DNA from: Exiguobacterium sp. s122
GTDB lineage: Bacteria; Bacillota; Bacilli; Exiguobacteriales; Exiguobacteriaceae
Length of the DNA stretch: 64,000 nt
Direction of reading: 5' to 3'
Assembly: GCF_018618475.1 (NCBI RefSeq)
Contig: NZ_JACSMD010000001.1
Span: 1,550,001 to 1,614,000, forward strand
Of this stretch, positions 1-64,000 are shown one piece after another. Under the pieces are notes generated by a model. The model was not told where the DNA came from. It did no database searches and saw nothing but the letters and a program-made list of their open reading frames with translations. How positions within the stretch are numbered: position 1 is the first letter of the stretch; the number at the start of each line of letters is the position of its first letter. Both the position numbers and the translations under genes were made by a program.

Positions 1-1371
1 CGTCGCCGAGAGCGGATGTTTCGGGTCAGCGAACGCCTCGAAGCGATCGATAATTTCCCCGTCTTTAATCTTCACTCCGGCAAGCTCGATGATTTTATTG
101 TAAACCGCCGACAGACCGGTCGTCTCGACGTCAAAGACGACGTATGTCGCATCGTCGAGCGCGATATCAATCGGATGGTAGGCGACCGGCACCCCGTCAT
201 TGACGACGTTCGCCTCGACGCCGAACAACACTTTAATATCGTTTTTCTTGCCAGCGTAATACGCCTCAGGGAACGACTGAACACCGGCGTGGTCTGTGAT
301 GGCGATGGCCCGATGCCCCCATTTCGCGGCTCGGGCGACGAGCGCCGACACGTTCGTGACGGCATCCATCTGGCTCATCTGCGTATGGGCGTGGAGCTCG
401 ACGCGCTTTTCGCCGTCCCATTCGTCACGGACCGGTTCGACTTTCACTTCTTGGAGCTGCGAGGCCATCATGCACAGTTCGCGCATGAAACTATCGTCTT
501 CGACGCGTCCCGCCGCTTGAATCCACATGCCTTTTTTGACGGCACTGAGCATGCGGTCGTCATCATCGTCACGGGCGAACACTTTGACGATGAGCGAATC
601 GGTATAGTCCGTCATCTTGAACGTGAACAGTTTCTTCCCGCTCTGCAATTCTTTTCGTTCGGCCGAGAAAACGAGACCGCGGATGGCGACACGCCGTTCT
701 TCTTCGATGATTGTTTTTATTTGGACGATTTCATCTTTAATCAATGCACCCATACGCACTTCAGTGACCGGCTCTTCGTTCGACTCGGTCGTCTTGGCAA
801 ATTGGGCGGCGAGCGCCATTTTCGCTTGTTCAATGTCTTCTTGAACGACTTGTTCACGAAGCGCTTGATTCGCTTCCGTATCTTCCGAGAACTGTGCTTG
901 GCAAGGCTTCTTCGTGAAGCCATACGCACTGTATAGCGCCTGCACTTCTTGGCACAATTCTTTATCGACATAACTCGCTTCTGGCGCTGAGCGCACTGGA
1001 ATGAACAGTTTATTTTGCTCAAAGCGTGGTTGGACCGAAGCGAAATACGTGCGCATCGCCCCAGACACTTGACTCAGTTCACTGACGATGCGTGGCCAAT
1101 AGTCGATATAGTCCGCATCCTTACCGCCCTGTTCCGTTGTGAAGCGGGCGTACACTTCATCTGCGAACGTCGCGTAACGACTTTCAAGTCGACTCATGAA
1201 CAGTTGATGTACCTCATACGGCAAGACGTGGTGTAACCGAAAATGGAACGTCCACGTCCGCCGCTGTTTGTTGACGACAAGACGCGTCAACTCGGCACCG
1301 TCAAATTGATCCGTCTCGGTCGTAATGCCGAGGTCGTTCAAGAGCAATAACATTTTTTGATTGGCTTCCAC
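1..1371 (-). CDS. polC: DNA polymerase III PolC-type alpha subunit (N-terminal part, cut by window edge)
   Basis: PolC is the replicative polymerase of Bacillota and carries its own 3'-5' proofreading exonuclease. Only the first 457 codons are inside the window and the reading frame runs open through base 1. I chose the GTG at 1371-1369 because an in-frame TGA lies two codons upstream and a GAGGGGGG ribosome site sits 11 nt before it. The N-terminal domain (residues about 1-200) and OB-fold region lead into the DEDD exonuclease, whose first metal motif D-V-E-T is at residues 414-417. Further homology to PolC continues to the window end. It is the last gene of the dxr-rseP-proS-polC run, as in Bacillus. 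Confidence 0.95.
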   Translation of the reverse strand, partial: MEANQKMLLLLNDLGITTETDQFDGAELTRLVVNKQRRTWTFHFRLHHVLPYEVHQLFMSRLESRYATFADEVYARFTTEQGGKDADYIDYWPRIVSELSQVSGAMRTYFASVQPRFEQNKLFIPVRSAPEASYVDKELCQEVQALYSAYGFTKKPCQAQFSEDTEANQALREQVVQEDIEQAKMALAAQFAKTTESNEEPVTEVRMGALIKDEIVQIKTIIEEERRVAIRGLVFSAERKELQSGKKLFTFKMTDYTDSLIVKVFARDDDDDRMLSAVKKGMWIQAAGRVEDDSFMRELCMMASQLQEVKVEPVRDEWDGEKRVELHAHTQMSQMDAVTNVSALVARAAKWGHRAIAITDHAGVQSFPEAYYAGKKNDIKVLFGVEANVVNDGVPVAYHPIDIALDDATYVVFDVETTGLSAVYNKIIELAGVKIKDGEIIDRFEAFADPKHPLSAT

Positions 1372-1408
1372 GGGTCAGTAATCCCCCCTCTTCGTTCAAC
1401 ATGGACAA

Positions 1409-1440
1409 ATGAAGGTGACGGCGAGAACCGTCACCTTCAT
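1409..1440 (-). terminator. Strong hairpin between proS and polC
   Basis: A perfect 13-bp inverted repeat (1409-1421 with 1428-1440) with a 6-nt loop follows the proS stop codon. On the minus strand it is followed by TTGTCC, a poor U-tract. It may be a weak terminator, or a stabilising or processing hairpin that still allows read-through into polC. Confidence 0.55.
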
Positions 1441-1444
1441 GTCA

Positions 1445-3145
1445 TCACTGGAGTGCATCTAACTGTGCTGTCAAAACGGCTTGTAAGTCGTCGACCGTTG
1501 TTTCGATGACTTCGCCTGTTGCGCGAAGTTTCACTTCGACGACACCGTCACCGGCTTTTTTCCCGACGTTAATTCGAACCGGGAGACCAATCAAGTCCGC
1601 ATCGGCGAACTTGACGCCGGCCCGTTCTTTCCGGTCATCGTATAACACGTCATACGTAGCTGACAATTCTTTATATAGACGGTCGGCGAGTGCGAGTTGT
1701 GCCTCGTCTTTCGCATTGATCGCGATCAAATGGACGTCAAACGGAGCGATGCTCTTCGGCCAGACGATCCCGCGGTCGTCATGATGCTGCTCGACGACGG
1801 CTGAAAGCGTCCGTGACACCCCGATTCCATAACAACCCATGATGAGCGGCTCGGCACGTCCCTCTTCGTTCAAGAACGTCGCACCCATCGCTTCCGAGTA
1901 GCGCGTTCCGAGCTTGAACACTTGACCGACCTCAATCCCGCGAGCGAAACGGACAGGACCTGACTCGTCAGGTGCTAAATCCCCTTCCACGACGAAGCGG
2001 AGATCATGGAACGTCAAGTCGCCCAAATCGCGTGCCGCATTGACGTGCAAGAAGTGTGTATTCGCTTCATTGGCGCCACATACCGCATCGACCAAATATT
2101 TGACGGCATAGTCCGCGACGACTTTGACCGGTGAATCGATCGGTCCGAGCGTGCCAGGTTCACAACCGAATAACTCGATAATCTTTGCTTCTTCTTCCAT
2201 TTGAATATCAAGTCCGCCGAGCGCGTTCTTCACTTTCACGTCGTTCGCTTCGTGGTCGCCGCGAACGATCGCCATGACCGTCTCGCCATCCACGTTGAAG
2301 AGAACCGATTTGATTGTCGTCTTGACGTCGACGTCAAGGAAACGTGCCACGTCTTCAATCGTCTTATGTTCTTTCGTATCGACTTTTTCAAGTTCCGCCA
2401 CCGTTCCGGCTTGCATGTCATACCGGTCGAGCGTCTCAGCCATCTCGATGTTGGCCGCATAATTCGAACTGTCCGTATAGACGATCGTGTCTTCTCCGAT
2501 TGCGGCGAGCGCTTGGAATTCGTGCGTGTCTTTCCCGCCGATTGCACCGGAATCGGCGACGACTGGGCGGTACTTTAGGCCGACTCGGTCGAAGATACGC
2601 GAGTAGGCGTTATACATGTTGTCATACTCCTCGTCTAATCCGGCCTGATCGGCATGGAAGGAGTAGGCATCTTTCATCAAGAATTCACGACCACGGAGCA
2701 ATCCGAAGCGCGGACGACGTTCGTCGCGATATTTTGCTTGAATCTGGTACAAGTTGACAGGCAACTTTTTATATGAGTTTAACTCGTCGCGAACGATTGA
2801 CGTGATGAGTTCTTCATGTGTCGCACCGAGGGCGAAACGACGGTCGTGACGGTCCGTCAAGCGCATGAGTTCTGGACCATAAATGCCCCAGCGCCCCGTC
2901 TCTTCCCAAAGCTCAGCCGGTTGGATGGCCGGCATAAGCAACTCTTGGGCCCCTGCCCGGTTCATCTCTTCTCGGATGACCGTTTGGATGTTTTGTAGCA
3001 CTTTATGGCCGAGTGGCAAATACGAATAGATGCCGGCCGCATTTTGACGAATGAACCCACCCCGGACGAGCAGTTGATGGCTGACCGCCTCTGCGTCAGC
3101 TGGCACTTCTCGGAGTGTAGGCATAAGCAATCTCGATTGTTTCAT
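1445..3145 (-). CDS. proS: Prolyl-tRNA synthetase
   Basis: ProS charges tRNA-Pro with proline. The 566-residue protein has the bacterial-type layout: class II motifs near the N-terminus ([12 protein letters not shown] around residue 140), an inserted editing domain in the middle (about residues 220-410), the motif 3 region G-C-Y-G-I-G-V-S-R near 440, and a C-terminal anticodon-binding domain. The ATG at 3145 fits the conserved M-[KR]-Q-S start, but a TTG three codons upstream (3154) is closer (5 nt) to the AGAAGGG ribosome site, so the start is not settled. It lies 31 nt after rseP with no promoter or T-box leader visible, so it is probably cotranscribed. Confidence 0.95.
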
Positions 3146-3176
3146 AGGTATCAACGTTTCCCTTCTCTAACACGTT

Positions 3177-4427
3177 CTATTTGAAAAATGATTGGATATC
3201 GTTCCATGTGACGATGAGCATTAACAACATCAACAAGGCGAAGCCGATAAAATGCACAAAGCCTTCTTTTTTCGGATCAATCGGTCGGCCACGCACCGCC
3301 TCGAACAAGAGGAAGATGAGTCGACCCCCATCGAGTGCCGGGAGTGGCAACAAGTTGAAGATGGCCAAGTTCACAGAAAGAAGAGCTGTCCAGTTAAGAA
3401 GCATGATGAGGCCGCTCGCAGCGACTTCATCCGTCATCCGGACGATTCCGACCGGTCCGGCAAGTTGATCGACACCGACTTGACCGGTCACAAGATCACC
3501 AACGGCAGAAAAGATGAGCGTTGACATCGTCCACGTCGTCTCAGCACCCGTCGTGAATGCTTTCGTCGGCGAACGCTCAAGGGCGTTCGTTACGCCGAGA
3601 ATCCCGACTGTCTCCCCGTTTTGTTCGAGCGGTTGCGGCGTGAGAGTGACCGTTTGTTCTGCGCCGTCTCGGACGTACGTGACTTCAGTCGGCATGTCGG
3701 CACGACCTGCGAGCGCCTCACGTAAGTCGGCCCAGTTATCAAGTTCCGTTCCTTCGATTGACACGATTTCATCGCCCGCCATAAGACCAGCTTCCGCAGC
3801 GGCCGAATCTGGCTGCACTGTTCCGATTTGACCGTCGTCCGTCGGTGTTCCTTGGACGAGCCCGACGATGACGAGCAAGATGAAAGCGAGGACGAAATTC
3901 ATCGCCGGACCAGCTGCGATAGCGAGCACGCGTTTCCATACGGACTGCGCGCCGAACGTCCGGTCGTACGGTGCGATTTGAATCTCCATGCCTTGGTCGA
4001 CGAGTAGCGTCTCACGCTCGAGTTCGTACACACGAACTTCCTCATCGACGAGCAATTGGACTTTCAGCTCTCGAATCGAGTCAAACTTATCGACCGTGCC
4101 GGCGACGTGGACGTCCGTTGCCTGGTCGGGTTGAAAGTACACACGGTCGACCGTACCGGCCGGTGTCAGACGAAGTCCGACATGTTGTCCGGCTTTGACT
4201 TCGATCGGCTCAAAATCTTCCCCTGCCATCTTGACATAGCCGCCGATCGGCAAGAGCCGAATCGTATAGAGCGTCTCGTTTTTTCTGAATGACAGAATTT
4301 TCGGCCCGAAGCCGATTGCAAACTCATGACAGAGAATCCCTGCCCGTTTCGCCATGACAAGGTGGCCCCATTCATGTACGGAAATGAGTACCCCAAACAT
4401 CAAAACGATGGCGATAAAAGTCGTCAT
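3177..4427 (-). CDS. rseP: Site-2 intramembrane zinc metalloprotease RseP/RasP
   Basis: This membrane protease cuts anti-sigma factors and remnant signal peptides within the membrane. The 416-residue protein shows the zinc motif H18-E-W-G-H22 in the first membrane segment and the second metal-ligand motif L-D-G near residue 365-367. A PDZ domain lies between them (about residues 190-270), and further membrane helices are at both ends. It follows dxr by 16 nt with ribosome site AAGGTGGGG. In Bacillus the orthologue RasP degrades RsiW and cell-division proteins. The substrate here is unknown because no anti-sigma gene is nearby. Confidence 0.95.
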   Translation of the reverse strand: MTTFIAIVLMFGVLISVHEWGHLVMAKRAGILCHEFAIGFGPKILSFRKNETLYTIRLLPIGGYVKMAGEDFEPIEVKAGQHVGLRLTPAGTVDRVYFQPDQATDVHVAGTVDKFDSIRELKVQLLVDEEVRVYELERETLLVDQGMEIQIAPYDRTFGAQSVWKRVLAIAAGPAMNFVLAFILLVIVGLVQGTPTDDGQIGTVQPDSAAAEAGLMAGDEIVSIEGTELDNWADLREALAGRADMPTEVTYVRDGAEQTVTLTPQPLEQNGETVGILGVTNALERSPTKAFTTGAETTWTMSTLIFSAVGDLVTGQVGVDQLAGPVGIVRMTDEVAASGLIMLLNWTALLSVNLAIFNLLPLPALDGGRLIFLLFEAVRGRPIDPKKEGFVHFIGFALLMLLMLIVTWNDIQSFFK

Positions 4428-4443
4428 TGTCTATTCCCCACCT

Positions 4444-5589
4444 TCACTTTCCTTGCTGAATCTGTAATCGAACCGCACGGTCCACTTCTAAAATATCCGC
4501 GAGCGTCGGCTCCGCAATGATTGTATGGGCGTTCATCGCCTCTTCAACGAGACGTTCGATGTCTAAGAAGCCGATGTCGCCGTTCAAGAACTTTTCTACG
4601 GCCGCTTCATTGGCTGCATTGAGCACCGTCGGCATGGACCCACCTGCACGACCTGCCTCGTAGGCGAGTCGAAGGGCCGGATACCGTTCAAAATCGGCTT
4701 CGGCGAAATGAAGCGTCCCGATTTCTCTCAAGTTTAACCGCTTGTTCCCTTCGATTTCAAGCCGTTTCGGCGTGGCGAGGGCATATAGGATCGGGCCGCG
4801 CATATCCGGATTTCCGAGCTGAGCCATGACGGCCGCGTCTTTATACTCGACCATCGAATGGATAATCGATTCGCGGTGAAGTACGACTTCAATATCATTA
4901 TAATCGATATCGAACAACCAGTGCGCTTCGATGACTTCAAGACCCTTATTGAACATCGTCGCCGAATCAATCGTGATTTTTGCCCCCATCGACCAGTTCG
5001 GATGATTGAGTGCCTCCGCGACGGTCACCTCGGCGAGCTCATCGCGAGTACGGTCTCGGAAACTCCCCCCCGATGCAGTCAAGATAATTTTCGCGACGTC
5101 TTCCCGTCGCTCCCCGTTCAAACATTGGTAAATCGCTGAGTGTTCGCTGTCGACCGGCAATAAGTTGACACCGTACTCTTTGACGGCCGCCATGACGAGA
5201 TGTCCGGCCGTGACGAGCGTTTCTTTGTTCGCGAGTGCGATGTCTTTTCCGGCTGCAATGGCAGCGAGCGTGGGTTCGAGTCCGACGGCACCAACGACTG
5301 CCGTGACGACCACGTCAGCCCGTTCCGCCGTCGCACATGCAATCAATCCTTCTAGTCCGATGAAAAAGAGTGGCTCGTATGTAAGTCGGGGCTTCAACTG
5401 TTCGAGTACTTCAATCGATTTGGCCGAAACGTATTTCGGACGGAGACGATTGATCCATTCCTCTGCTACTTCGACGTTCGTTCCAAACGCATACGCCTCA
5501 AGTTCAAACAAGTCGGGGTGCTGTTCGATGACGTCACAAGTTTGTACGCCGATCGAGCCAGTCGCCCCGAGTAAGCTGATTCGCTTCAT
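4444..5589 (-). CDS. dxr: 1-deoxy-D-xylulose 5-phosphate reductoisomerase
   Basis: Dxr makes 2-C-methyl-D-erythritol 4-phosphate, the second step of the MEP isoprenoid pathway. The 381-residue protein starts with the NADPH-binding G-A-T-G-S-I-G motif (residues 8-14). The active-site region includes L-T-A-S-G-G-S-F-R and the W-S-M-G-A-K stretch followed by the substrate-binding S-A-T-M-F-N-K-G segment. Its neighbours uppS and cdsA use pathway products or share membrane lipid synthesis, so the cluster feeds undecaprenyl phosphate and phospholipid supply. The ribosome site is an A/G-rich stretch before the ATG at 5589. Confidence 0.96.
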
Positions 5590-5601
5590 CTTGACACTCC
5601 T

Positions 5602-6399
5602 TTATAACAAATTGAAAATCCAAATGACAGTAAAGACGGCAATCATGCTGTCGAAACGATCTAGAATCCCGCCATGTCCCGGTAACAGATGGCCCGAGTC
5701 TTTGACCTCGTATTGGCGCTTATAAGCCGACTGGACCAAATCGCCGAGTTGCCCGACGACGGCAACAACGACCGCGAGGATAATCACTTCCAAAAAAGGA
5801 AGGATTGGATCGATGAGAATGAACACGATTCCAGTCGCGATGGCCGCAACGATTCCACCGATCGCCCCTTCAATCGTCTTATTCGGACTGATTGATGGCC
5901 AAAGTTTCGTCTTCCCAATGGCTTTCCCAGTGAAATATGCACCGGAATCGGTCGCCCAAATGATGAATAAGACGAGTAACACTTTGCTCAGTCCATCATC
6001 CGACAGCCGAACGAGCGCGAAACTCGTAAACCCAATGACGAGATAGACGGCCGAGACGAAGTAAAAGCTGGCATCTTCATACGTGAACCGGTTCTTCGTC
6101 ACGACTGTCCAAAAGAGAAGTAACGTCAAACCGAGAATCATCCACTGGTTGACGGACATCGGCAGTTCGCTCATATCCATCCGACGCTCGAGCAACATCA
6201 TCACAAAAGGGAACGCAACAAGAAGCGCGGTGACAAGAAACGGGAATGCCGTCAGCTTATGACGTCGCATCAACGTGAATTCACTCAAGCCGATTAAAGC
6301 GAGGATGCCCATCAAGATGACGAACGGACTCCCACCTAGAGCGATGAGCGTGACGAAAATCGCACCGGCCCATAGTCCTGTAATAATTCGAGTTTTCAT
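5602..6399 (-). CDS. cdsA: Phosphatidate cytidylyltransferase
   Basis: CdsA converts phosphatidic acid and CTP to CDP-diacylglycerol, the precursor of all phospholipids, in the membrane. The 265-residue protein is mostly hydrophobic helices. It ends with the family signature K-D-S-G-H-L-L-P-G-H-G-G-I-L-D-R-F-D and has an earlier A-T-D-S-G-A-Y-F motif. I set the start at the ATG at 6399 (M-K-T-R-I-I-T-G), one base after the uppS stop, with the GGTGGT ribosome site inside the end of uppS. Upstream in-frame starts would run far into uppS. Translation is probably coupled to uppS. Confidence 0.95.
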   Translation of the reverse strand: MKTRIITGLWAGAIFVTLIALGGSPFVILMGILALIGLSEFTLMRRHKLTAFPFLVTALLVAFPFVMMLLERRMDMSELPMSVNQWMILGLTLLLFWTVVTKNRFTYEDASFYFVSAVYLVIGFTSFALVRLSDDGLSKVLLVLFIIWATDSGAYFTGKAIGKTKLWPSISPNKTIEGAIGGIVAAIATGIVFILIDPILPFLEVIILAVVVAVVGQLGDLVQSAYKRQYEVKDSGHLLPGHGGILDRFDSMIAVFTVIWIFNLL

Positions 6400-6400
6400 A

Positions 6401-7138
<738 letters not shown>

Positions 7139-7165
7139 ACTCTATCCTCCTGATTGTATGAAAGA

Positions 7166-7190
7166 GGGACCCTCTCAATAAAAGGGTCCC
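7166..7190 (-). terminator. Hairpin between frr and uppS
   Basis: Arms GGGACCCT (7166-7173) and AGGGTCCC (7183-7190) pair perfectly around a 9-nt loop. On the minus strand the stem is followed by TCTTTC, so this is a modest intrinsic terminator or attenuator after frr. Confidence 0.6.
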
Positions 7191-7221
7191 CACACAGCTT
7201 TTTGGTATACCACTTCCGTGA

Positions 7222-7782
7222 TTACACTTCCATGATTTCTTTTTCTTTCGTCGCTGCAGACTCATCAATCTTTTTGATGTACGAATCCGTTAACGTTTGG
7301 ACGTCGTCCGCATAGCCGCGGAGATCATCTTCCGTCATCTCGCCGTCTTTCTCGAGCTTCTTCAAGTTCTCGTTCGCGTCACGACGGACGTTACGGACAG
7401 CGACTTTCGCTTCTTCCGCATACTTCTTCGTGATTTTAACGAGTTCTTTGCGTCGCTCTTCCGTCAACGCCGGGATGGCGAGACGAATGACCGTCCCGTC
7501 AGATGATGGCGAAAGACCGAGGTCCGCTTTTTGAATCGCTTTTTCGACTTCCGAAACCATCGACTTGTCCCACGGTTGAATCAAAAGAAGGCGGGCTTCT
7601 GGTGTGTTAATGTTGGCCACTTGGTTAAGCGGTGTCGGCACGCCGTAGTAATCGACTTGGACCGGGTCCAAAATTGAGGCGCTGGCACGGCCTGTGCGAA
7701 GCGTCCCAAAGTCGCGTTTGAGTGCGGCATGGGCTTTCTCCATTTTTTCTTCAGCAGTTTTCAACACTTCATTTACACTCAT
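7222..7782 (-). CDS. frr: Ribosome recycling factor
   Basis: RRF acts with EF-G to split post-termination ribosomes. The 186-residue protein matches the family in length and shows the conserved L-R-T-G-R-A-S segment near residue 30, the I-Q-P-W-D segment near 67-71 and the R-R-D-A-N-E region near 133. Its ATG overlaps the pyrH stop by 4 nt (ATGA), and its ribosome site AGGAGG is inside the end of pyrH, so the two genes are translationally coupled. Confidence 0.97.
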
Positions 7783-8504
7783 GAATTGATTCCTCCTACT
7801 ACCGTCCCGATATGTTCCCCGAGTACGACACGTTTAATGTTTCCTTCTTCAAGCAATGAGAATACAATAAGTGGAATGTGATTGTCCATACAGAGTGATG
7901 TGGCCGTCGAGTCCATAACTTGGAGTCCGTCTTTGAGCACGTCTAAGTACGTAAGCGTCTCGTACTTCACCGCTTCTGGGTCAAGTTTCGGGTCGGCTGA
8001 ATAGACGCCGTCCACGTTGTTTTTCCCCATCAAGATGACGTCTGCTTCGATTTCAGCTGCGCGAAGGGCTGCAGTCGTATCAGTCGAGAAGTATGGGTTC
8101 CCCGTACCAGCCGCAAAGATGACGACACGGCCTTTCTCAAGATGACGCATCGCGCGACGACGGATGTACGGTTCTGCGACTTGACGCATTTCAATGGATG
8201 TTTGGACGCGCGTTTGGACATCGTGTGATTCAAGGCTGTCTTGAAGGGCGAGCGAGTTGAGGACAGTGGCGAGCATGCCCATATAATCGGCATTGGCCCG
8301 GTCCATCCCGAGTTCACTGCCGGTCTTCCCGCGCCAAATGTTTCCGGCACCGACGACGACGGCCACTTCGACGCCCATGGCGACGAGTTCTTTAATTTGT
8401 CCAGAAATCGAGTTGACAATCGTTGGATCGATGCCATACCCTTGATCACCTGCGAGCGCTTCTCCACTCAATTTTAACACAATTCTCTTATATTTCGGTT
8501 CCAT
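7779..8504 (-). CDS. pyrH: UMP kinase
   Basis: PyrH phosphorylates UMP to UDP in pyrimidine nucleotide synthesis. The 241-residue protein belongs to the amino-acid-kinase fold family. It has the N-terminal K-L-S-G-E-A-L motif, the G-A-G-N-I-W-R-G loop near residue 53 and the [10 protein letters not shown] segment near residue 134 that binds nucleotide. It is separated from tsf by 106 nt holding two hairpins, one with a U-tract, so its transcription may be attenuated relative to tsf. The ribosome site is AGGAGG. Confidence 0.97.
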
Positions 8505-8530
8505 ACTTTGCCTCCTCTTGCTTGAAAAAA

Positions 8531-8581
8531 GGGAACACGCTCCCTTAACGAACTAACTCAAGGTTATACAGACGTGTTCCC
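8531..8581 (-). terminator. Terminator after tsf, with nested alternative stem
   Basis: Nine-base arms (8531-8539 and 8573-8581) enclose a 33-nt loop, and on the minus strand the structure ends in TTTTTT. Within it the shorter stem GGGA/TTCCC can form instead against the same downstream arm, so two mutually exclusive hairpins precede the U-tract. Confidence 0.7.
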
Positions 8582-8590
8582 AATTTTGAA

Positions 8591-8608
8591 TGCATCACGG
8601 GTGATGCA
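8591..8608 (-). repeat. 18-bp palindrome just after tsf stop
   Basis: The sequence TGCATCAC-GG-GTGATGCA is a perfect 8-bp inverted repeat with a 2-nt centre, starting 2 nt after the tsf stop codon. It has no U-tract and may protect the tsf mRNA 3' end ahead of the terminator at 8531-8581. Confidence 0.6.
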
Positions 8609-8610
8609 GA

Positions 8611-9492
8611 TTATTTTTTAAGTTGGTTCATTACTTCTTCAGCAAAGTTTTCTTCGCGTTTTTCCATGCCTTCGCCGACTTCGAAACGTACGAACGAGTT
8701 AACACGGCCGCCTTTAGACTCTACATATTTCCCAACTTTGAAGTCAGCGTCTTTGACGAATGTTTGGTCAACGAGGCAGATTTCCTCGTAGTACTTGTTC
8801 ATGCGTCCTGCAATCATCTTCTCGACGATGTTCGCTGGCTTACCTTCGTTGAGGGCTTGCTCAGTCAAGACTTTCTTCTCACGATCTGCTTCTTCAGCTG
8901 AAACTTCATCGCGTGTCGCGTAAAGTGGACGTGCTGCAGCTACGTGCATCGCAACGTCTTTGGCAACTGTCTCATCTGTCGTGCCGTCGATGATGACGAC
9001 CGAACCGATGCGACCACCCATGTGGAGGTACGTGCCGAATACTGCATCGTCTGCTTTTTCAAGCACAGCGATGCGGCGGAGTGAAATTTTCTCTCCGATT
9101 GTCGAAGCTTCTTCTTGAATGTGCGTCTCAAGCGTTTTACCAGCGACGAATTCAGATGCGAGCGCTTCTTCAACTGTCGTTGCACCAGAAGTGAGAACAG
9201 CCGTCGCAACGTCAGATACGAGCGTTTGGAACTTCTCGTTCTTCGCAACGAAGTCTGTTTCAGAGTTTACTTCGACGAGCGTAGCTTTGTTGCCTTCAAC
9301 CGCTACTGCTGTCAAACCTTCTGCTGCGATGCGGTCACCTTTAGCTGCCGCTTTCGCGATTCCTTTTTCACGAAGGAAGTCGATTGCTGCTTGCATGTCA
9401 CCGTTTGTCTCAGTGAGTGCTTTTTTGCAATCGAGCATACCTGCGCCTGTTTTTTCACGAAGTTCTTTTACCATTGCTGCTGTAACTGCCAT
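8611..9492 (-). CDS. tsf: Translation elongation factor Ts
   Basis: EF-Ts is the guanine nucleotide exchange factor for EF-Tu. The 293-residue protein has the N-terminal UBA-like domain, the signature [12 protein letters not shown] near residue 17 and the T-D-F-V-A-K-N-E motif near residue 80 that contacts EF-Tu. The start is the ATG at 9492, preceded by AAGGAGG. A longer frame starting further upstream would cover the ribosome site and the intergenic hairpins. It is downstream of rpsB, from which a terminator at 9568-9596 separates it. Confidence 0.97.
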
Positions 9493-9530
9493 CGGAAATT
9501 CCTCCTTAGTAACCCTACAAATTTTAAGAA

Positions 9531-9547
9531 GAAGGCACGGTGCCTTC
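9531..9547 (-). repeat. Short palindromic hairpin in the tsf leader
   Basis: The arms GAAGGCAC and GTGCCTTC pair around a single central base between the rpsB terminator and the tsf ribosome site. On the minus strand it is followed by TTCTTCTT. It could be a second weak terminator or part of the tsf 5' leader. Confidence 0.45.
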
Positions 9548-9567
9548 GTATACATGTCCTAAAAAAA

Positions 9568-9596
9568 GGTGATAAAAGGCTTTCCCTTTATCACCT
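9568..9596 (-). terminator. Terminator after rpsB
   Basis: Ten-base arms AGGTGATAAA and TTTATCACCT (9568-9577, 9587-9596) form a stem followed on the minus strand by seven T residues. This is a clear intrinsic terminator or attenuator between rpsB and tsf. Confidence 0.85.
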
Positions 9597-9609
9597 GTTG
9601 TCTAACTGA

Positions 9610-10350
9610 TTACTCAGCTTCTGTAGCTTCTGCTTCAGGTGCTACAGCTTCTTCAGCAACTTCTTCTTCACCTTGCTTCGCTTCGATGATCGCGTCTGCC
9701 ATCTTAGAAGTGAGCAATTTAACCGCACGAATTGCATCGTCGTTCGCTGGGATAACGTAGTCGATTTCGTCTGGGTCACAGTTTGTGTCGACAATCGCAA
9801 CGATTGGGATGTTCAATTTGTGAGCTTCTGCAATCGCGATACGCTCTTTGCGTGGGTCAACGATGAAGAGAGCATCTGGAACGCCTGGCATGTCTTTGAT
9901 TCCGCCGAGGAACTTCTCAAGACGTGTCATTTCTTTTTTCAAGATGATGACTTCTTTCTTAGGAAGTACTTCGAACGTGCCGTCTTCTTCCATTTTCTCA
10001 AGTTGTTTCAAGCGGTTGATACGCTTTTTGATTGTTGAGAAGTTTGTGAGTGTTCCACCCAACCAACGCTCATTGATGAAGAACATACCTGAACGGAGTG
10101 CTTCCTCTTTGATCGTGTCTTGAGCTTGTTTTTTCGTACCAACGAAGAGGACGTTTCCGCCTTCTGCCGCGAGTTCACGAACGAAGTTGTAAGCTTCGTC
10201 TACTTTTTTGACCGTTTTTTGAAGGTCGATGATGTAGATTCCGTTACGCTCCGTGAAGATGTATTTCGCCATTTTTGGGTTCCAACGACGTGTTTGGTGA
10301 CCGAAGTGTACACCAGCTTCAAGCAATTGCTTCATTGAGATTACTGCCAT
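9610..10350 (-). CDS. rpsB: 30S ribosomal protein S2
   Basis: S2 joins the small subunit late in its assembly. The 246-residue protein has the N-terminal family motif [13 protein letters not shown] near residue 13, the zinc-free Bacillus-type core and an acidic Ala/Glu-rich C-terminal tail of about 20 residues. The ribosome site AAGGAGG lies before the ATG. A sigma-A-type promoter (10471-10499) and a folded leader (10403-10430) precede it, so rpsB starts its own transcription unit although swrB ends only 150 bp upstream. Confidence 0.97.
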
Positions 10351-10402
10351 GATAAATTTCCTCCTTGTGGTTTAAAAAAGTCCTCCGCCTCGTTCATCAA
10401 TG

Positions 10403-10430
10403 TATTCCGACCTTTCGGCACCGAGGAATA
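10403..10430 (-). promoter_or_regulatory. Structured rpsB 5' leader hairpin
   Basis: On the minus strand the arms TATTCC (10425-10430) and GGAATA (10403-10408) pair, and inside them GCC-GAAA-GGU forms a short GNRA-capped stem. The hairpin lies between the predicted start site near 10464 and the ribosome site. By analogy with other ribosomal protein leaders it could bind S2 for feedback control, but that is inference. Confidence 0.45.
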
Positions 10431-10470
10431 CCATCCCGAGACGTGTGTGATGTGTTTAACACCGAGAATT

Positions 10471-10499
10471 ACTATAGCATATGTCACCGAATCCGGCAA
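10471..10499 (-). promoter_or_regulatory. Sigma-A-type promoter of rpsB
   Basis: On the minus strand TTGCCG (10494-10499) and TATAGT (10471-10476) are separated by 17 nt. Transcription would start near 10464, about 115 nt before the rpsB ATG. Confidence 0.75.
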
Positions 10500-10502
10500 C
10501 TC

Positions 10503-10880
10503 TCACTTCCCACGAAATTTTGCATATAACGCCATCTCGCCTTCCCCTTTTCCGAGGAGGCGAGCCGCGTCACGTACGGAGTGACGAAGGAGCGTCTCTT
10601 CGACGAGTTGATGGTCTGACTGTTCCGCAACGACTTTCTGGATCGGAGCGGCCTCCGGTTCGTGGGACATGGATTCCGATTCGTGGAAAGTTCGTTCAGA
10701 CACGTCGTCTTGTTTGACGACGTCATTCATTGATTCCATGAACGACAACAACAACATCTCCGTCTCATGTTTTTCCGCTTCGAGTTGCTCGATTCGACTT
10801 TTCAACGTCTTCAGTTGTTTGAAAGCGAGTAAGAGTGCATAGGTGAATCCGATGCCTGCAAGCAATAAAATAATCGTCAT
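10503..10880 (-). CDS. swrB: SwrB-like membrane-anchored protein after sigD
   Basis: The 125-residue product has one N-terminal membrane helix (about residues 2-20), a coiled-coil region (about 25-55), an acidic linker, and a C-terminal segment of about 25 residues (D-A-A-R-L-L-G-K-G-E-G-E) resembling a small helix-turn-helix-like domain found in related proteins. By position, size and layout it corresponds to B. subtilis SwrB, which promotes assembly of the flagellar export apparatus, but sequence similarity is weak. The second ATG (10880) is the likely start because AGGAGG sits 6 nt before it. The ATG two codons earlier abuts the ribosome site. The sigD stop overlaps this ribosome site region. 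Confidence 0.7.
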   Translation of the reverse strand: MTIILLLAGIGFTYALLLAFKQLKTLKSRIEQLEAEKHETEMLLLSFMESMNDVVKQDDVSERTFHESESMSHEPEAAPIQKVVAEQSDHQLVEETLLRHSVRDAARLLGKGEGEMALYAKFRGK

Positions 10881-10891
10881 CTTCATCCTCC

Positions 10892-11662
10892 TTATGACGT
10901 CTTTTCTTCCAAATACGAGCGTCCGAGCGCAGACTTGAGTGTCTTTAACGCTTTCGAGTGAATTTGCGAGATGCGTGACGTCGATAACTCGAGTACTTCC
11001 CCAATCTCTGTTAACGTCAACTCATCGAAATAGAACAAAGAGACGACGAGTCGTTCTTTTTCCGACAATTGTTCAATCTCGGACGTCAATACATCGAGCA
11101 GCTCGCGTTGCAATAACGTATCTTCTGGCTTTTCAGAGTCCGGATCGAAATACGTGACGGAGATGACTTTCCCTTCTTCTTGAAGCGTTACCGCCTCGTC
11201 AATCGATAACATATTCGCGAAATAGCCTTCCGCCATCGCTTTTTCAATATCTGAAATCGGAACACCACAAGCGGTCGCGAGCTCTTCTTTCGTCGGTGCC
11301 CGGTGAAGCTTCTGTTCGAGTTGTTCGGCTACTTGGTCAATCTTTTTGACGCGTTCACGGACAGACCGAGGAAGCCAATCGATTTTACGAAGTCCATCGA
11401 TAATCGCCCCACGAATCCGAAACGCTGCGTACGTGTCAAACTTATTGTTGTGATCTGGATCATATTTCATGAGGGCATCGTACAATCCCATGTAACCCAA
11501 ACTTTTCAATTCGTCGCGTTCGACGCTTTTCGGGAGCGTCACGATCATTCGTTGTACGTGATAATGGATTAAAAATTCATAATGAGATAACAGTTCGTTT
11601 GCCGTCTCCATATCACGGTCACTGTTCCAACGATCCCACAACTGAGTAAGCTGAGTCGTCAT
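10892..11662 (-). CDS. sigD: Flagellar/motility sigma factor SigD (FliA family)
   Basis: SigD directs RNA polymerase to late flagellar, chemotaxis and autolysin promoters. The 256-residue protein has regions 2 (D-E-L-K-S-L-G-Y-M-G-L-Y near residue 50), 3 (W-L-P-R-S-V-R near 96) and 4, ending in a helix-turn-helix (L-T-L-T-E-I-G-E-V-L-E-L-S-T-S-R-I-S-Q-I) near residue 215-235. As in Bacillus it is nearly last in the fla/che operon, so its dose depends on read-through of some 23 kb. No FlgM anti-sigma gene is present in the window. Confidence 0.96.
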   Translation of the reverse strand: MTTQLTQLWDRWNSDRDMETANELLSHYEFLIHYHVQRMIVTLPKSVERDELKSLGYMGLYDALMKYDPDHNNKFDTYAAFRIRGAIIDGLRKIDWLPRSVRERVKKIDQVAEQLEQKLHRAPTKEELATACGVPISDIEKAMAEGYFANMLSIDEAVTLQEEGKVISVTYFDPDSEKPEDTLLQRELLDVLTSEIEQLSEKERLVVSLFYFDELTLTEIGEVLELSTSRISQIHSKALKTLKSALGRSYLEEKTS

Positions 11663-11674
11663 GTCGATCCCCCC

Positions 11675-12160
11675 TTAAAGTTCTTTCGTGCCAACACTGA
11701 CCGTCCGAATCGACAACACGGACGTGGTCACATCAAATTCAATCGTTCGACCGTTATGGCCGCCACAATCTTCTGCGATAAGCGGAATGCGATGGGCCTT
11801 CAGTGCTTTTCGAATCGCTTCAGCATTTCGTTCACCAATGCGCATCGCCTCGTTCTCATATTTAAACTGAAACATCTGTGCGCCGCCGGCCATCTTCGCC
11901 TGTAAACGACCTGCTCCGGCCCGTTTCAACGAATCAACGAGTGCATCGATCGCCGTGTCGGCATATTTTCCTACTTCGAGCGTCTGATGTTTCCGAGCGA
12001 TATTGGAATCTGGTAACATGACGTGCGCCATCGCCGCCACTTTTATGTGCGTGTCGTATAAAATCACGCCGACACATGAGCCGAGTCCGGCCGTACGGAG
12101 TCGATTTGGTGCTGTCGTCTGTTTCCATTCGGCGATGCCGATTTTGAGTACTTCAGCCAT
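11675..12160 (-). CDS. cheD: Chemoreceptor glutamine deamidase CheD
   Basis: CheD deamidates receptor glutamines and also activates the CheY-P phosphatase CheC. The 161-residue protein keeps the catalytic cysteine in G-L-G-S-C-V-G-V and the histidine in M-A-H-V-M-L-P. The start is the ATG at 12160 (M-A-E-V-L-K), which overlaps the cheC stop by 8 nt. No strong ribosome site is visible, so translation is probably coupled to cheC. Longer in-frame starts lie deep inside cheC and are unlikely. Confidence 0.93.
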   Translation of the reverse strand: MAEVLKIGIAEWKQTTAPNRLRTAGLGSCVGVILYDTHIKVAAMAHVMLPDSNIARKHQTLEVGKYADTAIDALVDSLKRAGAGRLQAKMAGGAQMFQFKYENEAMRIGERNAEAIRKALKAHRIPLIAEDCGGHNGRTIEFDVTTSVLSIRTVSVGTKEL

Positions 12161-12752
12161 GGCCCAGCAACCGCCGCTCGATTTGCTTGAGCGAGCCGTG
12201 TGTCGGTAGGAACAACACATGGCCTGCACTCACTTTGTCATCAATCAAAAATGTCGTATCGATATAGAGCGCCGCATCCTCTTCTGGCTGGACCGACGTG
12301 ACGACGAACTCAACGATGGAGCCGGCCATGTCGATTGCCGTCGCAGGTACTTGAATCAAGATCGGTGTCGTTAACCAGTCACTCAGCGCACGCGCGTAAG
12401 CCCCGCTCATAATATTGCCAATCTCTTCCCAAGCCGATTGGCCAAGTTCACTCGCTTCAGCGAACGTGAACGGCATCCCAATTAACGAGGTGACCATCGC
12501 TTCGGCGTCATCGACCGGGAATAGGATGAGAATCATACCGCGAATCTCACCACCGAGTTCGAGCAAGACCGAGGCGACATGGCGCTCCGGACCGCCGACT
12601 CGATCAGGTAAATACGAGATCGGCTCCATTTCGGCTGAAGAGACCGTGATGTTGACGGGCTTTGCCAACAGCGTCGATAACGCCGTCGCCGCATGACCTG
12701 ATCCGATGTTTCCGAGTTCTTTCAATAAATCTTGTTCAAATTCACTCAGCAT
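12153..12752 (-). CDS. cheC: CheY-P phosphatase CheC
   Basis: CheC removes phosphate from CheY-P and is stimulated by CheD. The 199-residue protein shows both phosphatase helices, E-L-G-N-I-G-S-G near residue 12 and E-E-I-G-N-I-M-S-G near residue 110. The start is the ATG at 12752 with ribosome site GAGGATC, overlapping the end of cheW by 11 nt. Together with FliY (which has the same motifs) the window encodes two CheC-type phosphatases and no CheZ. Confidence 0.93.
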   Translation of the reverse strand: MLSEFEQDLLKELGNIGSGHAATALSTLLAKPVNITVSSAEMEPISYLPDRVGGPERHVASVLLELGGEIRGMILILFPVDDAEAMVTSLIGMPFTFAEASELGQSAWEEIGNIMSGAYARALSDWLTTPILIQVPATAIDMAGSIVEFVVTSVQPEEDAALYIDTTFLIDDKVSAGHVLFLPTHGSLKQIERRLLGHG

Positions 12753-13173
12753 GTTGATCCTCGAATAAGGCATTGGCATCAAGGAGTGAGAACAATTTGT
12801 CTTCCCCTTTGGCAATCGCCGTCAAATGCGCCGCGAGCATGTCTTGGCTCGACTCAGGAATCGGTTCAATCCGAACCTCGTCGCTCTCGACGACTTCATT
12901 CGCCCGGTCGACGATGAATCCAGCATCGCCTTGATTCAATGAGGCAATCAAGATACGCGTCTCGTCCGTCGCCTCAAGTTCCTCATACCCGAGGCGGAGG
13001 CGAAGGTCGATGACCGGTGTGACGACCCCACGTAAGTTAATGACTCCTTTGACGTGAGCCGGCGCGTTCGGGACGCGCGTCACGGGTTGCATACGCTCGA
13101 TTGAACGGACCGATTGAACGTCGATGCCGTACGTGTTGTCGGCAAGTGAAAAGACTACCCATTTTTGTTCCAT
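12742..13173 (-). CDS. cheW: Chemotaxis coupling protein CheW
   Basis: CheW couples chemoreceptors to the kinase CheA in membrane arrays. The 143-residue protein is a single CheW domain with the typical G-V-I-N-L-R-G-V-V-T-P-V-I-D-L motif near residue 45. The ribosome site AAGGAGG precedes the ATG, and the gene starts 12 nt after cheA. Confidence 0.95.
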   Translation of the reverse strand: MEQKWVVFSLADNTYGIDVQSVRSIERMQPVTRVPNAPAHVKGVINLRGVVTPVIDLRLRLGYEELEATDETRILIASLNQGDAGFIVDRANEVVESDEVRIEPIPESSQDMLAAHLTAIAKGEDKLFSLLDANALFEDQHAE

Positions 13174-13185
13174 CCTGCTTCCTCC

Positions 13186-15165
13186 TTAGAAGAGATCGTT
13201 GCTGTCGACAATTAAGGCGACACGCCCGTCTCCAAGAATTGTGGCGCCTGAGATGGCTGGAATCCCCTCTAAGTAAGAGCCGAGCGGTTTCATGACAATC
13301 TCTTGCTGGCCAATCAAATCGTTCACGACGACACCGACGAGTTTGTTCCCTTTTCGTACGACGACGACCGGGAATTGCGACTTCGTCTCAACATCGATGC
13401 CGAACATTTCTTTCAAATAAACGAGCGGGACGAGTTGACCTCGGAAGTCAAAGACACGTTCACGATGCGCCGTTAAAATATCGGCTTCATCAAGTAACGT
13501 CGTCTCGAGAATCGAGGACAACGGAATCGCATACGTCTCTTCTCCTGCCATGACAAGCATCGCCGAGATGATCGATAACGTGAGTGGAAGGCTGACTTGG
13601 AATTTCGTTCCTTGTCCGACTGACGTCTCAAGTGAGACGACCCCACCGAGTGACTCGATTTTGTTTTTGACGACGTCTAAGCCGACACCGCGGCCTGACA
13701 AATCGGTGACGACGTCCGCCGTCGAGAACCCTGGCGCGAAGATGAGCATCGCGAGTTCGTTGTCCGTCATATTGGCTGCTTCTTCTACCGTCAATACGCC
13801 ACGTTCGAACGCTTTTGCCCGAACTTTATCGACATTGATTCCAGCCCCGTCGTCTTCAATCTCGATGAAGACTCGGTTGCCGCCGTGATATGCCCGTAGC
13901 GACAAGCGCCCTTGTTCCGGCTTGCCGGACTGGACCCGGACCTCGGGACGTTCGATTCCATGGTCGATAGCGTTACGAATCAAGTGGACGAGCGGGTCGC
14001 CGATTTCATCGATGACCGTCCGATCGAGTTCCGTCTCTGCCCCAGAAATATCAAGCTGAACTTTTTTATGGATATCTTTCGCGACAGAACGTACCATCCG
14101 TGGGAAACGATTGAACACTTGCTCGATCGGCATCATCCGTAACGTTAAGACGAGTGATTGCAACTCGTTCGTCCCGCGTTTAATCTTTTCAACCGTCTCG
14201 TTCAGTTCGGGTTGGCCCACTTCATCGGCAAGGCGCTCAAGGCGACCTCGGTCGATGATGAACTCTTCAAACAAGTTCATGAGGCGATCAATCCGCTCCA
14301 AGTTGACGCGAATCGTCTTCGCTTGTGCGACCGGCTGTTCCTTCACTTCTTCCACTTCGTTTTGTGTTGGCACAGCGTTTACGACCGGCGCAATCGGTGC
14401 CTCGACACTTGCGGCGACTTCTGGCTCGCCGACAGCTTCAGCTGTAAAGAGATGGACTTCGACTCGGTCGACTTCTGACACTTGTGACACGGCATGTTCG
14501 ATGACTTCGGCCGTTTCTTGCGACAAGAATAAAACGTCAAATGACAAGTCAAACTGTTCTTGTTCAATCGCTTCCGTATCCGGCACCGTCCGCACGACTT
14601 CCCCAAGTTCTTGGAGGCGATCGAACACCATGTAGGCACGCGCCGCTTTCAAGACGACAGCATCCGACAACTTGACGTGAAGCCGGTATGCTTCAAACCC
14701 GGTCTGTTTCGCCTGTTCAATCACGGAGTCGGTATACAAGTCGACCGTGAACGGCGAATCTGCTGCTTCAACCGCTTCCGGCTCATCATGACCGATGAAG
14801 CTTTGGAACGCCTTCACCGTTGCGCTCACATCGACATTGGCTCCTCTTCCACCACTCTCGATGTCAGCAATCATCTCTTCGATTTGTTCCATCGCCGTGA
14901 ACATCGTATCGAGCAAGAGCTGGTTACTCGCTTTCTTCCCACCCCGAACGAGGTCGAGGGCGCTCTCCATCTCATGCGTCAAGTTTGCGACACTCTCATA
15001 GCCCATCGTCGCCGCCATCCCTTTCAGCGTGTGCGCCGAACGGAAAATCTCTTGAACCGCATCCATGCCACCTGACTGTTCGAGCTTCAACAACTGTGTG
15101 TTCACTGACTGGATATGCTCTTGTGCTTCATCTAAAAACAACCCTAAATATTCGTTCACGTCCAT
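13186..15165 (-). CDS. cheA: Chemotaxis histidine kinase CheA
   Basis: CheA autophosphorylates in response to receptor signals and passes phosphate to CheY. The 659-residue protein has the P1 phosphotransfer domain with His45 (S-A-H45-T-L-K-G), a P2 CheY-docking domain (about 155-260), a charged linker, the P3 dimerisation helices (about 285-350), the P4 ATPase domain (N-box H-L-I-R-N-A-I-D-H-G, G-boxes D-D-G-A-G and G-R-G-V-G-L-D-V-V) and the P5 CheW-like domain (about 520-659). Only 19 nt separate it from flhG. In Bacillus cheB sits in that gap. Confidence 0.97.
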   Translation of the reverse strand: MDVNEYLGLFLDEAQEHIQSVNTQLLKLEQSGGMDAVQEIFRSAHTLKGMAATMGYESVANLTHEMESALDLVRGGKKASNQLLLDTMFTAMEQIEEMIADIESGGRGANVDVSATVKAFQSFIGHDEPEAVEAADSPFTVDLYTDSVIEQAKQTGFEAYRLHVKLSDAVVLKAARAYMVFDRLQELGEVVRTVPDTEAIEQEQFDLSFDVLFLSQETAEVIEHAVSQVSEVDRVEVHLFTAEAVGEPEVAASVEAPIAPVVNAVPTQNEVEEVKEQPVAQAKTIRVNLERIDRLMNLFEEFIIDRGRLERLADEVGQPELNETVEKIKRGTNELQSLVLTLRMMPIEQVFNRFPRMVRSVAKDIHKKVQLDISGAETELDRTVIDEIGDPLVHLIRNAIDHGIERPEVRVQSGKPEQGRLSLRAYHGGNRVFIEIEDDGAGINVDKVRAKAFERGVLTVEEAANMTDNELAMLIFAPGFSTADVVTDLSGRGVGLDVVKNKIESLGGVVSLETSVGQGTKFQVSLPLTLSIISAMLVMAGEETYAIPLSSILETTLLDEADILTAHRERVFDFRGQLVPLVYLKEMFGIDVETKSQFPVVVVRKGNKLVGVVVNDLIGQQEIVMKPLGSYLEGIPAISGATILGDGRVALIVDSNDLF

Positions 15166-15184
15166 CTCTATTGCCTCCCTGTCG

Positions 15185-16024
15185 TTAAACTCGGTTCCAT
15201 TGGCGGCGCAAATTGCCCATCAGACGATCCATGAAGTGACGCTGTCGTGGCGGCGTCCCGGTGAGCGTCGTCAAAATCCGCTCGAGCCTCCAACTGATGT
15301 CACTCTTTCGATCGAATGTGTAAAACGGGACTTGCGCGATGACCGCTTTCCTGACGGACGGGTCATCCGGTAAATAGCCGAGGAATCGAATTGTTTTCTT
15401 TAAAAACTGTCGACATGCGACTTCCATCCGTTCAAAACATTGAAGCGCCTCTTCACCGGATTGGGCTCGATTGACGATAACCCCGAGCGGTAAGTCAGGG
15501 TATTGTTGGTGAACGAGCTTCGTATACGCATACCCGTCCATGAGCGATGTCGGCTCCGGTGTCAAAATCAAAAACATCTCGTCACACCCTGCGATAAATT
15601 GGAGTGACGTGTCCGTCGCCCCGGCTCCCATGTCAAATAAGACGTAGTCATAATCGGTCAACACTTCAAGTTCTCGCATTAAAAATTGCATGTCGCTATC
15701 TGAGAATTGGACTAACGCATCGAGCCCGCTTCCCCCATGTAATATATCGACACCGTGGACATGTTTCTGAACAGCAGTGAGCAGTGGAATCCGTGTCTTC
15801 ACACAATCGACCATCGTTTGGGAACGTGCGGCATCGAGTAAGATGTGTACGTTCGCCATCCCGAGGTCGAGGTCGACAATTAACACTCGTTTCCCGAGTT
15901 CGACGAGCCCGATGGCGGTATTGACACAGACGTTCGTCTTACCGACTCCGCCTTTCCCGCTCGCGAATGCGATTGTCGTCGGATGACGGTCCGTTTTCGC
16001 CCTCAGACGCCTTGCTTGGTCCAT
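15185..16024 (-). CDS. flhG: MinD-like ATPase FlhG (YlxH), flagellar number regulator
   Basis: FlhG controls flagellar number and position and stimulates the GTPase FlhF. The 279-residue protein starts with the activator motif D-Q-A-R-R-L-R (residues 2-8), followed by the deviant Walker A S-G-K-G-G-V-G-K-T near residue 24, the D-L-D-L-G-M-A-N motif and the D-M-G-A-G switch. I chose the ATG at 16024 because the AAGAAGG ribosome site is 9 nt before it. The GTG three codons upstream abuts that site. It overlaps flhF by 22 nt. Confidence 0.93.
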   Translation of the reverse strand: MDQARRLRAKTDRHPTTIAFASGKGGVGKTNVCVNTAIGLVELGKRVLIVDLDLGMANVHILLDAARSQTMVDCVKTRIPLLTAVQKHVHGVDILHGGSGLDALVQFSDSDMQFLMRELEVLTDYDYVLFDMGAGATDTSLQFIAGCDEMFLILTPEPTSLMDGYAYTKLVHQQYPDLPLGVIVNRAQSGEEALQCFERMEVACRQFLKKTIRFLGYLPDDPSVRKAVIAQVPFYTFDRKSDISWRLERILTTLTGTPPRQRHFMDRLMGNLRRQWNRV

Positions 16025-17061
16025 CGTGTCCACCCTTCTTTCTCTAAAAGCATCTCCGTCAATCGTTCAGGGCTTCCTTGAACAAGGTCGTCCGGTACTT
16101 CTTGGCCATCGGTCAACCAGGCGACCGGGAGACCGCTGTCGCGCACAAGTTTGAACATCGCATGGATGTCACTCGTCTCATCCGCCTTCGTGAAGATGAG
16201 CGACCGGAGCGGCAGTTGGGCAAATTGGCCATAAATCGTTTCCATGTCCTTTAGCTTCGAAGTCAAGCTGAGGACGAGCGACAAGTTCGTCTCCGAAAAA
16301 TCATGATGGTGATGGAACTGTTCAATATATGCCTCGTCCCGGAAGTTGCGGCCGGCCGTGTCGATTAAGACGATGTCTTTTCGGGCGAACAGTTGCTTCG
16401 CCCGTTTAAAGTCATCAAAGTCATAGGCGACCTCTACCGGAATGTTGAGGATTTCGGCGTACGTCTTCAATTGCTCGATTGCAGCAATCCGATACGTATC
16501 GGTCGTGATCAGTCCGACCGTCATCCCTTCCTCGAGCTTGTAGTGGGCAGCGAGTTTCGCAAGGGTCGTCGTTTTTCCGACACCCGTCGGTCCGACGAGC
16601 ATGACGTAACGCGATGTTTCTGGAACAGATTGAAAGACCCCTTGAATCTCATCACGGACGAAGCGTTCGACCGCCTCGACCGACCGCGTCGTATAGAACA
16701 GTTCGTTGATTCGTTCTTCCCAAGCCAACCCGGCGAAGGAATCCGTTGAAAGCAACGCTTCGATTCGTTCTAGTCCGGCCGGCAATCGACGGGGCGTCGC
16801 TGGTGTGACGCTGATTGACTGTTGTGGCGGTTTCGGAACCGATTGAGCCGATTTTGTCTTCTCGACGCGCTGTCTCGGCTTCAATTGCACCGGTTCTTTT
16901 TCAAGCGCGGCGATGACCTCGACTTGTTTCGAGGCAAACAATCCGAACCATCCGGTCTTGACTTGACGGGAGTTCAAGATGACAGCATCTTCGCCAAGCT
17001 CTTGCTTCACTTTCGCCATCGCCTCACCCATCGTCTTGCCTGTATACTTTTTGATTTGCAT
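16003..17061 (-). CDS. flhF: SRP-like GTPase FlhF
   Basis: FlhF is the third SRP-type GTPase beside Ffh and FtsY and helps place flagella. The 352-residue protein has a basic N-terminal B domain (about 1-80), an N domain and the G domain with P-loop G-P-T-G-V-G-K-T near residue 150, the D-T-A-G-R motif and T-K-A-D-E. It lies between flhA and flhG, the usual arrangement. The FlhG activator motif beside it implies the pair works together. Confidence 0.95.
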   Translation of the reverse strand: MQIKKYTGKTMGEAMAKVKQELGEDAVILNSRQVKTGWFGLFASKQVEVIAALEKEPVQLKPRQRVEKTKSAQSVPKPPQQSISVTPATPRRLPAGLERIEALLSTDSFAGLAWEERINELFYTTRSVEAVERFVRDEIQGVFQSVPETSRYVMLVGPTGVGKTTTLAKLAAHYKLEEGMTVGLITTDTYRIAAIEQLKTYAEILNIPVEVAYDFDDFKRAKQLFARKDIVLIDTAGRNFRDEAYIEQFHHHHDFSETNLSLVLSLTSKLKDMETIYGQFAQLPLRSLIFTKADETSDIHAMFKLVRDSGLPVAWLTDGQEVPDDLVQGSPERLTEMLLEKEGWTRWTKQGV

Positions 17062-17062
17062 C

Positions 17063-19081
17063 TTAAATCACCCCAATGCTTTTCACTTCGACAGAACTGA
17101 GTAACTCGTTATAGGCGAGTACCGGGACGTCTGGATAATACCGTTCGAGCAACTGTCTGACGAACAAGCGAATCGTCGGTGAGCAGAGAATGACAGCCGA
17201 CGCGCCGTAACGTTCAAACATCGATAACTGCTCAGCTGTTCGTTCGATGATTTCACGCGCTTGATCTGGGTCGAGCGCCAAATAGTTGCCAAACTCCGTC
17301 TTTTGCACGGCGTCTTGAATCAATTGTTCGGTCTGACCGCCGAGCGTGACGACATAAAGCGGACCGTCCGGCGGACTTACTTGGTCTGTCAATTGACGGG
17401 CCAGCCCTTGGCGGCAATACTCGCCAAGAATATCCGCGTCTTTCGTCACTTTTCCGTAGTCGGCCATCGTCTCAAATAAGAGCGGCAAGTTGCGGATGGA
17501 TACGTGTTCTTTCAACAGGTGACGTAATACTTTTTGAACATCGCCAATCGATAGAACCGATGGCGTGACGTCTTCGACGAGAACAGGATGCGTCTCTTTC
17601 AAATGTTCGACGAGCTGCTTCGTCTCTTCGCGGCCGAGTAAATCGGCGGCATGTTTTTTGAGCGTTTCCGTCAAATGCGTGGCCACGACCGACGGCGGGT
17701 CAACGACTGTATAACCGCTCATCTCGGCACGAGCACGCGTCTCTTCATCGATCCAGAGTGCCGGCAAGCCAAACGCCGGTTCCGTCGTCTCGATTCCGTA
17801 TACTTCCGGGTCTTCGATGCCCGGGCTCATCGCCAAATAATGATCGAGCAATAACTCGCCTTCGGCGACGACATTGCCTTTCACTTTGATGCGGTACGCG
17901 TTCGGTGACAGTTGTAAATGGTCACGAATCCGCACGGTCGGCAAGATGAAGCCGAGTTCGAGTGCGAGCTGACGTCGAATCATGACGACGCGGTCGAGCA
18001 GGTCGCCACCTTGTGATTCGTCGGCGAGTGGAATCAGCCCGTAACCGAACTCGAACTCGATCGCATCGATTTGCAAGAGCGAGACGACCGTCTCGGTCTG
18101 AGCCATCGGTTCTTCTTCGGGCAACGGTTCTTCGACGACTCGTTTCATATTGCGTCGCATCGCATACGCCCCGTAAAAGGCGACCCCAGCGATAATCAAT
18201 GTGACCGGAAGTAGACTCGGCGAGATAATCCCGAGCATGATGACAATTGATCCTGCGATATAAAGGAGCGTCGGATTTTGACCGAGTTGGTCGACGACGT
18301 CTTCCCCGAGGTTTCCGTCTGAGACGGCGCGAGTGACGATAATTCCGGTCGCTGTCGAGATGAGAAGCGCCGGAATCTGTCCGACGAGTCCATCCCCGAT
18401 TGTCATGAGTGAGAACGTTTGGAACGCTTGTCCGACCGGAAGGCCCATTTGAACCGTCCCGATAATAATCCCGAATATTAAGTTGATGACGACGATGATA
18501 ATTCCAGCGATGGCGTCCCCTTTTACGAATTTCGAGGCACCATCCATCGAACCGTAAAAATCAGCCTCGCTTTGAATCTTCTTGCGACGAACTTGTGCTT
18601 GCTTGTCGTCAATCAAGCCGGAGTTTAAGTCGGCATCAATCGCCATCTGCTTCCCAGGCATCGCATCGAGCGTAAAGCGGGCCGAGACTTCCGACACGCG
18701 TTCCGCCCCTTTTGTGATGACGACGAATTGAATGATGACGAGGATGAGAAAGACGACGAATCCGACGAGTACATTCCCGCCGACGACGAAGTTCCCGAAC
18801 GTGGCGATGACTTCTCCACCATATCCGGTCGATAAAATCGAACGCGTCGTCGATACGTTCAAACCGAGTCGAAACAGCGTCACAATCAACAAGAGCGAAG
18901 GAAAGACCGAGAAATCAAGCGCTTCCCGAGCGTTCATGGCTACGAGCAAGATGAGTAAGGCAATCAATATATTTACAATAATCAAGAAATCTAACATAAA
19001 TCCCGGTAATGGGATGACGAGCATGACGACGATCATGAGAACGCCGATCAATACCGCAAAATCTTTAGCTCTTACAGCCAA
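17063..19081 (-). CDS. flhA: Flagellar type III export gate protein FlhA
   Basis: FlhA forms the nonameric export-gate ring. The 672-residue protein has eight predicted membrane helices in the first 330 residues, the family segment R-F-T-L-D-A-M-P-G-K-Q-M in the loop near residue 140, and a large cytoplasmic C-terminal domain that docks chaperone-substrate complexes. The start is TTG at 19081: AGGAGGAG ends 6 nt upstream, while an ATG 5 nt upstream is out of frame and stops after four codons. The flhF start follows the flhA stop by 1 nt. Confidence 0.95.
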   Translation of the reverse strand: MAVRAKDFAVLIGVLMIVVMLVIPLPGFMLDFLIIVNILIALLILLVAMNAREALDFSVFPSLLLIVTLFRLGLNVSTTRSILSTGYGGEVIATFGNFVVGGNVLVGFVVFLILVIIQFVVITKGAERVSEVSARFTLDAMPGKQMAIDADLNSGLIDDKQAQVRRKKIQSEADFYGSMDGASKFVKGDAIAGIIIVVINLIFGIIIGTVQMGLPVGQAFQTFSLMTIGDGLVGQIPALLISTATGIIVTRAVSDGNLGEDVVDQLGQNPTLLYIAGSIVIMLGIISPSLLPVTLIIAGVAFYGAYAMRRNMKRVVEEPLPEEEPMAQTETVVSLLQIDAIEFEFGYGLIPLADESQGGDLLDRVVMIRRQLALELGFILPTVRIRDHLQLSPNAYRIKVKGNVVAEGELLLDHYLAMSPGIEDPEVYGIETTEPAFGLPALWIDEETRARAEMSGYTVVDPPSVVATHLTETLKKHAADLLGREETKQLVEHLKETHPVLVEDVTPSVLSIGDVQKVLRHLLKEHVSIRNLPLLFETMADYGKVTKDADILGEYCRQGLARQLTDQVSPPDGPLYVVTLGGQTEQLIQDAVQKTEFGNYLALDPDQAREIIERTAEQLSMFERYGASAVILCSPTIRLFVRQLLERYYPDVPVLAYNELLSSVEVKSIGVI

Positions 19082-19094
19082 CGCATACTCCTCC

Positions 19095-20186
19095 TCAAGA
19101 CGGTTGTTTCAGTTGATACACGAACGCGAGCACTTCGGCGATCGCTTGATAAAATGACTCGTCCACGGCCTCCCCGATGTCCATCTGGGCATAGAGGGCT
19201 CGTGCGAGCGGTTTGTTTTCGACGATTGGGATGTCATGTTCTTTTGCCACATCGCGAATATGGAACGCGACGCGGTCGACCCCTTTGGCGACGACGAGTG
19301 GTGCGAAATCTTTCGTATCGTCATAACGGATGACGACGGCAAAATGGGTCGGGTTCGTGATGACGACGTCTGCATTCGGAATCTCCTGCATCATACGGCG
19401 CATCGCCATCTCCCGCTGTTGTTGTTTAATTTTTGATTTGATTAGCGGGTCGCCTTCACTATTTTTATATTCATCTTTAATGTCTTGCTTCGACATACGA
19501 ATCGATTTCTCAAAATCAAACCGTTGATAGAAAAAGTCAAAGAGTGCAAGTGCAAGCAACGCGACGCTCACCCAAAGTCCGAGTTCGATTGTAATACTCG
19601 TTAACGCGACGACAGATTCACGAACGTGCTCGACGGCCATACGTGACAATTTCTCTTGGTTTTGCCAAAGGACGGTGACGGCGGTCGTCAGGATAATCAA
19701 TAATTTGAATAAGGACTTTAAAAATTCGACGACGGCCTTCATGCTGACAATCCGTTTAACCCCTTTGATGGGATCGATACGCTCAAGCTTCGGTTGAATC
19801 GCTTCTGTCGAGAAAAGCGGACCGATTTGGAAATAGTTGACCAAGACGCCGAAGACGACAGCAACAATGAAAAATGGAGCTAAGATGAGTCCGACCCGGA
19901 GCAACAAGTCAAGGAGCATCCCTGACATGCCGTCTGACAAATCGGTCAGTAGATACGTCGGGCCAAGTAAATCCTTTGTCAACGTGAATAACTGTTTTCC
20001 AATGTATGGACCGAGGAACGACAACATAAGGAACATGGCGAACAAGGCGAACGCCCCGGTCAGGTCGGCTGATTTCGCGACTTGACCTTTCTTCCGTGAG
20101 TCTTGTCGTTTTCGTGGGGTCGCCTTTTCTGTTTTTTCACCTGCAAAAAACTGAAGATCGACCGATAAAGAGTATAGAGGCTTCAT
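19095..20186 (-). CDS. flhB: Flagellar export switch protein FlhB
   Basis: FlhB changes export from rod-hook to filament substrates after cutting itself. The 363-residue protein has a basic N-terminus (T-P-R-K-R-Q-D-S-R-K-K-G), four membrane helices (about 40-220) and the autocleavage site N278-P279-T280-H281. The cytoplasmic C-terminal domain follows. Its start overlaps fliR by 4 nt (ATGA). A stand-alone homologue of its C-terminal fragment is encoded at 45137-45406. Confidence 0.96.
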   Translation of the reverse strand: MKPLYSLSVDLQFFAGEKTEKATPRKRQDSRKKGQVAKSADLTGAFALFAMFLMLSFLGPYIGKQLFTLTKDLLGPTYLLTDLSDGMSGMLLDLLLRVGLILAPFFIVAVVFGVLVNYFQIGPLFSTEAIQPKLERIDPIKGVKRIVSMKAVVEFLKSLFKLLIILTTAVTVLWQNQEKLSRMAVEHVRESVVALTSITIELGLWVSVALLALALFDFFYQRFDFEKSIRMSKQDIKDEYKNSEGDPLIKSKIKQQQREMAMRRMMQEIPNADVVITNPTHFAVVIRYDDTKDFAPLVVAKGVDRVAFHIRDVAKEHDIPIVENKPLARALYAQMDIGEAVDESFYQAIAEVLAFVYQLKQPS

Positions 20187-20953
20187 GCAATGTCTCCTAA
20201 AAGCGTCATAAAATCACGCAACACATCTTGTAACAACGGGATGAATTGGCTGATGCCATTCAGTGTCAAGCCCATCATGACGACCATGACCGAGAAACCG
20301 GCGATGAGTTTGAATGAAAAACCGATGGCAAAGATGTTAAACTGCGGCGCCGACTTCGCAAGGAATCCAAGCGCTAAGTCGACTAGGAGTAACGATGCCA
20401 TCATCGGTAAAGCAAGTTGCAGCGCGACGAGCATCGTCATCGTCACGACCTTGACGGCCATCATGAGTGACGCCTCGGTAAAGTTGATCATCGGTTGACC
20501 GGGTGGATAAATTTGAAAGCTATAATAAATCCCATCGATGAGCAGTAAATGCATATTCGTCGACAACATAATGAATAACGTAAAAATGTAGTAAAATCGG
20601 CCGATAAGCGGTGACTGACCACCAAACATCGGGTCGTAGGCCGAAGCCATCGCCAAACCGAGTTGTAAGTCGATGACACCCCCAGCGATTTGCGGTGCGA
20701 AGAATAAGATGTTGATTAAGATGCCAAGTAAAAGCCCGATCAATACTTCATACAACACTTGGACGATGAACGCCTCGCTCATCACAATCGGCTCTGTTAC
20801 GGTGAACATCGCGTAATAGGCGAGTAGTGCGCTGAATGCGACGCGATGCATGACCGGCAACTGCCGAGACGAGAAGAGTGGCACACTGACGAAGAAGCCG
20901 GAAAGCCGTGCAAACGTCAAACCGTAAAGACTGATGAAGTCGACGGCGTTCAT
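20183..20953 (-). CDS. fliR: Flagellar export apparatus protein FliR
   Basis: FliR is part of the helical FliPQR export channel at the core of the basal body. The 256-residue protein is almost entirely hydrophobic helices, as in the family, with the conserved G-G-V-I-D-L-Q-L-G region near residue 90. It overlaps fliQ and flhB by 4 nt each, a sign of tight translational coupling in the fliPQR-flhB group. Confidence 0.95.
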   Translation of the reverse strand: MNAVDFISLYGLTFARLSGFFVSVPLFSSRQLPVMHRVAFSALLAYYAMFTVTEPIVMSEAFIVQVLYEVLIGLLLGILINILFFAPQIAGGVIDLQLGLAMASAYDPMFGGQSPLIGRFYYIFTLFIMLSTNMHLLLIDGIYYSFQIYPPGQPMINFTEASLMMAVKVVTMTMLVALQLALPMMASLLLVDLALGFLAKSAPQFNIFAIGFSFKLIAGFSVMVVMMGLTLNGISQFIPLLQDVLRDFMTLLGDIA

Positions 20954-21222
20954 TTCGAGGCGACCTCGACCATCAGTTCAAAAATCATTCGCGTGAATCC
21001 TTCAATCTGTTGCAACATCCATGGACCGAAAACGACGAGTCCGATAAAGACCGAGATGATCTTTGGGACGAATGAGAGCGTCTGCTCTTGAATTTGAGTC
21101 GTCGCCTGTAAAATCGAAATGACGAGACCGACGACGAGGGAGATGAGTAAGAGCGGCATCGCAATCTTTAACAATGTCCACACACTCTCTGTCGCCAAAT
21201 AAATGACCATTTCCTGCGTCAT
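20950..21222 (-). CDS. fliQ: Flagellar export apparatus protein FliQ
   Basis: FliQ surrounds the FliP-FliR channel. The 90-residue protein has two hydrophobic helical hairpin segments (about 15-38 and 55-75) and the conserved Q-A-T-T-Q-I-Q-E-Q-T-L-S-F-V-P-K motif between them. The ribosome site AGGAGG precedes the ATG. The 3' end overlaps fliR by 4 nt. Confidence 0.95.
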   Translation of the reverse strand: MTQEMVIYLATESVWTLLKIAMPLLLISLVVGLVISILQATTQIQEQTLSFVPKIISVFIGLVVFGPWMLQQIEGFTRMIFELMVEVASK

Positions 21223-21233
21223 AATCGTTCCTC

Positions 21234-21899
21234 CTACATACTTCTAAGCAATGACTCCACGATCAAATGCCACCCATCGACAAGTACAAACAAAAGCAAT
21301 TTGAACGGCAAGGCAATCATGACCGGTGGAAGCATCATCATCCCCATCGACATAAGTACACTCGCCACGACCATATCGATAATCAAGAACGGCAAGAAAA
21401 TCATAAATCCGATTTGAAACGCCGTTTTCAATTCACTAATCGCATAGGCTGGTACCATCGCAAGGAGTGGAACATCTTCAATCGACTCAGGCTGTTCATA
21501 GTTACCGTATCGAATGAAGAGCTGTAAATCCTCTTGGCGCGTATATTTAGCCATGAATCGTTTCATCGTATTACTCGCCTCTTCGAACGCCTCATCTTGA
21601 CTGATTTGATCTTCCATATACGGCGTGAGAGCTTTTTCGTTCAAGTCAGACAAAACCGGTGACATGACGAACAACGTAATAAAGAGCGCCAAACCGATAA
21701 TGAGCTGGTTTGGTGGCGTCTGTTGCGTCCCGAGCGCAGGTCGGATGAACGACAAGACGACGACGACACGCGTGAAGCAGGTCATCAGAATGAGAAATGA
21801 CGGCGCGAGCGTCAACAGTGTCAAGACGACTAATAGTTTGATGGACGTCGAGGTACTGTCCGGCGTCTCTAAATTGATTAATTGTTCAATCGTCGTCAT
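21234..21899 (-). CDS. fliP: Flagellar export apparatus protein FliP
   Basis: FliP forms the main ring of the export channel. The 221-residue protein matches the Bacillus length. It has an N-terminal hydrophobic segment, the T-C-F-T-R-V-V-V-V-L-S-F-I-R motif near residue 40 and the signature P-F-L-I-I-D-M-V-V-A-S-V-L-M-S-M-G near residue 170. It overlaps fliO by 4 nt and precedes fliQ by 11 nt. Confidence 0.96.
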   Translation of the reverse strand: MTTIEQLINLETPDSTSTSIKLLVVLTLLTLAPSFLILMTCFTRVVVVLSFIRPALGTQQTPPNQLIIGLALFITLFVMSPVLSDLNEKALTPYMEDQISQDEAFEEASNTMKRFMAKYTRQEDLQLFIRYGNYEQPESIEDVPLLAMVPAYAISELKTAFQIGFMIFLPFLIIDMVVASVLMSMGMMMLPPVMIALPFKLLLFVLVDGWHLIVESLLRSM

Positions 21900-22393
21900 T
21901 GCTTCTTCCTCGCTTGCTCAATTTGAGCCAATTGTTGTTTAAACGTATCTAAAAATGCGGAACTGTTCGATCCGGCCACGGGCAAACTTTCAGTCACTTC
22001 TTCATCAAGTGCGTCTGCCTCGACCCGGTCAATCAATTGAATCGATTCGCCGACACCAAGGACATACACTTGGTCGCCGAGTTTGACGAGTTGCACCGAA
22101 CGATCTTTCCCGAGCGGTACACCGCCTAAATGTTTCATGTGTTGGGCCGTCTTCACCCCTTGCGTCCGAGCGCTCAACCAGCGCATTAAGACGAGAAAGC
22201 CACCGATGACAACGACCAGGCTGAGAATGACTTTAATTAGTGTCCCAATCGTTGAAACGGTAGTCGATTCCGATTTCGGAGTCTCTATCTGCTCTTGCTG
22301 TTGCTCGAACTGCTTCTCGACGGTGGCGGCCTCAACCGTGGCCGGCAAAGAAAGACCGACCACGAGAAGAATAATCAACCACCACTTGTTCAT
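21896..22393 (-). CDS. fliO: Flagellar biosynthesis protein FliO (FliZ)
   Basis: FliO is a scaffold for FliP ring assembly. The 165-residue protein has an N-terminal signal-like helix (about residues 3-22), a short extracytoplasmic segment, a second membrane helix (about 47-71) and a cytoplasmic domain with the G-G-V-P-L-G-K-D-R-S motif. Sequence is poorly conserved in this family, so the call rests on layout, that motif and position between cheY and fliP. It overlaps cheY by 4 nt and has no clear ribosome site. Confidence 0.88.
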   Translation of the reverse strand: MNKWWLIILLVVGLSLPATVEAATVEKQFEQQQEQIETPKSESTTVSTIGTLIKVILSLVVVIGGFLVLMRWLSARTQGVKTAQHMKHLGGVPLGKDRSVQLVKLGDQVYVLGVGESIQLIDRVEADALDEEVTESLPVAGSNSSAFLDTFKQQLAQIEQARKKQ

Positions 22394-22755
22394 TGTGCGA
22401 CCGTTTTAGAGACTGCTTCGATGACGCGTTCTGCGTTGAACGGCTTCACGATAAAGTCTTTCGCTCCAGCTTGAATCGCATCGATGACCATCGCTTGTTG
22501 CCCCATCGCCGAACACATGATGACTTTCGCGTTCGAGTCGAATCCGCGAATCTCTTTCAATGCTGCGAGTCCGTCCATTTCTGGCATCGTTATATCGAGT
22601 GTAACGAGATCCGGTGTGAGTTCACGATACTTTGCTACCGCGTCAACCCCGTTCTCCGCCTCTCCGACTACTTCAAACCCGTTCTTCGTTAAAATATCTT
22701 TAATCATCATGCGCATGAACGCCGCATCGTCTACCACTAAAATCTTTGCACTCAT
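22390..22755 (-). CDS. cheY: Chemotaxis response regulator CheY
   Basis: CheY-P binds the flagellar switch and sets rotation direction. The 121-residue receiver domain has the acidic pair D9-D10, the phosphorylation site D54, the switch residue Ser in M-C-S-A-M near 82 and the conserved lysine in I-V-K-P-F near 104. It lies between fliY and fliO, the Bacillus arrangement, beside its targets FliM and FliY. The ribosome site is AAGGAGG. Confidence 0.96.
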   Translation of the reverse strand: MSAKILVVDDAAFMRMMIKDILTKNGFEVVGEAENGVDAVAKYRELTPDLVTLDITMPEMDGLAALKEIRGFDSNAKVIMCSAMGQQAMVIDAIQAGAKDFIVKPFNAERVIEAVSKTVAQ

Positions 22756-22767
22756 CTGTCTTCCTCC

Positions 22768-23883
22768 TTAAACGATTCCAATCCGCTCATGCGGTTGAAT
22801 GATTTCTGTCACACGTACCCCGAAGTTCTCTTCAATGACGACAACCTCGCCACGGGCAATGCGTTGTTGGTTCACATAAATATCGACCGGTTCCCCTGCC
22901 AATTTATCAAGCTCGATGATCGAGCCTTGCGACAACTCGAGCACTTCTCGTACCGACCGTTTCGTCCGGCCAAGTTCGACCGTCACGTTGAGTGGCACAT
23001 CGTACAAGAGACCGAGATTGGCCGGTAACGCATCATTGGATGTCGGCGCATGAAGTGGCATGAATTCCGCTTGACTGACGGCGACTTCTGGCGCTGATTT
23101 CGTTGTCGGGCGCGGTGCCGCTGTTTGTTGAGGTGATGCAGTCTGTTGAGGCCGCGATTCGGCTACCTGTTTGACCGGTTCCGCCTTCGGTGCTGGTGCT
23201 GGCGAAGTCGCCGCCATCAATTCGTTCACAAGCTGTTTGCCAAACTGAATCGGCGCGATTTGAACGATTTTCGAATCGATTAACGTACCGACTTTCAAGT
23301 TGAACTCGATTAACACCATCGTCTCCCATAGCTCGAGACGATCGATGATCGTCTGTGTCTTCGTCGAGTCAAATACTTCAACGAGCGGGGGCGAGATGTC
23401 AATCTTTTTCGAGAAGACGGTCGAAAGTGACGTCGCCGCCGCTCCCATCATCTGGTTCATCGCTTCTTGGACGGCTGATAATCGAATCTCATCGAGCCCT
23501 TCTGGGTCGACGCCGACGCCGGTACCACCGAGCATCAAATCTGAGATGATTGCCGCATCTTCACGTGTCAACACGAGGACGTTTTCCCCTTCTAACCCTT
23601 CGGTATAACCGACACGTAAAGCGACGTGTGGCGTCGGATAACGCTCACGTAATGCATCGACGGTCACTTCGCTAACGATCGGTGTCGTAATCTCGACTTT
23701 TTGTTGGAGAAGCGTCGACAGTGCGGTCGCCGAGTTTCCAAACGAGATATTACCGATTTCACCGAGCGCGTCGCTTTCCATCGAGTCTAGGTGTTCTTCT
23801 TGCTTTGTTTCAGTTGATGAGGAACTATCGCTTGTCCCTCGGAGTAACGCGTCGATTTCATCTTGTGACAACATCTCACTCAT
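22768..23883 (-). CDS. fliY: Flagellar switch protein FliY (CheC-like phosphatase fused to FliN domain)
   Basis: FliY is both a C-ring component and a CheY-P phosphatase. The 371-residue protein starts with the CheY-P-binding peptide L-S-Q-D-E-I-D-A-L-L. It then has a CheC-like domain (about 35-215) with G-E-I-G-N-I-S-F-G and the second motif Q-E-A-M-N-Q-M-M-G, a Pro/Ala/Gln-rich linker (about 225-280), and a C-terminal SpoA/FliN domain (about 290-368). It overlaps fliM by 4 nt. No separate fliN gene is present, as expected when FliY supplies the domain. Confidence 0.95.
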   Translation of the reverse strand: MSEMLSQDEIDALLRGTSDSSSSTETKQEEHLDSMESDALGEIGNISFGNSATALSTLLQQKVEITTPIVSEVTVDALRERYPTPHVALRVGYTEGLEGENVLVLTREDAAIISDLMLGGTGVGVDPEGLDEIRLSAVQEAMNQMMGAAATSLSTVFSKKIDISPPLVEVFDSTKTQTIIDRLELWETMVLIEFNLKVGTLIDSKIVQIAPIQFGKQLVNELMAATSPAPAPKAEPVKQVAESRPQQTASPQQTAAPRPTTKSAPEVAVSQAEFMPLHAPTSNDALPANLGLLYDVPLNVTVELGRTKRSVREVLELSQGSIIELDKLAGEPVDIYVNQQRIARGEVVVIEENFGVRVTEIIQPHERIGIV

Positions 23884-24869
23884 TGCTCTTCCTCCTTCAC
23901 CCGGTGTAACACTTGAACCGCCATCCGCTTCCCGCTCACACCGGCTTGCCCTTTAAACACTTTATTTTCCCCTACCATGACCGATAGCGGCTCTTTTACT
24001 AATTGGTCGAGCGTCAAACAGTCGCCAATCTCTAAATGCAACAAGTCACCAAACGTGATCGTCGTCTCGCCAAGCAGTGATACGACCTCGACGGACGAAT
24101 TCATCAGCTGGGCTTTGAGCGGCTCTTTACTGCTACCCGATGCATTGCGGCGGTTCGCCTCTTGCATCCAGTAATGACTCGACAGCTTGGAAAGAATCGG
24201 TTCGATCGTCACGAACGGCAAGCAGACGTTAATCGTTCCACTCACTTCCCCAATCGTCACGCCGATGGAGATCAAAACAACCGTCTCATTCGGTGAAACG
24301 AGTTGAAGGAACTGAGGGTTTACTTCAACGGCAGCCATTTGAGACTTCACTTCGGCAATCGATTCCCACGCGTCCCCGTAAGAAGAAAACGCTCGTTTAT
24401 ACAATTGCGTCAATATGCGCATCTCGATTTCCGTAAAACTGTCGACTTTCTCGATTTCAACCCCGGGTCCCCCGAGCAAGCGATCAAGCATCGCATACGA
24501 GATGTTCGGATTGACCTCGATGATGAAGCGACCGTTTAGCGGGGGGGCCTCAATCAAGTTGATCATCGTCATGCTTGGAATCGAGTGGATGAATTCGTCG
24601 TAAGGCAACTGTTCGACCGAATTCACGGTGAACTGGACGTACGTCCGAAGCTGGGCCGAGAAAAACGTCGTCAACATACGCGCAAAGTGTTCGTGAATTC
24701 TTGTCAGGCTTCGAATTTGGTCTTTTGAAAAGCGGACGGCCCGTTTAAAGTCGTATTGTCGGACTTTCCGTTCTTCTTCTTGTGCCAAAAACGAATCTGC
24801 TTCGACGTCGCCGCTACTTAACGCGGATAATAAGGCATCAATCTCTTGTTGAGATAGTACTTCTCCCAT
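23880..24869 (-). CDS. fliM: Flagellar motor switch protein FliM
   Basis: FliM links FliG to the rest of the C-ring and binds CheY-P. The 329-residue protein has the N-terminal CheY-P-binding peptide L-S-Q-Q-E-I-D-A-L-L, a middle domain with the conserved L-G-G-P-G motif near residue 132, and a C-terminal SpoA domain. The ribosome site is GAGGTGG. It starts 9 nt after fliL. Confidence 0.96.
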   Translation of the reverse strand: MGEVLSQQEIDALLSALSSGDVEADSFLAQEEERKVRQYDFKRAVRFSKDQIRSLTRIHEHFARMLTTFFSAQLRTYVQFTVNSVEQLPYDEFIHSIPSMTMINLIEAPPLNGRFIIEVNPNISYAMLDRLLGGPGVEIEKVDSFTEIEMRILTQLYKRAFSSYGDAWESIAEVKSQMAAVEVNPQFLQLVSPNETVVLISIGVTIGEVSGTINVCLPFVTIEPILSKLSSHYWMQEANRRNASGSSKEPLKAQLMNSSVEVVSLLGETTITFGDLLHLEIGDCLTLDQLVKEPLSVMVGENKVFKGQAGVSGKRMAVQVLHRVKEEEQ

Positions 24870-24878
24870 GATGCCACC

Positions 24879-25328
24879 TCACTGTATGATTTTCTTCGTC
24901 ATATAGACGCGTTGAACTTCTCCTTCTTCGAGGAGACCGTTCAATTGTTCGCGCAACGACTGTTCAAACTTTTGCATATCTTCTTTCGTCGTCAGTTGCG
25001 CTTTTGTCATTCCCGCCAAATCTCCGAGAATGACGTTATGAACTTGGAACTTTCGAAGCTCTAAGCTCTCTTTCGTTTCGACCGCATCCGTGACAATCGT
25101 GAACTGGACGTTGATGAATCGCTCGTCTTGAATGTTCGTCGTCATGTCATCGGTCGTGAAGCTACGCTCAGCGAGCTCCTCGGCTGTCACCGGCTTCGTC
25201 TTCGCCGTCACGTTGTCGCCGAACAAGTATTTATAAGTCATAAACCCGGCTCCACCCATGACGAGCAAGACGACGAGCATGATCAGTACCATTTTCATGG
25301 CGCCGCCTTTTGGTTTCTCTTCACTCAT
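24879..25328 (-). CDS. fliL: Flagellar basal body-associated protein FliL
   Basis: FliL supports stator function at the motor. The 149-residue protein has a short basic cytoplasmic N-terminus, one membrane helix (about residues 12-36) and an extracytoplasmic FliL domain. The ATG at 25328 (M-S-E-E-K-P-K) is 6 nt after GAGGTG and overlaps the flbD stop region by 8 nt. An in-frame start ten codons further upstream is not supported by a ribosome site. Confidence 0.92.
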   Translation of the reverse strand: MSEEKPKGGAMKMVLIMLVVLLVMGGAGFMTYKYLFGDNVTAKTKPVTAEELAERSFTTDDMTTNIQDERFINVQFTIVTDAVETKESLELRKFQVHNVILGDLAGMTKAQLTTKEDMQKFEQSLREQLNGLLEEGEVQRVYMTKKIIQ

Positions 25329-25539
25329 CTTCTTCACCTCTAGTCCCTGTCGTTCCAATCAATCCGACCGTGCGATAAAAGGCAGCTGCGCGGTCGACGA
25401 CTTCTTGCTTCGATTCTTTGACGATATACGTCTTGCCGTTAAATAGATGGATGATCGTGTCCGGCTCCGCCTTGATCGTCTCGATGAACAAGGCGTTCAA
25501 CACGAACGCTTCACCCCGAAGTGCTGTAACGTGAATCAT
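25321..25539 (-). CDS. flbD: FlbD/SwrD family small flagellar protein
   Basis: The 72-residue protein belongs to the short FlbD family, called SwrD in B. subtilis, where it raises motor power for swarming. The conserved core is the segment around L-N-A-L-F-I-E-T-I and D-T-I-I-H-L-F-N-G-K. The start overlaps the flgE stop (TAATG), without a clear ribosome site, so translation is probably coupled. It is cytoplasmic with no membrane helix. Confidence 0.9.
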   Translation of the reverse strand: MIHVTALRGEAFVLNALFIETIKAEPDTIIHLFNGKTYIVKESKQEVVDRAAAFYRTVGLIGTTGTRGEEDE

Positions 25540-26330
25540 TAGCGTTTCAAGTTGACGAGTTCTTGTAAAATCTCGTCCGATGTTGTGATGATGCGGGTGT
25601 TGGCTTGGAATCCGCGCTGGGCAACGATCATTTCCGTGAACTCTTCTGACAAGTCGACGTTTGACATTTCAAGTGCGCCAGAGACGAGCTCCCCGCGACC
25701 TTGTTGCCCTGGAATCCCCGGGTTTGGAGCACCTGAGTTTTGCGACTGGATAAAGTTGTTCGCCCCGACTTTCGAAAGACCGGCGTTGTTTGCGAACGTC
25801 ACGATTTGAATTTGACCGACTTGAGTCGAAACACCCGCGTCGTTGACGTAACTTACTTGACCGTCTTTCCCAATCGATAACGACTTCGCACCGGCTGGAA
25901 TCGTAATCTTTTGTCCAGTCGTGCTGAGTAAGTACGACCCGTCCCCGTTGACGATATCGCCAGCGTTATCCGTATAGAAGTTTCCGGCCCGCGTGTATTG
26001 GGTTTGCCCGTTGACGTTTAACGCGAAGAACCCTTCTCCTGAAATACCGACATCGAGTGCGCGACCCGTGTTTTGCATCGCGCCTTGGTTATAGACGTTA
26101 TCGACGGTCGCCATCGTGCCACCGAGACCGACTTCTTTCGGGTTTGTCCCCCCGCTGACTGCGTTCGCGCCTGTCGCGCTTCCGACTTGCTGGCTGACGA
26201 GATCTTTAAACGTGACGCGGCCTTTTTTATAGCCAAACGTGTTGACGTTGGCGATGTTGTTCCCGATGACGTCAAGTTTGGATTGGAAGTTCTTAAGTCC
26301 ACTGATTCCTGAGTACATTGCTCTTAACAT
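25539..26330 (-). CDS. flgE: Flagellar hook protein FlgE (FlgG/FlgE family)
   Basis: This is the hook subunit by position after flgD and by its 263-residue length, like the B. subtilis hook protein. The N-terminal rod motif N-N-I-A-N-V-N-T-F-G-Y-K near residue 24 and the C-terminal segment S-N-V-D-L-S-E-E-F-T-E-M-I with Q-R-G-F-Q-A-N-T-R form the D0/D1 helices. Sequence alone does not separate FlgE from the distal rod protein FlgG, and some annotations will use flgG. The ribosome site is GGAGGAATTATC. Confidence 0.9.
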   Translation of the reverse strand: MLRAMYSGISGLKNFQSKLDVIGNNIANVNTFGYKKGRVTFKDLVSQQVGSATGANAVSGGTNPKEVGLGGTMATVDNVYNQGAMQNTGRALDVGISGEGFFALNVNGQTQYTRAGNFYTDNAGDIVNGDGSYLLSTTGQKITIPAGAKSLSIGKDGQVSYVNDAGVSTQVGQIQIVTFANNAGLSKVGANNFIQSQNSGAPNPGIPGQQGRGELVSGALEMSNVDLSEEFTEMIVAQRGFQANTRIITTSDEILQELVNLKR

Positions 26331-26341
26331 GATAATTCCTC

Positions 26342-26776
26342 CTATGCTTGTTTAATGGACGTGATGTCATATACGCTGACGGACGTTCCGTCTTCGAGGT
26401 CGGCCATGTATCCTGTCTCATCCGTTCTTGAGATAGAGAGGACACGGGCTGACCCACGAATCGTCTCTGTTGCCGTTTCCGTCTTATAGTTAATCGTCTT
26501 CCCAATCATGTTACTGAATTCAGAGATGGATGACATATGCCGATCGACGAGCATCGAATCGAGTTGTTTCGAAATCGTCTGCATTTGTTCGAGTGACGAG
26601 AACTGCGCCATCTGTGCGATAAATTCACGGTCTTCCATCGGTGACATCGGATCTTGGTTCGCGAGTTGCGCGAGAAGCAGTTTTAAGAACATGTTCTTGT
26701 CATATTGATTCGTCGCTTTCGGCGCGGATGAATCAGGCAACGAATAATCACTCGTCTTCGGTTGGATGGTCGTCAT
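26342..26776 (-). CDS. flgD: Hook-capping protein FlgD
   Basis: FlgD caps the growing hook. The 144-residue protein holds the N-terminal FlgD domain, with the conserved [20 protein letters not shown] near residue 30, and a short C-terminal beta region. It lacks the long Ig-like part of enterobacterial FlgD, as is usual in Bacillus. The ATG at 26776 with AAAGGAG is well supported and lies inside the acidic tail of fliK, a 29-nt overlap. Confidence 0.93.
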
Positions 26777-27812
26777 CGTCTGATTCTCCTTTCGATTGCG
26801 GCTGCCCTTCCTGTTCAGGGTCAGGGTGCTCACTGTTTGAAGTCGGCGTTTTGGCGTCAAGCGCCTGTTGCGTCAAGTTCACCTCAATGCGCACGTTCGG
26901 CGTGAGCGGTTGCAACGTCTGATGCAACTGCTGAAGTTGCGATTGTAGCAATTGTTTCGCATCTTGATTACTCGCAAACAACTTGACGACGAGTTCCCCG
27001 TTTTGGCGTTCTAATTTGACGACGAGTTCTCCGAGCTGCTCCGGATAAAGACGGACCGTGAACACTTTTGAACCGTCCGCCCCACTTTGGAACGGTGCGC
27101 GTTGAAGTGCTGCTTCGATTCGTGCCTTTAGATTTTCAGGCAACGAACTTTTCGAGGCGTACATGACGGTGTCGACATCGATTTGTGGTTTCGTCCACGT
27201 CCCGCCTTTTGGCAACAGTTCAAGCGATTCTTTCACGACTGTCGTCAACGTGGTTTCAAGTTGTTTTGGCTGGGGTATAGTGTTTTGAGTCTGGCCAAAC
27301 GTCCCATTAAATTGCGTTACAATTTGTTTGACGATGCGCACGTTCGCCTCGAACGTACTTTTCGTAGGCACCGATTGCGCTTCCCGTTTCACCTCACGTT
27401 CGACCATGGTCGGAATCACGATTGGTGTATTTGCTACCGGCTTCGTTCCGTCTACGACTTGTGAGACATCTTTCACAGGAATCGCGTTAGGCACTTCCTC
27501 AGGAAGGGCCACTTCCGCCAACAATCCTGTGTATGCGTCCATGAATTGACGGTAAGCATCTTGTGGTAATCCTTTCAGCCATTCAAGGCTGTCCGTTTGC
27601 TGCAACCATCGTTCGAGTTCTGTAGAGAGATCCTCGGTCGGCAACGGTTGCGGCGACTCTACGTCAGCGGAAAACGGTTGTTGCGGTGTATCGGCGAACG
27701 ACCCGAGCATGGACGAAAGTAATTGTAAAAATTGACCTGTCGGGGAAGCGCTCGCTTCTCCGTTTTTTTGCGTTGTGCCTTGCACGGCTTGTCCAAGTAA
27801 AGCGATATTCAT
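26748..27812 (-). CDS. fliK: Flagellar hook-length control protein FliK
   Basis: FliK measures hook length and triggers the FlhB switch. The 354-residue protein has a poorly conserved Pro/Gln-rich N-terminal part and a C-terminal FliK domain (about 235-325) with the [14 protein letters not shown] motif and a Gln/Leu-rich helix. It ends in a strongly acidic tail (D-D-D-D region). Position between the MotE-like gene and flgD supports the call. The ribosome site is GAGGAGG. Confidence 0.9.
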
Positions 27813-27826
27813 GGATTCGACCTCCT

Positions 27827-28375
27827 CTATTGCAACAACTGAGTGACGACAGCGGCACGCTGTGCATCCATCCGGCCAAGGATGTCCGCCTGTTGTTTCG
27901 GTGAAAGTTCTTTTAATAGCTTGGCCACTTGAGGGCTTTCGAGCTCGTTCATGATGGCCGCAGCTTGTTTGGCCGACATTTCCTCATACACGCGGGACAC
28001 GTCCGACGTCGTCGCTTCGACTTCAGCGGCTGTACTTAGCTCGGCGACGAGGCGATCTCGTTCTTTAATCAGACGGGACACTTCTTCTTGTCTCGCCTTT
28101 ACTTCATTCGTCAATTCAACATTCTCGTTCCGAAGTTTCTCGATTTCAGCATTAGCTACTTTCAATCGGTTCGTCGCATCCGAATCAATTCCTGTCACGT
28201 TCACGCTCTTCTCGGTCGCCGGTTCCTCTTTCACCTCGAGGAACGGAACTGATAAGAGCGGACGATCCATCGCATAATTCATCACGACGATACCTCCGAC
28301 GAGTAAGAAAATTGCCGGCACGAGGACAAGGGCGACCAACAACTGGATTCCACGTTTACTCTTCTCTTTTTCCAT
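27827..28375 (-). CDS. ylxF: MotE/YlxF-like flagellar membrane coiled-coil protein
   Basis: The 182-residue protein has a short basic N-terminus, one membrane helix (about residues 12-33), a long coiled coil (about 70-115) and a C-terminal MgtE_N-like helical domain with the repeated S-P-K-Q-A-A-A-I-M style motif (here E-M-S-A-K-Q-A-A-A-I-M and S-P-K-Q-Q-A-D-I-L). It corresponds by position to B. subtilis YlxF and to the MotE family, thought to act as a chaperone or partner for motor proteins. The ATG at 28375, 4 nt after fliJ, fits the AAGGGAAG ribosome site. Confidence 0.8.
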   Translation of the reverse strand: MEKEKSKRGIQLLVALVLVPAIFLLVGGIVVMNYAMDRPLLSVPFLEVKEEPATEKSVNVTGIDSDATNRLKVANAEIEKLRNENVELTNEVKARQEEVSRLIKERDRLVAELSTAAEVEATTSDVSRVYEEMSAKQAAAIMNELESPQVAKLLKELSPKQQADILGRMDAQRAAVVTQLLQ

Positions 28376-28379
28376 CCGC

Positions 28380-28814
28380 TTACTTCCCTTTCCCGTGATG
28401 AATGACTGCCAATTCGTCGATAAACGACTGCTCCGTCGCCTTAGTGGCGGCAACTTCTTGTTGACTCGCTTTCTCATGAAGCGTCACGTACTTCTTCTCT
28501 TCGACGACTTTACCAAGTAGGCGCTCCTGCGCTAAGTGATAGCGATTCCGAGATTGAGTCACGACGAGTTGTTGCGTCTCGATTTGACGCTTCAACAAGT
28601 CGCGCGTTTTTTCCCGATACTGTGACATGAGTAAGTCGACGGTCCCGGATTGTTCATCCTGGCTCTTCATGAGCGACTCGTACGTGATGAGGAGACGGTA
28701 TAACGCTTCCATGTCTGCCTCAAATCGTGCCTTGAAGGATCTCATCTCGGTCGCCGTCTCTTCCTTTTCATGTTCAGCGATCGGCATGATTCGCTCTAGT
28801 AATAATCTGTTCAT
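28380..28814 (-). CDS. fliJ: Flagellar export chaperone FliJ
   Basis: FliJ is the coiled-coil stalk that works with the FliI ATPase. The 144-residue protein is charged and helical throughout, with no membrane helix. It overlaps fliI by 4 nt (ATGA) and has the GAGGTGA ribosome site inside fliI. The family is weakly conserved, so the call leans on position, length and coiled-coil character. Confidence 0.85.
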   Translation of the reverse strand: MNRLLLERIMPIAEHEKEETATEMRSFKARFEADMEALYRLLITYESLMKSQDEQSGTVDLLMSQYREKTRDLLKRQIETQQLVVTQSRNRYHLAQERLLGKVVEEKKYVTLHEKASQQEVAATKATEQSFIDELAVIHHGKGK

Positions 28815-30130
28815 GATTCACCTCTTGCGATTCCGGCCAAGCGATCGAGTGTTTGCTCGAACGACGCCTCTTCTTCAATCGATTGCTTCAAAAATGTGAG
28901 CAGTCCAGGATAATGGTCGATGGCCGTGTCAATCGCTGGATTCGTCCCTTTTTTATATGCGCCGATATTGATTAAGTCTTCTGCATCTAAATACGTGGCG
29001 AGCCAGCTTCGAAACGTGATTGCATCCTCGCGATGTAACGGTGAGGCAATTTGGTTCATGACTCGACTGATCGACTTCAACACGTGAATGGCTGGAAACT
29101 GGCCACGGTTCGCAAGAGCACGATCCATGACGAAGTGACCGTCTAGTATCCCGCGAACAGCATCGGCAATCGGTTCGTTCATATCGTCTCCGTCGACGAG
29201 TACGGTGTAAAATGCTGTGATGGAGCCGGTGACAGCCGTCCCGCTTCGCTCAAGTAACTGCGGCAACATGGCAAAGACGGACGGGGTATAACCTTTTGAT
29301 GTCGGCGGTTCACCAGTGGCGAGCCCGATTTCACGTTGCGCCATTGCGAAACGCGTTACCGAATCCATCATCAAGACGACTTCTTTTCCTTGGTCGCGGA
29401 AGTACTCTGCGATTGCGGTTGCCGTGTAGGCCCCCTTCAAACGAACGAGTGGCGGTTGGTCGCTCGTCGCCACGATTACGACCGAGCGCGCCATCCCTTC
29501 TGGCCCAAGTTCTTTTTCAATAAACTCTTTCACTTCACGCCCCCGCTCGCCAATCAACGCGATGACGTTAATGTGGGCGGATGAACGCTTGGCAATCATT
29601 CCGAGCAGTGTCGACTTCCCGACACCCGAACCGGCAAACAAGCCGACCCGTTGTCCTTTCCCGACGGTCAAAAGTCCATCGATAACGCGGACCCCGGTCG
29701 ATAAAGAGTCAAGGATGCGAGGTCGTTCGAGCGGGTTCGGAGGCTTCCGCAAGACGTCGTATTGTTTAGTCGGGCGCTTCCCTTCACCAGAGAGCGGACG
29801 GCCTAGCCCGTCGAGCACTTGACCGATCAACTCGAATCCGACAGGCACTTGGAGCATCCGGCCGGTCCCTTTGACGATGCAGCCTGGTGCAATTTGTGTC
29901 GTTTCGCCGTAAGGCATGAGCAGTACGCGGGCATCATTGAATCCGACGACTTCCGCTTCCACGAATTGACCGTTCGGCAACTCGATGAGGCATCGTTCGC
30001 CGATAAATGCGCTCGGTCCGCTCGCTTCGATCATCAACCCGACGACACGACAGACGCGTCCGACTTTTCGCACGTACTCGTCTTCCGGCGACCGGGCCAC
30101 GGTTTCCGTGACGAGATCAATAAGCCCCAT
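28811..30130 (-). CDS. fliI: Flagellum-specific ATPase FliI
   Basis: FliI powers initial unfolding and delivery of export substrates. The 439-residue protein is a clear F1-beta relative with Walker A G-S-G-V-G-K-S-T near residue 168, Walker B V-V-L-M-M-D-S near 250 and the conserved Q-R-E-I-G-L-A-T-G-E-P-P-T-S-K-G-Y-T-P-S-V segment. It overlaps its regulator fliH by 14 nt and fliJ by 4 nt. Confidence 0.97.
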   Translation of the reverse strand: MGLIDLVTETVARSPEDEYVRKVGRVCRVVGLMIEASGPSAFIGERCLIELPNGQFVEAEVVGFNDARVLLMPYGETTQIAPGCIVKGTGRMLQVPVGFELIGQVLDGLGRPLSGEGKRPTKQYDVLRKPPNPLERPRILDSLSTGVRVIDGLLTVGKGQRVGLFAGSGVGKSTLLGMIAKRSSAHINVIALIGERGREVKEFIEKELGPEGMARSVVIVATSDQPPLVRLKGAYTATAIAEYFRDQGKEVVLMMDSVTRFAMAQREIGLATGEPPTSKGYTPSVFAMLPQLLERSGTAVTGSITAFYTVLVDGDDMNEPIADAVRGILDGHFVMDRALANRGQFPAIHVLKSISRVMNQIASPLHREDAITFRSWLATYLDAEDLINIGAYKKGTNPAIDTAIDHYPGLLTFLKQSIEEEASFEQTLDRLAGIARGES

Positions 30131-30839
30131 CGGTTAATACCTCCTCGATTGTGGACCGAATCCGTTCCAAACTGTACGACACGTCGCGTTCACTTCCGTG
30201 CTCGGGCGTCTCGATTCGGACGCTAACCTCATCTAACGACGCATCCGCCCGATATTTCATCAGCGGCGTCATCTCCGTTTGCCACATCGACTTGAACCGT
30301 TGAATCGAAGCGAGGCGTGTCGGATGGACATAAATGGTCAAACTCTCGGCGTCCGGTTCGCGAATGACTTGGGTTCGAATCAAATCGGCAAACAATTGTT
30401 CATCTTTTCGAATCAGATCAGTCGTCAATTTGGCCGCGACCTCAACGGCAAGCTCGACGAGTTGGTGTTCGGCGGAGCGCCATTTCTCGTCATATAACTG
30501 TTCGAGTTCGACGAGCACCGTGTTTAACCGGGTCGTCAACTCATCGAACGCCGCCTTCCCTTCACGATGCCCTTCGTTAAAGCCCGCAGCATGGCCTTCA
30601 TTGTATGCTGCTTCAAGCGTCTCGGCTTTCAACTGTTCTAACGCTTGTTGCGAAGCGAGAAATCGTTCGTTGGCCGCTTCTTCCTCTTGTCGAAGTTTCT
30701 GATAGCGGGCGGCAATCACGGACTCGTGATCGACTTCGCTTGATTGTTCCGCCACCTCGAACAGCGATTTCGAGTCAATCCGTTGCGGCTCGAACGCTGT
30801 CGCACGTCCTCGTTTGATTACATTAGACAACGATGTCAT
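30117..30839 (-). CDS. fliH: Flagellar assembly protein FliH
   Basis: FliH regulates FliI and tethers it to the C-ring. The 240-residue protein is charged, with a coiled-coil part holding the G-x-x-x-G repeat region (A-G-F-N-E-G-H-R-E-G near residue 88) and a C-terminal domain resembling the F1 delta subunit. The start is uncertain: the ATG at 30839 is only 1 nt after GGAGGAG, whereas an in-frame TTG at 30830 would have ideal 9-10 nt spacing. Either way it overlaps fliG. Confidence 0.88.
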   Translation of the reverse strand: MTSLSNVIKRGRATAFEPQRIDSKSLFEVAEQSSEVDHESVIAARYQKLRQEEEAANERFLASQQALEQLKAETLEAAYNEGHAAGFNEGHREGKAAFDELTTRLNTVLVELEQLYDEKWRSAEHQLVELAVEVAAKLTTDLIRKDEQLFADLIRTQVIREPDAESLTIYVHPTRLASIQRFKSMWQTEMTPLMKYRADASLDEVSVRIETPEHGSERDVSYSLERIRSTIEEVLTDGAY

Positions 30840-31830
30840 CTCCTCCGCCGCGACTGATTACAATCTCTCCGACGTCTTCTAGGCGACGGATAATCCCAAC
30901 AATCCGACTTTGTGCCTCTTCGACGTCACGCAATCGAACTGGTCCCATGAATTCCATGTCTTCTTTGAACGTATCGACCATTCGTTGCGACATGTTTTTG
31001 AAGATGATTTGTTTGACTTCTTCGGACGACACTTTGAGTGCGAGCAGAAGATCGTCGTTTGACACTTCCCGGATGATGCGTTGAATCGCCCGCGAGTCGA
31101 GCGTGACGATATCTTCGAATACGAACATCCGTTTTTTGATTTCTTCGGCAAGTTCCGGGTCTTCAATTTCAAGCGCATCGAGAATCGTGCGTTCGGTCGT
31201 CCGGTCGACACCGTTGAGCACTTCGACGACCGCTTCGATTCCACCCGATTGCGCATAATCTTGCATGTCGGTCTGTGACAAGTTCTTCTCGAGAATCTGT
31301 TCGACTTCATGGATGACGTCCGGGTTGAGCCGGTCCATCGTCGCAATCCGTTTGGCGACTTCCGATTGAATCTCTGGCGGCAGTTCCGACAAGATTTGAC
31401 CAGATTTGACAGGCTCAAGATGCGCCAAAATTAACGCGATCGTTTGCGGGTGCTCGTTTTGAATAAAATTGAGCAACTGCTTCGGATCAGCTTTTCGTGC
31501 AAACTCGAACGGTCGGACTTGGAGCGTCGAAGTGAGGCGATGGATGAGGGCCATCGCTTTCTCTTCCCCGACCGCTTTCTCGAGCACCGTCTTCGCGAAC
31601 CCGATGCCACCTTGCGTGATGTAGTTCTGAGCCATCGCGAGTTCATGGAACTCACCCATGATTGTCTCTTTTTGTTCAGTCGATATTTTCTTTAACCCCG
31701 AGATTTGAAGCGTCAGTTGCTCCATCTCTTCTTCGGACAAATGCTTGTAGACGTTCGCCGCCACTTCAGGTCCAAGCGAGATCATGAGCATCGCCGCTTT
31801 TTCTCGGTTCGATTGTTTTGCATAGTTCAC
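30823..31830 (-). CDS. fliG: Flagellar motor switch protein FliG
   Basis: FliG is the rotor protein that contacts stators and generates torque. The 335-residue protein has the N-terminal FliF-binding domain, the middle E-H-P-Q motif near residue 125 and the C-terminal domain with charged torque helices (D-L-L-L-A-L-K region near 265). I placed the start at the GTG at 31830 because GAGGAG is 8 nt upstream. A GTG three codons earlier overlaps that ribosome site and the fliF stop. The start codon choice affects only three residues. Confidence 0.94.
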   Translation of the reverse strand: MNYAKQSNREKAAMLMISLGPEVAANVYKHLSEEEMEQLTLQISGLKKISTEQKETIMGEFHELAMAQNYITQGGIGFAKTVLEKAVGEEKAMALIHRLTSTLQVRPFEFARKADPKQLLNFIQNEHPQTIALILAHLEPVKSGQILSELPPEIQSEVAKRIATMDRLNPDVIHEVEQILEKNLSQTDMQDYAQSGGIEAVVEVLNGVDRTTERTILDALEIEDPELAEEIKKRMFVFEDIVTLDSRAIQRIIREVSNDDLLLALKVSSEEVKQIIFKNMSQRMVDTFKEDMEFMGPVRLRDVEEAQSRIVGIIRRLEDVGEIVISRGGGDDIVV

Positions 31831-31835
31831 GGTAC

Positions 31836-33404
31836 TCACTCCTCAGACATCCAAGTACGAAGAAGTTTGGCGAACTCTTCTGGGTTGCTCTCTGCCAATT
31901 TCTCCAACTGTTTCTTCTTAACGGCGCCTTCGCCTCGTTCTTCAAGATCGAGGTCTGGGACTTCGTCTTCATATGGGACTTCCCACTCGTTCGTCTCCGC
32001 GAGCGGTTCTTGCTTACGCTTGCGTAGAGCGAAGAAGACGAGGGCGAGTAGAACGACCGCACCAGCTGCGGCAGCATACATCCACCATGGCGTCCCTTGT
32101 TCGGTCGTCGCGACGGCTTCCGCTTCTGCGAACGGACGTGATACGACGACAACTTTTTGTTCCAACTCCGCTTCTGTGAGGGCTTCACCCGTTTTCGCGA
32201 GCGATGTCCGGATAATCGAATACATCATCGTCTCAAGGTCACCTTCAAGTTGTGGGTCAATCGTCGTCGCGCCGTTCGGCGGCTCGACGATGAGTTGGAC
32301 GCCGAGGTCACGAATCGTATACGGCGCGTTTTGAATTTGTTTTGTAATGCGGTTTACTTCGTAGTTGATGATTTCATGATTTTTCTCGCTCTCTTCATTA
32401 CCCGTACCTGTCGCGGCAGGGAAGTTGACCGTATCGTTCTCGGCCGTCCCGGCAGCTGTCTGCGCGCCGGTCCCGCCTGTATACGCCTCGGCGATTCGTT
32501 CCGCCGATGTGACGATGCCTTCCATACTGTCTTCATTGACCGGGGTGACAAGGTTTTGCTCTTCTGCCGTCTGAGTCGTGTCGATATCGGCCGTGACCGA
32601 TACGAGTACGCTTCGCTCTCCGAGAAGCACCGAGAGCATCTGTTGAATCTGCTGACGCACGTCTTTCTCGACTTGACGCTTCAATGCGAGTGGGTCGGTC
32701 GAGCCGCCACCGGCCATCGTCGACTGGTCCAAATCGTAATACGTGAAGTATTGGTCCATGATGGAGATGTTTTCTGGTTTCAGGTTAGGCACACTCTTAC
32801 TAATCAAATGATAGAGTCCTTTCACCGTCGCCGGTTCAAGTGACGTGCCAGCACCGAGGTTCAAGACGATCGATGCCGTCGGCTCCCCTTGATCCTCTGC
32901 TAGGAACACCGATTTTTCTGGCAACGAGATGATGACTTTCGCTTGGTTGATTCCTTCGATTTGAGTAATCAATCGCTCGAGCTCGGTCTGCATCGCGCTC
33001 CGTTCGATGACGGCCATCTCCCGATCGGTCGTCCCGAAGCCGGCATTGTCGCTGAAAAAGCTATAATCGATGGCACCGGATTTTGGGATACCGGCTGCAG
33101 CCAAACTGACTTTCAACTGGTCGACCCGTTCACTCGGCACGTACACACTCACTCCGTTCGAGGTCGCTTTAATTTCTGATTTCACTCCGTCAGCCGTCAG
33201 CTTCTCTGTCACTTCGCCGGCCTCTTGTGCCGACAAGTTCGTATACAAAGGCGCCATGTTCGGTCTCGCGAGCAACAGGGTCAATACCACCGCGACGAGT
33301 AATACGCCGGCGATGACGATGCCCCAAAAGATTTTACGGTTCGTCGGCAACGCCTTGAGCGAACCCGTCAGTGAGCTGAATCGTTCTTTTAACTTCTCAT
33401 TCAT
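31836..33404 (-). CDS. fliF: Flagellar MS-ring protein FliF
   Basis: FliF builds the MS ring in the membrane. The 522-residue protein has membrane helices near residues 25-46 and 440-462, ring-building domains between them, and a Ser/Thr/Gly-rich insert (about 305-345). Its C-terminal cytoplasmic tail (P-E-E-F-A-K-L-L-R-T-W) binds FliG, encoded next. It is followed immediately by fliG and preceded by fliE. Confidence 0.96.
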   Translation of the reverse strand: MNEKLKERFSSLTGSLKALPTNRKIFWGIVIAGVLLVAVVLTLLLARPNMAPLYTNLSAQEAGEVTEKLTADGVKSEIKATSNGVSVYVPSERVDQLKVSLAAAGIPKSGAIDYSFFSDNAGFGTTDREMAVIERSAMQTELERLITQIEGINQAKVIISLPEKSVFLAEDQGEPTASIVLNLGAGTSLEPATVKGLYHLISKSVPNLKPENISIMDQYFTYYDLDQSTMAGGGSTDPLALKRQVEKDVRQQIQQMLSVLLGERSVLVSVTADIDTTQTAEEQNLVTPVNEDSMEGIVTSAERIAEAYTGGTGAQTAAGTAENDTVNFPAATGTGNEESEKNHEIINYEVNRITKQIQNAPYTIRDLGVQLIVEPPNGATTIDPQLEGDLETMMYSIIRTSLAKTGEALTEAELEQKVVVVSRPFAEAEAVATTEQGTPWWMYAAAAGAVVLLALVFFALRKRKQEPLAETNEWEVPYEDEVPDLDLEERGEGAVKKKQLEKLAESNPEEFAKLLRTWMSEE

Positions 33405-33425
33405 CGCAACTCGTCATCCTCTACA

Positions 33426-33710
33426 TTAAACTTGCATTCGCATCATTTCTTGATAGGCTTCGACAGCCTTGTTACGCACCTCTATCGCGAGTTGCATCGC
33501 AATCGACGACTCTTCACTTTGAATCATGACTTGATGAAGGTCGGCTTTGCCGACGGCGAGGTCGGCCCGAGCCGCACTCGTCGCCTGTTGCACGTCGTTT
33601 AACGAGCGCATCGCCTCATTCAAGTACGATCCAAATTGAGATGGCGTATCTTTCACCGGGTTCACCCCGGTCGCTTGCGTTCCAAGCATTGAAATCGGAT
33701 TGATTTGCAT
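33426..33710 (-). CDS. fliE: Flagellar hook-basal body protein FliE
   Basis: FliE joins the MS ring to the proximal rod. The 94-residue protein is helical. Its conserved C-terminal part includes L-H-Q-V-M-I-Q-S-E-E-S-S-I-A-M-Q-L and V-R-N-K-A-V-E-A-Y-Q-E-M-M-R-M. The ribosome site AAGGAG is good and the gene starts 13 nt after flgC. Confidence 0.94.
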   Translation of the reverse strand: MQINPISMLGTQATGVNPVKDTPSQFGSYLNEAMRSLNDVQQATSAARADLAVGKADLHQVMIQSEESSIAMQLAIEVRNKAVEAYQEMMRMQV

Positions 33711-33723
33711 CGGTCTTCACTCC

Positions 33724-34155
33724 TTATCCTTTACCAATTTCCATCGCTTTGACGAGCATCGCTTTCGTCGCGTTCATCGCTGCCACGTTGGCCTCGTACG
33801 AGCGTGTCGCACCCATCAGGTCAACCATCTCTTTTAACAAGTCCACGTTCGGCAACTGCACGTATCCGCGCTCGTCCGCGTCGGGATGCGTCGGATCATA
33901 AGACAATTTGTAAGGCGCCTCATCTTCGACGATTCGTGCCACTTGAACACCGCCCGATACGGCGTTCGACAACTGTTTTCGAAACGGTGCCTCTTGAAGC
34001 ACCGTCATCTTTCGTGTGTATGGTTGCCACTCGCCATCGACGAGTTTACCGCGGGTCGTCTGAGCGTTCGCGATGTTCGCCGAGACCGTGTCCATGCGTA
34101 ACCGTTGTGACGTCAACGCCGTCGCTGAGATATGGAAACTATCGAACATACCCAT
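33724..34155 (-). CDS. flgC: Flagellar proximal rod protein FlgC
   Basis: FlgC is a proximal rod subunit exported through the FliPQR channel. The 143-residue protein has the N-terminal rod motif S-A-N-I-A-N-A-Q-T-T-R-G near residue 25 and the C-terminal helix with R-S-Y-E-A-N-V-A-A-M-N. The ribosome site GAGGAGG precedes the ATG, and the gene starts 2 nt after flgB. Confidence 0.95.
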   Translation of the reverse strand: MGMFDSFHISATALTSQRLRMDTVSANIANAQTTRGKLVDGEWQPYTRKMTVLQEAPFRKQLSNAVSGGVQVARIVEDEAPYKLSYDPTHPDADERGYVQLPNVDLLKEMVDLMGATRSYEANVAAMNATKAMLVKAMEIGKG

Positions 34156-34157
34156 CT

Positions 34158-34526
34158 TTAACGTCCTCCTCGGATTACCGTCTTCAAGCCGCCGAGTCGA
34201 CGGTTGAGTTGTTCCATCATCGCCTCATATTGCAGCTGGTTCCGTGCCAGTTCGCTCATTTCAAAGTCGAGGTCGACGCTGTTCCCATCGCTTCGCATCG
34301 CACCACCCGGCCGATCGACGATTTGACTCGTCGCCCGTTCGCTCGGGCGTCCACCCGCGAGCTTCAATCGCATCTCGTTCGATAGCGTCTGCTCGAAAAC
34401 GGCTTGTTTCGCTTTGAAGTTTGGTGTGTCGATATTCGACAAATTATGACTGATTACTTTTTGGTTCAAGACCGAATGATTAATCGCTTGCTTCATCAAT
34501 TGATAGTCTGTGCCAATCCAATTCAT
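34158..34526 (-). CDS. flgB: Flagellar proximal rod protein FlgB (first gene of fla/che run)
   Basis: FlgB is a proximal rod subunit. The protein of about 122 residues has the rod motif S-H-N-L-S-N-I-D-T-P-N-F-K-A-K near residue 27 and the C-terminal L-Q-Y-E-A-M-M-E-Q-L-N segment. I chose the ATG at 34526. An in-frame GTG three codons upstream (34535) is an alternative, and neither has a strong ribosome site (local GTGAGTGAG). The gene heads the 24-kb flagellar and chemotaxis run. Confidence 0.92.
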   Translation of the reverse strand: MNWIGTDYQLMKQAINHSVLNQKVISHNLSNIDTPNFKAKQAVFEQTLSNEMRLKLAGGRPSERATSQIVDRPGGAMRSDGNSVDLDFEMSELARNQLQYEAMMEQLNRRLGGLKTVIRGGR

Positions 34527-34700
34527 GCGTCTCACTCACTTTCACTAAAAGAATGCATGTATATACCTTATTTGGAAATTCTACTATTACATTGAAACAA
34601 ATCTGTAACAGTTCTGAAAGATATTTTTGTTAAAACAGGTAAATGCTCTAACTTCTTTTTGTCGAATTTACGACATATCCTGAAAATAATTACTTTTGCA
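34527..34700 (-). promoter_or_regulatory. AT-rich leader region of the fla/che operon, promoter not resolved
   Basis: This AT-rich stretch must hold the fla/che promoter, since a terminator closes codY just upstream. The best -10 candidate is TAGAAT (minus strand, 34578-34583), but no -35 lies at standard spacing. No SigD-type TAAA...GCCGATAT pair was found. A CodY-box-like site is at 34675-34688. Confidence 0.5.
34675..34688 (-). promoter_or_regulatory. CodY-box-like site upstream of flgB
   Basis: The minus strand reads TATTTTCAGGATAT, matching 11 of 14 positions of the known CodY consensus AATTTTCWGAAAAT. It lies about 150 nt before flgB and just after the codY terminator. CodY repression of fla/che is known in B. 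subtilis. Binding here is inferred. Confidence 0.45.
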
Positions 34701-34705
34701 CTAAA

Positions 34706-34737
34706 AAACCCGTTCTTCCATCAGAAAGAACGGGTTT
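34706..34737 (-). terminator. Terminator after codY
   Basis: Twelve-base arms (34706-34717 and 34726-34737, AAACCCGTTCTT and its complement) pair around an 8-nt loop and are followed on the minus strand by a T-tract (TTTTTTAG counting the stem end). This closes the xerC-hslVU-codY unit. Confidence 0.9.
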
Positions 34738-34800
34738 GTAGACCTAAGAATACTTATCCTATAAGCATTGGTAAGCCTTTTAAAGATTTTAAGCTATATT

Positions 34801-35580
34801 TCAATTCGATTTCAGTTTTTGTAACTCAAACAAGAAATTATCATTCAATATCTTAATATAGGTTCCTTTCATGCCAAGCGAACGTGATTCGATGACGCCG
34901 GCACTCTCGAGTTTACGAAGTGCGTTGACGATGACCGATCTTGTAATTCCCACTCTATCGGCAATTTTGGAAGCAACTAACAACCCTTCGTTCCCACCGA
35001 GCTCCTCAAAAATATGCTCAATCGCTTCAAGTTCTGAATACGACAGGGAGTTGATCGCCATTTGGACGACAGCTTTTTTACGAGCAGACGCCTCGGCTTC
35101 CGCCGCCTTTTCGCGAAGAATCTCCATGCCGACGACCGTCGCGCTGTATTCTGCAAGGACGAGGTCGTCTTGAGTGAACTCGTTGTTCAATCGCCCGAGT
35201 ACGAGCGTGCCGAGACGTTCGCCGCCGCCGATGATTGGCACAATCGTCGTCTTCGACTCGAGGAACAATTCACGATTTTCTACAGGGAACGCCGTATACT
35301 CGCTATCGATCTCAATATTCTCGGTCGTCTCTTTTACGTTGAACAAGTTCGACGCATACGGTTCTGGGAATTGACGGTCGACCAAAAAGGCTTTCATTCG
35401 TTCGTTCTCAATCTGTTGTTTGATCGCAAAACCGAGCAGGCGACCGCGACGGCTGACGATAAAGGTGTTCGCCTCAAGCACTTCACGCATCTTATCCGCC
35501 ATTTCTTTAAAGTCGACGTGTGCGCTCGCCTCTTGTTGAAGCATCGTGTTCAATTGGCGTGTTTTATCTAGTAAGTTCAT
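34801..35580 (-). CDS. codY: GTP-sensing transcriptional regulator CodY
   Basis: CodY represses or activates nutrient, motility and competence genes in response to GTP and branched-chain amino acids. The 259-residue protein has the N-terminal GAF effector domain (about 1-155), a linker helix and the C-terminal winged helix with [19 protein letters not shown] near residue 205. It is the last gene of the xerC-hslV-hslU-codY unit, which has a CodY-box-like site by its promoter, suggesting autoregulation. The ribosome site is GGGAGG. Confidence 0.97.
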
Positions 35581-35617
35581 AGTTCTGATTTTCCTCCCTG
35601 TATGTGCATACAGAATC

Positions 35618-36991
35618 TTATAGTATATATTGGCTTAAGTCTCGATCTTCCGCAATCGAACCGACTTTTTCCTTAACGTAAGCAGGTGTGATTTGTACGT
35701 TCGTCTGTGGCATATCGGCTGCCTCGAACGACAAGTCCTCAAGCACTCGCTCCATGATTGTATAGAGGCGACGGGCACCGATATCATCCGTCTCCCGGTT
35801 GACGTGCGTCGCGATTCTCGCAATCTCTTCAATCGCCTCATGCGTAAACTCGACCCCGATCTCTTCGGACTCGAGGAGCGCCGTGTACTGTTTGATGAGC
35901 GCTTGCGACGGTTCCGTCAAAATCTTTACGAAATCCTCTTCGGTCAAGCTGCTCAACTCGACTCGAATCGGGAAGCGCCCTTGCAGTTCCGGAATCAAAT
36001 CAGACGGTTTCGCCATATGGAAGGCTCCCGCCGCGATGAAGAGGACGTGATCCGTTTTGACGGGTCCGTATTTCGTCACGACTGTCGATCCTTCCACAAT
36101 CGGTAAAATATCGCGCTGGACGCCTTCACGTGAGACGCCGGCGTGGTCTTGCGACTTCGTAGCAATCTTGTCGATTTCATCGACGAAGATGATGCCCATC
36201 TGTTCGCTGCGTTGAACCGCCTCATCATGAACTTCATTCATATCGAGCAAATTCTCCGCTTCTTCGGCGATGAGAAGTGGTCGCGCCTCGCGGACCGTGA
36301 TTTTGCGTTTCTTCCGTTTCTTCGGCACGATTTGTCCGAGCATGTCTTGAAGGTTCGAGAGTCCTTCCATTCCTTGACCTTGGAACAAGTCGACCGTCTG
36401 CTTTTCTTCCAAATCGACTTCAATCAACCGTTCCTCTAACTCGCCGAGCTCGAGCAAACGACGAAGTTGGGCTCGGTCGCTCGCTTGCGTCGAGTCGGTC
36501 GTCGGTTCTGCTTGTTGCGTCTGGCCACCAAATAGTGCCTCAAACGGGTTCGATGCTGTCGGGGCGGCTTTCGCTTTCCCTTGAAGCGCATCGAGAATCC
36601 GCTCCGTCGCGACGGCTTCGGCCTGATCTTTGACGCCTTCCTTCTTATCTTCTTTGACGAGACGAACCGACGCCTCGACAAGGTCGCGGACCATCGATTC
36701 GACGTCACGGCCGACATATCCGACTTCCGTGAATTTAGTTGCCTCGACCTTGACGAACGGGGCTCCGACGAGTTTCGCTAGACGACGGGCAATCTCGGTT
36801 TTCCCGACACCGGTTGGTCCAATCATCAAGATGTTTTTCGGTGTGACTTCGTCTCTCAGGTCTGCACTCAATTTTTGCCGGCGATAGCGGTTACGAAGTG
36901 CGATCGCGACTGCCCGTTTCGCATCTTTTTGGCCGATGACGAAGCGGTCTAGTTCCGACACGATTTGGCGTGGTGTCAATTCACGTTTCAT
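35618..36991 (-). CDS. hslU: HslU (ClpY) AAA+ unfoldase of the HslVU protease
   Basis: HslU unfolds proteins and feeds them to HslV. The 457-residue protein has the Walker A G-P-T-G-V-G-K-T near residue 57, a charged Ala/Gln/Thr-rich I-domain (about 110-240), Walker B I-I-F-V-D-E-I-D near 252, the sensor and pore motif G-Y-V-G-R-D near 90 and a conserved C-terminal D-L-S-Q-Y-I-L that activates HslV. The start is the ATG at 36991, overlapping the hslV stop by 4 nt. An upstream in-frame start would run into hslV. Confidence 0.96.
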
Positions 36992-37536
36992 TTCGAATCG
37001 CCTCCAATTGTTTCGACAATGACTTGGTCGTTCGTATAGACACATAGCTCTCCGGCAATCTCGAGAGCGGCTCGCGCGATCTCTTCTGCCGATTTTTCTG
37101 GAGAGTGACGGACGAGGGCCCGGCCTGCTGCGAGGGCGTAATTGCCACCTGAGCCAATGGCGAGGATGCCGTCATCCGGTTCAATCACTTCACCGTTACC
37201 TGAGACGAGGAGCAAGTGATCCGCGTCCATGACGATGAGGAGCGCCTCGAGCTGACGGAGCATTTTATCGCCGCGCCATTCTTTCGCAAGTTCGACGGCC
37301 GCCCGTGGCAAGTTCCCGTTATACATCTCAAGTTTCGACTCAAATTTTTCGAACAGTGTGAACGCATCCGCGACGCTACCGGCAAATCCGGCGACGACTT
37401 TGCCACCATAGAGCCGACGCACTTTTTTCGCTTTGTTCTTCATGATGACCGCATTTCCGAGCGTGACTTGTCCGTCCCCGCTCATTGCGCCTTTGCCTTC
37501 GTGTCGGACTGCAAAAATCGTTGTTGCATGGAACAT
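36988..37536 (-). CDS. hslV: HslV (ClpQ) peptidase of the HslVU protease
   Basis: HslV is the proteasome-related peptidase chamber. The 182-residue protein begins M-F-H-A-T-T-I-F, with the G-D-G-Q-V-T-L-G-N segment near residue 20 and the [15 protein letters not shown] motif near 130. Aligned from memory, Thr5 corresponds to the catalytic N-terminal Thr of E. coli HslV. The Ser2 of B. subtilis ClpQ is absent. The ribosome site AGGGGG lies 7 nt before the ATG, so no longer start is likely. Coupled to hslU by ATGA. Confidence 0.95.
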
Positions 37537-37547
37537 AGTATGACCCC

Positions 37548-38429
37548 CTACTTTCTCGGATGTGTTGCTTGATAGACTGCCCGTAGCCGTTCGGTCGACA
37601 CGTGCGTATAACGCCCCGTCGTCGACAGCGATTCGTGACCGAGTAATTCTTGAACGGCACGAAGATCAGCCCCGCGCTCAAGTAAATCGGTCGCAAAGCT
37701 GTGGCGGAGCGAGTGCGGCGTCAACGGTTTTTGAAGACCACCGCGTTTTCGCAGCCGCTTCATGACATACCGGACTTGGTCTGTTGTCACTCGATTCCCT
37801 TTTTGACTGAGAAATAAAGCCGTTTCCTCGGTGCCAGTATGCGCTCCTCTCACGAGTAGATAGCGGTCGAGCGCTTCCATCGCATATCGCCCGATCGGGA
37901 TGTATCGTTCCTTCTTCCCTTTCCCGACGACATGGACAAAGCCGAGCACCTTATCGTACGACGCGACATCCATCCCGCACAGTTCCGCCACTCGCATCCC
38001 GGTGCCGTACAACATCTCGACGATGGCGACGTCGCGCGCTTGGAGGAACGGGTCCTCTTCGGCTGCCGCTGCCATCAGCAACTGTTCCACCTCGCTCGGT
38101 ACCGCAAACGCTGGTAACGACTTGCGCCGCTTCGGTGACGTCAATCCATGGAACAGCGGTTCGCCCCCGTTTTCACGGGCGATGAACTTCCCGAACTGTT
38201 TCAGGCATGACACTTTTTGTGAGACGGTCGTCGTTTTGGCGTCTGCCTCGTAAAGGGCATATAAATAACGCCGCGCCGACTCCACATCATACGGATCAAG
38301 ATGTGTCGTTTGGCAATAAACGGCGTACTGGTCGAGTGTCTGCCCATAAGAGCGTTTCGTGTGAGGCGACAGTCGTCGTTCGACTTGGCAATAGCGTAAA
38401 AATGATTGTAGATCCTCGCCGAATCCCAT
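37548..38429 (-). CDS. xerC: Tyrosine recombinase XerC (CodV)
   Basis: XerC resolves chromosome dimers at dif together with XerD. The 293-residue protein has an N-terminal SAM-like core-binding domain (about 1-85) and a catalytic domain with Arg146, a Lys in the G-K-G-K-K beta hairpin near 170-173, His239, Arg242, His265 and the nucleophile Tyr274. Position upstream of hslVU-codY matches codV of B. subtilis, so it is a housekeeping recombinase and not a phage integrase. It is the first gene of its unit, with a promoter at 38485-38513. Confidence 0.96.
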
Positions 38430-38484
38430 TCGCTCGCCCCCTTGTTTTTGGCATAAAAACGCCTGTTCCCGTCAAATCGAAATT

Positions 38485-38513
38485 AGCATAGCATACAGAA
38501 TGTAAGGTGACAA
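38485..38513 (-). promoter_or_regulatory. Sigma-A-type promoter of xerC-hslVU-codY
   Basis: On the minus strand TTGTCA (38508-38513) and TATGCT (38485-38490) are 17 nt apart, giving a start near 38478 and a leader of about 50 nt before xerC. Confidence 0.75.
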
Positions 38514-38526
38514 TAGATAGCCCTTC

Positions 38527-38551
38527 AATAATCTGAAAATTTTCAAAGTGT
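38527..38551. promoter_or_regulatory. CodY-box-like site next to the xerC-codY promoter
   Basis: The plus strand reads AATAATCTGAAAAT at 38527-38540, matching 12 of 14 positions of AATTTTCWGAAAAT. A second partial match (10 of 14) starts at 38538, and the 12-bp palindrome TGAAAATTTTCA lies where they join. The sites are 13 nt upstream of the -35 element, suggesting CodY control of its own operon. This is sequence match only. Confidence 0.5.
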
Positions 38552-38590
38552 TGTACAAATTACACAATTGAAATTTAAATTCAGAAAAAA

Positions 38591-38611
38591 GGAAGCCAAA
38601 TAATGGCTCCC
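38591..38611 (-). terminator. Terminator after trmFO
   Basis: On the minus strand GGGAGCCA and TGGCTTCC pair (one G-T pair) around a 5-nt loop, followed by TTTTTTC. This closes the topA-trmFO unit. Confidence 0.85.
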
Positions 38612-38616
38612 TTCCC

Positions 38617-39924
38617 TTAAATCTCTTTATACTGTTGAATCGTCTCAAGGGCACGATTGGCGTACTTCTCGTAACGTTCTTGTTTCTTCATTTTCTTAGG
38701 CGCGTCTTCAAGCGACGGCACAAGTCCAAAGTTGGCGTTCATCGGTTGGAAGTGCTTTCCGTCCGTCGTCGTGATGTAGTGCGCCATCGAACCGAGCATC
38801 GTCTCACGTGGGAGCACGACCAATTCTTCCCCTTGAATCAGTTTGGCCGCATTGATCCCGGCGAGGAGTCCTGAAGCGGCTGACTCGACGTAACCTTCGA
38901 CGCCCGTCATTTGTCCGGCGAAGAAGAGTGTGTCACGCGTACGTGCCTGATATGTCGGCTTGAGCAAGTTCGGCGAGTTGATGAACGTGTTACGGTGCAT
39001 CACACCGTAACGGACGATCTCAGCGTTCTCAAGTCCCGGGATGAGTTGGATGATTCGTTTCTGCTCGCCCCATTTCAAATGGGTCTGGAACCCGACCAAG
39101 TTGAAAAGCGTCCCGGCCGAGTTGTCTTGACGAAGTTGTACGACCGCATGCGGACGCTTATTCGTCTTCGGATCTTCAAGGCCGACCGGTTTCATCGGTC
39201 CGAACAGAAGCGTCTTTTTCCCGCGCTGGGCGAGCACCTCGAACGGCATGCAGCCTTCGAAATAAATCTCTTTCTCAAATTCTTTGAGCGGGACGACTTC
39301 GGCTTTGACGAGTTCGTCATAGAAGACATCGAACTCTTCTTCTGTCATCGGACAGTTCAAGTACGCCGCCTCGCCTTTGTCGTAACGCGATTTCAAGTAA
39401 ACTTTGTCTCGATCGATTGTCTCGCCGTCAAGAATCGGAGCCGCCGCGTCGTAGAAGTACAAGTAGTCTTCGCCTGTGAACGCTTTGAGCGAAGCCGACA
39501 AGTCAGGTGACGTGAGCGGCCCCGTCGCCACGATGACGATGCCGTCTGGAATCGCTTGAATCTCTTCGTTGTGAACGGTCACGTTCGGATGGTTCTTTAG
39601 CGTGTCAGTGACGAAGCCGGCAAAGTCATGCCGATCGACGGCAAGGGCGCCACCGGCAGGGACGCTCGCCGTATCCGCCGCTTTCAAGATGAGTGAGTCG
39701 AGCGTGCGCATTTCTTCTTTTAATACGCCGACTGCGTTTTGCAGACCGTTCGCCCGAAGCGAGTTCGAGCAGACGAGCTCTGCGAATTGATCGGTATGGT
39801 GGGCCGGTGTCTGACGGACCGGTCTCATTTCATATAAATCGACTTGAATCCCGCGCTTCGCGAGTTGCCAAGCCGCCTCGGAACCGGCAAGCCCGGCCCC
39901 GATGACAGTTACACGTTGTGACAA
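38617..39924 (-). CDS. trmFO: Methylenetetrahydrofolate-tRNA-(uracil-5-)-methyltransferase TrmFO
   Basis: TrmFO makes 5-methyluridine at tRNA position 54 using methylene-THF and FAD. The 435-residue protein has the FAD-binding [10 protein letters not shown] motif near residue 9, the conserved C-S-N-S-L-R segment near 53 and the [14 protein letters not shown] motif near 350. I set the start at the TTG at 39924, 5-6 nt after GAGGAGG. This gives the family length, whereas the longer frame overlaps topA by 49 nt. The ribosome site lies within the topA stop region. Confidence 0.95.
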
Positions 39925-39926
39925 TC

Positions 39927-42023
39927 TTAATCCTCCTCTTGCTGATGTACCTCGGTATGGGTACAGTTCGTACATTGATATTTGACGCCGTCTTTAATTT
40001 TCTTCTCGACCATCATGTGATCACATTCCGGACAAGGTTTTGCGACCGGTTTGTCCCAAGAAACGAACTCACAATCCGGATAGTTCGAGCATCCGTAGAA
40101 CAGACGCCCTTTCTTGCTGCGTCGTTCGACGACTTGACCGTCTTTACAGCTCGGACACGGGACGCCAATCTCGACTTGAACCGGCTTCGTGTTCGTACAG
40201 TTTGGGAAACCAGAACAAGCCATGAATTTGCCGTAGCGCCCCATCTTGATGACCATCGGCGAACCGCAAATCTCACAATCGATTCCGGCCGGCTCATCTT
40301 TCACTTCAATCTTCTCAATTTCTGACTCGGCCCGTTTCAACCGTTTCTCGAAACTGCGATAAATCGGAGCGACGACATCGGTCCATGCCACTTCCTCGTT
40401 CTCGATGGAGTCGAGCAGTGTTTCCATGTCGGCCGTGAACTGGACGGTAATGAAGTCGTTGAAGTATTCGTCAATCATTTCGATGACGAGCTCACCGAGT
40501 TCGGTCGGGACGAACTTCTTCTCTTCTAACACGACATAGCCACGTTTTTGAATCGTGTCGAGCGTCGGCGCATACGTCGATGGACGACCGATCCCGAGCT
40601 CTTCCATCGCACGAACGAGTCGGGCTTCCGTATAGCGCGGCGGCGGTTGCGTGAAGTGTTGTTTCGGCTCGATCGTTTCGAAGGCGACCGTGTCGTCCAC
40701 TTCAAGCGGTGGCAATAACCCTTCCTTCTCAGGGTTCACTTCTTCGATATCATCGTCTTTTGACTCGATATACACTTTCATGAAACCAGGGAACTTGACA
40801 GTCGATCCGTTCGCACGGAACGTCATCCCGTTCGACTCGACATCGATTTTCACCGTGTCAAGAACAGCCGGTGCCATTTGGCTCGCGATGAGCCGTTCCC
40901 AAATGAGTTTATACAACCGGAGTTGGTCTCGTGATAAGTACGGCTTCATCATGGCCGGGTCACGCAACGCCGACGTCGGACGAATCGCTTCGTGCGCGTC
41001 CTGAGCGTTCGTCGCTTTCTTCTCTTTTTGCTTTTGAAGCGCGATGTACTCTTCCCCGAACGTCGACTCAATATACTCTTTCGCTTCGGCTTTCGCCAAA
41101 TCCGAGATTCGCGTCGAATCGGTACGCATGTATGTGATTAAACCGACCGTTCCTTCTTTTTTGCCGAGGTCGATTCCTTCATACAACTGCTGGGCAAGCA
41201 TCATCGTCTTCTTCGCCCGGAAGTTCAGCTTGCGGGCGGCATCTTGCTGAAGCGAACTCGTTGTGAACGGGAGGGACGGATTTCGTTTCCGCTCTTTCTT
41301 CGTGACATCGACGACGTTGAACGTATCCCCGATCGTGTCGAGTACTTCGTTGGCGTCAGCCTCCGTCTTCAACTCAACCTTTTTGCCGTCTTTTCCGAAG
41401 AACGACGTCTCGAACGTCTCCCCGTCATGATTGAGATTCAGCTTAATCGTCCAGTACTCTTCCGGATCGAAGGCGTTGATTTCCCGCTCGCGGTCGATAA
41501 TCATTTTGACAGCGACCGACTGAACACGTCCAGCCGACAATCCCTTTTTCACTTTCTTCCATAATAATGGGCTCATCCCGTATCCAACGAGACGGTCCAA
41601 AATGCGTCGTGCCTGTTGGGCATCGACGAGATCATGATTGATTTTACGTGGATGTTTGAACGATTCTTTAATCGCATCTTTCGTGATCTCGTTGAAGACG
41701 ACACGACATTCCGTCGTCTCATCGACACCGAGGGCACGGGCTAAATGCCAAGCGATGGCTTCCCCTTCGCGATCCGGGTCAGCCGCGAGAAAGATTTTCG
41801 TCGCTTTTTTGGCGGCCGTCTTCAATTCTTTTAAAACGGGGCCTTTACCACGAATCGTAATATACTTCGGTTCGAAGTCATGTTCGACGTCGACACCGAG
41901 CTGACTCTTCGGTAAGTCGATGACGTGACCCATCGAAGCTTTAACTGTGTAATTTGATCCTAAATACCGTTTAATCGTTTTTGCTTTCGCAGGTGATTCG
42001 ACGATCACCAAATATTTTGCCAT
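39927..42023 (-). CDS. topA: DNA topoisomerase I
   Basis: TopA relaxes negative supercoils by cutting one strand. The 698-residue protein has the N-terminal Toprim domain (E9 in V-I-V-E-S-P and D82-P-D84 in D-P-D-R-E-G-E), the nucleophile Tyr298 in [10 protein letters not shown] and the clamp domains. At the C-terminus are three C4 zinc ribbons (C-E-I-C..C-S-G-F-P-N-C, C-P-S-C..C-S-N-Y-P-D-C, C-P-E-C..C-T-N-C). It has its own promoter (42063-42092) and is followed by trmFO after 2 nt. Confidence 0.97.
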
Positions 42024-42062
42024 ACATCTGCTCCCCTTTTAGAGGTCATTTAAATCCCTACC

Positions 42063-42092
42063 ATAATATTCATGTTCTCGATCATTTGTCAA
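42063..42092 (-). promoter_or_regulatory. Sigma-A-type promoter of topA-trmFO
   Basis: On the minus strand a consensus TTGACA (42087-42092) and TATTAT (42063-42068) are separated by 18 nt. The -35 overlaps the dprA stop codon. Confidence 0.75.
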
Positions 42093-42877
42093 CGTGCAAT
42101 CATGAGATCGTTTAGAAATTGATCGGGATTCGTCAATGGAATCGCACCTTCTTCAATCAATCGGTTCGGTCCGGCGGCCAGTGCATCGAGCGGGCTTCCC
42201 GGGACGGCAAACACCGTCTTTCCTTGCTCGAGCGCATGGCTGACTGTATTCATCGTCCCACTTTGTTCCCTACCTTGAATCACGACGAGACGATCCCCGA
42301 GGCCGCTAACGAGACGGTTCCGTTCCAAAAATTGAAATTTTTTAACGGACGTGTCCGGCACGTATTCGCTCAACAATAAACCATTTCGTTCAATCCGGTC
42401 AAATAACGGACGGTGAACGGCCGGATAGAGATGGGAAAAGCCTGCCCCGAGCACGGCAACGGTCGGGCGGTTACGGGCGAGGGACGCTTCATGCACGAGC
42501 CCGTCGATTCCTTTCGCACCCCCTGAAATCGAGACAGTTTCTTCTATTAAAGGGTGCAAATATTCGACGAGCGGACGACTGATGCGATTCAATTCACGAC
42601 TTCCGACCAATGCGGTCGTTCTTTCATGTAGTACCTCTAAATCCCCTCGGTAAAACAAACAGTACGGTGGGTTCGGGATCGTGAGGAGTTGCGTCGGGAA
42701 CGACGGGTCTTCCCACGTAATAAAGTTCTCGTACGTCTCGGTACTCCTCGTCACTCGTTCCATCTTTCTTAACACGGAAGCGGACGCCACATACGCATCG
42801 AGCGTACCTGATAAATAATGATGAACGAACTCGACAGGCAACCGTTCGGCTGCGAAACGCGCTATTGTTTGATTCAT
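42089..42877 (-). CDS. dprA: DNA-processing protein DprA (Smf)
   Basis: DprA loads RecA on incoming single-stranded DNA in transformation. The 262-residue protein has a small N-terminal helical part and the Rossmann-like domain with V-G-S-R near residue 91, S-G-G-A-K-G-I-D near 118, and G-T-x-x-T-V-type and V-P-G-S motifs (S-G-T-M-N-T-V; F-A-V-P-G-S-P) near 205-230. It ends soon after the Rossmann domain, without a winged-helix extension. The ATG at 42877 fits AAAGGAG. It follows the sucD terminator, and no promoter of its own was seen. Confidence 0.94.
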   Translation of the reverse strand: MNQTIARFAAERLPVEFVHHYLSGTLDAYVASASVLRKMERVTRSTETYENFITWEDPSFPTQLLTIPNPPYCLFYRGDLEVLHERTTALVGSRELNRISRPLVEYLHPLIEETVSISGGAKGIDGLVHEASLARNRPTVAVLGAGFSHLYPAVHRPLFDRIERNGLLLSEYVPDTSVKKFQFLERNRLVSGLGDRLVVIQGREQSGTMNTVSHALEQGKTVFAVPGSPLDALAAGPNRLIEEGAIPLTNPDQFLNDLMIAR

Positions 42878-42898
42878 CACAATCTCCTTTATAAGAAA

Positions 42899-42920
42899 GA
42901 GGGATGAATCCTCATCCCTC
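42899..42920 (-). terminator. Terminator after sucD
   Basis: Nine-base arms GAGGGATGA and TCATCCCTC (42899-42907, 42912-42920) pair around a 4-nt loop. On the minus strand TTTCTTAT follows. It separates sucCD from dprA, probably incompletely. Confidence 0.75.
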
Positions 42921-42934
42921 AAGCCCGAGTTCAC

Positions 42935-43852
42935 TTATGTCGTCGGTTGACCCGTCACACAAGCATCGTATATCCCTTTGTCTTTCAATACGCGAATAAG
43001 CGTTTCGCCGATGACAGCTGGCGTCTCAGCCACTTCAATGCCGTTGGCGTTGAGTGTCTTGATTTTCTCTGCTGCCGTTCCTTTACCACCAGAAATGATC
43101 GCGCCGGCGTGACCCATCCGCTTGCCCTCTGGTGCCGTTTGTCCACCGATGAAGCCGATAACTGGCTTCGTCATGTTTGCTTTCACCCACTCGGCCGCTT
43201 CTTCTTCCGCAGTCCCACCGATTTCTCCAATCATGATGACCGCTTTCGTATCTTCGTCTTCATTGAACGCTTTAAGCGTATCGATGAAGTTTGTTCCGTT
43301 GACCGGGTCGCCCCCGATGCCGACTGCCGTCGATTGCCCGATACCAGCCGTCGTCAACTGATGGACTGCCTCATACGTGAGCGTCCCTGAACGCGACACG
43401 ATGCCGACGTGTCCTTTTGTATGGATATAGCCTGGCATGATCCCAAGCTTTGCTTCCCCTGGTGTGATAATCCCTGGGCAGTTCGGTCCGATTAAACGAG
43501 CCGGCTTGTCCTCAAGGTATCGTTTCACTTGAATCATATCGATGACCGGAATGCCTTCTGTGATACAAATGATGAGTTCGATTCCGCTATCGGCCGCTTC
43601 CATGATTGAGTCAGCAGCGAACGCTGGTGGCACGTAAATGATTGACGCGTTCGCACCAGTCGCCTCGACTGCCTCTGATACCGTGTTGAAGACCGGCACG
43701 CCATCAAGAACGGTCGTGCCACCTTTACCAGGCGTCACGCCTCCAACTAACTTCGTGTTATAAGCCAACATCTGCTCGCCGTGGAACAGACCTTGTTTCC
43801 CTGTGATCCCTTGAATGATCACTTTTGTATCTTGATTCGCCCAAATACTCAT
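42935..43852 (-). CDS. sucD: Succinyl-CoA ligase alpha subunit
   Basis: SucCD interconverts succinyl-CoA and succinate with nucleotide triphosphate formation in the TCA cycle. The alpha subunit of 305 residues has the CoA-binding Rossmann fold (I-Q-G-I-T-G-K-Q-G near residue 13), the G-P-N-C-P-G motif near 124 and the phospho-histidine site M-G-H-A-G-A-I near 250. It follows sucC by 12 nt with ribosome site AAGGGGG. Confidence 0.97.
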
Positions 43853-43864
43853 GTCGTTTCCCCC

Positions 43865-45025
43865 TTATCGAACGAGTGCTGCGATTTTTTCTGCACCGTC
43901 AGCCATCGAGCTCGCCGAAGTGATCGCAAGTCCAGATTCATCGAGAATGCGACGTCCCGCATCCACGTTTGTTCCCTCTAAACGCACGACGAGTGGTAAA
44001 TCGAGTCCGATTTCTTTCGTCGCCGCGACGATTCCTTCAGCGATGATGTCACACTTCATGATGCCGCCAAAAATGTTGACGAAGATTCCTTTGACTTGAT
44101 CATCTGACAAAATCAACTTGAACGCTTCTGTTACTTTTTCTTTCGTCGCACCGCCACCTACATCGAGGAAGTTGGCGGGCTCGGCGCCGTAATGCTTGAT
44201 GATATCCATCGTCGCCATGGCGAGTCCGGCACCGTTGACGAGGCATCCGATGTTCCCGTCGAGCGCGATGTAGCTTAGGTCGTGTTTCGACGCTTCGACT
44301 TCGCGTGGGTCTTCTTCCGTCGTGTCGCGCAAGTCGACGATATCGGTATGACGGTAGAGTGCGTTACTGTCGAAATTGAGTTTTGCATCGAGCGCGATGA
44401 CGTTTCCGTCTTTCGTCGTCACGAGCGGGTTGATTTCCGCAATCGTGCAATCTGTCTCGACGTAGACTTTATACAATTTCATGACCATGTCACTGAACTT
44501 GTTGACGAGTTTAGTCGGTACTTCCATTTTGAAAGCGAGACGACGAGCCTGGAACGGACGGAGTCCGACGACCGGGTCGACGATTTCTTTGTGAATCTTT
44601 TCTGGCGTATGTTCTGCGACTTCTTCGATGTCCATGCCGCCTTCAGATGAACCCATGATGACAATTCGGCCGATCGAACGGTCAAGCACAAGTCCTAAGT
44701 AAAATTCTTGATCGATTGCCGATCCTTCTTCGATGTAAAGACGTTGGACGACTTTCCCTTCCGGTCCAGTCTGATGCGTGACGAGCGTCTTGCCGAGAAT
44801 CTCAGACGCGTACTGTTTCACTTCTTCATCCGTCTTCGCAAGTTTGACACCGCCGGCTTTCCCGCGGCCACCTGCATGGATTTGTGCTTTGACAACTTTC
44901 AATTCACCGTCTAGCTTAGCGGCGGCTGAAACTGCCTCCTCAACTGTAAACGCCGGATAACCGGTCGGCACAGCGACGCCAAATGCGCGAAGCAGCTCTT
45001 TTGCCTGATACTCATGGATATTCAT
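43865..45025 (-). CDS. sucC: Succinyl-CoA ligase beta subunit (ADP-forming type)
   Basis: The beta subunit of 386 residues supplies the ATP-grasp nucleotide site and the CoA/succinate interface. It begins [12 protein letters not shown] and has the [15 protein letters not shown] segment near residue 45 and the [10 protein letters not shown] motif near 320. It heads sucCD, with its own promoter and a cre-like site that suggests catabolite control by CcpA. Confidence 0.97.
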
Positions 45026-45064
45026 TTGATTTCCCCCTTAGTCCCCTTTAATATCGGCACGTCT

Positions 45065-45094
45065 ATTGTAACGAAAAACTGAAAGCGCTGTCTA
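45065..45094 (-). promoter_or_regulatory. Sigma-A-type promoter of sucCD
   Basis: On the minus strand TAGACA (45089-45094) and TACAAT (45065-45070) are 18 nt apart. A cre-like site overlaps the -35 element. Confidence 0.7.
45080..45093. promoter_or_regulatory. CcpA cre-like site over the sucCD -35
   Basis: The sequence TGAAAGCGCTGTCT matches 13 of 14 positions of the cre consensus TGWAANCGNTNWCA known from Bacillus. It covers most of the -35 hexamer, where CcpA binding would block RNA polymerase. The function is inferred from the match and position. Confidence 0.6.
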
Positions 45095-45136
45095 TCGTTC
45101 TTGCTTTAACTTTTCATCTTTTTTTCACAAATAGCG

Positions 45137-45406
45137 CTAGACATCTATGATTTTATCTTGTTCCATTTGATAAAGAAACACAAAGAGCTCCGCAATGACT
45201 TGATATAAGTCGTCTGGAATGTGCTCCTCGATCTGTAAAGCGTCGAGGAGAGATAAAAGGGCGGGGTCTTCATGAATCGGGATCCCGTTCGCCTGCGCGA
45301 GGGCGAGCATGCGCTCGGCGACAAGGCCGCCTCCTTTGGCGACGACACGAGGTGACTCCATCGTTTGCTCATACGACAAGGCGATGGCTTGTTTACGTTC
45401 AGTCAT
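45137..45406 (-). CDS. ylqH: Stand-alone FlhB C-terminal-domain-like protein (YlqH/FlhX type)
   Basis: The 89-residue protein matches the C-terminal fragment that FlhB yields by autocleavage. It shares the pattern A-[LV]-x-Y..P-x-V-V-A-K-G near the start, the A-x-x-x-G-I-P-I segment near 40 and the I-A-E-L-F-V-F-L-Y-Q end, but has no membrane helices and no N-P-T-H site. It starts after the position of that cut. It overlaps ylqG, a FliK-like gene, by 4 nt. B. subtilis has the same pair (ylqG, ylqH) beside sucC. Role not established here. Confidence 0.85.
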   Translation of the reverse strand: MTERKQAIALSYEQTMESPRVVAKGGGLVAERMLALAQANGIPIHEDPALLSLLDALQIEEHIPDDLYQVIAELFVFLYQMEQDKIIDV

Positions 45407-46242
45407 ATTCGACGGTCCACCTTTCCGAGCGGGGCAAACGGTTCTGGCAACGCCTCTACTTTTTGTTCGAACGCGAACCGTGACAGTTCATATCCCGCGT
45501 TATGTAGCGCCTCTGACAGCGTTGACTCATAGGCACGGACGTACGGGGCTAAATCGTGATGCTCGTTATACACTTTAATCGTGATTTGCCGCTTATGGAC
45601 AAGCAAATCAATTCCCGTCTCGCCGAACCGCGGCGTCTCGAGGAGAAGGACGATTCGAGCGTGGTCCGCATCAAGCATGTCGCGCTTTGGTCCTTCGAAG
45701 CGGAATTTGACGTTCTCGAACGGCCCCAAATGCGGTATGTGAAATCCGTGGGCCGCGAATGGTGTCGTTTGTAACGCGTTGAACGTCTCTTGGGCACGAA
45801 CGAACGGTTCAAACTTCGTGTCCTTCGATTTAAACAGTTCACCAATCAGTTGCTTCACGTCACTGCCGGCGCCACTATCGAGCAGTTTTTGCCCTTGTGT
45901 TTTTATGGATTGCGGTGTGTCGAGCGGTTGTCGGATGAACTTTGCAAGTTCGGCGGTGAGCAGCGCGAGCGGCGAACGGGGCACTTGCGCTTCGACCGTC
46001 TGCGGCACCACTTTTAAGACGAGCTTTGGTTCAAGTTCGGTGACGACCATTTTATACGTGACGTTCTCTTTCACATCGGCGTTCACGCCGACTCGGAACA
46101 GGCCTTGTGGCAGCTGCATGACGGCCTCCCCGCCCGGCAATAGCTGCAAGACGCGGCCGACGACCGTGTTGCCGATGAGCAATTGACGCGACGTCTGCTC
46201 TGTCACTTTGAACGGCATGACCCCTTGGTGATCGATGCGCAT
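45403..46242 (-). CDS. ylqG: FliK-like hook-length-control domain protein (YlqG type)
   Basis: The 279-residue protein has an N-terminal half with beta-rich character (G-R-V-L-Q-L-L-P-G-G-E-A near residue 30). Its C-terminal domain (about 185-260) resembles the C-terminal domain of FliK-type substrate-specificity proteins (T-P-R-F-G-E-T-G-I-D-L-L-V-H-K-R-Q-I-T-I). It lacks the motif strength needed for a firm call but matches B. subtilis YlqG by place and neighbour. It lies between rnhB and ylqH and is far from the real fliK at 26748-27812. The ribosome site is AGGAGGGG. Confidence 0.75.
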   Translation of the reverse strand: MRIDHQGVMPFKVTEQTSRQLLIGNTVVGRVLQLLPGGEAVMQLPQGLFRVGVNADVKENVTYKMVVTELEPKLVLKVVPQTVEAQVPRSPLALLTAELAKFIRQPLDTPQSIKTQGQKLLDSGAGSDVKQLIGELFKSKDTKFEPFVRAQETFNALQTTPFAAHGFHIPHLGPFENVKFRFEGPKRDMLDADHARIVLLLETPRFGETGIDLLVHKRQITIKVYNEHHDLAPYVRAYESTLSEALHNAGYELSRFAFEQKVEALPEPFAPLGKVDRRI

Positions 46243-46253
46243 CGTTTCCCCTC

Positions 46254-47006
46254 CTACATCTGTTTGATTGGTGCGAACGACTTTCTGTGAATCGGGGTGA
46301 TCCCGTGTTCGGCGAGACCGGTCAAATGGTCTTTCGTCCCATACCCCGCATTGCGTTCGAAGCCGTATCCTGGATAGATGACGGCATAGTCCTCCATCAT
46401 CTTGTCCCGTACGACTTTCGCGACGACGCTCGCGGCCGCAATCGAGACGCTCCGCGCATCGCCCTTGATCAGTGACGTTTGCGGCAGTTCGAGATTCAGG
46501 CGCATCGCATCGATCAGGAGCGCATCGACGCCATCGAGCCGCTCGACCGCTTCCTGCATCGCCAGTTTCGTCGCTTCATAAATATTCACTTCGTCGATGA
46601 CGTCGGCGGAGACGATGCCGACCCCGACCGTCGCCTCGGCCATAATTTGGTCGAAGGCGCGCTCACGCGCTCGTTTCGACATCTTCTTCGAGTCGTTCAA
46701 CCCAGGATGATAAAACGAATCAGGTAACACGACCGCGGCCGCGACGACAGGACCTGCGAGCGGACCGCGGCCCACCTCGTCTACCCCCGCGACTCGGCTA
46801 TGTCCTAAGGCGATCAACTCTCGTTCAAACGCCATCCGACTCGTGTAGTCGTCACGCTCCGCCTGTTCGTTTTGGAACTGTCTGTCTTTTTGTGCAATCA
46901 GCTTCAAGACCCCTTTACGCGTGTCAGCATCGAACGATGCACGCACCGCCTCCCACTCCACATATCGGACGGTCTCGAGCCGTCGTTTAATCTCTTCAAT
47001 CGTCAC
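46254..47006 (-). CDS. rnhB: Ribonuclease HII
   Basis: RNase HII removes ribonucleotides from DNA and RNA-DNA hybrids. The 250-residue protein has the extra N-terminal domain of about 65 residues seen in Bacillus. Its catalytic D-E-D-D set starts with G-V-D-E-V-G-R-G near residue 75, with a later Asp in L-L-I-D-A-M-R. I set the start at the GTG at 47006, 6 nt after GGAGGG. The longer frame would run through the terminator hairpin. Confidence 0.95.
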   Translation of the reverse strand: MTIEEIKRRLETVRYVEWEAVRASFDADTRKGVLKLIAQKDRQFQNEQAERDDYTSRMAFERELIALGHSRVAGVDEVGRGPLAGPVVAAAVVLPDSFYHPGLNDSKKMSKRARERAFDQIMAEATVGVGIVSADVIDEVNIYEATKLAMQEAVERLDGVDALLIDAMRLNLELPQTSLIKGDARSVSIAAASVVAKVVRDKMMEDYAVIYPGYGFERNAGYGTKDHLTGLAEHGITPIHRKSFAPIKQM

Positions 47007-47026
47007 CGTATCCCTCCTATCCAAAA

Positions 47027-47048
47027 AAGCCCTGTTTGCACAGGGCTT
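47027..47048 (-). terminator. Terminator after rbgA
   Basis: Arms AAGCCCTG and CAGGGCTT (47027-47034, 47041-47048) pair around a 6-nt loop, with TTTTTTGG at the end on the minus strand. The structure begins at the last base of the rbgA stop codon. Confidence 0.85.
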
Positions 47049-47908
47049 CACGCCATCTCATGGTCGGCCGGCGTCTCAAGTGAGATTCGACCAATCTTTT
47101 CGTGGCGCAACTCGTTCAACAACAGTTCGCTCGCTTTCTCGAAGTCGACGTGTCCGCCGCTCAAGAGACCGCGCTTCCTGCCGATCAATTCGAGTAGTTC
47201 GACGCCGTCTTCCGGAAGCTCGTCGAGTTTGAAGCGTTCCTTCAACTGATCCGGATATCGTTCCCGTAGTGCGCGCACCGTGTAGAGGGCGATATCGTCG
47301 AGGTTCAAAATCTCATCTTTGATAGCGCCCGTCGCGGCCAACCGATAGCCGACGAGTTGGTCCTCGAACTTCGGCCAGAGAATCCCTGGCGTGTCGAGCA
47401 GTTCCATCTCGCCGCCTTTCATCTTGATCCATTGTTGACGCTTCGTCACACCCGGACGGTCGCCGGTGATGGCAATATTGCGTCCGGCGAGGCGGTTGAT
47501 AAGCGTCGATTTCCCGACGTTTGGAATCCCGATGATGAGTCCGCGAATCGGGCCAGGGTTGCGGCCTTTTTCACGCATCCGGTCATGCTTCTCTTTCATG
47601 AGCTTCTCCGAGCCCGCGATAATCTGTTTCAAGCCTTTGCTATGTTTCGCATCGACCGCGACGACTTCGACGTCTTCACGTTTAAATGCGCGAAGCCATG
47701 CGTCCGTGACGACCGGGTCGGCCATATCTGCTTTGTTGAGCACGATGAGACGCGGTTTACCGGCAGTGATCTCATCGACCATCGGGTTGCGGCTCGACTG
47801 CGGGACACGCGCATCGACGAGTTCGATGACGACGTCAATCAGTTTAATCTTTTCTGTTACTTGCCTTCTTGCTTTGGCCATGTGGCCAGGAAACCATTGA
47901 ATTGCCAA
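47048..47908 (-). CDS. rbgA: Ribosome biogenesis GTPase RbgA (YlqF)
   Basis: RbgA is needed for late assembly of the 50S subunit. The 286-residue protein is a circularly permuted GTPase: N58-K-A-D61 (G4) precedes the P-loop G-I-P-N-V-G-K-S-T (127-135) and D172-T-P-G (G3). The C-terminal domain binds rRNA. The start is a TTG at 47908, 7 nt after AAGGTGG. It sits between lepB and rnhB. Confidence 0.96.
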
Positions 47909-47920
47909 ACAAACACCACC

Positions 47921-48463
47921 TTATTCTTCTACCGTCCCGAAGTCATCGAGTGGCCAGAACACGAAGTTCGTCTTGCCTACGACATCTTCTTTCGAGACGA
48001 AGCCGATTTCACGGCTATCTTTCGAGTTTTGTCGATTATCGCCCATAACGAAGTAAAACTCGTCCGGAACGACCGATTCGCCCGTCACTTGCTCGAGTGT
48101 AAAGTTCTCGGTGAGCGGGAAGCCGTTCATTTGGGCACGGAAGTCATCCAAATACGGCTCTTCCATCGCCTCTCCGTTTAAATAGAGCGTATCGTCACGA
48201 TATTCGAGCGTGTCGCCAGGGACGGCGATGACGCGTTTAATATAATCTTTCGATTCGGTCGCGTGGAAGACGATGATGTCTCCGCGATCGAGCTCTCCGA
48301 TATAGTTCGAGATTTTACTGACGATCATGCGGTCGGCGTTTTGGAGCGTCGGCATCATCGATTCTCCTTCGACGATGACAGGTACAAAGATGAACGTCCG
48401 GATTACGAACGCGATGACGAGCGCTACAACGATCGCCTTAATCCAACTGAACACTTCTTTCAA
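47921..48463 (-). CDS. lepB: Type I signal peptidase
   Basis: This membrane protease removes signal peptides from secreted proteins. The 180-residue protein has one N-terminal membrane helix (about residues 7-27), catalytic Ser35 in G-E-S-M-M-P-T and Lys76 in Y-I-K-R-V-I-A-V-P-G-D, and the conserved M-G-D-N-R-x-x-S-x-D-S-R segment near 140. The start is a TTG with GAGGAG upstream. It lies between rplS and rbgA, as in several Bacillales. A possible promoter overlaps the rplS terminator. Confidence 0.95.
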   Translation of the reverse strand: MKEVFSWIKAIVVALVIAFVIRTFIFVPVIVEGESMMPTLQNADRMIVSKISNYIGELDRGDIIVFHATESKDYIKRVIAVPGDTLEYRDDTLYLNGEAMEEPYLDDFRAQMNGFPLTENFTLEQVTGESVVPDEFYFVMGDNRQNSKDSREIGFVSKEDVVGKTNFVFWPLDDFGTVEE

Positions 48464-48493
48464 CTTGCCTCACTCCTCTATCCGTTTGAACTT

Positions 48494-48522
48494 ATTGTAC
48501 TAGAAAAAAAGAAGCTTGTCGC
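48494..48522 (-). promoter_or_regulatory. Possible lepB promoter built into the rplS terminator
   Basis: On the minus strand TACAAT (48494-48499) lies 17 nt after GCGACA (48517-48522), which is part of the terminator stem. The -10 is good, the -35 matches only 4 of 6. Confidence 0.4.
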
Positions 48523-48535
48523 AAGCGACAAGCTT
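48512..48535 (-). terminator. Terminator after rplS
   Basis: A perfect 11-bp stem (48512-48522 with 48525-48535, AAGCTTGTCGC and its complement) has a 2-nt centre and is followed on the minus strand by CTTTTTTTC. This is a strong intrinsic terminator. Confidence 0.9.
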
Positions 48536-48545
48536 AATCCCCATC

Positions 48546-48899
48546 TTAACGACGGATTTCTTTAATACGTGCTGCTTTACCGCGAAGGTTGCGGAGGTAG
48601 TAAAGTTTCGCACGGCGGACTTTACCGTAACGAACGACTTCGATTTGCGCGACACGTGGTGAGTGAAGCGGGAATGCACGCTCAACACCTACGCCGTAAG
48701 AAATCTTACGGACTGTGAATGTTTCGCTGATGCCGCCACCTTTACGCTTGATGACTACGCCTTCGAACATCTGGATACGCTCGCGCGTTCCCTCTACGAC
48801 TTTAACGTGGACACGTACTGTGTCACCAGGACGGAAAGCAGGTACGTCCGATTTGAATTGTTCTTCTGTGATTTCACGGAACAGTTTTTGTGTGTTCAT
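48546..48899 (-). CDS. rplS: 50S ribosomal protein L19
   Basis: L19 lies at the subunit interface. The 117-residue protein matches the family from [11 protein letters not shown] to the C-terminal K-A-A-R-I-K-E-I, including F-R-P-G-D-T-V-R-V near residue 22 and the R-K-x-S-Y-G-V-G-V-E-R motif near 63. The ATG at 48899 has AAGGAG upstream. Its leader, promoter and terminator indicate a unit of its own inside the trmD-rplS order. Confidence 0.97.
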
Positions 48900-48989
48900 G
48901 AATCTATCTCCTTTTTCTTCAATGTTCATATCTTCATTTGCCCAGGCATCCAATAGCGGAACATCGGTAATCGGTGGGTTTAACCCACA
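48900..48989 (-). promoter_or_regulatory. Candidate L19 leader RNA
   Basis: The leader starts at a hairpin, GTGGGTT/AACCCAC (48974-48988). It then has a second domain closed by ATGTTC (48959-48964) and GAACAT (48922-48927) enclosing about 31 nt, just before the ribosome site. L19 leaders of this kind are known upstream of rplS in Bacillus. I could not test the covariance model. Confidence 0.55.
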
Positions 48990-48995
48990 TGCTCA

Positions 48996-49024
48996 AACAT
49001 AGCATAAATCATTCAATCGCGCAA
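48996..49024 (-). promoter_or_regulatory. Sigma-A-type promoter of rplS
   Basis: On the minus strand TTGCGC (49019-49024) and TATGTT (48996-49001) are 17 nt apart, with a TG one base before the -10 (extended -10). Transcription would begin near 48989, right at the leader hairpin. Confidence 0.65.
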
Positions 49025-49729
49025 CGACTCGAGGAAGATTTTATCACTTTCGCTCAGTTCGGCCGCTTCGAGCAAATCTGGTCGCCGCGAATACGTCTTC
49101 AACAATGACTGTTCACGTCGCCACGCCTCGATTTTCGCATGGTTCCCTGATAACAGGACGTCCGGTACCTTCAAGCCTCGAAAGTCAGCAGGACGGGTAT
49201 AATGCGGGTATTCGAGGAGGCCCGTCGAGAACGAGTCATCCTCATGGCTCGCCTGCGCGCCTAACACGTCCGGCAACAGTCGGACGGTCGCGTCGATCAT
49301 GACCATGGCAGCGAGCTCGCCGCCGGTCAAAACGAAATCCCCAATCGATACTTCATCGGTCGCGAGCTCGTCATGGATGCGTTGGTCAAATCCTTCGTAA
49401 TGCCCGCATAGAAAGACGAGATGGTCTTCCTCCGCCCATTCCTCGGCAATTCGTTGGGTGAACGGTCGGCCGGTCGGCGTCGTGACAATCACACGCGGAC
49501 GCGAGGCATTAAGCGAGGCGAACGCATCAAAGATCGGTTGCGGCGTCAACAGCATGCCGGCACCGCCCCCGTACGGATAGTCATCAACTTTATGGTGTTT
49601 GTTCGTCGAGAAGTCTCGAAAGTTCGTAAAGCCGATGTCGACTTGCCCGAGCCCCTTCGCTCGCCCGACAATCGAATGGTCGAGCGGGGCGAACATTTCG
49701 GGGAAGAGCGTCAACACATCAATCTTCAT
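49013..49729 (-). CDS. trmD: tRNA (guanine-N1)-methyltransferase TrmD
   Basis: TrmD methylates G37 of tRNAs to prevent frameshifts. The 238-residue protein has the trefoil-knot SAM site with [11 protein letters not shown] near residue 107 and [12 protein letters not shown] near 129. The start is the ATG at 49729 (M-K-I-D-V-L-T), although an in-frame TTG two codons earlier exists. It overlaps rimM by 11 nt. Confidence 0.96.
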
Positions 49730-50234
49730 CTTCAATCATTCCCGGAATCGGGGTGATGACGACTCGTTTCGCCTCGACGTCAATTTCACTGACGACCGAC
49801 TCGATGTACGGAATCAACGCATCAGACTTTCCAGGTCGTTTGATGACCCAGACGTCGTTCGCGCCCGTCTCGAAAATGTCATCGACGACACCGATGACTT
49901 CACCGTCGACGACGACGTCGCAACCGATAATCTCATGGTAATAAAACTCGTGCTCTGGGAGCTCGTGCACATGTTCGGCGTGGACGTATAGCTTCATCCC
50001 TTTATACTTCTCAACGTGGTTGATGTTCTCGAACCCTTTGAACGTGACGAGATGGAACTGCTTATGTGGACGATACGTCGTGATGGTCATCTCTTGCTTC
50101 TTCCCATCGACGTCGAGGAAGAGCGTGTTCCCTTTTTTGAACCGTTCTTCCGGGAAGTCTGTCGCAGCCAAAATCTTCACTTCGCCTTTTAACCCATGGG
50201 TGTTGGCGATTTTTCCAACGTACAACCAATCCAT
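49719..50234 (-). CDS. rimM: 16S rRNA processing protein RimM
   Basis: RimM assists maturation of the 30S head. The 171-residue protein has the N-terminal RimM domain ([15 protein letters not shown] near residue 7) and the C-terminal PRC barrel. The ATG at 50234 lies 5-6 nt after GAGGAGGG. It comes directly after rpsP, with only a terminator in the 52-nt gap. khpA (ylqC) and ylqD, present here in Bacillus, are missing. Confidence 0.95.
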
Positions 50235-50256
50235 TCTATCCCTCCTCATAAAAATA

Positions 50257-50280
50257 GGCCGACCTCATATAAGGTCGGCC
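50257..50280 (-). terminator. Terminator after rpsP
   Basis: Nine-base arms GGCCGACCT and AGGTCGGCC (50257-50265, 50272-50280) pair around a 6-nt loop, then TATTTTTAT on the minus strand. A good intrinsic terminator or attenuator before rimM. Confidence 0.85.
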
Positions 50281-50286
50281 ACAGGC

Positions 50287-50562
50287 TTACTTCGCGTTTT
50301 TCGCGTTGTGGAATTTCTCCATGATCCCTGCTTTAGAGAACAAGTTACGAACTGTGTCAGATGGCTTCGCGCCGTCTGCCAACCATTTGAGTGCGAGTTC
50401 TTCGTCGATGCGAACGTCTGCCTCTGGTTTTGCAACCGGGTTGTAGTATCCTACTTGCTCGATGAAACGACCGTCACGTGGTGAACGTGAATCAGCGACA
50501 ACGATCCGGTAGAAAGGTGATTTTTTTGCGCCCATGCGCTTAAGACGAATTTTAACTGCCAT
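50287..50562 (-). CDS. rpsP: 30S ribosomal protein S16
   Basis: S16 is an early assembly protein of the small subunit. The 91-residue protein matches the family throughout, from [11 protein letters not shown] near the start to the S-D-T-V-R-N-L-F segment near 68. Its own promoter lies between it and ffh (50607-50635). The ribosome site is GGAGGT. Confidence 0.97.
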
Positions 50563-50606
50563 GGTAATATACCTCCATCATGTGTTTAAGAATTGACAAC
50601 TTTAAT

Positions 50607-50635
50607 AGTATACTGCTTTTTTGTCCGACTGACAA
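50607..50635 (-). promoter_or_regulatory. Sigma-A-type promoter of rpsP
   Basis: On the minus strand TTGTCA (50630-50635) and TATACT (50607-50612) are 17 nt apart, 45 nt before the rpsP start. The TTGTC stretch also pairs with GACAA 5 nt away. Confidence 0.8.
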
Positions 50636-50644
50636 AAGGTTTCT

Positions 50645-51985
50645 TTAGAAGAACGGAAGACCGAGGCCTTTTTTCTTCCCTTTCATTTGTCCCGACATTT
50701 GCTTCATCAGCTTCTTCATGTCGTCGAACTGTTTGATGAGACGGTTCACTTCCTGGATGGAGCGACCGCTTCCTTTTGCGATTCGTTTACGACGACTCGC
50801 ATTGAGCACTTCAGGATGAGCGCGCTCATGCTTTGTCATCGAGCGGATAATCGCTTCGACGTGATCGAGTTGTTTCTCGTCGATTTGGACGTTCTTCAAC
50901 CCTTTCATCTTACCTGCACCAGGTAACATCGAAAGTAACTCATCAATCGGGCCCATGTTTTTCACTTGACCCAATTGCTCGATAAAATCATCGAACGTGA
51001 ATGATGCATCGCGCATTTTGCTCTCGAGCTCTTTGGCGGCATCTTGGTCCATCTGCGACTCGGCTTTTTCAATGAGCGTGAGCACGTCACCCATCCCAAG
51101 AATCCGTGACGCCATGCGTTCCGGATGGAATGGTTCGAGGGCATCCAACTTTTCACCGAGACCGACGAACTTAATCGGCGCTCCCGTGACTGCCTTAATT
51201 GAAAGGGCTGCCCCACCACGCGTATCACCGTCGAGCTTCGTGAGCACGACGCCGGTAATTCCGAGCAAATCATTGAAGCTGTCGGCCACATTGACCGCAT
51301 CTTGTCCCGTCATCGCATCGACGACGAGGAAGATTTCATTTGGTTTGGCAATCGTTTTCACGTTTTCGAGCTCACCCATGAGCGTCTCGTCAATGTGAAG
51401 GCGACCGGCCGTATCTATCAACACGAAGTCGTGATGATTCGTTTTTGCGTACTCAAGCGCTTGCGTCACAATCTCTTCCGGTTTCACTTGATCTCCGAGG
51501 GAGAAGACCGGTAAATCGAGTTGCTTGCCGAGCGTCTCAAGTTGCTTGATGGCCGCAGGACGATATATATCGGCCGCGACGAGAAGCGGACTCCGGTTAT
51601 GCTTTTTGCGAATCAAGTTCGCGAGCTTTCCGGTCGTTGTCGTTTTCCCCGCACCTTGTAATCCGACCATCATGACGACCGTCGGCGGTTTTTGGCTAAA
51701 GGTGATTGGGACGACGTCGCTACCCATCAAAGTCGTTAATTCATCGTGAACGATTTTGACGACTTGCTGTCCTGGCGTCAACGATTTCATGACGTCTTGG
51801 CCGATGGCCCGTTCTTTCACGTCGTTGACGAACTGTTTGACGACTTTGAAGTTGACATCGGCTTCAAGGAGCGCGAGGCGAACTTCACGCATCATCTCTT
51901 TGACGTCTGCCTCCGAGATTTTCCCTTTGCCGCGCATCTTCGCAAGAGACGCCTGCAATCGTTCTGATAATCCTTCAAATGCCAT
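50645..51985 (-). CDS. ffh: Signal recognition particle protein Ffh
   Basis: Ffh with SRP RNA targets nascent membrane proteins. The 446-residue protein has the N domain, the G domain with G-L-Q-G-A-G-K-T-T-T near residue 106, D-T-A-G-R near 189 and T-K-L-D-G near 247. Its Met-rich M domain has the RNA-binding motif G-S-G-R-S-I-Q-E-V-N near 408. It follows ylxM by 11 nt. Its receptor FtsY is encoded two genes upstream. Confidence 0.97.
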   Translation of the reverse strand: MAFEGLSERLQASLAKMRGKGKISEADVKEMMREVRLALLEADVNFKVVKQFVNDVKERAIGQDVMKSLTPGQQVVKIVHDELTTLMGSDVVPITFSQKPPTVVMMVGLQGAGKTTTTGKLANLIRKKHNRSPLLVAADIYRPAAIKQLETLGKQLDLPVFSLGDQVKPEEIVTQALEYAKTNHHDFVLIDTAGRLHIDETLMGELENVKTIAKPNEIFLVVDAMTGQDAVNVADSFNDLLGITGVVLTKLDGDTRGGAALSIKAVTGAPIKFVGLGEKLDALEPFHPERMASRILGMGDVLTLIEKAESQMDQDAAKELESKMRDASFTFDDFIEQLGQVKNMGPIDELLSMLPGAGKMKGLKNVQIDEKQLDHVEAIIRSMTKHERAHPEVLNASRRKRIAKGSGRSIQEVNRLIKQFDDMKKLMKQMSGQMKGKKKGLGLPFF

Positions 51986-51996
51986 GCTCCAGCCCC

Positions 51997-52320
51997 CTAC
52001 TCTAAATTCTCAAGCGCTGAAATCGTCGCTGTCACGTCAGGACTCGTCCCGACTTGACGTTTGAGCGTCTGAAGCAACTGCTGGCGCTGTTCGTATTTCT
52101 CGAACAGACCGAGCTTTTCTTCGTACTGCTCGAGCATCGTTTCCGTGCGCTTTATGTTATCGTAGACCGCTTGACGGCTGACTTCGAACTCTTCGGCAAT
52201 TTCTCCGAGCGAAAAGTCATCTAGGTAATAAAGAGACATATAGTTGCGCTGTTTCGGTGTGAGAAGCGCCTGATAAAAATCGAATAAGTAGTTCATCCGA
52301 TTCGTTTTTTCTAGCGACAT
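51997..52320 (-). CDS. ylxM: YlxM-family SRP-associated helix-turn-helix protein
   Basis: YlxM is a small DNA-binding-like protein found in SRP operons of Bacillota and thought to modulate SRP. The 107-residue protein has a sigma-70 region-4-like helix-turn-helix ([16 protein letters not shown] near residue 40) followed by a charged helix. The ATG at 52320 has the GGAGGTGG site upstream. It starts the ylxM-ffh unit from a near-consensus promoter. Confidence 0.92.
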
Positions 52321-52365
52321 CCGTTCCACCTCCACATGTTAAGTGAAATCCCTTTACAACTAACA

Positions 52366-52394
52366 ATAGTACAGCCGTCCTAACTTCTTGTCAA
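52366..52394 (-). promoter_or_regulatory. Sigma-A-type promoter of ylxM-ffh
   Basis: On the minus strand a consensus TTGACA (52389-52394) and TACTAT (52366-52371) are 17 nt apart. A 7-bp inverted repeat (52380-52386 with 52414-52420) encloses the -35. Confidence 0.75.
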
Positions 52395-52416
52395 GTTTTT
52401 TTCTTAACAGTGAAAG

Positions 52417-53418
52417 TTAGGCGAGGTCATCGTTTGTCTGGTCTTTTTCCTCAAACACGTCACCGAATAGACCGAGGACGAACTGCTCTGGGTCAAACGG
52501 TTGCAAATCATCGATTTTCTCACCGAGACCGACGTATTTGACCGGGATATCGAGCTCGTTTCGAATCGCGAGCACGATGCCGCCTTTTGCCGTCCCGTCG
52601 AGTTTTGTCAGCACGATTCCGCTCACGTTCGTCGCCTCTTGGAACGATTTCGCTTGCATCATCGCATTTTGGCCCGTCGTCGCGTCAAGGGCGAGCAACA
52701 CTTCATGTGGACCGTTCGGTACTTCCCGTTCGATGACACGCTTCACTTTTTCAAGTTCTTTCATCAAGTTGACCTTGTTTTGAAGACGGCCGGCCGTGTC
52801 ACAGATGAGGACGTCGACGCCACGTGACTTCGCCGCTTGAACGGCATCAAATACGACCGCAGCCGGATCTGATCCTTCCGCTTGACGGATGACCGGCACC
52901 CCGGCGCGCTCGCCCCATACTTGGAGCTGATCGATGGCCCCGGCCCGGAACGTATCCCCTGCCGCGAGCATGACCGAGCGGCCTTCAGACTTCAATTGAT
53001 GGGCGAGTTTTCCGATTGTCGTCGTCTTGCCGACACCGTTCACTCCGACGAATAAGATGACCGTGAGCCCGTCCTGCATGTTGAGCTCACGTTCTGACTC
53101 ATCCTCTTGAAGACGCTTCGCGACGACCTCGACGAGCGCGTCGCGGACGGCGGCTGGATCTTTTAAGTTGCGGCGCCGTACTTCTTCTTTCAAGTCTTCG
53201 ACGAGATCCATCGTCGTCGTCACCCCGACGTCCGCTTGGATGAGCAAGTCTTCGAGTTCATCGAAGAAGTCCTCATCGACCTCGCGAAAACGATAGACGA
53301 GGTCGTTGACGGCACTTGCGAACCCGTCACGCGTCTTCGTCAACCCGTCTGTAAACTTTTGCGAAACCTCCTGGGTCGAGGTCGTCAATTTATCTTTTAG
53401 CTTCTTAAAAAAACTCAA
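52417..53418 (-). CDS. ftsY: Signal recognition particle receptor FtsY
   Basis: FtsY is the membrane-associated receptor for SRP. The 333-residue protein has no long acidic A domain, as usual in Bacillus. After the N domain it has G-V-N-G-V-G-K-T-T-T near residue 124, D-T-A-G-R near 207 and T-K-L-D-G-T-A-K-G-G near 271. The start is a TTG overlapping the smc stop (TTGA), with GGAGG 7 nt upstream inside smc, so translation is coupled to smc. Confidence 0.96.
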   Translation of the reverse strand: MSFFKKLKDKLTTSTQEVSQKFTDGLTKTRDGFASAVNDLVYRFREVDEDFFDELEDLLIQADVGVTTTMDLVEDLKEEVRRRNLKDPAAVRDALVEVVAKRLQEDESERELNMQDGLTVILFVGVNGVGKTTTIGKLAHQLKSEGRSVMLAAGDTFRAGAIDQLQVWGERAGVPVIRQAEGSDPAAVVFDAVQAAKSRGVDVLICDTAGRLQNKVNLMKELEKVKRVIEREVPNGPHEVLLALDATTGQNAMMQAKSFQEATNVSGIVLTKLDGTAKGGIVLAIRNELDIPVKYVGLGEKIDDLQPFDPEQFVLGLFGDVFEEKDQTNDDLA

Positions 53419-56400
53419 GTCAATTCCTCCATCTCTTGTTCTGTCTCGACGACGCGCTTCGCCTCGGCCAGTTCGACCGAGAGCACCTCGGAGACCCCGT
53501 TTTGTTGCATCGTCACGCCATAGAGCGTGTCGGCCGCCTCCATCGTCCCTTTACGGTGCGTGATGATGACGAATTGTGTATCGATCGAGAGCGTACGGAC
53601 GTATTCACCGAAGCGATGGACGTTCGCCTCGTCGAGTGCCGCCTCGACTTCGTCAAGGACACAAAACGGCACCGGTCGCGTCTTCAAGATGGCAAATAAC
53701 AACGCAATCGCAGTCAGCGCGCGTTCGCCGCCCGAGAGCAGGCTGAGCGTCTGCAATTTCTTGCCCGGCGGCTTGGCGACAATGTCGATCCCGGTATTGA
53801 GCAAGTCATGCGCATCGACTAATTTCAAGTCCGCTTCGCCACCCCCGAACAGTTCGATGAACGTCTGTTTGAAATGCGTGCGAACCGACGTATACGTCTC
53901 GCTGAAAAGTCGTGTCACTTCTTGGTCCATCTCCGAAATGATGGCGTAAAGGTCTTCTTTCGCACTGACGAGGTCGTCTCGCTGTTCCGACAAGAACGTG
54001 AAACGTTCATTGACAACTTCAAACTCTTCAATCGCATTGATATTGACCGGTCCAATCTCCTCAATTTGACGAACGAGCAGCTTGAATTCCTCTCGTGCCT
54101 CGTCGAGATCGATTTCAAGGGCCGGGAGGAGTTCGAAGACGAGTCCGCGTTCTTCGAGGGCATCGAGTTTCCACTGTCGTTTCAACTCGAGCTCGTGTCG
54201 TGTCGCCTCGATTTTCCGGACGTCACTCTCGGAGCGACGAAGTACTTCCGCTGCTTGCTGCTCACGTTGACGGAGAATCCGATGGGATTCTTCGAGTGCT
54301 TTAAGGGAAGCCGTCTCGTCCTCGATTTGACGTTTGAGCGCTTCCATCTCAACGCGCGCTGCCTCATGGGTGACCCGGAGTTCAGCAGACGAGACAATTT
54401 TTCCGGTCGCAAGACGTTCGAGTTCGGCCACGATTTGTCCGATTCGCTCGGTCAGTTTCATCCGCTCTTGCTCGAAACGTTCCACTTCCGCCTCGACCCG
54501 TTCAAATTCGAGTGCATGACGTTGCCGGTCGAGTTCAGATTGACGAAGCCGCTCCCGCAGTTCTCCCGTCGTCTCGACGCTCTTGGCTTGTTCGACTCGA
54601 AGCGCCTCGAGTTGTGTTCGAAGTGTCGCTTCTTTCGCCGACGTGGCCGTGATGTCTTCGGTCAGACGTGCGAGTTCTGACGTCGACGTGTCAATCGTCC
54701 GAGCGTATCGATTCATCTCATGGTCGAACAGTTCGAGTTGGGCTTTCGCGTCTTGACTGATGCGTTCGAGTTCACGATAAGCCGTCTCGCGTTCGCGAAG
54801 AGCGGCCTCTTGCTCACGCTTCTCTAACCGCAACGTGGCTAAGTCCACCTCGAGCCGTTTTATCTCGTCCGTATACTCCGTGACGCGCAATTGTTGCTCG
54901 TGGAGCATGGCTAGACCTTGTGTCAGCCCTTGCTTCAAGTCATCGAGCTCGCGTGACTGGGTGAACAACGCCACGCCTTGCTTCCGGCTACCGCCTGTCA
55001 TCGAACCGCCGACGTTGACGATGTCTCCGTCGAGGGTGACGATGCGGTAACGATAACCCGTCGCCTGGGCGATTCGGTTCGCCACTTCAAGCGTCTCCGC
55101 GACGACGACGGCGCCAAGGAGTGACCGCTTCAGTCGATCAAATTGATCGTCTGTCGTGACGAGGTCAGCGGCGACGCCGACGAACCCGTCCATCGATTCG
55201 AGCCGATGGACGACTTCACTCGGTACATACCGCTCTTTCACCGTCGTCATCGGGACGAATGTCGCCCGACCGGCGTTCGCCCGGCGTAACTTGTCAATCT
55301 CACGCCGACCGACCGCCTCGTCAGCGACGACGATATGTTGTTGCGTCTGTCCGAGCGCCGTCTCGATTGCTGCCTCGTAAGACGGGAGGACTTGAATCAA
55401 TTCAGCCACGGCACCGAGGACGCCCGGTCCACGGTCTTTCAACACAAATTTGACGGCATGGAAGTAGCCTTCATACGATTGTTTCATGCGCTCGAGCATA
55501 TCGATGCGGTCTTCGGTTTTTTGACGACGACGGTCGAGGTCGTGATACGACTGCTCGGCACGCGTCAATTTCTCACGCAATGTGCGCTCCTGAGACGTCA
55601 TCTCGTCTTCGCGTTCGAGCAATTGTTGCCATGCCGCTCGTCCTGCTTCAAGCCGCTTGCGCTCTGCCTCGAGCGCGGTCGCCTGCTCACTTCGAACGTC
55701 AAGTCGGTCTTTATTCTCACGCAACAGACGTTCGGTCGCTTCACGCGCTTGTTCGATATCCCGCTCCTCACGCTTTTGCTGATTCGTCAGAGTGGCCCGG
55801 GTCGTTGCAAGTTCGAACGCCTCACTTTGGAGTTGTTCAATCTCCGCTTCAAAGTCACGAGATGCCGCCACGAGCTTTTCGTCAAGCTCGGAACGTGACA
55901 CGTCGGCCGCCTCGAGCGTTGACCGTTTCGTCGCCATATCGGCTTGTGCGACCGAAAGACGTGCCTCGAGCTGATCGAGTTCGGTTGCCAACTCTTCACG
56001 TTGACGTTCGAGTCGTTCTTTCGTCTCGGCTCCATGCTCTTCACGTGCTTGTGCCAAGTTGATTTCTCCGACCAATCGCTCGAGTTCGGTCGCCTGTGAC
56101 CGCTCGGCTTGATGAGTCGATTCGAGCATATCCCGTTTATCCGCCAGCTTTACTTCGAGTTCGGCTCGTTCGGCTTGTAGCGCAACGAGCGATTCGTTCA
56201 GGCGTGTCGCTTCCTTCGTCGCCGCGTCAAGGTCTGTCTTGCACGTCGTTAACGTTTGAGCAAGTTCGGTAATTTCGGCTCCGAGGATGCCCGTCTCGAG
56301 TTCGTCGTGTCGCGCTTTCGCGACTTGATATTCCCGGGCGAGCGCCGCTTGCTCTCGGAGTGGCTCGACGCGATCGGCAAGCTCGTACAAAATGTCGTCG

Positions 56401-56972
56401 ACCCGAGACAAATTGAGTTCTGTATCTTGAAGCTTGCGCTCGGCTTGCTTCTTCCGTTGACGATATTTCAGTACCCCAGCCGCCTCTTCGATGACGGCAC
56501 GGCGATCTTCCGGCTTTCCAGAGATGACTTGCTCGACCCGGCCTTGGCCGATAATGGCGAACGCATCACGGGAAAGCCCTGTATCCATGAATAAATCGAG
56601 GACGTCTTTTAAACGACACGGCTTTTTATTCATGTAGTAATCGCTATCTCCGCTTCTTGATACGCGTCGCGTCACGCTCACTTCTTCATACGGAAGCCGC
56701 AGGTGGGCGTCCGAGTTATCAAGGATGAGCGTCACTTCAGCGACGTTCCGATGATTCTCTCCTTCACTACCGGCGAAGATGACATCTTCCATCTTCGCAC
56801 CACGCAACGATTTGGCAGACTGCTCCCCGAGCACCCAGCGTACCGCGTCCGATATGTTTGATTTCCCGCTCCCGTTCGGTCCAACGACCGCCGTGACGCC
56901 AGGACGGAAATCTAGTTCTATCCGCTTGGCAAATGATTTAAAGCCAGCGAGTTCGATTCGTTTTAAGTGCAT
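53415..56972 (-). CDS. smc: Chromosome condensation ATPase Smc
   Basis: Smc is the ring ATPase of the bacterial condensin and organises the chromosome with ScpA/B. The 1185-residue protein has Walker A G-P-N-G-S-G-K-S-N near residue 32, two long coiled coils around a hinge (about 510-640), the C-motif L-S-G-G-E-R near 1090 and Walker B F-C-V-L-D-E-V-E-A-A-L-D-E-A near 1115. I chose the ATG at 56972 (M-H-L-K-R-I-E-L). ATG 56981, three codons earlier, is also possible. It is transcribed from its own promoter because a plus-strand gene separates it from rnc. Confidence 0.96.
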   Translation of the reverse strand: MHLKRIELAGFKSFAKRIELDFRPGVTAVVGPNGSGKSNISDAVRWVLGEQSAKSLRGAKMEDVIFAGSEGENHRNVAEVTLILDNSDAHLRLPYEEVSVTRRVSRSGDSDYYMNKKPCRLKDVLDLFMDTGLSRDAFAIIGQGRVEQVISGKPEDRRAVIEEAAGVLKYRQRKKQAERKLQDTELNLSRVDDILYELADRVEPLREQAALAREYQVAKARHDELETGILGAEITELAQTLTTCKTDLDAATKEATRLNESLVALQAERAELEVKLADKRDMLESTHQAERSQATELERLVGEINLAQAREEHGAETKERLERQREELATELDQLEARLSVAQADMATKRSTLEAADVSRSELDEKLVAASRDFEAEIEQLQSEAFELATTRATLTNQQKREERDIEQAREATERLLRENKDRLDVRSEQATALEAERKRLEAGRAAWQQLLEREDEMTSQERTLREKLTRAEQSYHDLDRRRQKTEDRIDMLERMKQSYEGYFHAVKFVLKDRGPGVLGAVAELIQVLPSYEAAIETALGQTQQHIVVADEAVGRREIDKLRRANAGRATFVPMTTVKERYVPSEVVHRLESMDGFVGVAADLVTTDDQFDRLKRSLLGAVVVAETLEVANRIAQATGYRYRIVTLDGDIVNVGGSMTGGSRKQGVALFTQSRELDDLKQGLTQGLAMLHEQQLRVTEYTDEIKRLEVDLATLRLEKREQEAALRERETAYRELERISQDAKAQLELFDHEMNRYARTIDTSTSELARLTEDITATSAKEATLRTQLEALRVEQAKSVETTGELRERLRQSELDRQRHALEFERVEAEVERFEQERMKLTERIGQIVAELERLATGKIVSSAELRVTHEAARVEMEALKRQIEDETASLKALEESHRILRQREQQAAEVLRRSESDVRKIEATRHELELKRQWKLDALEERGLVFELLPALEIDLDEAREEFKLLVRQIEEIGPVNINAIEEFEVVNERFTFLSEQRDDLVSAKEDLYAIISEMDQEVTRLFSETYTSVRTHFKQTFIELFGGGEADLKLVDAHDLLNTGIDIVAKPPGKKLQTLSLLSGGERALTAIALLFAILKTRPVPFCVLDEVEAALDEANVHRFGEYVRTLSIDTQFVIITHRKGTMEAADTLYGVTMQQNGVSEVLSVELAEAKRVVETEQEMEELT

Positions 56973-57009
56973 CGTGACCATCCTATCCTCAGTAAGCATT
57001 CATTCGTTT

Positions 57010-57047
57010 ATTTTACCACAGTTGACGGTTCGTCAAAATGCTAGAAT
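57010..57047. promoter_or_regulatory. Back-to-back promoters for smc and the DUF1128 gene sharing one palindrome
   Basis: TTGACGGTTCGTCAA (57022-57036) supplies a TTGACG -35 on each strand. To the right, TG-C-TAGAAT (57039-57047) follows after a 14-nt spacer. To the left, on the minus strand, TG-G-TAAAAT (-10 at 57010-57015) follows after 15 nt. Both -10s are of the extended type, which would compensate for short spacing. The palindrome could also be an operator. Confidence 0.5.
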
Positions 57048-57087
57048 CATGCTATTCTTAAAAGAACTGTAGAAAGGGGTACGACAC

Positions 57088-57282
57088 ATGACGAACGAAC
57101 AAATGATCGAGGCGATTCTCGATAAAATGAACATCATCAACCGCGGCGCCATCAAAGCCGAAGAATATAATCGGGCCGACAGCTCGGCAGTGAAAGAGAT
57201 TTATGATTACGTGATGAACCGCTCATCGCTCTCCATCTCTGAAGTCGACGGCATCGTCGAGGAACTCGGACAATTGAATTAA
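57088..57282 (+). CDS. DUF1128 family small protein
   Basis: The 64-residue protein matches the DUF1128 family (B. subtilis YfkK type), with the pattern I-L-D-K-M-N-I-I-N-R-G-A-I-K-A-E-E-Y and the C-terminal I-V-E-E-L-G-Q-L. It is acidic, helical, without membrane helices or known function. The ribosome site AAAGGGG is 9 nt before the ATG. It is the only plus-strand gene in the window. It splits rnc from smc, which are adjacent in Bacillus, and converges on rnc across a bidirectional terminator. Confidence 0.9.
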   Translation: MTNEQMIEAILDKMNIINRGAIKAEEYNRADSSAVKEIYDYVMNRSSLSISEVDGIVEELGQLN

Positions 57283-57287
57283 AAAAA

Positions 57288-57305
57288 GTGAGCCGCGCGG
57301 CTCAC
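57288..57305. terminator. Bidirectional terminator between DUF1128 gene and rnc
   Basis: The palindrome GTGAGCCGC/GCGGCTCAC is flanked by seven A residues on the left and seven T residues on the right, so it can end transcription from both sides. Confidence 0.92.
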
Positions 57306-57310
57306 TTTTT

Positions 57311-58090
57311 TTATAGGTCGGCGTAGCGCCGGTTGAATTCGATTAACGCCTCTTTCGCGGCAATCTGTTCTGCTTCCTTCTTCGATCGACCGACCCCTTC
57401 TCCGACAATATCGTCAGACAAACGGGCGTGCGCGACGAACTCCCGGCTATGGGCCGGACCGCGTTCTTCGATGATCGTATACGAGACCGGACCGAGTCCT
57501 TCTCGCTGGACACTTTCTTGCAATTGACTCTTATAATCCGTCTGTTCTTCAAACACACCGGCCAAGACTTTCGGAAAAACCGCTTCGGCGAGGAACTGTT
57601 CGACTGGCTCAATTCCTTGGTCGAGATAGAGTGCGCCGATGTAAGACTCGAATACATCAGCGAGCAACGCCGGACGTTTGCGCCCGCCCGTCAACTCTTC
57701 TCCCTTCCCAAGCAAGATGAACTCAGAGAAAGCGTAAGCTTCGGCAAAGTTAACGAGCGAAGGCTCACACACGATGGCCGCACGTAACTTCGTTAATTCC
57801 CCCTCGGAGCGCTCCGGATACGTCTCATACAAAAATCGTGAAACGGTCAGTTCGAGGACTGCATCGCCTAAAAACTCCAATCGTTCATTGTCTTTCTTCA
57901 ATCCACGTTGTTCATTGACGTATGAAGAATGGGTGAACGCCTGCACCAAAAGCTCTTTATTCTCGAAATGGATCGAGAGCCGTCGCTCAAGCTTGTTGAA
58001 CTGCTCGAGGATCCGCGCCCGTTCGATTTCGTTTCGTCGGCGCCGCTGTGCCGACCCTTGACGGTCAAACCGTCGTTTGTCTTTTGTCAT
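57311..58090 (-). CDS. rnc: Ribonuclease III
   Basis: RNase III cuts double-stranded RNA in rRNA maturation and mRNA decay. The 259-residue protein has an extended basic N-terminus (about 30 residues), the catalytic signature [12 protein letters not shown] near residue 69, the second acidic helix [10 protein letters not shown] near 146 and a C-terminal double-stranded RNA-binding domain. The ATG at 58090 has GGAGGG upstream. It ends just before the bidirectional terminator, so it cannot read into smc as it does in Bacillus. Confidence 0.96.
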
Positions 58091-58113
58091 AGTTCCCTCC
58101 AAATAGAAGCATG

Positions 58114-58138
58114 CCCACCGCTCGGAACGAGCGGTGGG
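58114..58138 (-). terminator. Strong hairpin between acpP and rnc
   Basis: Eleven-base arms CCCACCGCTCG and CGAGCGGTGGG pair around a 3-nt loop after the acpP stop. On the minus strand the next bases are CATGCTTCTATTTGG, so no true U-tract. It is more likely a 3'-protecting or processing hairpin than a full terminator. Confidence 0.55.
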
Positions 58139-58146
58139 AAGCTGGA

Positions 58147-58386
58147 TTACACTTTTGTTTCGATATAAGCGACAACATCGCCGACAGTCGCGAGTTTCTC
58201 TGCATCTTCGTCTTCGATTGTGATGTCGAACTTGTCTTCAAGGTCCATGACCATTTCCATCACTTCGAGCGAGTCCGCGCCGAGGTCGTCTTTGAACGAT
58301 TTGTCGGCCGTTACTTCTGCCACGTCTACTCCGAGTTTCTCGGCTACTGCTGCTTGTACGTCTACTAAGATTTGTTCTTTTGTCAT
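58147..58386 (-). CDS. acpP: Acyl carrier protein
   Basis: ACP carries growing fatty acyl chains on phosphopantetheine. The 79-residue acidic protein has the attachment site Ser39 in G-A-D-S-L-E. It lies after fabG, with its own promoter (58408-58436), allowing higher expression than the fap genes upstream. The ribosome site is GGAGGG. Confidence 0.97.
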
Positions 58387-58407
58387 GATAAAATCCCTCC
58401 AGATTAA

Positions 58408-58436
58408 AGTATATAAAATGTGTTGTGATTGGTAAA
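58408..58436 (-). promoter_or_regulatory. Sigma-A-type promoter of acpP
   Basis: On the minus strand TTTACC (58431-58436) and TATACT (58408-58413) are 17 nt apart, within the 58-nt fabG-acpP gap. Confidence 0.7.
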
Positions 58437-58444
58437 GTTCTGTT

Positions 58445-59185
58445 TTACGCCATTGTCATGCCGCCGTCAACGGCAATCGTTTGACCGGTGACATAAGCGG
58501 CTTTGTCTGAGGCGAGGAACGAAACGAGGTTCGCCACTTCTTCGACTTGACCGAAACGGTTGAACGGGATTTGCCCGAGCGTCGCGTCACGCTGTGCTTC
58601 TGTGAGCGCATCCGTCATATCGGTCTCGATGAATCCAGGACAAACGGCATTGACTGTCACGTGACGGCCAGCGAGTTCGCGGGCGACCGATTTCGTCAAC
58701 CCGATGAGTCCCGCTTTTGCCGCCGCATAGTTCGCCTGTCCGGCGTTCCCAGTAATGCCGACGACCGAAGCGATGTTGATGATGCGGCCAGCTGATGACT
58801 TGAGGAGCGGGCGTGTCACGGCTTGTGACGTCAAGAACGCCCCTTTCAAGTTCGTCGAGAGCACATCATCAAAATCGGCCTCTTTCATGCGCATGAGCAA
58901 TCCGTCACGCGTAATGCCGGCGTTATTCACGAGACAGTCGAGGCGACCGAACGTATCGACTGTCGTCTTCACGAGCGCTTTCACGTCTTCGGCGTTTGAG
59001 ACGTCGGCTTGGACCGCAATCGCCTCGCCACCATTTGCTTCGATTGCGGCCACGACCGCATTCGCTTTATCTACACTACCCGAGTAATTCACGACGACCC
59101 GAAAGCCGTCCTCCCCTAAACGCTTCGCGATGGCGGCACCGATTCCTCGGGACGCGCCGGTCACGATGGCTACATGGTCACGCAC
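58445..59185 (-). CDS. fabG: 3-oxoacyl-[ACP] reductase FabG
   Basis: FabG reduces beta-ketoacyl-ACP with NADPH in fatty acid elongation. The 246-residue short-chain dehydrogenase has T-G-A-S-R-G-I-G near residue 9, N-N-A-G near 88, the catalytic Ser in I-N-I-A-S-V and Y-A-A-A-K near 152. The GTG start at 59185 has AGGAGG upstream and overlaps fabD by 8 nt. Confidence 0.97.
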
Positions 59186-60098
59186 GCACTTCTCCTCCTA
59201 ACGATGCCACTTCCTCTAACGTCGTCACTTGCTTGAGCGTCACGCTCTTGTCGATTCGCTTAATCAACCCAGAAAGGGGCGAACTCGGACCGAATTCGAT
59301 GAACGTATCGACGCCTGCGTCGATCGCTTTCCGGACACAGTCCTCAAAGCGAACCGAGGCGTACAGTTGCTCGGCAAGTAACGCTTTTAGCTTTTCCGGG
59401 TCCGTGTGGACATCGGCATCAACGTTCGAGACGATTCCGATGGACGCCGTCTTAAACGGTGACGAAGCCAAGACGTCTTTGAAACGCGTCGCCGCCGGCA
59501 TCATATAGGCGCTATGGAACGCGCCCGAAACGTCGAGCGGCAAGACGCGCTTCGCGCCCGCTGCCTTCAGTTCCGTCTCTGCTTGTTTGATGGCGTCGAC
59601 ATGTCCCGAGATGACGAATTGACCCGGACAGTTATAGTTGGCGATTTGTACAAGGTTACCGCTAGCACTGATTTTTTCGGTGACGTGGAACGCTTCAGCG
59701 ACATCGGTCATCCCGATGACGGCTGCCATCGTTCCGTCTTTCACCTCGGACATGAGTTTCCCGCGTTCACGTACGAGAACGCTCGCCTCTTCCAAATCGA
59801 CGACGCCCGCGATAACGAGTGCCGCATATTCTCCGACGCTGTGACCAATCACGACATCCGGTGTTGCGCCGGTCTCCTTGTACGCGAGTGCGAGCGATGC
59901 CGCATGCGCCACGATTGCCGGTTGGGCCACCTCAGTCTGTTGAAGTTCTTCTTTCGACCCGGCTGCCATTACATTGAGTAAGTCAAACCCGAGACGACGC
60001 CCGATCGTTTGTAGCGTTTCAGGACGATCTAGGAACGTTTGGCCCATGCCGACGGCTTGTGACCCTTGTCCCGGAAAAATCCATGCTGTTTTCCCCAT
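59178..60098 (-). CDS. fabD: Malonyl-CoA:ACP transacylase FabD
   Basis: FabD moves malonyl from CoA to ACP, supplying the elongation unit. The 306-residue protein has the P-G-Q-G-S-Q motif near residue 9, the nucleophile Ser87 in G-H-S-V-G-E and the catalytic His in G-A-F-H-S near 200. It lies 18 nt after plsX in the FapR-controlled run. Confidence 0.97.
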
Positions 60099-60116
60099 GT
60101 ACTCACCTTCTTTACG

Positions 60117-61112
60117 TTAGTCTGCAGACTTCGCAGTGGCTTGTTTGATTTTGGCGACGACCTCGTGTTCCACCATGATTTTTGCTTGTTTAAGCGCACT
60201 CATGATGGCGAGGGCGTCACTCGATCCGTGGGCTTTGATGACAGGCGCGTTGATGCCAAACAATCCGGCTCCGCCATGCTCACGGTAATCTAGCGTTTGT
60301 TTCAATTTTTTCAACTTCGGTTTTAAGACGAGAGCGGCAAGCTTCGAGACGATGTCGCTCGTGAACTGCTCTTTCATCATCTTCATGAGCATCGACGAAG
60401 AACCTTCGACACCTTTCAATAAAATGTTTCCGGCGAACCCTTCAGTCACGATGACGTCTACGTCCCCTGACATCGCATCTCGTGCTTCGACGTTCCCGAC
60501 GAAGTGGACCGGTGCTTGTTCAAGGAGGGGGAACGCTTCTTTCGTCAGCGCATTTCCTTTCCCTGCCTCGGTCCCGATGTTGAGGAGCGCGACACGTGGG
60601 CGACTGACGCCTCGAACATGTTCCGCAAAGAGCGAGCCCATGATAGCGTAGTCAACCAAATGTTCAGCTTTCGCGTCCGGGTTCGCCCCGACATCTAAAA
60701 TGACGACGCCGCTTCCCGTGTATGTAGGGAACGTTGGCGATAGCGCCGGGCGTTCGATTCCAGGAATCCGTCCGATGACGAATAACGAGACCGCCATGAG
60801 CGCCCCAGTATTACCTGCTGACACGAGCGCATCGGCCTTCCCGTCTTTCACGAGTTGTGCCGCTACGACGAGCGAGCTATCTTTTTTACGGCGAACCGCC
60901 CGGACCGGCTCGTCTTCTCCGGTGATGACTTCACTTGCAGGCACGATTGTGACCCGTGGATCTGTCAACCCATAGGAAGCGAGTTTTACCGCGTCCCCGA
61001 CTAAAAAGAGTTCCATTTGTTCGTTCGGGAAGCGGTCAACGAATTGCTTGACGCCTTCCACGATCGCTTTTGGGGCATGATCCCCACCCATTGCATCGAT
61101 TGCTAACTTCAT
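60117..61112 (-). CDS. plsX: Phosphate acyltransferase PlsX
   Basis: PlsX makes acyl-phosphate from acyl-ACP, the donor for PlsY in phosphatidic acid synthesis. The 331-residue protein has the N-terminal [10 protein letters not shown] motif, S-A-G-N-T-G-A near residue 99 and G-F-x-G-N-I-x-L-K near 230. Its start overlaps fapR by 4 nt. Confidence 0.96.
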
Positions 61113-61678
61113 GCTTGTTCCTCCTCACCGCGACGATAAATCGTAAAGTCTCCGCTAAAGACACACTCATCGCCGACATAACTATCCACTGTGACGTCCG
61201 TCCGTCCGTCTCGACGCAGTTTGATCACACGAGCCTTGGCAACGACTCGCTCACTGAGATGTACTTGGCGACTAAATCGGATTTCCGCTTTAGTGGTCAA
61301 CGCCAATTCATCATTAATGAGCGCCACCGCTAACGAGTTGGCCTGGGCGAACAAAACGTGCCCCCGGGCGATTTCATTGCGGTTAAAGACGTGTTCTCGC
61401 TCTATGTCGAGGACCGAGATGGCCGATTCGTCAAGTTTCAAGTCAATCATATCACCGATGACCTCGCTCATCGCGAGCGACTTCACTTCATCGAGGTGTT
61501 CTGAAGCAACGTGCTTGATTCGTTCCCGCACTTCAGGAATCTTTAGTTCCATCCGGTCAAGTCGAATCGTTTGAATGCTGACAGCGAACTGTTTAGATAG
61601 TTCGTCGTCCTTGATGAACGGGTTTTGTTCAATCGTTTCTTGCAGCAAGCGCTGCCGCTCTTTCTTAGGTACCCGCAT
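61109..61678 (-). CDS. fapR: Lipid-biosynthesis repressor FapR
   Basis: FapR represses fatty acid and phospholipid genes until malonyl-CoA releases it. The 189-residue protein has an N-terminal DeoR-type helix-turn-helix ([15 protein letters not shown] near residue 23) and a hot-dog effector domain (about 70-185). It is the first gene of fapR-plsX-fabD-fabG, with its own operator at 61711-61727, so it is autoregulated. Confidence 0.96.
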
Positions 61679-61710
61679 TCAGTTCCCTCCTAAACTCTAT
61701 GCTAAAGAAC

Positions 61711-61727
61711 TTAATACCTGGTACTAA
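61711..61727. promoter_or_regulatory. FapR operator
   Basis: TTAATACCTGGTACTAA is a 17-bp inverted repeat with one mismatch, matching the known FapR site TTAGTACCTGGTACTAA at 16 of 17 positions. It lies directly downstream of the -10 element, covering the start of transcription. Confidence 0.9.
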
Positions 61728-61731
61728 TAGC

Positions 61732-61760
61732 AGTATATATTCTTTAGGTTTTATTTTCAA
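61732..61760 (-). promoter_or_regulatory. Sigma-A-type promoter of fapR-plsX-fabD-fabG
   Basis: On the minus strand TTGAAA (61755-61760) and TATACT (61732-61737) are 17 nt apart. Only 4 nt separate the -10 from the FapR operator. Confidence 0.85.
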
Positions 61761-61763
61761 GTG

Positions 61764-63794
61764 TTATTCTAACCTTTCGCCGACGAGCAAATCGAGACGC
61801 TTCAAATAGTCACGAAGCGGGGCATATGCCGGTTCGTGCCAAAACGTCTCACTGTTCAAGAGACGTACGGCGTCTTGCATCGCGACCTCCATTACTTTCA
61901 GGTCGAGGACGGGATCGGCGACACGGAAGCTCGGCAGGCCACTTTGGGCCGTCCCGAAGAAGTCGCCGGCACCCCGGAGTTCAAGATCTTTCTCGGCCAA
62001 GACGAACCCGTCGTTCGTCTCGGTCATCGTCTTCAAGCGCAACTTTCCGACGTCTGATTTCGGGTCTCCGATTAAAATACAGTACGATTGGTCAGCACCC
62101 CGACCGACCCGTCCCCTCAATTGATGCAACTGTGCTAAACCGAACCGTTCGGCGTCATGAATCAGAATGAGCGAGGCGTTCGGGACGTTCACGCCGACCT
62201 CGACGACCGTCGTCGAGACGAGAATGTGTAACTCCCCGGCCGCAAACGCCTTCATGACCTCGTCTTTCTCGCTACTCGCCAACTTCCCGTGCATGAGTCC
62301 AATCGCTTGGTTCGGAAAGCGCTGTTGCAACAGTTCATAGAGCGCGGTGGCACTCTCGACCTCAAGCGTATCCGACTCTTCGATTAACGGCGCGATGACA
62401 TACGCCTGTCTCCCGAGGGCGAGCTCCCGTTCGACCATCGTATGGACGCGCTCGATTTGGTCGGGTTTGGCCCAATACGTCTCAATCGGTTTTCGACCGG
62501 CCGGCATCTCGTCAATCGTCGACACGTCCATCTCCCCGAACGCGCTAATCGCGAGCGTTCGGGGAATCGGTGTTGCCGTCATGTAGAGCACGTCGGCGAG
62601 TTCGGCCTTGTCACGGAGCATCTTGCGTTGCTCGACACCGAACCGGTGCTGCTCATCGGTAATCGCCAAGTGCAATCGATTGAACTCGACCGGTCCTTGA
62701 ATCAACGCGTGCGTCCCGACGATGATATCGATGTCCCCCGATTTGATGGCGGCGAGCAGTTCCGTCCGGGCTTTACCTTTGACCGAACTCGTGAGCAGTG
62801 CCACCCGTATCCCGTACGGATCGAATAACGACTGAAGGGAGAGGACGTGTTGCTCGGCTAAAATCTCGGTCGGGACCATGAGCGCGCCTTGGAAGCCGGC
62901 CCGTACGGTCGCATACAAGGCAATCGCGGCAACGACGGTCTTTCCGCTCCCGACATCCCCTTGTAACAGGCGGTTCATCCGTTCAGGTCGTTCTAAGTCC
63001 CCGACGATTTCACGGATGACACGCGTCTGTGCGCCTGTAAGCGGGAACGCCAACTGTTTGACGAAAGCGTTCAGCTCTTGCTTATCGAGTGTAAGGGCTC
63101 GTCCTTTCCCGGACCGTTCCATCTTACGAAACGCCTGCAACTTCAATTGATAGAGTAGACACTCCTCATACACGTAACTGCGTCGTGCCTGTTTGTACGT
63201 GTCCACCGATTCAGGGAAATGCATCCCTTTTAGCATCGATTCCCGATCTTTCAGGCGATAGCGTTCACGGATTGACGCCGGCAACCGATCCTCGAACGTC
63301 GTCACTTCATTGAACGCGAGCTTGACGATACGGCTGAAGTTCTTCTGGGTCAATCCGGCCCGAAGCGAGTAAATCGGTTGGAGCCCATCCGACAATTCAC
63401 CGAACTCGAGGTCGGTCGCACTAATCGTCATTCGATTCATGTCCCATTTCCCTTTGACCGTCACGGTCGAGCCGAGCGTGAGTTTATCTTTATAAAACGC
63501 CCGGTTGAACATCGTCACATGGACGACGTACCGCTCTTCGAGCAAAAGTCGGAATTGCAGCCGGTTCTTCCCTTTGCTGTAATAACGGACGAGCGGTTCG
63601 GCTTGCACCGTACCGCTCCATTTGACAAGGTCGCCATGAACGGCCGTCGTCACCGTCCCACTATTATAGTTCTCATAACGAAACGGGACGTGCTCTAGCA
63701 CGTCCTCGATTCGTTCGAGACCCATCGCCTCTAACTTTTTGGCCATTTCCGGCCCGATGCCTTTTAATGTCGTGAGTGGCTCACTTCTCGACAT
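61764..63794 (-). CDS. recG: ATP-dependent DNA helicase RecG
   Basis: RecG reverses stalled forks and branch-migrates Holliday junctions. The 676-residue protein has the N-terminal wedge/OB domain (about 60-150), helicase motif I G-D-V-G-S-G-K-T near residue 283, motif II D-E-Q-H near 383 and motif [11 protein letters not shown] near 553. I chose the ATG at 63794, 9 nt after GGAGC, overlapping the sdaAA stop by 14 nt. An earlier in-frame start would lie deeper in sdaAA. Confidence 0.96.
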
Positions 63795-64000
63795 TTTCTT
63801 TCGCTCCGAAGATGTTTTTCTCGAGTCGACGGGCCGTCGGTGTATTCGCCAACCCACCACGTGCCGTCTCTTTGAGCGCCGTCGGCATCATTTGACCAAT
63901 CTCATGCATCGCCGAGATGACTTCGTCACACGGGATGCGTGACGTGATGCCCGCGAGCGCCATATCCGCCGCCACGACTGCGTTGGCACCACCCATGGCA
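63781..64000 (-). CDS. sdaAA: L-serine dehydratase alpha subunit (C-terminal end, cut by window edge)
   Basis: The enzyme deaminates L-serine to pyruvate using a 4Fe-4S cluster. Only the last 72 codons are visible and the frame is open at base 64000. The segment [17 protein letters not shown] and the end [10 protein letters not shown] match the C-terminus of SdaAA, which stands before recG in Bacillus. The start lies outside the window. Confidence 0.88.

Follow-up and report, generated by a model that had tools for sequence, protein, structure and literature searches.

Overlapping divergent promoters of the sigma-70/sigma-A type lie on opposite strands with their upstream halves overlapping, and polymerase exclusion is expected at such sites. 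The gap between smc and a DUF1128 gene in Exiguobacterium sp. s122 has the same layout with nothing fundamental different and, as predicted from its sequence, is an ordinary divergent sigma-A promoter pair of this known kind. Its particulars are that the two promoters overlap at their -35 hexamers and that each has an extended -10. The bidirectional promoters described by Warman, Grainger and colleagues use a common -10, and their starts are commonly 18, 10 or 23 bp apart according to the excerpted text (PMC12825309). As at those promoters, so far as the excerpts of PMC12825309 and PMC10268837 describe them, one DNA segment between smc and DUF1128 is expected to bind polymerase in either orientation, singly. 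Unlike those promoters, the smc and DUF1128 -10s are separate and the predicted starts are about 62 bp apart. A bidirectional promoter with a common -10, as these excerpts portray it, was rejected because the -10s at 57010-57015 and 57053-57058 do not overlap.

In the rncS-smc-ftsY region of B. subtilis, the major smc promoter has been mapped inside rncS (excerpt of PMC1188057). As there, Exiguobacterium smc would be transcribed from its own promoter, predicted to lie downstream of where rnc starts; the difference is that DUF1128, in inverted orientation, and a terminator stand between rnc and smc. A literature search under the name DUF1128 found no paper, and one under yfkK/UPF0435 returned a mention in a proteome table, in the part of the text retrieved. 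Papers on smc, rnc and ftsY together (at least three of four terms with Exiguobacterium) made no mention of Exiguobacterium, and the match for Exiguobacterium with transcription start site concerns a Bacillus phage. The search on overlapping -35 regions gave nothing usable, so the frequency of this configuration in print is not claimed.

The window (the whole 64,000-nucleotide stretch analysed) contains the features listed in Table 1. Pfam matches agree with the flanking genes given in an earlier note on this DNA, smc on the minus strand and DUF1128 on the plus strand, and the gap between them is 115 bp. The DUF1128 product clears the Pfam gathering score for its family (73 bits against a cut-off of 27, profile positions 10-69 of 71); in a comparison with solved structures its sole match was at chance level (E 0.099). 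The most likely start codon of smc is the ATG at 56972-56970, which gives a protein beginning MHLKRIEL and is supported by the presence of MHLKRIELAGFKSFAKRIEL in 19/19 genus members. The reading frame of a longer listed form starting at 56999 is interrupted by a stop in L012.

Table 1. Coordinates of genes and of observed or predicted sequence elements around the smc-DUF1128 gap (window numbering).
Feature	Sequence	Position	Strand	Remarks
smc gene		53415..56972	-	Pfam SMC_N and SMC_hinge
smc extended -10	TGGTAAAAT	57010..57018	-	hexamer TAAAAT 57015-57010, preceded by TGG
smc -35	TTGACG	57036-57031	-	15-nt spacer to -10
Palindrome	TTGACGGTTCGTCAA	57022..57036		15 bp; 6+3+6 inverted repeat TTGACG-GTT-CGTCAA
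Rightward -35 of the earlier note	TTGACG	57022-57027	+	14-nt spacer
Rightward extended -10 of the earlier note	TGCTAGAAT	57039..57047	+	TAGAAT 57042-57047, preceded by TGC
Probable (weak) DUF1128 -35	TCGTCA	57030..57035	+	overlaps smc -35 by 5 of 6 bp, 57031-57035
Probable DUF1128 extended -10	TGCTATTCT	57050..57058	+	TATTCT; 17-nt spacer
DUF1128 ribosome-binding site	AAAGGGG	57073..57079	+	read from the sequence
DUF1128 gene		57088..57282	+	64 aa; PF06569
Predicted hairpin terminator behind DUF1128		57280..57313		A-run and T-run; -20.5 kcal/mol, z -6.9
rnc gene (RNase III)		57311..58102	-	PF14622/PF00636/PF00035; convergent with DUF1128

The locus was compared across 38 family genomes, 19 from the genus of the window and 19 from the sister genus. 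All carry DUF1128, smc and DUF1128 are divergent in every one (38/38), and rnc is next to DUF1128 in the same place in 37/38. The exception is L003, where a transposase-like frame of 342 codons (judged by eye) stands between DUF1128 and the expected rnc site and no rnc match was found in the 3.2-kb locus. Among class-level relatives smc was found in 23/24. At 20 of these 23 loci rnc is upstream of smc on the same strand, within 200 nt in 14 as measured between alignment ends; rnc is absent from the examined stretch in the other three, and no DUF1128 match was found at any of the 23. DUF1128 also matched in nine relatives from outside the family. Their loci (3 kb each) gave no smc or rnc match, and the L046 locus did not return even its DUF1128 match. 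At L038 DUF1128 is divergent to an apparent low-molecular-weight phosphatase gene (by eye). Because the rnc-smc order prevails in class relatives and DUF1128 is found elsewhere outside the family, DUF1128 was probably inserted between rnc and smc, in inverted orientation, in the family's ancestor; this direction of rearrangement is the one suggested by the distribution. The terminator behind DUF1128 has a hairpin with a T-run in 35/38 genomes by folding under looser criteria, with an A-run on the other side too in 30; a stricter search for perfect stems found a hairpin with a T-run in just 13/38. Its form is kept while its sequence differs between many of the species in a set of 16/38. The A-run opposite the T-run makes a two-way terminator possible; transcripts of rnc may then stop here as well, so that smc would have to rely on a promoter of its own. 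With DUF1128 and a terminator inverted between rnc and smc, smc would need its own promoter.

The 38 regions were compared without gaps using the anchor TTACCA[CT]AG followed by CAA 21 nt on, in the left half of the gap. The anchor contains part of the smc elements, including the CAA/TTG of the -35; exactly one match was found in each of the 38 loci and no row was dropped. The ungapped comparison was preferred because, to the right of the -35, a MAFFT alignment of 12/38 regions misplaced the sister genus. Promoters were scored with a hand-made sigma-A matrix.

The leftward smc promoter is well supported by this comparison. Its extended -10 and 15-nt spacing are present as the earlier note described, and the conservation it named as support is found for this -10: TGGTAAAAT occurs in 19/19 genus members, and the sister genus has TGGTAAACT in 18 and TGGTAAGAT in 1 of 19. 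The -35 is TTGACG in 19/19 genus members and TTGTAG (9), TTGCTA (8), TTGCTC (1) or TTGCAG (1) in the sister genus. The leftward pattern TTG-15 nt-TGGTAAnnT is therefore present in 38/38 with constant spacing, with the reservation that its TTG belongs to the anchor. By this hand-made matrix the smc -10 is the top leftward match in 38/38, and the promoter score has a p of about 0.001 against 1000 shuffles of the 108 intergenic bases. A simple promoter scan limited to 16-18 nt spacers gave no leftward site within the gap. The 15-nt spacer is short, which counts against the promoter pair as drawn. The smc leader (56973-57009) has 5/37 variable columns in the genus, a conservation that exceeds the needs of the ribosome-binding site alone.

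On the right side, the earlier note had used the left arm of the palindrome as -35, with 14-nt spacing and an extended -10 at TGCTAGAAT, and these letters are present as described. The conservation named as support does not hold for this -10 as written: TAGAAT is found in 12/19 genus members and 0/19 of the sister genus, and a looser TAnnnT stands there in 30/38. The probable DUF1128 promoter is TCGTCA-17-TGCTATTCT, judged by its conservation. It occupies 57030-57058 and is invariant in 19/19 genus members, and its -10 sits 11 bp right of the earlier note's -10. In the sister genus a TAnnnT is found one base further on in 19/19 (the 1-nt shift being the analyst's choice); the two bases before it are TG in 10 genomes and AG in 9, and this position is the best rightward match in only 10/19, which counts against the TGCTATTCT reading. 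Conserved -10s are thus found on both strands, the leftward one in 38/38 and the rightward one weaker in the sister genus. The invariance of TCGTCA gives no independent evidence, since the same bases are needed by the smc -35. With the hand-made sigma-A matrix the TGCTATTCT promoter scored a p of only 0.125 against shuffles. The simple scan (16-18 nt spacers only) also proposed a rightward TTGACG-17-AATCAT, which was dropped for lack of conservation in its -35. At 57039-57058 ATGCTA occurs two times at a distance of 11 bp (ATGCTAGAATC ATGCTATTCT), and in the sister genus ATGGTA is often doubled at a distance of 12 bp. The repeated ATGCTA may represent two tandem extended -10 elements.

A rival reading is that TTGACG-14-TGCTAGAAT is the main DUF1128 promoter in the clade of the window, or a second one in tandem with TGCTATTCT. 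The sigma-A matrix speaks for it and against the TGCTATTCT reading: it outscores TGCTATTCT as best rightward promoter in 12/19 genus members (TGCTATTCT being best in 7), with a p of about 0.002 against 1000 shuffles in the window genome. TAGAAT and a TTG-starting hexamer at 57022 also co-occur in L001-L012 and are both lost in L013-L019, but this joint loss could be a single event on one branch; the TAnnnT kept in 30/38 points the same way as the co-occurrence. Its spacer, on the other hand, is only 14 nt, and TAGAAT is missing in 7/19 genus members and in all 19 of the sister genus, whose -35 position reads CCGAAA or GGAAAG. Its 15 positions vary more than the rest of the gap: 7/15 columns are variable in the genus versus 9/93 elsewhere (p 0.001), while the smc -10, the smc -35 and the rightward TGCTATTCT have 0/24 variable columns versus 16/84 in the rest (p 0.02), in tests that assume independent columns and genomes, an assumption that does not hold. 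With 7/15 variable, the elements of the earlier note sit where change is tolerated. We consider a main or tandem role for this promoter unlikely, though it deserves some weight; an extra or accessory promoter in the clade L001-L012 is possible, and TCGTCA-17-TGCTATTCT is retained as the probable DUF1128 promoter.

The feature that had drawn attention to the gap is the palindrome, with TTGACG on both strands in the letters and spacings given by the earlier note. That note made its conservation in relatives that keep the smc/DUF1128 arrangement a test of the idea. In the ungapped comparison the test fails: the palindrome is perfect in 1/38 family genomes, the window genome alone. The right arm CGTCAA is invariant in the 19 genomes of the genus. 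The left arm is variable at 4/6 positions in the same genomes, being TTGACG in 1, TTGACA in 3, TTGCCA in 7, TTGCTA in 1, TTACCA in 1 and TTAACA in 6; in the sister genus it is CCGAAA in 18 and GGAAAG in 1. Even L002, the nearest relative by smc and DUF1128 identity, has TTGACA. At most 4/6 arm pairs are kept in 15/19 genus members and 1-2/6 in 19/19 of the sister genus.

The number of such sites is also unremarkable. TTGACG occurs 81 times on the plus strand and 64 times on the minus strand of the window; from the product of these frequencies, scaled up from the window, 3.8 copies of TTGACGN3CGTCAA are expected in the 2.98-Mb genome, and 4 were observed, the smc-DUF1128 copy included. Perfect 6+3+6 inverted repeats of any sequence number 32 in the window. 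The exact 15-mer is found there as the smc-DUF1128 copy only, and at three or fewer mismatches it has 10 matches versus 4.1 expected from dinucleotide shuffles. Across the family 32/38 genomes have at least one TTGACGN3CGTCAA copy (71 in total) versus 4 copies of a reversed control pattern, which is built from rare hexamers (0.2 expected in the window genome). Eighteen of the other 70 copies were inspected, and 14 of them sit within stop-to-stop frames of more than 200 codons. The form TTGACGN3CGTCAA appears to be largely a by-product of composition. It was concluded that the smc-DUF1128 palindrome is very probably accidental, being perfect in 1/38, matched by the expected genome count and variable in its left arm.

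The earlier note had offered an operator as an equal alternative, and this falls together with the conservation of the palindrome. A dimeric regulator controlling both smc and DUF1128 from this site would suit the placement of a perfect dyad between both -10s. At least one intergenic copy of the same form also lies 31 bp upstream of an apparent MerR-type regulator gene (type judged by eye). No dyad kept among the relatives was found at smc, however, and neither the count of 4 versus 3.8 nor the location of most inspected copies inside long frames fits an operator. It was ruled out on conservation and genome-wide number, and we regard it as highly improbable. An operator of the MerR type is a dyad within an overlong spacer of 19-20 nt; at smc the -35s fall inside the dyad and the spacers measure 14 and 15 nt, which does not match that type. 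The copy upstream of the MerR-type-looking gene, TTGACGTCGCGTCAA at L092:1004-1018 (C1:195703 in the window genome), is, unlike the palindrome at smc, probably a true operator. Sixteen of the 19 genus genomes carry TTGACGTCGCGTCAA (12) or TTGACGTCACGTCAA (4), counted by sequence match.

Taken together, the gap would hold two ordinary divergent sigma-A extended -10 promoters with overlapping upstream halves. The smc promoter would be TTGACG-15-TGGTAAAAT with a start near 57003, and the DUF1128 promoter is most likely TCGTCA-17-TGCTATTCT with a start near 57065. The perfect palindrome would be a by-product, its right arm constrained as the smc -35 and its left arm symmetric by chance in this genome alone. 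We think it fairly likely that this overlapping pair with a by-product palindrome explains the smc-DUF1128 gap. From the earlier proposal of divergent promoters sharing one -35, the overlap of the -35 regions survives; the sharing through a palindrome does not, and the rightward promoter is moved 11 bp to the right. A quite improbable alternative is that the conserved block mainly serves an unknown regulator, or another sigma factor, as its binding site, in place of two sigma-A promoters. The invariance of 57028-57040 in the genus would suit it, as would the conservation of the gap (56973-57080), where 16/108 columns are variable in the genus versus 87/99 fourfold sites in DUF1128 and the first 200 smc codons. 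The conserved letters nevertheless fit extended -10 promoters at good distances to both ribosome-binding sites, of which the DUF1128 one has no variable columns in the genus (57071-57079). With the whole gap so strongly conserved, invariance of any single element is weak evidence.

If the two sigma-A promoters are as drawn, the two -35 hexamers all but coincide (57030-57036), with five of six bases common to both. Two polymerases would be unable to engage these base pairs through sigma region 4 together, and we infer that they would be excluded from holding the gap simultaneously. Warman and colleagues report that none of the five promoters they tested had enough basal activity for competition (PMC12825309), which cautions against equating overlap with linkage. 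That the supply of SMC is tied to a small uncharacterised protein by the common -35, and that the arrangement, having arisen when DUF1128 landed inverted between rnc and smc, was kept in both genera because the coupling is useful, seems a long shot at present.

The main outcome is that a false lead is removed: the striking palindrome is very probably a coincidence, aided by a very common hexamer. What stands in its place is a housekeeping gene for condensin, separated from rnc, its usual neighbour, with a predicted promoter overlapping that of an uncharacterised gene. The locus offers a small testable case for asking if two genes with no apparent relation can have their expression coupled by overlapping promoters.
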